A DNA stretch of 20,133 nt from a virus: positions 1 through 20,133 of IMG/VR virus record IMGVR_UViG_3300010158_000401, one strand, 5' to 3'. Positions 1-20,133 of the stretch are shown in pieces. Both the position numbers and the translations under genes were made by a program. A model generated the notes under the pieces. It made no database searches. It worked only from the letters and a program-made list of their open reading frames with translations, and was not told the DNA's origin. Positions within the stretch are counted from its first letter, which is position 1, and every line of letters begins with the position of its first letter.

Positions 1-47
1 GACCAAATGCTACTCGCGTTGGTGCACTCGGTGTAACCCAAGCCTAA
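1..47 (+). CDS. 3' end of an upstream gene, possibly the major capsid protein (partial)
   Basis: Reading from base 3, the frame gives PNATRVGALGVTQA and a TAA stop at 45-47. Only this C-terminal tail is inside the window. The frame is preferred because its stop sits two bases before the Shine-Dalgarno of the next gene, matching the tight packing elsewhere. The other two frames do not end at that point. An Arg-Val-x-x-Leu-Gly-Val-Thr-Gln-Ala type ending recalls phage coat proteins, and a capsid gene would fit just upstream of small virion and neck genes. This identification is inference from 14 residues and gene order. Confidence 0.45.
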   Translation, partial: PNATRVGALGVTQA

Positions 48-48
48 T

Positions 49-53
49 AGGAG
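49..53 (+). promoter_or_regulatory. Ribosome binding site of the lysine-rich protein gene
   Basis: AGGAG lies six bases before the ATG at 60, directly after the upstream TAA stop. It is one of the strongest Shine-Dalgarno matches in the window and fixes the start of the 215-aa gene. It also suggests high expression of that protein. Confidence 0.7.
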
Positions 54-59
54 AGCAAA

Positions 60-707
60 ATGGGACAATACAAACCAATGCCAAAAATGAAAACAACCGA
101 GCCATCTGTTGAGCTAAAACTCAGAAAAGGTGGTATGGCTTGTAAGTCTGAAGGTGGCAAGATGGACAAAGCTCAAGACAAAGCTATGATTAAAAAAGCT
201 TTTAAGCAGCATGATAGTCAAGAGCACAAAGGCGGTAAAGGCACTACATTAAAGCTTCGTATGGGGGGCGGTATGGCACCTAAAGCAGGCCCTAATGTTA
301 TGGGTGGATTAGCTGGTGGTATATCAGCTACTCGTCCTGATAGAAAAGGTATGACTGGCAACATTGAACTGTCTAAATACAAGAAGGGCGGTATTGCTGC
401 ACAAGGCATGGCTACTGCCAATAAGTACCAAACTAAGATTAACGATGCATCAAAAGTAAAGTCTGTTAAAGGTGGAACCGGCGGCATTGAAATGTCTAAG
501 TTTAAAAGAGGCGGCACTGTTGAAGCCAAAGGAATGGCCTCAGCTCTCAAGTATCAAAACAAAATCAATGATGCATCATCGCCTAAGAAAGTTAAGGGCG
601 GTACTGGCGGAATTGAAGGGTCAAAGTACAAAGACGGTGGACACGCAGCCATGACTTGTAAAGCTGAAGGTGGCTTTGCCATGATGAAGAAAATGCAGAA
701 GTGCTAA
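60..707 (+). CDS. Lysine/glycine-rich repeat protein, probable virion-associated
   Basis: A 215-aa strongly basic protein: I count 39 lysines (about 18%), many in GG-flanked patches, and no tryptophan. Residues about 30-60 carry a segment (MDKAQDKAMIKKAF, then QEHKGGKG) that I recall from uncultured aquatic phage proteins of unknown role. Residues 99-139 and 140-181 are two copies of a roughly 41-residue repeat (SKYK/SKFK...GGMA-like...KYQxKINDAS...VKGG), and a partial third copy follows at 182-194. Four cysteines lie outside the repeats. There is no signal peptide or membrane segment. The start is set by a strong AGGAG. It lies between a probable capsid gene and neck genes, and a terminator follows at once. 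Binding to packaged DNA or to capsid charge is a reasonable guess, not a demonstrated function. Confidence 0.8.
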   Translation: MGQYKPMPKMKTTEPSVELKLRKGGMACKSEGGKMDKAQDKAMIKKAFKQHDSQEHKGGKGTTLKLRMGGGMAPKAGPNVMGGLAGGISATRPDRKGMTGNIELSKYKKGGIAAQGMATANKYQTKINDASKVKSVKGGTGGIEMSKFKRGGTVEAKGMASALKYQNKINDASSPKKVKGGTGGIEGSKYKDGGHAAMTCKAEGGFAMMKKMQKC

Positions 708-717
708 TTAATTGGAT

Positions 718-743
718 GGGTAGGGAAACCTACCCTCCTTTTT
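718..743 (+). terminator. Intrinsic terminator after the lysine-rich gene
   Basis: A perfect 7-bp stem, GGGTAGG at 718-724 and CCTACCC at 729-735, is closed by a GAAA tetraloop. TCC and then five T residues (739-743) follow. It sits in the only gap between the 215-aa and 143-aa genes and is a classical Rho-independent design. The downstream genes run in the same direction with no obvious new promoter, so it may act as a partial terminator that sets expression steps within the late transcript. Confidence 0.8.
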
Positions 744-759
744 AACTTGGAGAAATACA

Positions 760-1191
760 ATGGCTGATGCAGTCGGAAGTCAAACAATTTTTGATGGTGA
801 GCGTACTGCCATCATGAAATTTACCAACACCAGCGATGGTACTGGTGAAACCAATGTCGTTAAAGTAAACCCTGCTTTGCTTACTCCATCAGCATCTGGT
901 TGTGCATGTACTCGTGTGTCTATTACTAAAATTACAGCATTAACTCATGGCATGGAAGTGCAATTAAAGTGGAAAGCATCTACTCCTGTAGTTATTGAAA
1001 CTGTTCCACAAAACAATGTCTATACTCAAGATTTCACTAACTTTGGTGGGTTAATAAATAATGCAGGTACTGGTGTGGACGGTGCAATTACTTTCACCAC
1101 TCTAGATGCTTCAACAGGCGACACTTATTCTGTTGTTTTAGAAATGATTAAGTACTATGCAAACCCTTATCAGACTCAAGCTAATCCATAA
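760..1191 (+). CDS. Small phage structural-type protein of unknown role
   Basis: A 143-aa protein with alternating polar/hydrophobic stretches typical of an all-beta fold (for example ERTAIMKFTNTSDG, VSITKITALTHGMEVQLKW, TYSVVLEMIKYY). It has no membrane segment and no signal peptide, and only two cysteines, close together (CACT, about residue 48). The start is supported by TTGGAG seven bases upstream. Position after the putative capsid gene and between two very basic proteins fits a capsid decoration or minor head protein. That role is inferred from location, size and predicted beta content; I recognise no catalytic motif. It is the first gene after the terminator, so its level may differ from that of the gene before it. 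Confidence 0.75.
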   Translation: MADAVGSQTIFDGERTAIMKFTNTSDGTGETNVVKVNPALLTPSASGCACTRVSITKITALTHGMEVQLKWKASTPVVIETVPQNNVYTQDFTNFGGLINNAGTGVDGAITFTTLDASTGDTYSVVLEMIKYYANPYQTQANP

Positions 1192-1193
1192 TC

Positions 1194-1793
1194 ATGCCAT
1201 TGATCAAAAGCAAATCCGACAAAGCATTTAAACAGAATATTGCAACTGAAATAAAAGCTGGGAAGCCTCAGAAGCAAGCTGTTGCCATTGCATATGCAGA
1301 GAAAAATGCTGCATCTAAGAAGTCAGGTGGCAGAGTAGGCTTATGGGCCAATATACATGCTAAGCAAGAGCGAATTAAGCATGGCTCAGGTGAGCATATG
1401 CGTAAACCAGGTAGCAAAGGCGCGCCTACAAACTATGATCTAAAGCATTCACAGTCTAAAAAAGACGGCGGTGATGTTCGTCTTTCTGTAAAAAGAGGTG
1501 AAAAACTGCCTACAAGTCAAGGTGCAGGACTAACTGCTAAAGGTCGTGAAAAAGTGAACAATGCAACTGGTTCTCACTTAAAAGCACCTGCGCCACACCC
1601 AAAGACAGAAGCTGACAAAGGTAGAAAAGCTTCATTTTGTGCTCGTATGTCAGGCGTTGTAAAGAATGCAAAAGGTGATGCACCAAGAGCAAAAGCATCA
1701 TTAGAGCGTTGGAATTGCAAAGACGGTGGTACAGTTAAGAAAAAGTCAAAGTCTAGTTATGGCGGAGTAATTAAAAAAATAAGCGGCTGGTAA
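1194..1793 (+). CDS. Basic protein with DUF6321-like C-terminal region
   Basis: A 199-aa protein with about 35 lysines plus many arginines. Residues 1-40 (KSKSDKAFKQNI then GKPQKQAVAIAYAEK) form a short helical motif widespread in phage proteins; its pattern recalls small basic DUFs such as DUF6496. Residues about 110-175 carry GLTAKGREK, then a conserved SFCARMSG, then a C-terminal RWNC, which matches my memory of the DUF6321 family. Residues between are low-complexity and basic. The start is two bases after the previous stop, so translation is probably coupled. No function is established. A structural or DNA-associated virion role is plausible from charge and from position next to neck genes. 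The family assignment is by eye. Confidence 0.75.
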   Translation: MPLIKSKSDKAFKQNIATEIKAGKPQKQAVAIAYAEKNAASKKSGGRVGLWANIHAKQERIKHGSGEHMRKPGSKGAPTNYDLKHSQSKKDGGDVRLSVKRGEKLPTSQGAGLTAKGREKVNNATGSHLKAPAPHPKTEADKGRKASFCARMSGVVKNAKGDAPRAKASLERWNCKDGGTVKKKSKSSYGGVIKKISGW

Positions 1794-1796
1794 ACA

Positions 1797-2855
1797 ATGT
1801 CAACTTCAGGTACTGTTAGCCAAACTGTAGTTACTGTTCAAAATCTAATTGATTCTGGTGCAAGGCGCGCCGGAAAATTAGCGGAGGAGTTAACAGATGA
1901 ACAAGTTGCGGCTGCTAAGCAATCACTGTATTATTTGCTATCTAGTCTTGCTAACTGGGGTGTTAACTATTGGTGTATTAATAAAGTTATTGTTGGGTTA
2001 AAACCTGATCAAAACTTTTATTATCTGCCTGAAGGCACAGTTGATGTTCTTAATGCCAATTACCGTACATTAACCAACGTTACTTCAGGTCAATACAGTT
2101 CATCTGGTAATACGGCAGCGGCATTTAATGGTGTTGGCAATCAAATTTGCCAACTAACCACAAATACCGGCTATATAGGCATTAATAATGGGTCTGGAAA
2201 CCCAGTAATGATCACAACAATAGGTATTTTACCTGCTGTAACCGGTTCAGTGACTATAACTTTACAATATTCAACAGACAATTCAACTTGGGTAACATTG
2301 CAAAGCCCAGGTGCAACAAATTGGGTAGCAGGGACATGGATTTACTATGATTTGCCTACTACAGTAACTCAGCCTTATTGGAGAATTAAACAGAGTGCTG
2401 GCGTTAACATGGGAATGTACCAAGTTGTATTCGGAACCAATCCGATGTCAATTAATATGGCCAGAATGAATAGAGATGACTATTCTAGCTTGCCAAACAG
2501 GAGTTTTGAAGCTTTACGACCATTGCAGTACTGGTTTAACCGTACCATTCCACAACCAAACATGGAATTATGGCCAGTACCTAATTCGATTGGTCCTCAG
2601 CTTGAACTCTGGTTAAATCGATACATACAAGATGTAGGAGACTTAAGCGGAGAGATAGAAATACCTCAGTATATGTATTTAGCCATTCAGTGGGGTCTAT
2701 CTCACCAAATGGCATCAGAACTACCTCAAGTCGACCCAGCTAGAATTGCTTATTGTGAGCAGCAGTATGAGAAGCACTTACTTATGGCTCAGAATGAGAA
2801 TAGAGACAAGTCTCCAGTATACTATGCACCAAATATTAGCTATTACACAAAATAA
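1797..2855 (+). CDS. P22 gp4-like head-tail neck (tail accessory) protein with an inserted beta domain
   Basis: A 352-aa protein. The N-terminal helical part (VQNLIDSGARRAG, then ELTDEQ and LYYLLSSLANWG at about 14-55) and the C-terminal part (RSFEALRPLQYWFNR, MELWPVP, then IEIPQYMYLAIQWGLSH at about 236-303) match the pattern of P22 gp4-type proteins, which attach below the portal and begin tail assembly. Between them, about residues 95-215, lies a glycine/threonine-rich segment ending in QPYWRIKQSAG. That is the sort of strand seen in discoidin / F5-8C-like carbohydrate-binding sandwiches, so the neck scaffold seems to carry an inserted beta domain. Compared with a compact gp4 (about 160-170 aa) it is roughly twice as long. 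The role as a neck protein is fairly secure; the insert's role is inference. Confidence 0.75.
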   Translation: MSTSGTVSQTVVTVQNLIDSGARRAGKLAEELTDEQVAAAKQSLYYLLSSLANWGVNYWCINKVIVGLKPDQNFYYLPEGTVDVLNANYRTLTNVTSGQYSSSGNTAAAFNGVGNQICQLTTNTGYIGINNGSGNPVMITTIGILPAVTGSVTITLQYSTDNSTWVTLQSPGATNWVAGTWIYYDLPTTVTQPYWRIKQSAGVNMGMYQVVFGTNPMSINMARMNRDDYSSLPNRSFEALRPLQYWFNRTIPQPNMELWPVPNSIGPQLELWLNRYIQDVGDLSGEIEIPQYMYLAIQWGLSHQMASELPQVDPARIAYCEQQYEKHLLMAQNENRDKSPVYYAPNISYYTK

Positions 2856-2857
2856 TC

Positions 2858-3229
2858 ATGCCAGTTTGGTTAGATACTTCCGGAAACACTGTTTTATCTA
2901 TCGCCATATGCGACAGATGCAAAATGAAGCGTGCTTATTCGGATATTAGACCAGATGGCAATATTCCAGGTATTCGAGTATGCGGTGAAGGTTGTTCAGA
3001 CCAATTTGACCCATATAGACTACCTGCAAGACAATCTGAAAAAGTTTCAATTAGATTTCCTCGACCTGATGCTAACGTAGATCAGTATAATGATGCTATA
3101 ACCACAGACCCTAATGTTGCGAATGAGCCTACACCTTTCGACCTTACAGGAACACCTGGCGAATTCGGGATTGCTCCTGAGACGGCAGAAGATGATATCG
3201 ATGGCAACTTGGATAACTTGAGTCCCTAA
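2858..3229 (+). CDS. Small Cys4 (zinc-ribbon-like) phage protein
   Basis: A 123-aa protein. Cys18-x2-Cys21 and Cys42-x3-Cys46 could form a zinc site of ribbon type. A basic stretch separates the pairs, and a conserved-looking DPYRLPAR follows. The C-terminal third is acidic and proline-rich (for example ETAEDDIDGNLD) and probably unstructured. The start is two bases after the gp4-like gene stop and its own stop is one base before the fibre gene, so it belongs to the same transcript. I know of similar small Cys-pair proteins beside phage neck genes but no assigned function. It could be a minor neck or assembly factor. Zinc binding is inferred from the cysteine spacing only. Confidence 0.7.
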   Translation: MPVWLDTSGNTVLSIAICDRCKMKRAYSDIRPDGNIPGIRVCGEGCSDQFDPYRLPARQSEKVSIRFPRPDANVDQYNDAITTDPNVANEPTPFDLTGTPGEFGIAPETAEDDIDGNLDNLSP

Positions 3230-3230
3230 T

Positions 3231-5753
3231 ATGGCAAATATAAGAATATCGCAACTACCTGCTGCCCCAAGTGCTATTACTGGTGCAGAGCTAATTCCAG
3301 TTGTTCAAAATGGTCAAACTGTACAGACTACTGTACAAGCGATCACTCAAAGCCCAACACAGACACAAACATTTTTAACTGTTGGTGCTCAAGCATCACT
3401 GCCAAATTCTCGTTACATTGGTGGTGGATTAGGCATTGGTTCATCAGACGGTGGTGCACAAGGCCTATACAGTTTATACTTAAATGGTACATCTGGTAGT
3501 TTAGAGAATGCATCTAATGGAATTATTGTTAAGACAGGCACAAGTACAGTTGCATCTAGACTAATTGCAGCAGGTACTTCTGGGTTAAGCATTTCTAATG
3601 GTAATGGAATTAGTGGCAACCCTACAATTTCTTTAACAGGCTTAGCTTTATCTGCTGCTACATTATCAGGCAGTGGCATGGTAAGCATTGTTGGTGGTTC
3701 ATACTATCAACAAGTTCAGTTGACAGGAACTACAAATCAAATCAATATTGCCAACCCTAATGGCGGCAGCAATCCTACATTTAGTATTGCAAATAACCCT
3801 ATACTTCCTGGTTCTTCAGGCACTCTTCTTCCTTACGGCACTACTGGTGATCGACCAGCAGCACCAACAAACGGAACACTAAGATATAACACTACAACAG
3901 CAACATTTGAAGGTTATGCAAATAGTGTATGGGGTGCAATTACAACTGGAACAGGTGTTACTTCAATACTAACTGGCACAGGCTTAACAGGCGGCCCAAT
4001 TACATCTATAGGCACTATCAGTATTGCTAACACAGGCGTAACAGCAGGTAGTTATACAAATGCTAACATTACAGTTAATGCGCAAGGCCAAATTACTGTT
4101 GCATCAAGTGGTTCAGCTGGGGGTGTTACAACATTTAGTGCTGGAACAACAGGGTTTACGCCTAGTTCAGCATCAACAGGCGCGATTACTCTAGCTGGCA
4201 CATTGAATGCTGTAAATGGTGGAACTGGCATAAACAGTTATGCCGTTGGTGATTTGCTTTATGCGTCTACAACCACAGCTTTATCTAATCTTGCTGACAT
4301 AGCTACTGGAAATGCTCTTATTTCTGGCGGTGTTGGGGTTGCCCCAAGCTATGGAAAGATTGGGTTAACTACACATGTAAGCGGCACTTTACCTATAGCT
4401 AATGGTGGTACAGGACAAACAACAACGTCAGCAGCATTTAATGCTTTGTCACCAATCACCTCAACCGGTGATTTAATTGTTGGTAACGGAACTAACAGCG
4501 CAACCCGTTTAGCTATTGGTACAAATGGTTACGTGCTTACCTCTAACGGCACAACAGCAACTTGGCAGGCATCAACCGATGGTGTAACATCATTTAGTGC
4601 TGGCACAACAGGATTAACACCAAACACTGCGACAACAGGCGCTGTGGTATTAGCAGGCACATTGAACGTTGCTAACGGCGGTACTGGTGTTACAACAAGC
4701 ACAGGTTCTGGTAGTAACGTACTAAGTACTAGCCCAACATTGGTAACGCCAATACTGGGAACACCAACATCGGTTACGTTAACAAACGCAACTGGCTTGC
4801 CTTTGTCAACCGGCGTAACTGGCACTTTACCTATTGCTAATGGTGGTACAGGTCAGACTACCGCATCAGCAGCCTTTAATGCTTTATCACCCATTACTAC
4901 GACAGGTGATGTAATTATTGGCAATGGAACAAATAGTGCTACTAGACTAGGAATCGGTTCAAACGGTCAAGTTTTAACCAGTAACGGAACTACTGCTACT
5001 TGGACAACCCCAGCTTCAGGTGGCGTAACTACAATTTCTTTTGGTTCTACAGGGTTAACACCTGCAACAGCCACATCAGGAGCAGTAGCTGTTGCTGGTA
5101 CATTAGCCGTAGCCAATGGCGGTACGGGTGTAACGGCTTCAACTGGTGCAAGTAGCGTTATGTTGCGTGATGCCAACCAAAACACCACAATTAATAATAT
5201 CGCATTTGGTACGGCAACCACCGCTACTGCTGGCGGTACAACTGTTTTAACTGTTGCTTCACCAGCCGTACAAAATTTTACTGGTACAAGTGCACAAAAT
5301 GTTCAATTACCTGATGCTACAACATTAGTGCTTGGTCATCTTTATTACATTAACAATCAAGCTAATAATAATGTAAGTATTAAAAATAATGCTGGCACTA
5401 CTTTATATACTGTATCTGGTGGTGGTGCAACTCAACTTACTTTAATTACCAATAATACGGCAAACGGAACATGGCAACAAAGTGCTTTTATTCCTAATAA
5501 TGTAAATTGGGGAACAACAGGATTATTTGCAACATCTACTACTGCATCATTTTCTAGTTTAACTTTAGGTACTGCTTTATCTGTTGCTAATGGTGGAACT
5601 GGTCAAAATTCAGCATTTGTTGCTGGCGGTGCAGTTTATGGCGCTTCTACAACAGCACTAGGCGTAACCGCTGCAGGTACAGCAGGGCAAGTTCTTTTAA
5701 GTAACGGCGCATCTGCGCCTACTTGGGGTAGCGTAAACGGAGGCACTTTTTAA
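3231..5753 (+). CDS. Large NGGTG-repeat tail fibre protein
   Basis: An 840-aa fibre. The N-terminus (MANIRISQLPAAP, then GAELIPVVQNGQTVQTT, residues 1-40) is a motif common at the start of phage tail-fibre proteins and is likely the virion-anchoring end. Most of the rest is Gly/Thr/Ser/Asn-rich repeats around NGGTG. Three copies of a FSAGTTGxTP...LAGTL unit begin near residues 299, 452 and 599. Two copies of a 61-residue unit (GTLPIANGGTGQTT ... TSNGTTATW) lie at 385-445 and 531-591. This composition suggests a trimeric beta-helical or beta-prism shaft. Residues about 680-760 are less repetitive and may form a knob. It ends in GGTF. There is no chaperone-like auto-cleavage domain that I can see. 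Role: host-surface attachment, inferred from composition and location. Confidence 0.85.
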   Translation: MANIRISQLPAAPSAITGAELIPVVQNGQTVQTTVQAITQSPTQTQTFLTVGAQASLPNSRYIGGGLGIGSSDGGAQGLYSLYLNGTSGSLENASNGIIVKTGTSTVASRLIAAGTSGLSISNGNGISGNPTISLTGLALSAATLSGSGMVSIVGGSYYQQVQLTGTTNQINIANPNGGSNPTFSIANNPILPGSSGTLLPYGTTGDRPAAPTNGTLRYNTTTATFEGYANSVWGAITTGTGVTSILTGTGLTGGPITSIGTISIANTGVTAGSYTNANITVNAQGQITVASSGSAGGVTTFSAGTTGFTPSSASTGAITLAGTLNAVNGGTGINSYAVGDLLYASTTTALSNLADIATGNALISGGVGVAPSYGKIGLTTHVSGTLPIANGGTGQTTTSAAFNALSPITSTGDLIVGNGTNSATRLAIGTNGYVLTSNGTTATWQASTDGVTSFSAGTTGLTPNTATTGAVVLAGTLNVANGGTGVTTSTGSGSNVLSTSPTLVTPILGTPTSVTLTNATGLPLSTGVTGTLPIANGGTGQTTASAAFNALSPITTTGDVIIGNGTNSATRLGIGSNGQVLTSNGTTATWTTPASGGVTTISFGSTGLTPATATSGAVAVAGTLAVANGGTGVTASTGASSVMLRDANQNTTINNIAFGTATTATAGGTTVLTVASPAVQNFTGTSAQNVQLPDATTLVLGHLYYINNQANNNVSIKNNAGTTLYTVSGGGATQLTLITNNTANGTWQQSAFIPNNVNWGTTGLFATSTTASFSSLTLGTALSVANGGTGQNSAFVAGGAVYGASTTALGVTAAGTAGQVLLSNGASAPTWGSVNGGTF
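4383..5003 (+). repeat. Two diverged 183-bp fibre modules (4383-4565 and 4821-5003)
   Basis: Each copy is exactly 183 bp in frame and encodes a 61-residue unit running from GTLPIANGGTG to TSNGTTATW. The proteins differ at few positions, but many codons differ (Arg CGT versus AGA, Leu TTA versus CTA, Ser AGC versus AGT). A third copy is in the next gene at 6036-6218. Confidence 0.85.
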
Positions 5754-5786
5754 TGTCTAAATATATAATGGCACAAAGGATTTAAT
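5754..5786 (+). promoter_or_regulatory. Intergenic gap with TATAAT, possible promoter or gene scar
   Basis: This 33-base gap is one of only three over 25 bases in the window. It contains TATAAT at 5764-5769, then ATGGCACAAAGGATTTAA, which is a 5-codon mini-frame whose AAAGGA serves as the ribosome site for the gene at 5787. No convincing -35 box is found at the usual distance. The TATA, ATGGCA and AAAGG order recurs in the gap before 12294. Confidence 0.3.
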
Positions 5787-6287
5787 ATGGCAGCTACTGG
5801 ATACACACCGATAATTCTGTTTAATAGCACGACTGCTGCGGCTGTGCCGACTACCAGCAATCTTGCTGTTGGCGAGCTTGCTCTTAATATCCCTGACGGA
5901 AAGCTTTATTACAATAAGTCAGGCACTATTACACTTCTTGCGAATGCAAATACTGCAGCGCCAGTAACTACGTTCTCAGCAGGTACAACAGGGCTTACGC
6001 CTAATACAGCTACTAGCGGTGCTATTACTCTTGCAGGTACATTAGCAATTGCTAATGGCGGTACAGGGCAAACAACTGCAAGTGCTGCGTTTAATGCTTT
6101 ATCACCGATTACAACTACAGGTGATTTAATTCTAGGCAATGGGACAAACAGTGCTACTAGACTAGCAATTGGTGCAAGTACGTACATATTAACTTCTAAT
6201 GGTACAACGGCAACATGGGCTGCTCCAGCAGCATCAGGTGTTTCAACAGGTAAGGCAATTGCCTTGTCAATGATCTTCGGTTTTTAA
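5787..6287 (+). CDS. Short tail-fibre protein sharing modules with the preceding fibre
   Basis: A 166-aa protein. The N-terminus (TPIILFNSTTAAAVPTT, then LAVGELALNIPDGKLYY, residues 7-42) resembles the N-terminal domain seen in major-tropism-determinant-like and other phage receptor-binding proteins. Residues 60-83 repeat the FSAGTTGLTP...LAGTL unit, and residues 84-144 are a third copy of the 61-residue NGGTG module; here the two units are fused at LAGTL. The C-terminus ends in STGKAIALSMIFGF, close to a GKAIA...FG ending I recall from many aquatic phage fibre proteins. AAAGGA lies six bases before the ATG. It looks complete rather than a fragment, because it has its own N-terminal domain and C-terminal tag. 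Probably an accessory fibre or a fibre tip/adaptor. Confidence 0.8.
   Translation: MAATGYTPIILFNSTTAAAVPTTSNLAVGELALNIPDGKLYYNKSGTITLLANANTAAPVTTFSAGTTGLTPNTATSGAITLAGTLAIANGGTGQTTASAAFNALSPITTTGDLILGNGTNSATRLAIGASTYILTSNGTTATWAAPAASGVSTGKAIALSMIFGF
6036..6218 (+). repeat. Third copy of the 183-bp fibre module
   Basis: This copy matches the modules at 4383-4565 and 4821-5003 in length, frame and most residues (NGGTGQTTASAAFNALSP is identical in the second and third copies). Codon choice differs at many positions, so it is an old duplication kept at protein level or gene conversion with diverged donors. Confidence 0.85.
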
Positions 6288-6298
6288 GGAACAATAAA

Positions 6299-6700
6299 AT
6301 GGCAAATCCAAACATAGTAAACGTAACGTCTATCTACGGTAACGTAGCGTACGTTACCCCTTCCACAACAAGTGTAACAACTAGTTGGACATACAACGGG
6401 ACAACATCATTGACGGGTTTAACACCCGCCGCTGGTACTGTTAACCGTGTAACCGGTATTGTTGTCTCAAATACTACAGGCTCTGCAGTTAACGCAACAG
6501 TATCAATTGCAAACAATGCTACCTTTGGTAGTGGTACAGCATACCCAATTGCTAGTGCAATCTCTGTGCCAGCAAACGCTTCATTAATTGTAACTGACAA
6601 AACAACTGATTTTTATGTAACAGAAAACCAATCTGTTGGCGTAATATCATCAACAGGCAGTGCGCTGACATTTACAGCAACATTTGAAGCTATAACTTAA
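6299..6700 (+). CDS. Small beta-sandwich-like virion protein
   Basis: A 133-aa protein rich in Thr, Ser, Val and Ala, with regular strand-length hydrophobic alternation (VNRVTGIVVSNTT, NATVSIANNATFG, ANASLIVTDKTTDFYV, ALTFTATFEAIT). This suggests a compact beta sandwich with no enzymatic residues. The MANPNIVNVTSIYGN start recalls small proteins beside fibre genes in aquatic phages. AAGGA lies about eight bases before the ATG, just after the previous stop. Position among fibre genes suggests a fibre-associated or decoration protein. A perfect 9-bp inverted repeat lies in its early coding region (6338-6358). Function is not established. Confidence 0.75.
   Translation: MANPNIVNVTSIYGNVAYVTPSTTSVTTSWTYNGTTSLTGLTPAAGTVNRVTGIVVSNTTGSAVNATVSIANNATFGSGTAYPIASAISVPANASLIVTDKTTDFYVTENQSVGVISSTGSALTFTATFEAIT
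6338..6358 (+). other. Perfect inverted repeat in the early coding region
   Basis: GGTAACGTA (6338-6346) and TACGTTACC (6350-6358) are exact reverse complements separated by GCG. The hairpin would form about 40 bases after the start codon of the 133-aa gene. No T-run follows, so it is not an intrinsic terminator. A translational or mRNA-stability role is possible. It could also be chance from GTA/AAC/GTT codons. Confidence 0.5.
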
Positions 6701-6710
6701 AGGTAGCACC

Positions 6711-8327
6711 ATGAGTATGCGCTACAAAGGCAGTGTCTTATCGGCAACTGCCCCCGCAACAACTACATCTTATGGCGTCTGGACGCTTCAGCAACAGATG
6801 CAAGCAACTGGAAACGGTGTCTGGCCCACAACTCCTGGCGCACCTACAAGCGTCAGTGCCACCGCTGGCAGTTCATCCGCTATCGTAACTTTTGTAGCAC
6901 CATCTAGTGCTGGGTATCCAGCACCAATTACTGGATATCAGGCAACTTCAACTCCTGGCAGTTTTGTTGCCACCGGATCAGCATCGCCTTTGACTGTAAC
7001 AGGATTAACCAACGGCACAAGCTACACCATTGCCGTACAAGCCCTTAATGCCTCTGGGTACGGTGCCGCTGGCACAAGTAACAGTGTCACACCAATTAAC
7101 CCATACTTTTTAGGTATTTTGCTGCCCGCATCTGGGGATTACTACTTACAATCAAACGCAGCCGTTGCGGCAACATCCACTGGATTTTTTGTTAGTGGCG
7201 GTGATACAAGTGGTGGGCGTATTCAAAAAATAAATAATAGTAAAACAATTGCATTTCAAAATTTTGTAACAGTTTCTGGTTCTTCAACATATTTTGTAAC
7301 GGTAACTGTTCCTTCCTCTGGGAATATTTACGTTGGCGGGTATAACGACGGAAGTTCTGGCGGTCCTTGGATTACAAAAATGGACAGCGGGGGGTCAGTA
7401 ACATGGTCAACAGGAACTCCATATTTAGCATACATTTCGGTCGCCATAACAACAGACACATCTGAAAATGTTTATTATGTAGGTAATAAAAACACGGGTG
7501 ATTATGACAGCGCAAATAGAATTGCAATTGCCAGCTTAACTTCTTCGGGATCAAATAGATGGAACACTCATTTTGGTTCTGGGCAATCATTCCAAGCTGC
7601 TGGTGTTAGTACTTACAGCACGTCAGTTTATGTCACTGGAACCGTGTATCAAACAGGAATTTACCAGTCTGCTGGTGTTTTAATAAAAGTGGCACAAAGC
7701 AATGGTGCGCTTGAGTTTGAAAAGAAATACTCCGATGATACTAATTTCTGGAGCTTGGCTCAAAGTGCGTCCACTGGTAATTGTTATATTGGAGCAACAA
7801 GCAACACTGGCAGAAGTTCAGTAATAAAAACTGATTCTAGTGGAACTAAGCAATGGAGTGACAATATAAACGTAGGCTATACCAATACTAAAGTGGCTAT
7901 TGATAGCAGTGAGAATTTATATTCACTTAGACGGGGAAATATTAATAGCAAAACGCTAGTTATATGCAAACACAATTCATCTGGCACTATTCAATGGCAA
8001 CGTAATTTAACATTGGCTTATGACATCACTGGAGGTCAAAGTATAGCCGTAACAGCGGACGGGAAAATTTTTGTTGCAACACAGATGCAACAAACTGGTC
8101 CAACTCAATATTATCCGTTTATTGCGTTACTTAACTCAGATGGTTCAGGCACTGGCACGTATACACTCAATGGTCAGACTTACACTTACACCGCCTCCTC
8201 TTACACCACAAGTTCAGATAGCGGCTCATTTGCTGCCAGCACTTATGGCATAACAAGTCAAGGTAGAAGCGTAAATTCTTTAACAACCTCATCAGCAACA
8301 GATAATCTTTCACTGATCACAACATGA
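6711..8327 (+). CDS. Tail fibre with N-terminal anchor, FN3 domain and propeller-like repeats
   Basis: A 538-aa protein in three parts. Residues 1-38 (MSMRYKGSVLSATAP ... GVWTLQQQ ... GVWP) form an N-terminal motif also found in the 666-aa protein downstream, presumably the virion attachment end. Residues about 40-129 fit a fibronectin type III domain (PGAPTSVSATAG, YQATSTPG, LTVTGLTNGTSYTIAVQALNASG). Residues about 132-460 contain repeats of the form GNIYVGGYN, ENVYYVGNKN, STGNCYIGATS, SENLYSLRRG and ADGKIFVATQ, each before a lysine-bearing or tryptophan-bearing strand. This is the spacing expected of a beta-propeller (SBBP / PQQ-like). The final 80 residues are Ser/Thr/Tyr-rich. AAAGG precedes the ATG and the stop overlaps the next start (ATGA). 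A host-receptor or polysaccharide-binding role is inferred. Confidence 0.8.
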   Translation: MSMRYKGSVLSATAPATTTSYGVWTLQQQMQATGNGVWPTTPGAPTSVSATAGSSSAIVTFVAPSSAGYPAPITGYQATSTPGSFVATGSASPLTVTGLTNGTSYTIAVQALNASGYGAAGTSNSVTPINPYFLGILLPASGDYYLQSNAAVAATSTGFFVSGGDTSGGRIQKINNSKTIAFQNFVTVSGSSTYFVTVTVPSSGNIYVGGYNDGSSGGPWITKMDSGGSVTWSTGTPYLAYISVAITTDTSENVYYVGNKNTGDYDSANRIAIASLTSSGSNRWNTHFGSGQSFQAAGVSTYSTSVYVTGTVYQTGIYQSAGVLIKVAQSNGALEFEKKYSDDTNFWSLAQSASTGNCYIGATSNTGRSSVIKTDSSGTKQWSDNINVGYTNTKVAIDSSENLYSLRRGNINSKTLVICKHNSSGTIQWQRNLTLAYDITGGQSIAVTADGKIFVATQMQQTGPTQYYPFIALLNSDGSGTGTYTLNGQTYTYTASSYTTSSDSGSFAASTYGITSQGRSVNSLTTSSATDNLSLITT

Positions 8328-8596
8328 CCATATATATTAAATTATCCACGGGCGAGTACCCCCGCCATCAAGGCGATGTGCGACTAGAGTACCCAGACAT
8401 GGGCGATGTATTTGTGTTGCCAGAAACTTATGCCCACGTACAAAGAACACCAGAACCCGAGGTTACGGATACGCAAAGAGCCGTAGAAACCCCGCCTATT
8501 GAAATTGACGGGCAGTGGGTTATGCAGTGGCTAGTACGTGACGCAACGCAAGAAGAGTTAAATTTTGCCACCGAACAAAACGAGAATAGACAATGA
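8324..8596 (+). CDS. Tail-fibre assembly chaperone-like small protein (first cassette)
   Basis: A 90-aa protein. It begins MTIYIKLSTGEYPRHQGDVRL and continues with an acidic, proline-rich middle and a C-terminal INGQW-like IDGQWVMQWLVRDATQEEL. This layout (short strand, STGEYP, then WVMQW...T.EE) recalls small tail-fibre assembly and tail-assembly chaperones encoded just after fibre genes. The ATG overlaps the stop of the 538-aa fibre and the stop overlaps the ATG of the 666-aa fibre, so translation is likely coupled to both. No strong Shine-Dalgarno is visible, consistent with re-initiation. It probably assists folding or attachment of a neighbouring fibre. The chaperone call is by similarity of pattern and position. 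Confidence 0.7.
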   Translation: MTIYIKLSTGEYPRHQGDVRLEYPDMGDVFVLPETYAHVQRTPEPEVTDTQRAVETPPIEIDGQWVMQWLVRDATQEELNFATEQNENRQ

Positions 8597-10593
8597 GTGA
8601 ACGTTACCCTGGCGGAATAATTTCTAAAAACCCTGTTGTACCAAGTGGTCCATACCAAACAAGCACAGCATCTGGCACTTGGACACTAGATCAGCAAGCC
8701 TATTGGAAAGCACAAAACAACTGGCCCACTACTGGCAATGAACAGCTATATGTAGAAGATGTATTTTCTACTTGGTTATATACAGGTAACGGCACTACAC
8801 AAACTATTACCAATAGCATTGACTTGGCTACTTATGGTGGGTTGGTTTGGCAAAAAGATAGAGTATCTGCGGGTCAGAGCCATATTTTATGCGACACAGC
8901 AAGGGGAGTAAATTCCTTTTTAAGGTCAGATCTTACTTCTGCCGCCGGAAATAATGGTGGTACAGATGCGGTTTATGCCTTTAACAGCAATGGCTTTTCT
9001 ACTGGCACAGTAAATGGTACGAGCATAAATTTATCTGGTGATGCTACTGTTGCTTGGACATTCCGTAAACAACCTAAGTTTTTTGATATAGTTACTTGGT
9101 CTGGAAATGACACGGCAGGAAGAACAATTAGCCATTCATTAGGCTCTGTACCTGGAATGATTATTGTTAAAGCAACTTCAAGAACATCTGGTTGGACTGT
9201 ATATCATCGCTCTACTGGTGCTACACAATATTTAAATTTAAATACTACGGCAGCGGCAGGAACAACTAATATTTATTGGAACGATACAGCGCCAACAAGT
9301 ACAGTATTTACTGTAGGAAATTCGGCAGCGGTAAATGGTTCAGGTGAAACCTATGTAGCCTACCTATTTGCCCATGATGCTGGTGGCTTTGGCACAACAG
9401 GAACAGATAATGTAATTAGTTGTAGTGGGTTTACTTCTGATGGTAGTGGTAATGCTACAGTAAATCTTGGTTATGAACCACAATATGTAATGTATAAAAG
9501 GTCAAGTGGAACTTCTGATTGGCTTGTATTCGATGTAATGCGTGGTATGAGTTTAACAAGCGGAGCAAAATTAAATCCAAATACTGCAACAGCAGAAGCA
9601 TCAAATTTATCAATCATTCCAACAGCAACAGGATTTAATCTTGTTAACTATTTTGCTAGTTCAGATTACATTTATATGGCAATCCGTAGACCAATGAAAG
9701 TGCCTACAGATGCTACTACTGTGTTTAAGCCTGTTGTACAAGGATTTGATGGTTTTGTAAATACTGGATTTGTTACGGATTTAATATTTGGAAATCAATA
9801 TATAGGCAGCAACAATTGGAGATGGGTAGACCGCTTACGTGGTCAAGATAGAACATTATTTTCTAATCTTACTAGCTCTGAAGGTATAGAACCTTATTGG
9901 AAATTAGATTACAACACAGGTGTTAATTTAACCTATGGTGGAACAATACCAAATTGGGTTTGGAGTAATTTCCGCAGAGCACCAGGATTCTTTGATACTG
10001 TTTGTTACACAGGAACAGGAAGTGCAACAACACAAGCACATAACCTCGGAGTAGTTCCTGAGTTAATGATTTTTAAAAAACGAAGTGGCGCTTCAAATTG
10101 GTCGGTTTATTCAAAATCATTAAGTGCTACTGACCTTTTATATTTAAGTTACACAAACGGCGCGAGTACAGACACAAGTGTTTGGAATAGTACAGCACCA
10201 ACATCTTCTGTTTTTTCTGTTGGAACTAGTGGCGGTGTAAATACTTCTGGAGGTACTTATGTAGCTTACCTATTTGCCACTTGTGCTGGAGTATCTAAAG
10301 TTGGCACTTATACAGGCAACGGAACTACACAAGCTATTTCATGTGGATTTACTGGTGGAGCTAGATTTGTATTAATTAAGCGTACTGATGCTGCTGGTGA
10401 TTGGTATGTTTACAATACCGCTAGAGGAATGACTACACTTACAGACCCATATTTATTGTTAAATACTGGAGATGCAGAAGTCGCTACTTTAGGCTCTGTA
10501 ACAACAACCGCTGGTGGCTTTACTCTTAACGCCGCAATACTTGCCGCAATTAATACAAACGGCGCTTCTTACATATTTTTAGCAATAGCTTAA
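8593..10593 (+). CDS. Large tail fibre/adhesin with duplicated beta-domain block
   Basis: A 666-aa protein. Residues 1-50 (MSERYPGGIIS ... GTWTLDQQ ... NWPTT) repeat the anchor motif of the 538-aa fibre. The rest is a roughly 300-residue block present about twice. Key landmarks are YTGNGTTQ at about 62 and 572, FFD[IT]V at about 162 and 466, followed each time by a lectin-like HSLGSVPGMIIVK / HNLGVVPELMIFK strand, APTS[TS]VF, and TYVAYLFA. The second block ends the protein at FLAIA. The pattern agrees with phage proteins annotated as DUF7483-type, laminin-G-like sandwiches, as I recall them. The start overlaps the preceding stop (ATGA). Role: probable receptor-binding fibre. Confidence 0.8.
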   Translation: MSERYPGGIISKNPVVPSGPYQTSTASGTWTLDQQAYWKAQNNWPTTGNEQLYVEDVFSTWLYTGNGTTQTITNSIDLATYGGLVWQKDRVSAGQSHILCDTARGVNSFLRSDLTSAAGNNGGTDAVYAFNSNGFSTGTVNGTSINLSGDATVAWTFRKQPKFFDIVTWSGNDTAGRTISHSLGSVPGMIIVKATSRTSGWTVYHRSTGATQYLNLNTTAAAGTTNIYWNDTAPTSTVFTVGNSAAVNGSGETYVAYLFAHDAGGFGTTGTDNVISCSGFTSDGSGNATVNLGYEPQYVMYKRSSGTSDWLVFDVMRGMSLTSGAKLNPNTATAEASNLSIIPTATGFNLVNYFASSDYIYMAIRRPMKVPTDATTVFKPVVQGFDGFVNTGFVTDLIFGNQYIGSNNWRWVDRLRGQDRTLFSNLTSSEGIEPYWKLDYNTGVNLTYGGTIPNWVWSNFRRAPGFFDTVCYTGTGSATTQAHNLGVVPELMIFKKRSGASNWSVYSKSLSATDLLYLSYTNGASTDTSVWNSTAPTSSVFSVGTSGGVNTSGGTYVAYLFATCAGVSKVGTYTGNGTTQAISCGFTGGARFVLIKRTDAAGDWYVYNTARGMTTLTDPYLLLNTGDAEVATLGSVTTTAGGFTLNAAILAAINTNGASYIFLAIA

Positions 10594-10603
10594 AGGAAAA
10601 ATC

Positions 10604-11110
10604 ATGGGATACAGAATTAAATCAACAGGCGAGTATGCGGCAACAGACTTTGCGCTTTACTCACTTTTTAAAAACGAGCTGGCAAATAACACGCCTATCA
10701 CGCCAGACGCTTTGCAAACCCTAGGTATTGACGTTGTCCTCGAGGGACCACAAGCCACAGGCGGCACAGTCTACCAGTACAGTATGTTTAACGGTTTAGA
10801 GCAAATTGATGGCACTTGGTACACTAAGTACACACTGGGTCCTGTCTTTACCGACACACCTGCTACAGATGATAGCCCAGCTAAGACAGCAGCCGAAAAC
10901 GAAGCAGCTTACAAAGCAATCAAAGATGCTGAACGGGCTCAAAACGTGCGTAACCAACGCAATGAACTGCTTAAAGATTCTGACTGGACACAGATAGCTG
11001 ATTCCCCTGTTAATAAAGAAGATTGGGCGGCTTATCGTCAATCCTTACGCAATTTGCCTAGCGCAGAAGGTTTTCCTTGGACAGTTACTTTTCCTAGCAA
11101 ACCAGCATGA
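10604..11110 (+). CDS. Tail assembly chaperone-like protein (second cassette)
   Basis: A 168-aa protein. The N-terminus (MGYRIKSTGEYAATDFALYS) and a central WYTKYTLGPVFTD lead into a charged helix (residues about 95-125, AAYKAIKDAERAQNVRNQRNE). The C-terminal part (RNELLKDSDWTQIADSPV, then AAYRQSLRNLPSAEGFPW and FPSKPA) matches the typical phage tail assembly chaperone (Phage_tail_APC-type) signature: a NxxL...TDW...W..YRQ.LR.LP...FPW...P. AAAGGA lies seven bases before the ATG. It closes the second fibre/chaperone pair and its stop overlaps the next ATG. Its likely partner is the 666-aa fibre just upstream. The family call is by eye but the signature is clear. Confidence 0.8.
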   Translation: MGYRIKSTGEYAATDFALYSLFKNELANNTPITPDALQTLGIDVVLEGPQATGGTVYQYSMFNGLEQIDGTWYTKYTLGPVFTDTPATDDSPAKTAAENEAAYKAIKDAERAQNVRNQRNELLKDSDWTQIADSPVNKEDWAAYRQSLRNLPSAEGFPWTVTFPSKPA

Positions 11111-11262
11111 AAAATATTCCACTATCAATAGCACTTATCAACAGCATTCTTGGTTATTTAGGTAAGCAACCATATGAAGAAACATTTCAGTTGATTGCTG
11201 CAATTCAAGAAGAAGCTAAGAACCAGACTAAAGATCAACCAATTGACTTAGCAAGCGAATGA
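11107..11262 (+). CDS. 51-aa small protein at the head of the lysis block
   Basis: A complete 51-codon frame, easily missed because of its length: MKNIPLSIALINSILGY at the start, then QPYEETFQLIAAIQEEAKN and an acidic end IDLASE. The ATG overlaps the previous stop (11107-11110) and the stop overlaps the next ATG (11259-11262), so both junctions are ATGA, which argues strongly that it is real. The first 17 residues are hydrophobic but interrupted, so an amphipathic helix is more likely than a membrane span. The pattern NxxLxYLGxxPYxExFxLIxxIQ is one I recall from other phage small proteins of unknown role. It may be a lysis accessory or a minor structural protein. Confidence 0.75.
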   Translation: MKNIPLSIALINSILGYLGKQPYEETFQLIAAIQEEAKNQTKDQPIDLASE

Positions 11263-11474
11263 ATATGTCTTTTGAAATTGACCCAGTTAAATACGGACAG
11301 CTTTGGGAAAAAGTTGATCAGTTAACCGCCAAAGTAGACAAGCTAGAAGAAGGCATGGAAGAGCTTTTAGCTTTAGCCAATAAAGGCAGAGGCGGTTTCT
11401 GGGCTGGCATGGTTATTGTGTCTGCTTTATCCACAATAGTCGGTTATATAAGTCACTACTTTTCATCAAAATGA
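11259..11474 (+). CDS. Holin candidate: coiled coil plus one membrane segment
   Basis: A 71-aa protein. Residues about 13-40 (GQLWEKVDQLTAKVDKLEEG) form a heptad-like amphipathic helix. Residues about 46-67 (FWAGMVIVSALSTIVGYISHYF) form a single transmembrane helix, and a short SSK tail follows. The layout matches small phage membrane proteins often labelled holin or holin accessory. It sits between a 51-aa gene and a second membrane protein, and both borders are ATGA overlaps. A second in-frame ATG occurs two codons later (11265) and cannot be excluded as the start. It may be a holin, a pinholin-like helper or an antiholin; membrane location is inferred from hydrophobicity only. Confidence 0.7.
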   Translation: MNMSFEIDPVKYGQLWEKVDQLTAKVDKLEEGMEELLALANKGRGGFWAGMVIVSALSTIVGYISHYFSSK

Positions 11475-11839
11475 TCTTAGAAACTATTATCGGTGCTTTA
11501 GTACCTGTTGGCATAGACGGAATTAAAAGTCTTATTGGCATGGTGACAGGCGGCGTTAAGCCTATTTCTGTTGATGAACAAATTAAACTAGACCAAAATG
11601 AAGTAAATAAGCTACAAGCTATCGCAGCATTAGACAATCCTTATGGCACACCTAGTCAATGGGTTATTGATTTAAGAGCTTCTAGCCGCTACTTAGGCGC
11701 TTTATTTGTGATTGTTGTAGGTATTGGTACATTGTTCTTGTCTGTCACTCCTGAAATACAAAGAATCGGTGTTGAAGCAGCAAACATTGCTTTTGGGTTT
11801 TTATTTGGCACTCGGATTATGGCTAATCTTAAAAAATGA
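11471..11839 (+). CDS. Holin candidate with three hydrophobic segments (3TM-type)
   Basis: A 122-aa protein. Hydrophobic stretches lie at about 3-27 (ETIIGALVPVGIDGIKSLIG, amphipathic), 74-92 (YLGALFVIVVGIGTLFLSV) and 98-119 (IGVEAANIAFGFLFGTRIMA). A charged loop (PISVDEQIKLDQNEVNKLQ) separates the first two, and WVIDLRASSRYLG comes just before the second. That arrangement resembles the 'holin of 3TMs' family of gene-transfer agents and phages. It is followed directly by the M15 endolysin with an ATGA overlap, which supports a role in releasing the endolysin through the inner membrane. Together with the preceding one-helix protein it may form a two-component holin system. The family call is by topology and context. 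Confidence 0.75.
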   Translation: MILETIIGALVPVGIDGIKSLIGMVTGGVKPISVDEQIKLDQNEVNKLQAIAALDNPYGTPSQWVIDLRASSRYLGALFVIVVGIGTLFLSVTPEIQRIGVEAANIAFGFLFGTRIMANLKK

Positions 11840-12264
11840 AACTGACTGATCACTTTACTCTTGAAGAACTAACTTATACTGACCATCGAGAGTTAAGTAA
11901 TGAGCCTAATGAATCTGAAACAGCCAATTTAGAAAGACTAGCTCTGTTTCTCGAGTTAGTAAAAGAGACTCTTGGTGGCAAACCGATCATGGTTAATAGC
12001 GCATTTCGGTCCAAAGCAGTAAATGATGCGGTAGGTTCAAAAGATAGTAGTCAGCATCGCATTGGATGTGCAGCGGATATTCGTGTTCCAGGTGTAACAC
12101 CAGATGAAGTGGTTAAAACCATCATTGCTAGTAAGATCGGATATGATCAGATTATTCGTGAGTTTGACCGATGGACACATATCAGTATTCCAAACAAATT
12201 AACTGACAACCCACGTCGTCAAGCTCTGATTATTGATAAAGCCGGTACACGGCCCTACGTATAA
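11836..12264 (+). CDS. Endolysin, M15 family zinc D,D-peptidase
   Basis: A 142-aa single-domain enzyme that would cut peptide stems of peptidoglycan at the end of infection. Residues 1-13 (MKLTDHFTLEELT) are the usual N-terminal lead of M15A peptidases, followed by SAFRS at 55-59. The zinc ligands are visible as His74 and Asp81 in SSQHRIGCAADI and His115 in WTHIS. Glu109 or Asp111 just before it is the likely catalytic base. It has no signal peptide or SAR helix, so export must rely on the holins encoded just upstream. The start overlaps the preceding stop. The length fits the minimal catalytic domain with no cell-wall-binding domain, typical of phages of Gram-negative hosts. Motif completeness makes this one of the surest calls here. 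Confidence 0.9.
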   Translation: MKLTDHFTLEELTYTDHRELSNEPNESETANLERLALFLELVKETLGGKPIMVNSAFRSKAVNDAVGSKDSSQHRIGCAADIRVPGVTPDEVVKTIIASKIGYDQIIREFDRWTHISIPNKLTDNPRRQALIIDKAGTRPYV

Positions 12265-12293
12265 TATAAAATGGCAAATAAAAGGGTTACCAA
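12260..12293 (+). promoter_or_regulatory. Gap before the adaptor gene with TATAAT and a mini-frame
   Basis: TATAAT at 12260-12265 overlaps the endolysin stop. The nearest -35-like TTGATA (12233-12238) is 21 bases away, too far for a good sigma70 promoter. From 12271, ATGGCAAATAAAAGG begins an 8-codon frame (MANKRVTK) whose TGA overlaps the ATG at 12294, and its AAAGGG is the probable ribosome site. It may be a promoter remnant or a trace of a lost MAN-starting gene. Confidence 0.3.
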
Positions 12294-12926
12294 ATGACCG
12301 TTTCTTTCGTACTTACGTATGACTCGCTGACAACGACTGTGTTGCAGTATTTAGAGCGCAACGATCCAGCAACTGTTAATCAGATACCTACTTTCATTAC
12401 TATGTGCGAGTTTGAAATTGCACAGCAGATCAAGACTTTAGGTCAAATGCAAGTTGTTGAAAGTACTATGCTAGCAGGCAATCCGGTTATACAGAAACCT
12501 GCTAGATGGCGTAAGACGGTATCATTTAATGTGGTTGTAGATGGGTCACGAGAGCCGGTCTATTTACGGAAATATGAATACATTAAAGCCTATGCTCCGA
12601 ATGCTTCAGTGACCGGGCAGCCCCTTTACTACGGGGATTATGACTATGAGCATTGGTTAGTTGGGCCAACGCCTGATAAAAATTACAATTTTGAAGTTTT
12701 ATTTTATGAGCGTATTGCTCCTTTGTCTTCTGAAAACCAAACAAATTGGCTGACTCAGTATGCTCCAAATGCAATGCTATTTGGTACACTGTTACAAGCT
12801 ATGCCATTCTTAAAGAATGATCAACGAGTTATATTCCAACAAAAATATGATCAAGCTATGGCAATGCTGAAGACAGAAGACGTTACTCGCATTGGCGATC
12901 GCCAAGCAATTGCTATTGAAAGCTAA
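12294..12926 (+). CDS. SU10-type head-tail adaptor protein
   Basis: A 210-aa protein. The N-terminal helical region (LTYDSLTTTVLQYLERND, then IPTFITMCEFEIAQQIKTLG, residues 7-48), the central PARWRKTVSFNV and YLRKYEYIKAYAP, and YYGDYDYEHWLVGPTPD (about 107-123) form the pattern I recall for SU10-type / phage adaptor proteins that sit between portal and nozzle. The C-terminal helix carries ALLQAMPFLK-like LLQAMPFLKNDQRV and ends in a basic/acidic tail. There is no enzymatic motif. AAAGGG precedes the ATG. It lies near the gp10-like neck gene but is separated from the gp4-like gene by 9.4 kb of fibre and lysis genes, so the window seems to have two adaptor-type proteins. Role: joining head and tail, inferred. 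Confidence 0.75.
   Translation: MTVSFVLTYDSLTTTVLQYLERNDPATVNQIPTFITMCEFEIAQQIKTLGQMQVVESTMLAGNPVIQKPARWRKTVSFNVVVDGSREPVYLRKYEYIKAYAPNASVTGQPLYYGDYDYEHWLVGPTPDKNYNFEVLFYERIAPLSSENQTNWLTQYAPNAMLFGTLLQAMPFLKNDQRVIFQQKYDQAMAMLKTEDVTRIGDRQAIAIES
12892..12905. other. 14-bp perfect palindrome in the adaptor gene
   Basis: TTGGCGATCGCCAA is its own reverse complement and lies about 20 bases before the adaptor gene stop. It includes GCGATCGC, the core of the HIP1 sequence common in cyanobacterial genomes, but I find no other copy here. A coding coincidence is likely. Confidence 0.5.
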
Positions 12927-12928
12927 TT

Positions 12929-14158
12929 ATGACATCTTATGTAAACCCATTCACAGGTCAAACAATTCAACCAAGTCAAGTTGGCTATGAAAAGCTAACA
13001 ATTAGTACAGACACCATTCTTCAATGGCCTGTTAACGGTAACACAAATGATGTAGTTGCTAACATTATTGAAGTTACTGCAACAGTTAATACAAATCTTA
13101 AACTAATTATGCCTGCTGCTACTCAAGTATCAGTAGGCCAAAGTGTTTTAGTTAAGAACATTGGTTCATACTCATTTACAGTCACAAAAAGTGACGGTAC
13201 TACAATTATTTCAGTGGCTTCAGGTATTGCGCAATACATTTATCTTACTGACAATACAACCATACCTGGAACTTGGTCAGTAGTTCAATTTGGTGCTGGA
13301 ACAAGTTCTGCCAATGCTTCAGCTTTAGCAGGCTACGGATTAAAAGCAATTGACACTACTTTAAATCAGTCATATAATCTTGTTGCTTACTATTCCAATA
13401 CTGCTTTTACTGCCGCAAATAGAGCAGAATTTGCTGTTTGGCAAAGTGGTGTAGGTACATTTACTCTTCCGTCAGCTACAAGTGTAAGCAATAACTGGTT
13501 TATTAATATTCGTAATAATGGAACAGGCATTCTTACTATTGCTCCGGTAGGTTCTGACACTATTGACGGTGCTAGTAATAAACAGTTACAACTTACAGAG
13601 TCTTTAGTTCTTGTATCTGACGGTGCTGGAAAATTTAATTCGTTTGGTTATGGGCAATCTGCCACATTCTTTTTTACGCAATTAGCATTAGATCTTACAG
13701 GTCTTGGCCCTACTGTTACTCTTTCTTCAGCACAATCTGCCAATTTAATTCAAGAATACTTTGGAACATTAGTAGCCAATACAACTATTATATTGCCACC
13801 TACAGTTCAGTTGTATACTGTTACAAACAATACTACAGGCGCATATACTCTAAAGTTTTCAACAGGCACACTTGGCGCATCAACAGTACTTGTTGGACAA
13901 AACCAAACTTTAATTATTGTCTGTGATGGTACAAACGTCTATAATGCAAATAGTTCTGCAATTTCATCATTGCCTAGTTTAACTTTAAATCCAGGTTCTG
14001 CAGCTTCACCTTCATTAAATTTTTCAGGCAATACAACTACTGGCATATATCAACCGTCTAGTGGACAAATAGGCTTTTCATTAAACGGCACTAATAAAAT
14101 GACATTAAGCTCAACCGGATTAGCTGTTATTAACGGCATTTCTGGAGGATCATTTTGA
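12929..14158 (+). CDS. Fibre-like protein between adaptor and nozzle genes
   Basis: A 409-aa beta-rich protein. The N-terminus (TSYVNPFTGQTIQPSQVGYE, then ILQWPVNGNT and VTATVNTNLKLIMPAA, residues 2-65) is a motif I associate with phage fibre-like proteins next to neck genes. The middle has three similar strand groups ending in YIYLTDN (about 108), LVLVSDGAGKF (about 225) and LIIVCDGTNVY (about 330), each introduced by a TxT/ILPP-type strand; this suggests three related sandwich domains. Residues about 355-409 (PGSAASPSLNFSGNTTTG, IYQPSSGQIGFS) match the widespread fibre motif with GTASxPS..F.GD..TGIY. It ends in ISGGSF. The stop overlaps the TTG start of the next gene. Likely a neck appendage or fibre. 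The function is inferred. Confidence 0.75.
   Translation: MTSYVNPFTGQTIQPSQVGYEKLTISTDTILQWPVNGNTNDVVANIIEVTATVNTNLKLIMPAATQVSVGQSVLVKNIGSYSFTVTKSDGTTIISVASGIAQYIYLTDNTTIPGTWSVVQFGAGTSSANASALAGYGLKAIDTTLNQSYNLVAYYSNTAFTAANRAEFAVWQSGVGTFTLPSATSVSNNWFINIRNNGTGILTIAPVGSDTIDGASNKQLQLTESLVLVSDGAGKFNSFGYGQSATFFFTQLALDLTGLGPTVTLSSAQSANLIQEYFGTLVANTTIILPPTVQLYTVTNNTTGAYTLKFSTGTLGASTVLVGQNQTLIIVCDGTNVYNANSSAISSLPSLTLNPGSAASPSLNFSGNTTTGIYQPSSGQIGFSLNGTNKMTLSSTGLAVINGISGGSF
14144..14148 (+). promoter_or_regulatory. Ribosome binding site that sets a TTG start
   Basis: GGAGG lies six bases before TTG at 14155, inside the last codons of the 409-aa gene. With a 4-base stop/start overlap (TTGA) it supports TTG as the true start of the gp10-like gene, since the conserved IKPGIQRDGT begins only ten residues later and no ATG is available nearby. 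Confidence 0.7.
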
Positions 14159-15990
14159 CAGCTAAGGTTATATCTCTTCAGATTAAGCCAGGCATTCAGC
14201 GCGACGGTACATTATTTGATGCGCCAACATATGTTGATGGGCGCTGGGTAAGATTTCAGCGCGGTCGACCAAGGAAAATGAAAGGATATAGAGGCATTTT
14301 TATAAATGCTGCAGGCATTAGCCGTGGCATGTATATGAATTCTCAAAATGGTCTAAACTATATCTATTCTGGAACAAATAACAAGTTACAGATGTGGACA
14401 ACAGACAATAATAATGGTGTTGGTTCTGGGCCTTATGATATTGCTTTTGGCGGCGGTATACTAACACTAACTGGTAGAGTAGCTGGAACTTCATACACTA
14501 CAGGAACATACACAGGAGTTAGTCTTACAGGTGGTACAGGCGCTGGTGCAAAAGCAACGATTGTTGTTTCTTCAGGCGGTGTTTCATCAGTAACACTAAC
14601 TACAGCCGGCACAGGCTATACAGTAGGCGATGTTTTAAGCGCTACTTCAGCAACTATTGGTGGAACAGGTTCTGGGTTTAAAATCAATGTTGCAACTGTT
14701 ATCACTTCTTATACTGCTAATGCTAATAATCTTTGGCAGTTTGACAATGGTTTTGATGTGGCAGGCGGTGTGTCATACTTACTTGCACATCCTGGTCAAA
14801 ATTTAACAGACATTGACAGTACTGTTAATGTTCCTGTACTATATGGTGACTTTCCAGGCGGCACAATGGCTGAGTTAACTGATAGTCAAGGTTCAACTCC
14901 TTCAGGTGATGTCATTAGCGTGTCAGGTGGTTGTGTTATGCTTCACCCATACTTATTTGTCTATGGCAATAATGGGTTTATTAAAAATAGCTCTGCAGGT
15001 AACTTCTTTGATTGGAACTCTGCAGATGCTAACGAAACAAACGTAGCCACAGGTAAAATTGTTAAAGGGCTACCAGTTCGTGGCGGTACAACAGCACCTT
15101 CAGGTTTATTTTGGTCAACAGACTCTTTAGTTCGTGTGTCATATACGCCTACAACAGTAAGCGGTTCAACATTGTATTGGCGCTATGACATCATTACTAG
15201 TCAGTCTTCTATTATGTCTAGTCAATGTGTTATTGAATATGACGGTATTTATTTCTGGGTTGGTGTTGATCGATTCTTAATGTACAACGGTGTTGTAACA
15301 GAAATACCAAACTCAATGAACTTTAACTATTTCTTTGACAATTTAAACTATGCTCAAAGGCAAAAAGTCTGGGCTAGTAAGATTCCTCGTTGGGGTGAAA
15401 TTTGGTGGTTCTTTCCTAACGGTGATTCTGAAGAATGTAATGATGCGGTAGTATTTAATGTTCGTGAACAAGTCTGGTATGATGCCGGAACTGCTATTGG
15501 TGCTCGTAGATCGGCTGGTGTATTCTCTGAAGTTTTCCGTTTTCCTGTCTGGGCAGGAACAGAACAAAATTCAACAAATGGTTATACTTTATGGCAGCAT
15601 GAAACAGGCACTGATGAAATTTATTTAAACAATGTAGATGCAATTCAAAGCTATTTTGAAACTAACAATATTGGTTGGGTAACAGGCGGCCCAGGCGTTG
15701 ATGAAGCTTCAGGGCCTAATAAATGGATTCATTTAGAACGTGTTGAGCCTAACTTTAACCAATCTGAAGACATGAATATGTACATTACAGGCCCAAGTTA
15801 TGCACAAGGCCCTGATGATCTTAGTGACCCATATGTATTTGCACCTGACACACTTAAAATTGATTTACGTGAACAACGACGTGAAATGAGAATTAAGTTT
15901 GAAAGCAATACAATTCGTGGCAACTATGAAATGGGTCAGATTTTACTCTCTGCAGATCTTGGAGACGAGAGAGGCACAGGCAACCCATGA
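14155..15990 (+). CDS. P22 gp10-like head-closure / nozzle protein with inserted beta domain
   Basis: A 611-aa protein. Residues 10-46 (IKPGIQRDGTLFDAPTYVDG, then WVRFQRGRPRKMKGY) are the conserved start of P22 gp10-type 'packaged DNA stabilisation' proteins. The body shows the expected pattern (SGTNNKLQMW, NNLWQFDNG, VLYGDFPGG, a FWVGVDRFLMYNG near 365, IPRWGEIWWFFPNG near 410, and VFNVREQVWYD near 435), with blades like those of a propeller. At about 102-182 a glycine/threonine-rich segment (VSLTGGTGAGAKATIVV, TAGTGYTVGDVL) interrupts the fold. This is a phage beta motif seen in many tail proteins. The start is TTG, set by GGAGG. It should close the DNA-filled head after packaging. The neck call is fairly firm; the insert's purpose is not known. 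Confidence 0.8.
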   Translation: MTAKVISLQIKPGIQRDGTLFDAPTYVDGRWVRFQRGRPRKMKGYRGIFINAAGISRGMYMNSQNGLNYIYSGTNNKLQMWTTDNNNGVGSGPYDIAFGGGILTLTGRVAGTSYTTGTYTGVSLTGGTGAGAKATIVVSSGGVSSVTLTTAGTGYTVGDVLSATSATIGGTGSGFKINVATVITSYTANANNLWQFDNGFDVAGGVSYLLAHPGQNLTDIDSTVNVPVLYGDFPGGTMAELTDSQGSTPSGDVISVSGGCVMLHPYLFVYGNNGFIKNSSAGNFFDWNSADANETNVATGKIVKGLPVRGGTTAPSGLFWSTDSLVRVSYTPTTVSGSTLYWRYDIITSQSSIMSSQCVIEYDGIYFWVGVDRFLMYNGVVTEIPNSMNFNYFFDNLNYAQRQKVWASKIPRWGEIWWFFPNGDSEECNDAVVFNVREQVWYDAGTAIGARRSAGVFSEVFRFPVWAGTEQNSTNGYTLWQHETGTDEIYLNNVDAIQSYFETNNIGWVTGGPGVDEASGPNKWIHLERVEPNFNQSEDMNMYITGPSYAQGPDDLSDPYVFAPDTLKIDLREQRREMRIKFESNTIRGNYEMGQILLSADLGDERGTGNP

Positions 15991-16217
15991 TAAGTTACGA
16001 CCCTAGATATATGAAATGGGACAACTGGTGTGCTTTAATGGCAGAGCTATTTGCGCCTAATCAACTTGGTACATTACCTGAAGACAAATGGGTTGATTGG
16101 GCAGCAGGTCTAAACGGTATTGGTTATTTTACAGAAAACGGTGTACCTGATCCACGTGGTTTTAAAACTTGGCAAGACTGGGCAGCTGCTCTTTGTGGCA
16201 TAATTAGTATTCGATAA
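15987..16217 (+). CDS. Small protein with three WxxW repeats beside the nozzle gene
   Basis: A 76-aa protein. Three WxxW pairs (Trp11/14, Trp35/38, Trp62/65) recur at about 25-residue spacing in a WxxWxAxL pattern (KWDNWCALMAEL, DKWVDWAAGLNGI, TWQDWAAALCGI). This suggests a three-fold helical repeat with buried tryptophans. There is no membrane segment. The ATG overlaps the preceding stop (ATGA), and its stop is one base before the next ATG. I recall similar small proteins directly after gp10-like genes in other phages, with no assigned function. A minor neck or assembly component is plausible. Confidence 0.75.
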   Translation: MISYDPRYMKWDNWCALMAELFAPNQLGTLPEDKWVDWAAGLNGIGYFTENGVPDPRGFKTWQDWAAALCGIISIR

Positions 16218-16218
16218 C

Positions 16219-19200
16219 ATGGCACTTGAAACTTTAAACTCTACTGACCCGATTGCTGGACTATACGATAGTGTGTTTAAGCGTGCGCCTGATGCTGCTG
16301 GATTAGAATTTTGGAAAAATGCATATAACACAGGCACTTCACTAGAACAAATTAAAAATGCGTTTCAAAATTCACAAGAAGCACAAGCAAACCCTTATGT
16401 TAATACACTTGGTGGTACAGGCGCCAATCTTGAGCAAGGTTTTGTAAACCCAAATCGAGATAATGCTTTACCTAGTAATGTTCAAGCAACAACACAGCAA
16501 ACATCACTGCCAACTGGAACAGCAGGCACAACACTTAATGCTACTCAAATGGCTTCTACGGTTCCAGATCCAAATGAGGCAGCTATTACAAGTTTGTACG
16601 ATAGTGTGCTTAAACGAACACCGGATGCTTCTGGTTTAGCATTTTGGACACAAGCAGCAAAAAATGGAATGTCTTTAGCTGACATTAAATCGTCTATTGC
16701 GGCTTCACAAGAAGGCACAGCAACAACTGCAGTTAATAACCTTTACACAAACTATACTGGAACAGCACCAACTGCAACTCAGTTAAATGATGCAAAGACA
16801 CAGCTTAGTTCTGGCAAGACGGTAGATGATGTAACAAAGAGCTTATTAGCTACTCCGACTACTAAGACTTCTATTGAAAAATTAATTACTCAGATGTATG
16901 ATGATCGTCTAGGTCGAGTACCTGATGCAAATGGGTTATCGTTCTGGTCTTCTAAAGTGCTTAACGGTCAAATGACATTAGCGGATGTTGCTAAACAAAT
17001 TGGTACCTCATCAGAAGGATCAACAGCCGCTTCAGTTGCTAATATTTTCCAGCAATATACCGGAAAACTCCCTACGCCACAAGAATTAGCAGATGCTCAA
17101 GCTTTGTTAAGATCTGGTAAAACAATAGATGACGTAACAAAAAACTTAGCAGCTAATGTAGCTAATAAGCCTGCTGTTGAAAAACTAGTTTCTCAGATAT
17201 ATACAGACCGTTTAGGTCATTCGCCTGATGCAAGTGGTTTAGCTTTTTGGACTTCCAAAATAACCGCTGGAACAATGACATTAGCTGATGTTGCTAAACA
17301 GATTGGCGGGTCAACCGAAAGCACAGCATTCCAAAATGATCCTGTTATAAAGCTCTATCAGCAATATGTAGGTCGTACACCTTCGTTAGCAGAGTCTGAT
17401 TTTTGGAGAACACAACTGTCTAAAGGCATACCTCCAGCAGAGATTGCTAAAGGAATTGCTTTATCTGATGAAGGCATTAAATATTCAACAACTAATTTAA
17501 AAGCAATTTTAACAGCACAAATAGGTGCTGATTTTGTTAACAGTTTAACTCCATCACAAATTACGCAATATGCTACTTTGCTTGCAGACCCTAGTTTAAC
17601 TACTCGAGCACCAAAGTTGTCACAAGATCAATTTGACTCTAATTACTATTTAGCTCAAAACCCCGATGTTGTTAGAAATGGTTTTGACCCTTATACGCAT
17701 TACAAACAGTTCGGATATAATGAAGGCCGCGCCGGTAGTGCAACTGATAAAATTCAAATAGCCAAAACTAATGACGACAAGATAAGAGATATTTATGGTC
17801 AAATGGCAAAAGACCCAGTGCTTGGTGAAAAGATAAAAGCAAGCAGTCCACTTTTATATGAGGCAGTAACGCCATTAACTGACATTGGTGGTAAGTTGAT
17901 TAATGGAACGCTTAATTATAACTATGGCTCATACAATGATTTACCTATTTTAAATGCAAATGTTGCACTTGCTGCTGTAGGCGATGGCAATGTAATGACT
18001 AACTTTTCTCATAAGCGTGGCCATATTACCGATAATCTTGGGTGGCAAGGAACTGGATATAGTGGGAAAATTTTACGAGGCGCTGACGCTGTTGGTGTAA
18101 CTGTTAATCTTGATGAAGACGGTAATGTCGGTAGTTATTCCGGGTTAAACGAAGCCGCTGATTTGCTTGGAATTGACAAGAATCAATTTAAAGATAAACA
18201 AGTTCCACTTTTAACTAAAGATGTAAGAGATAGTGACGGCAATGTAGTATCAATAGCTGGCCAACCGGTTTATAAAACAGATGGAAACGGCGACTACCTA
18301 TATGATGATAAGGGTCAGCTAATACCAAAAATGCGTACAATAACCGCAGAGTCACAGCTTTACGACGCCGTTGATAAAGCGTCAAAAAGCATTTGGTCTG
18401 TAACACTTAACTCACTTGAACCTGGCCAAGCAGTTGAAAAAGGTTCAAGAAGCTTCCAAACTGCACTATATAGACAAGAAGGCGATAAGTTATTAGCTAT
18501 TTCTAAGGCTGTGTCACACGGCGGTGTGTATAACATGGATATATACACTGGCGGTAGCGGATTTAACTTTGGTCGTGATATAGCACCAGGCCTTGTTTTT
18601 GTCGGAACAGCTGCATTAACCATGGCTACACTAGGAGGTTCAGCTCCATTAACAGCAATTGGTGCAGGTGTAGGCTTAACTGGCTCAGCAGCCACCATTG
18701 CCGGTGGCGTTATTGTTGGTGCAACCATGGGAGGTCTAAATGCATCAGCATCTGGCCAAGACCCAGGCAAAGGCATATTAACTGGTGCTGCTATCGGCGG
18801 CATCACATCTTCGATGCAACCGCTAATGAATACAGGACCTGTAGCCGGCGTGCTTAAAGATGTTTCAGAAGCATCAGGTGGCTTTTATACTCAACAACAA
18901 CTTGGAAGTATTGTTGGTACAACTTTAGCAACTACTGTAGGTAGTGCAGTTAAAGGCGCAAATGGAGATCAGATTTTTGAAGCATTTGCCACGTCTTTAG
19001 CGGCTAATGGTATTAGCCAAACTGGTGTAAGCGCCATTACTTCTGCATTAAAAGATGTTGTATCTCCAGACACAATGGCTAAGATTGCACGAGCTACACA
19101 AATTGCTGGAAGCACTGTAGCAACATCTGCATTAAGCGGTAAGAACCAAGAGCAGATTTTTAATAATTTAATTAGTCAGTTTGCTGACCCAACTAAAGCA

Positions 19201-20133
19201 ATTGGCACCATAGGCAGTGTTGTAACAGCAAAAGATACGACAGGTGGCGGTACAACTACGACAGGTGGCGGTACAACTACGACAGGCGGTGATACAACTA
19301 CATCTACTGCAAACGACACTAAAATAAATGATATTGCTTCAAATTTTGGTATATCTGCAAATGATTTAAAGTCAATTTTATCTGATGCCCCAGATGTTGC
19401 TGACAAGTTATTTGGCACTGGAACTCAAGTTGCAGATATTTCAGGAACAATGCCTTTTGGCAAAAGTAATGTGCCAGGCACTGAAGGCTATGACCCAAAA
19501 CAGCCTACTATTGATTTACCTAAAGTAGCAACTGACTTAAAAGCTAGTCTAGATAATGTTCCAGCTACTGATTTGTCGCAAGGATTAAATGTTAATGCAA
19601 CACACTTTACGCCTACATTAACATTACAAGATTACACAAATGACAAGAAAACATTACAAGACCAATATGATAAAAAAGAAATAACAGAAGAGCAATTTAA
19701 AAAAGATAATGCAGCATTAGACAAAGATTTTAATAATCAAACTCAAAACTTAACTCAAGCATTAAATCTTCTTAACACTCTTATTAGTAAGGGTATGGAT
19801 GCTAATACTGCATTAACAAAGTCTGCAGTTGCAACTAATTTAAACAAACTAGACTTAGCCAGCGTAATTACAGGCAAAACAAACACTAATACACAAGTCA
19901 CAGGAACTGGTACTAACACAACTAGTACTGTTACAACTAGTACTGTTACAACAGGTACAGGAACAGGCACTAACCTAACAGGAACAGGCACTAACCTAAC
20001 AGGAACAGGTACTAACCTAACAGGAACAGGCACTAACCTAACAGGAACAGGCACTAACCTAACAGGAACAGGCACTAACCTAACAGGAACAGGCACTAAC
20101 CTAACAGGAACAGGCACTAACCTAACAGGAACA
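16219..20133 (+). CDS. Giant DUF4214-repeat protein, 3' end beyond the window (partial)
   Basis: An open frame of 1305 codons from ATG at 16219 with no stop before the window ends. Several DUF4214 units are visible (for example LYDSVFKRAPDAAGLEFW near 15, LYDSVLKRTPDASGLAFW near 125, MYDDRLGRVPDANGLSFW near 224, IYTDRLGHSPDASGLAFW near 325, LYQQYVGRTP near 377), with half-repeats between. FDSNYYLAQNPDVVRNG and HYKQFGYNEGRAG at 472-508 form a motif common in secreted surface proteins. A glycine-rich hydrophobic region at about 787-865 could cross or disrupt a membrane. A charged stretch near 1134-1160 (KKTLQDQYDKKEITEEQF) resembles a SHOCT helix. The end is low-complexity TG-rich repeats. No Shine-Dalgarno is obvious. 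It may be an adhesin or an ejected internal protein; I cannot decide which. Confidence 0.8.
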   Translation, partial: MALETLNSTDPIAGLYDSVFKRAPDAAGLEFWKNAYNTGTSLEQIKNAFQNSQEAQANPYVNTLGGTGANLEQGFVNPNRDNALPSNVQATTQQTSLPTGTAGTTLNATQMASTVPDPNEAAITSLYDSVLKRTPDASGLAFWTQAAKNGMSLADIKSSIAASQEGTATTAVNNLYTNYTGTAPTATQLNDAKTQLSSGKTVDDVTKSLLATPTTKTSIEKLITQMYDDRLGRVPDANGLSFWSSKVLNGQMTLADVAKQIGTSSEGSTAASVANIFQQYTGKLPTPQELADAQALLRSGKTIDDVTKNLAANVANKPAVEKLVSQIYTDRLGHSPDASGLAFWTSKITAGTMTLADVAKQIGGSTESTAFQNDPVIKLYQQYVGRTPSLAESDFWRTQLSKGIPPAEIAKGIALSDEGIKYSTTNLKAILTAQIGADFVNSLTPSQITQYATLLADPSLTTRAPKLSQDQFDSNYYLAQNPDVVRNGFDPYTHYKQFGYNEGRAGSATDKIQIAKTNDDKIRDIYGQMAKDPVLGEKIKASSPLLYEAVTPLTDIGGKLINGTLNYNYGSYNDLPILNANVALAAVGDGNVMTNFSHKRGHITDNLGWQGTGYSGKILRGADAVGVTVNLDEDGNVGSYSGLNEAADLLGIDKNQFKDKQVPLLTKDVRDSDGNVVSIAGQPVYKTDGNGDYLYDDKGQLIPKMRTITAESQLYDAVDKASKSIWSVTLNSLEPGQAVEKGSRSFQTALYRQEGDKLLAISKAVSHGGVYNMDIYTGGSGFNFGRDIAPGLVFVGTAALTMATLGGSAPLTAIGAGVGLTGSAATIAGGVIVGATMGGLNASASGQDPGKGILTGAAIGGITSSMQPLMNTGPVAGVLKDVSEASGGFYTQQQLGSIVGTTLATTVGSAVKGANGDQIFEAFATSLAANGISQTGVSAITSALKDVVSPDTMAKIARATQIAGSTVATSALSGKNQEQIFNNLISQFADPTKAIGTIGSVVTAKDTTGGGTTTTGGGTTTTGGDTTTSTANDTKINDIASNFGISANDLKSILSDAPDVADKLFGTGTQVADISGTMPFGKSNVPGTEGYDPKQPTIDLPKVATDLKASLDNVPATDLSQGLNVNATHFTPTLTLQDYTNDKKTLQDQYDKKEITEEQFKKDNAALDKDFNNQTQNLTQALNLLNTLISKGMDANTALTKSAVATNLNKLDLASVITGKTNTNTQVTGTGTNTTSTVTTSTVTTGTGTGTNLTGTGTNLTGTGTNLTGTGTNLTGTGTNLTGTGTNLTGTGTNLTGTGTNLTGT
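19240..19302 (+). repeat. Three 21-bp in-frame repeats (TGGGTTT)
   Basis: Two exact copies at 19240-19260 and 19261-19281 and a diverged third at 19282-19302 encode TGGGTTT-type heptads within the giant protein. They look like a flexible linker between the hydrophobic core and the C-terminal part. Confidence 0.85.
19918..19947 (+). repeat. Two 15-bp in-frame repeats (TTSTV)
   Basis: ACAACTAGTACTGTT occurs twice in tandem (19918-19932 and 19933-19947), encoding TTSTV twice. It follows an isolated TGTGTNT unit at 19900-19920 and precedes the main 21-bp array, so this part of the gene has undergone repeated slippage. Confidence 0.85.
19957..20133 (+). repeat. 21-bp tandem array (TGTGTNL) running off the window end
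   Basis: Eight full 21-bp units (starts 19957, 19978, 19999, 20020, 20041, 20062, 20083, 20104) plus nine bases of a ninth encode the heptad TGTGTNL. All are identical except one silent GGC to GGT change in the third (20010). An older related unit (TGTGTNT) is at 19900-19920. The length is a multiple of three, so copy-number change alters length but not frame. The true copy number cannot be known because the window ends inside it. Confidence 0.9.

Follow-up and report, generated by a model that had tools for sequence, protein, structure and literature searches.

A giant phage protein that joins a DUF4214 array to a conserved C-terminal module, and its probable place among podoviral ejection proteins

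Podoviral ejection proteins travel within the virion, leave it by way of the tail and reassemble into a channel that spans the envelope (PMC8954989). They are mosaic, varying in size and lytic domain, and published members have often been matched by synteny and size, not by sequence (PMC8954989). Tape-measure proteins lie inside the tail (PMC11445458, PMC13033339), and for that of JBD30 its authors proposed ejection as well as cleavage at residue 1066 (PMC11445458). In segmented filamentous bacteria the DUF4214 domain is regarded as likely to anchor proteins to the surface (PMC12780176), and in Halomonas it is seen as part of an extracellular protein that may be anchored (PMC11970703); the publications consulted name no ligand for it. 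Here we analyse a 20,133-bp linear virus record (the window), whose last gene encodes a giant protein originally predicted to combine surface-type domains with a segment resembling phage ejected proteins. The two do coexist in one protein.

The giant gene and its short-tail machinery

Judged by profile matches, the window phage has short-tail machinery comprising nozzle, adaptor and portal. The portal matches phrog_1216. A SU10-type head-tail adaptor (12294..12926, +), a tail fibre-like protein adjoining the nozzle (12929..14158, +) and the podoviral nozzle or tail hub itself (14155..15990, +) were assigned, the last from matches to phrog_3287 and to the solved nozzle proteins 8zkm and 8zkk. 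Among the ORFs tested, a subset of those on the 57-kb contig introduced below, we observed no convincing tail-tube or assembly-chaperone family; the ORF at 1797-2855 gave one weak match to phrog_9522 'major tail protein' (E=1e-5), and in MW202545 the ORF at the corresponding position carries the annotation 'tail adaptor'. Elsewhere in the window, two adjoining fibre-like ORFs (3231-6287) share repeated 'NGGTGQTT.SAAFNALSPITTTGD..IGNGTNSATRL' segments. In a related locus, a GroES-type co-chaperonin-like protein (L034:12904-13326) lies between the portal and scaffold-like genes; the gene in the equivalent place in MW202545 is labelled 'chaperonin 10 kd subunit'.

The giant ORF, a putative virion protein, was confirmed to be real; it occupies 16219..20133 (+), is separated from the nozzle gene by a small ORF of 76 residues (15987..16217, +) and is still open at the 3′ end after 1305 residues. 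A scan with its central region identified locus L007, which belongs to a contig of 57,235 bp from the same phage. Over the length of the window this contig is identical apart from 4 substitutions, and the missing 3′ end could be read there (L007:6552-11198). The complete protein has 1548 residues, bearing out the prediction of a single protein of more than 1300 residues, and obtaining its 3′ end, as had been recommended, reveals a conserved C-terminal module. This link is visible only with the full-length protein, as the truncated protein of the window has no match in PHROGs or INPHARED. The giant itself has no match in PHROG, among PDB sequences or, using its low-confidence core model, with Foldseek.

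The contig end falls within a 21-bp tandem repeat coding for TGTGTNL (19957..20133, +; 98% match). In L007 this array comprises 8.8 units, after which the ORF runs on to its full length. A further 21-bp tandem repeat with 3 copies forms a Thr/Gly-rich linker at 19236..19301 (+). Relatives have differing T/G-rich repeats at the position of the longer array, and contigs L006, L016, L025 and L026, and probably L022, likewise stop inside them. Because several contigs with the giant gene end inside it, the T/G-rich repeat appears to break assembly.

The DUF4214 array, the core and the Gly/Ala-rich region

Five DUF4214 (PF13946) domains score above the Pfam curated cut-off (16228-16389, 16573-16719, 16861-17019, 17158-17325 and 17347-17475, +; whole-protein E=1.2e-42), and with two degenerate units in between they form an array spanning 16228..17475 (+). 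With a DUF4214 profile built from the giant's own family, 2000 shuffles of the N-terminus reached a maximum of 6.8 bits; given that profile's origin, independent support comes from the Pfam E-value. The YYLxxNPDV...HY..FGxxEGR motif, here YYLAQNPDVVRNGFDPYTHYKQFGYNEGR, lies at residues 476-504 (17644..17730, +), such that both surface-protein hallmarks for which the gene had been noted are present. Among the relatives, the NPDV motif occurs once in L014 and twice in L022. Pfam matches to HTH_AraC and Paramyxo_C were weak, under the cut-off, and were rejected, and comparison of DUF4214 with the PDB yielded chance-level matches only.

The N-terminal 509 residues match plasmid proteins of Rhodobacterales, Roseomonas and Pseudomonas, most of them annotated DUF4214. 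Among the matches listed in the collection search, identity was 25-31% with E-values down to 6e-15, agreeing with the predicted relationship to bacterial surface or RTX-type proteins; direct comparison with three bacterial proteins gave up to ~32% (E=6e-21) over longer alignments. Two of these three have RTX-like repeats and none has the phage core or C-terminus. This homology speaks for a further suggestion of the original prediction, namely capture from a host adhesin, considered here as a recent capture whose product is secreted from infected cells. The remaining evidence points the other way: the array does not differ from the remainder of the gene in GC or GC3, the C-terminus is conserved and phage-specific, the neighbours are phage structural genes, and an N-terminal hydrophobic (Sec-type) signal was found in none of eight relatives. 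A comparison with host genomes, made as a scan for short exact patterns and weak as a test of absence, returned no bacterial match for the core or the first DUF4214, and the same architecture occupies the same position in about nine or more phage lineages. Recent host capture was rejected on this uniform composition and phage-wide distribution, and an adhesin of this kind is highly improbable. The array thus shares a distant ancestry with bacterial surface-type proteins, whereas a recent transfer is not supported.

The array is followed by a predicted mixed beta/alpha core domain at residues ~511-787 (17749..18579, +), seen only in close relatives. Its AlphaFold model, built from 10 sequences, is of low confidence (pLDDT 61) and has no fold match in the PDB or BFVD. 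Residues ~788-1000 (18580..19218, +) form a Gly/Ala-rich, moderately hydrophobic helical region with 32% G+A and 8% charged residues. The long Gly/Ala-rich hydrophobic core of the prediction thus stands as a Gly/Ala-rich helical stretch, but its hydrophobicity is moderate only, with a best 21-residue Kyte-Doolittle mean of 1.63, which makes it a weak candidate for a membrane segment; a 21-residue hydropathy of 1.6 is reached in 21 of 70 members of the wider family described below. The region is weakly similar to the shorter proteins encoded at the same position in MW202545 and Caulobacter phage GB2A. Searching each region separately, as originally advised, hence resolves the protein into DUF4214 at the N-terminus, a core without a fold match, and a C-terminal module that defines a phage family.

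IMG/VR scans with core alignments recovered relatives 37-57% identical over the core, plus contigs of the same phage. In relatives whose gene is complete at the 3′ end, the protein has 1328 to 1627 residues, the longest (L042) having been found via its DUF4214, and each of nine records of close relatives searched contains 2-6 DUF4214 matches. A nozzle gene precedes the giant gene in all close relatives checked, and where the 3′ side is present, the giant is followed by a protein of ~300-350 residues and then by one of ~530-680 residues. The latter is an M23 peptidase in L007 and matches phrog_873 in L008 and L017; comparing L007:12267-14012 with L008:12019-13614, we observed that the lytic domain is exchanged at equal position (M23 peptidase versus phrog_873 type). 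Large downstream proteins in L014 (17844-20480) and L015 (18235-21120) start with FYHxSxSPxIKxFD, which we take to resemble the ADP-ribosyltransferase domains of polyvalent phage proteins; the L014 protein matches phrog_3170 (unknown function).

The conserved C-terminal module and its gene neighbourhood

The last ~90 residues of the full-length giant form a conserved module that we confirmed, using a profile of the last ~100 residues, in at least 542 viral contigs, of which the best 80 were analysed. In 79 of these 80 best loci, exactly one ORF matched a profile of the ~350-residue neighbour, 3′ of the ORF tagged by the module, and nozzle profiles matched upstream in 61 of the 80, the remaining loci being truncated or having a very long stretch at this slot; these proportions are valid for the top set only, because the nine training sequences of the neighbour profile include that of the window phage's own neighbour and the loci were chosen as top scorers. 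The median gap from tagged ORF to neighbour in the best 80 of the at least 542 loci is 5 nt, and in four loci the neighbour is 470-660 nt away. In two of these four, L058 (6303-6887) and L068 (6258-6881), the intervening ORF between the slot and ejection-protein genes looks like an HNH homing endonuclease.

The tagged ORFs themselves are very different from one another. Among 70 complete ones, length ranges from 226 to 2055 residues, a ninefold spread at fixed synteny. An alignment of 42 members has a mean column identity of 12% with little in common N-terminally, and apart from the start Met all invariant columns are near the C-terminus. In these 42 members DUF4214 is the commonest Pfam domain, with 4 cases against 2 of GDSL lipase and single ones of RTX and others; collagen repeats occur in one of five further giants, and most N-termini have no match. 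The giant is therefore a member of a large phage family with a constant C-terminal end and a very variable N-terminal part. In L076, the start of the ORF upstream of the tagged ORF (1591-3624) reads like DUF4214 units with weak profile scores, which suggests that the array can be a separate gene. Small basic proteins of the window (60-707 and 1194-1793) have repeated K-GG motifs, which are also seen near the slot-protein C-terminus.

The neighbour appears to be an ejection protein, a function that rests on the PHROG annotation of its relatives, which match phrog_4287 'DNA ejection protein' (E=1.6e-9 and 1.6e-11). The window phage's own neighbour has no PHROG match, and its AlphaFold model, computed from 54 sequences, shows long helices at pLDDT 71 and matches no PDB fold significantly. 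Beyond the neighbour come genes for peptidoglycan hydrolases or internal virion proteins (M23; phrog_342 'internal virion protein with endolysin domain'). The order of nozzle, slot protein with the module, a protein of ~300-350 residues and larger proteins is also found in the named phages GB2A, MW202545, DSL-LC04 and Synechococcus phage MinM2, some of them with additional ORFs separating the slot protein from the nozzle. In GB2A the neighbour hits phrog_4287 'DNA ejection protein'; lytic transglycosylase or internal virion protein families are matched by genes further along in both GB2A and MW202545, two phages that lack DUF4214. Ejection-region proteins of MW202545 (L018:25997-27232 and 24074-25993) are strikingly cysteine-rich, one with a CCSCCC repeat run.

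Such a neighbourhood bears on the reading of the giant as an internal capsid protein that remains behind in the emptied head without ever being delivered. Ejection being a proposed step leaves this reading some room, but an operon with ejection-protein and lysin homologues argues against it and makes it very unlikely.

The module also provides a link to tape-measure proteins. Its profile finds the mycobacteriophage Douge tape-measure protein (two copies; E=1e-10), the C-terminal motif is present in tape-measure protein sequences of solved entries (8zdo, E=1.1e-10), and a weak match in the JBD30 tape-measure protein (residues 1021-1054) sits just before the proposed cleavage residue 1066. By analogy, the motif could be a docking or cleavage site in the giant's family. 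This shared motif, together with the annotation 'tape measure' of the slot proteins in GB2A and DSL-LC04, would suit a tape-measure protein of a long non-contractile tail. We give that reading little chance given the podoviral nozzle and SU10-type adaptor, the lack of a convincing tail-tube or chaperone family in the ORFs tested beyond the one weak phrog_9522 match, and a slot protein whose length varies ninefold at fixed synteny. The original prediction had also allowed that homologues might reveal a well-known tail or core protein; module and synteny do place the giant in an ejection or tape-measure-like family, but it has no PHROG match.

Proposed role and comparison with known systems

Because its slot, neighbours, mosaicism and Gly/Ala helices fit podoviral ejection proteins, we conclude that the giant is probably a tape-measure-like podoviral ejection (pilot) protein, sited inside the virion or in its tail channel and bearing a constant C-terminal address. 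Its presence in the virion, ejection, membrane insertion and envelope binding are what we infer from this reading. The giant would pass through the nozzle before the DNA does, with its C-terminal ~90 residues serving as the address that docks it to the portal or nozzle or to the partner ejection protein encoded downstream. The Gly/Ala-rich helical region might then insert into or line a trans-envelope channel, and the DUF4214 array and NPDV motif may grip host envelope or surface material during or after delivery. The N-terminus would thus be cargo, in the giant's lineage an envelope-binding one.

The leading alternative is that the giant forms an external part of the tail, such as a needle, plug or hub-bound fibre, with the C-terminus at the nozzle tip and DUF4214 outside as a host-surface adhesin. 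In P22 the needle gene gp26 directly follows gp10, so the slot alone, with the giant gene after the nozzle gene, leaves room for such a part, and surface-type domains (DUF4214, RTX, collagen, lipase) and length variation suit a receptor-facing role. This rival is nevertheless unlikely: an ejection-protein homologue is almost always directly downstream, the window has separate tail-fibre genes, and the C-terminal motif is common to tape-measure proteins, which are located inside the tail (PMC11445458, PMC13033339).

Beyond the probable ejection role of the giant, we tentatively consider, at less than even odds, that the slot is a widespread phage delivery platform, in which a constant C-terminal ejection address is joined to interchangeable N-terminal cargo acting in the host envelope, the cargo reaching about 2000 residues and consisting of DUF4214 anchors, of lipase, RTX or collagen-like domains, or of unknown ones. 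The analysis offers a testable role for a common, so far unnamed family of putative phage virion proteins; through the shared motif it connects podoviral ejection proteins to the tape-measure proteins of siphophages, and the DUF4214 array suggests that phages reuse bacterial surface-binding domains in genome delivery. Should the C-terminus be a loading signal, this could account for the entry of unrelated N-terminal domains into virions.

Compared with known systems, the giant shares a tandem DUF4214 array (~25-31% identity) with bacterial surface or RTX-type proteins of Pseudomonas, Thioclava and Pseudosulfitobacter, which carry RTX or other extracellular-type domains and are without the phage core and C-terminal module. 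With siphophage tape-measure proteins such as Douge gp16 and JBD30 gp46, it shares the GxGxGxSDxIxAxLxxGEFV motif and, like them, is long and partly hydrophobic; unlike them, it has the motif at the extreme C-terminus, its length is free of the tail-tube constraint, and no long-tail machinery was found. The slot proteins of Caulobacter phages RW, RLK, KcrB and GB2A, isolates of one species (PMC11053796), and of MW202545 share the giant's slot, C-terminal module and downstream neighbour, but lack DUF4214 and the core and are less than half its size (580 residues for GB2A gp065c, 639 for MW202545). Relative to known podoviral ejection proteins (T7 gp14/gp15/gp16, P22 gp7/gp20/gp16 and DEV gp71-73), no sequence similarity was detected, the constant C-terminal module sets the giant apart, and its DUF4214 array and T/G-rich repeats were not found in the published descriptions consulted. 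It nonetheless shares with them a late structural operon position, a helical Gly/Ala-rich region, mosaic domains and variable size, and like the T7 set it adjoins a DNA-ejection-protein homologue and peptidoglycan hydrolases (PMC8954989).
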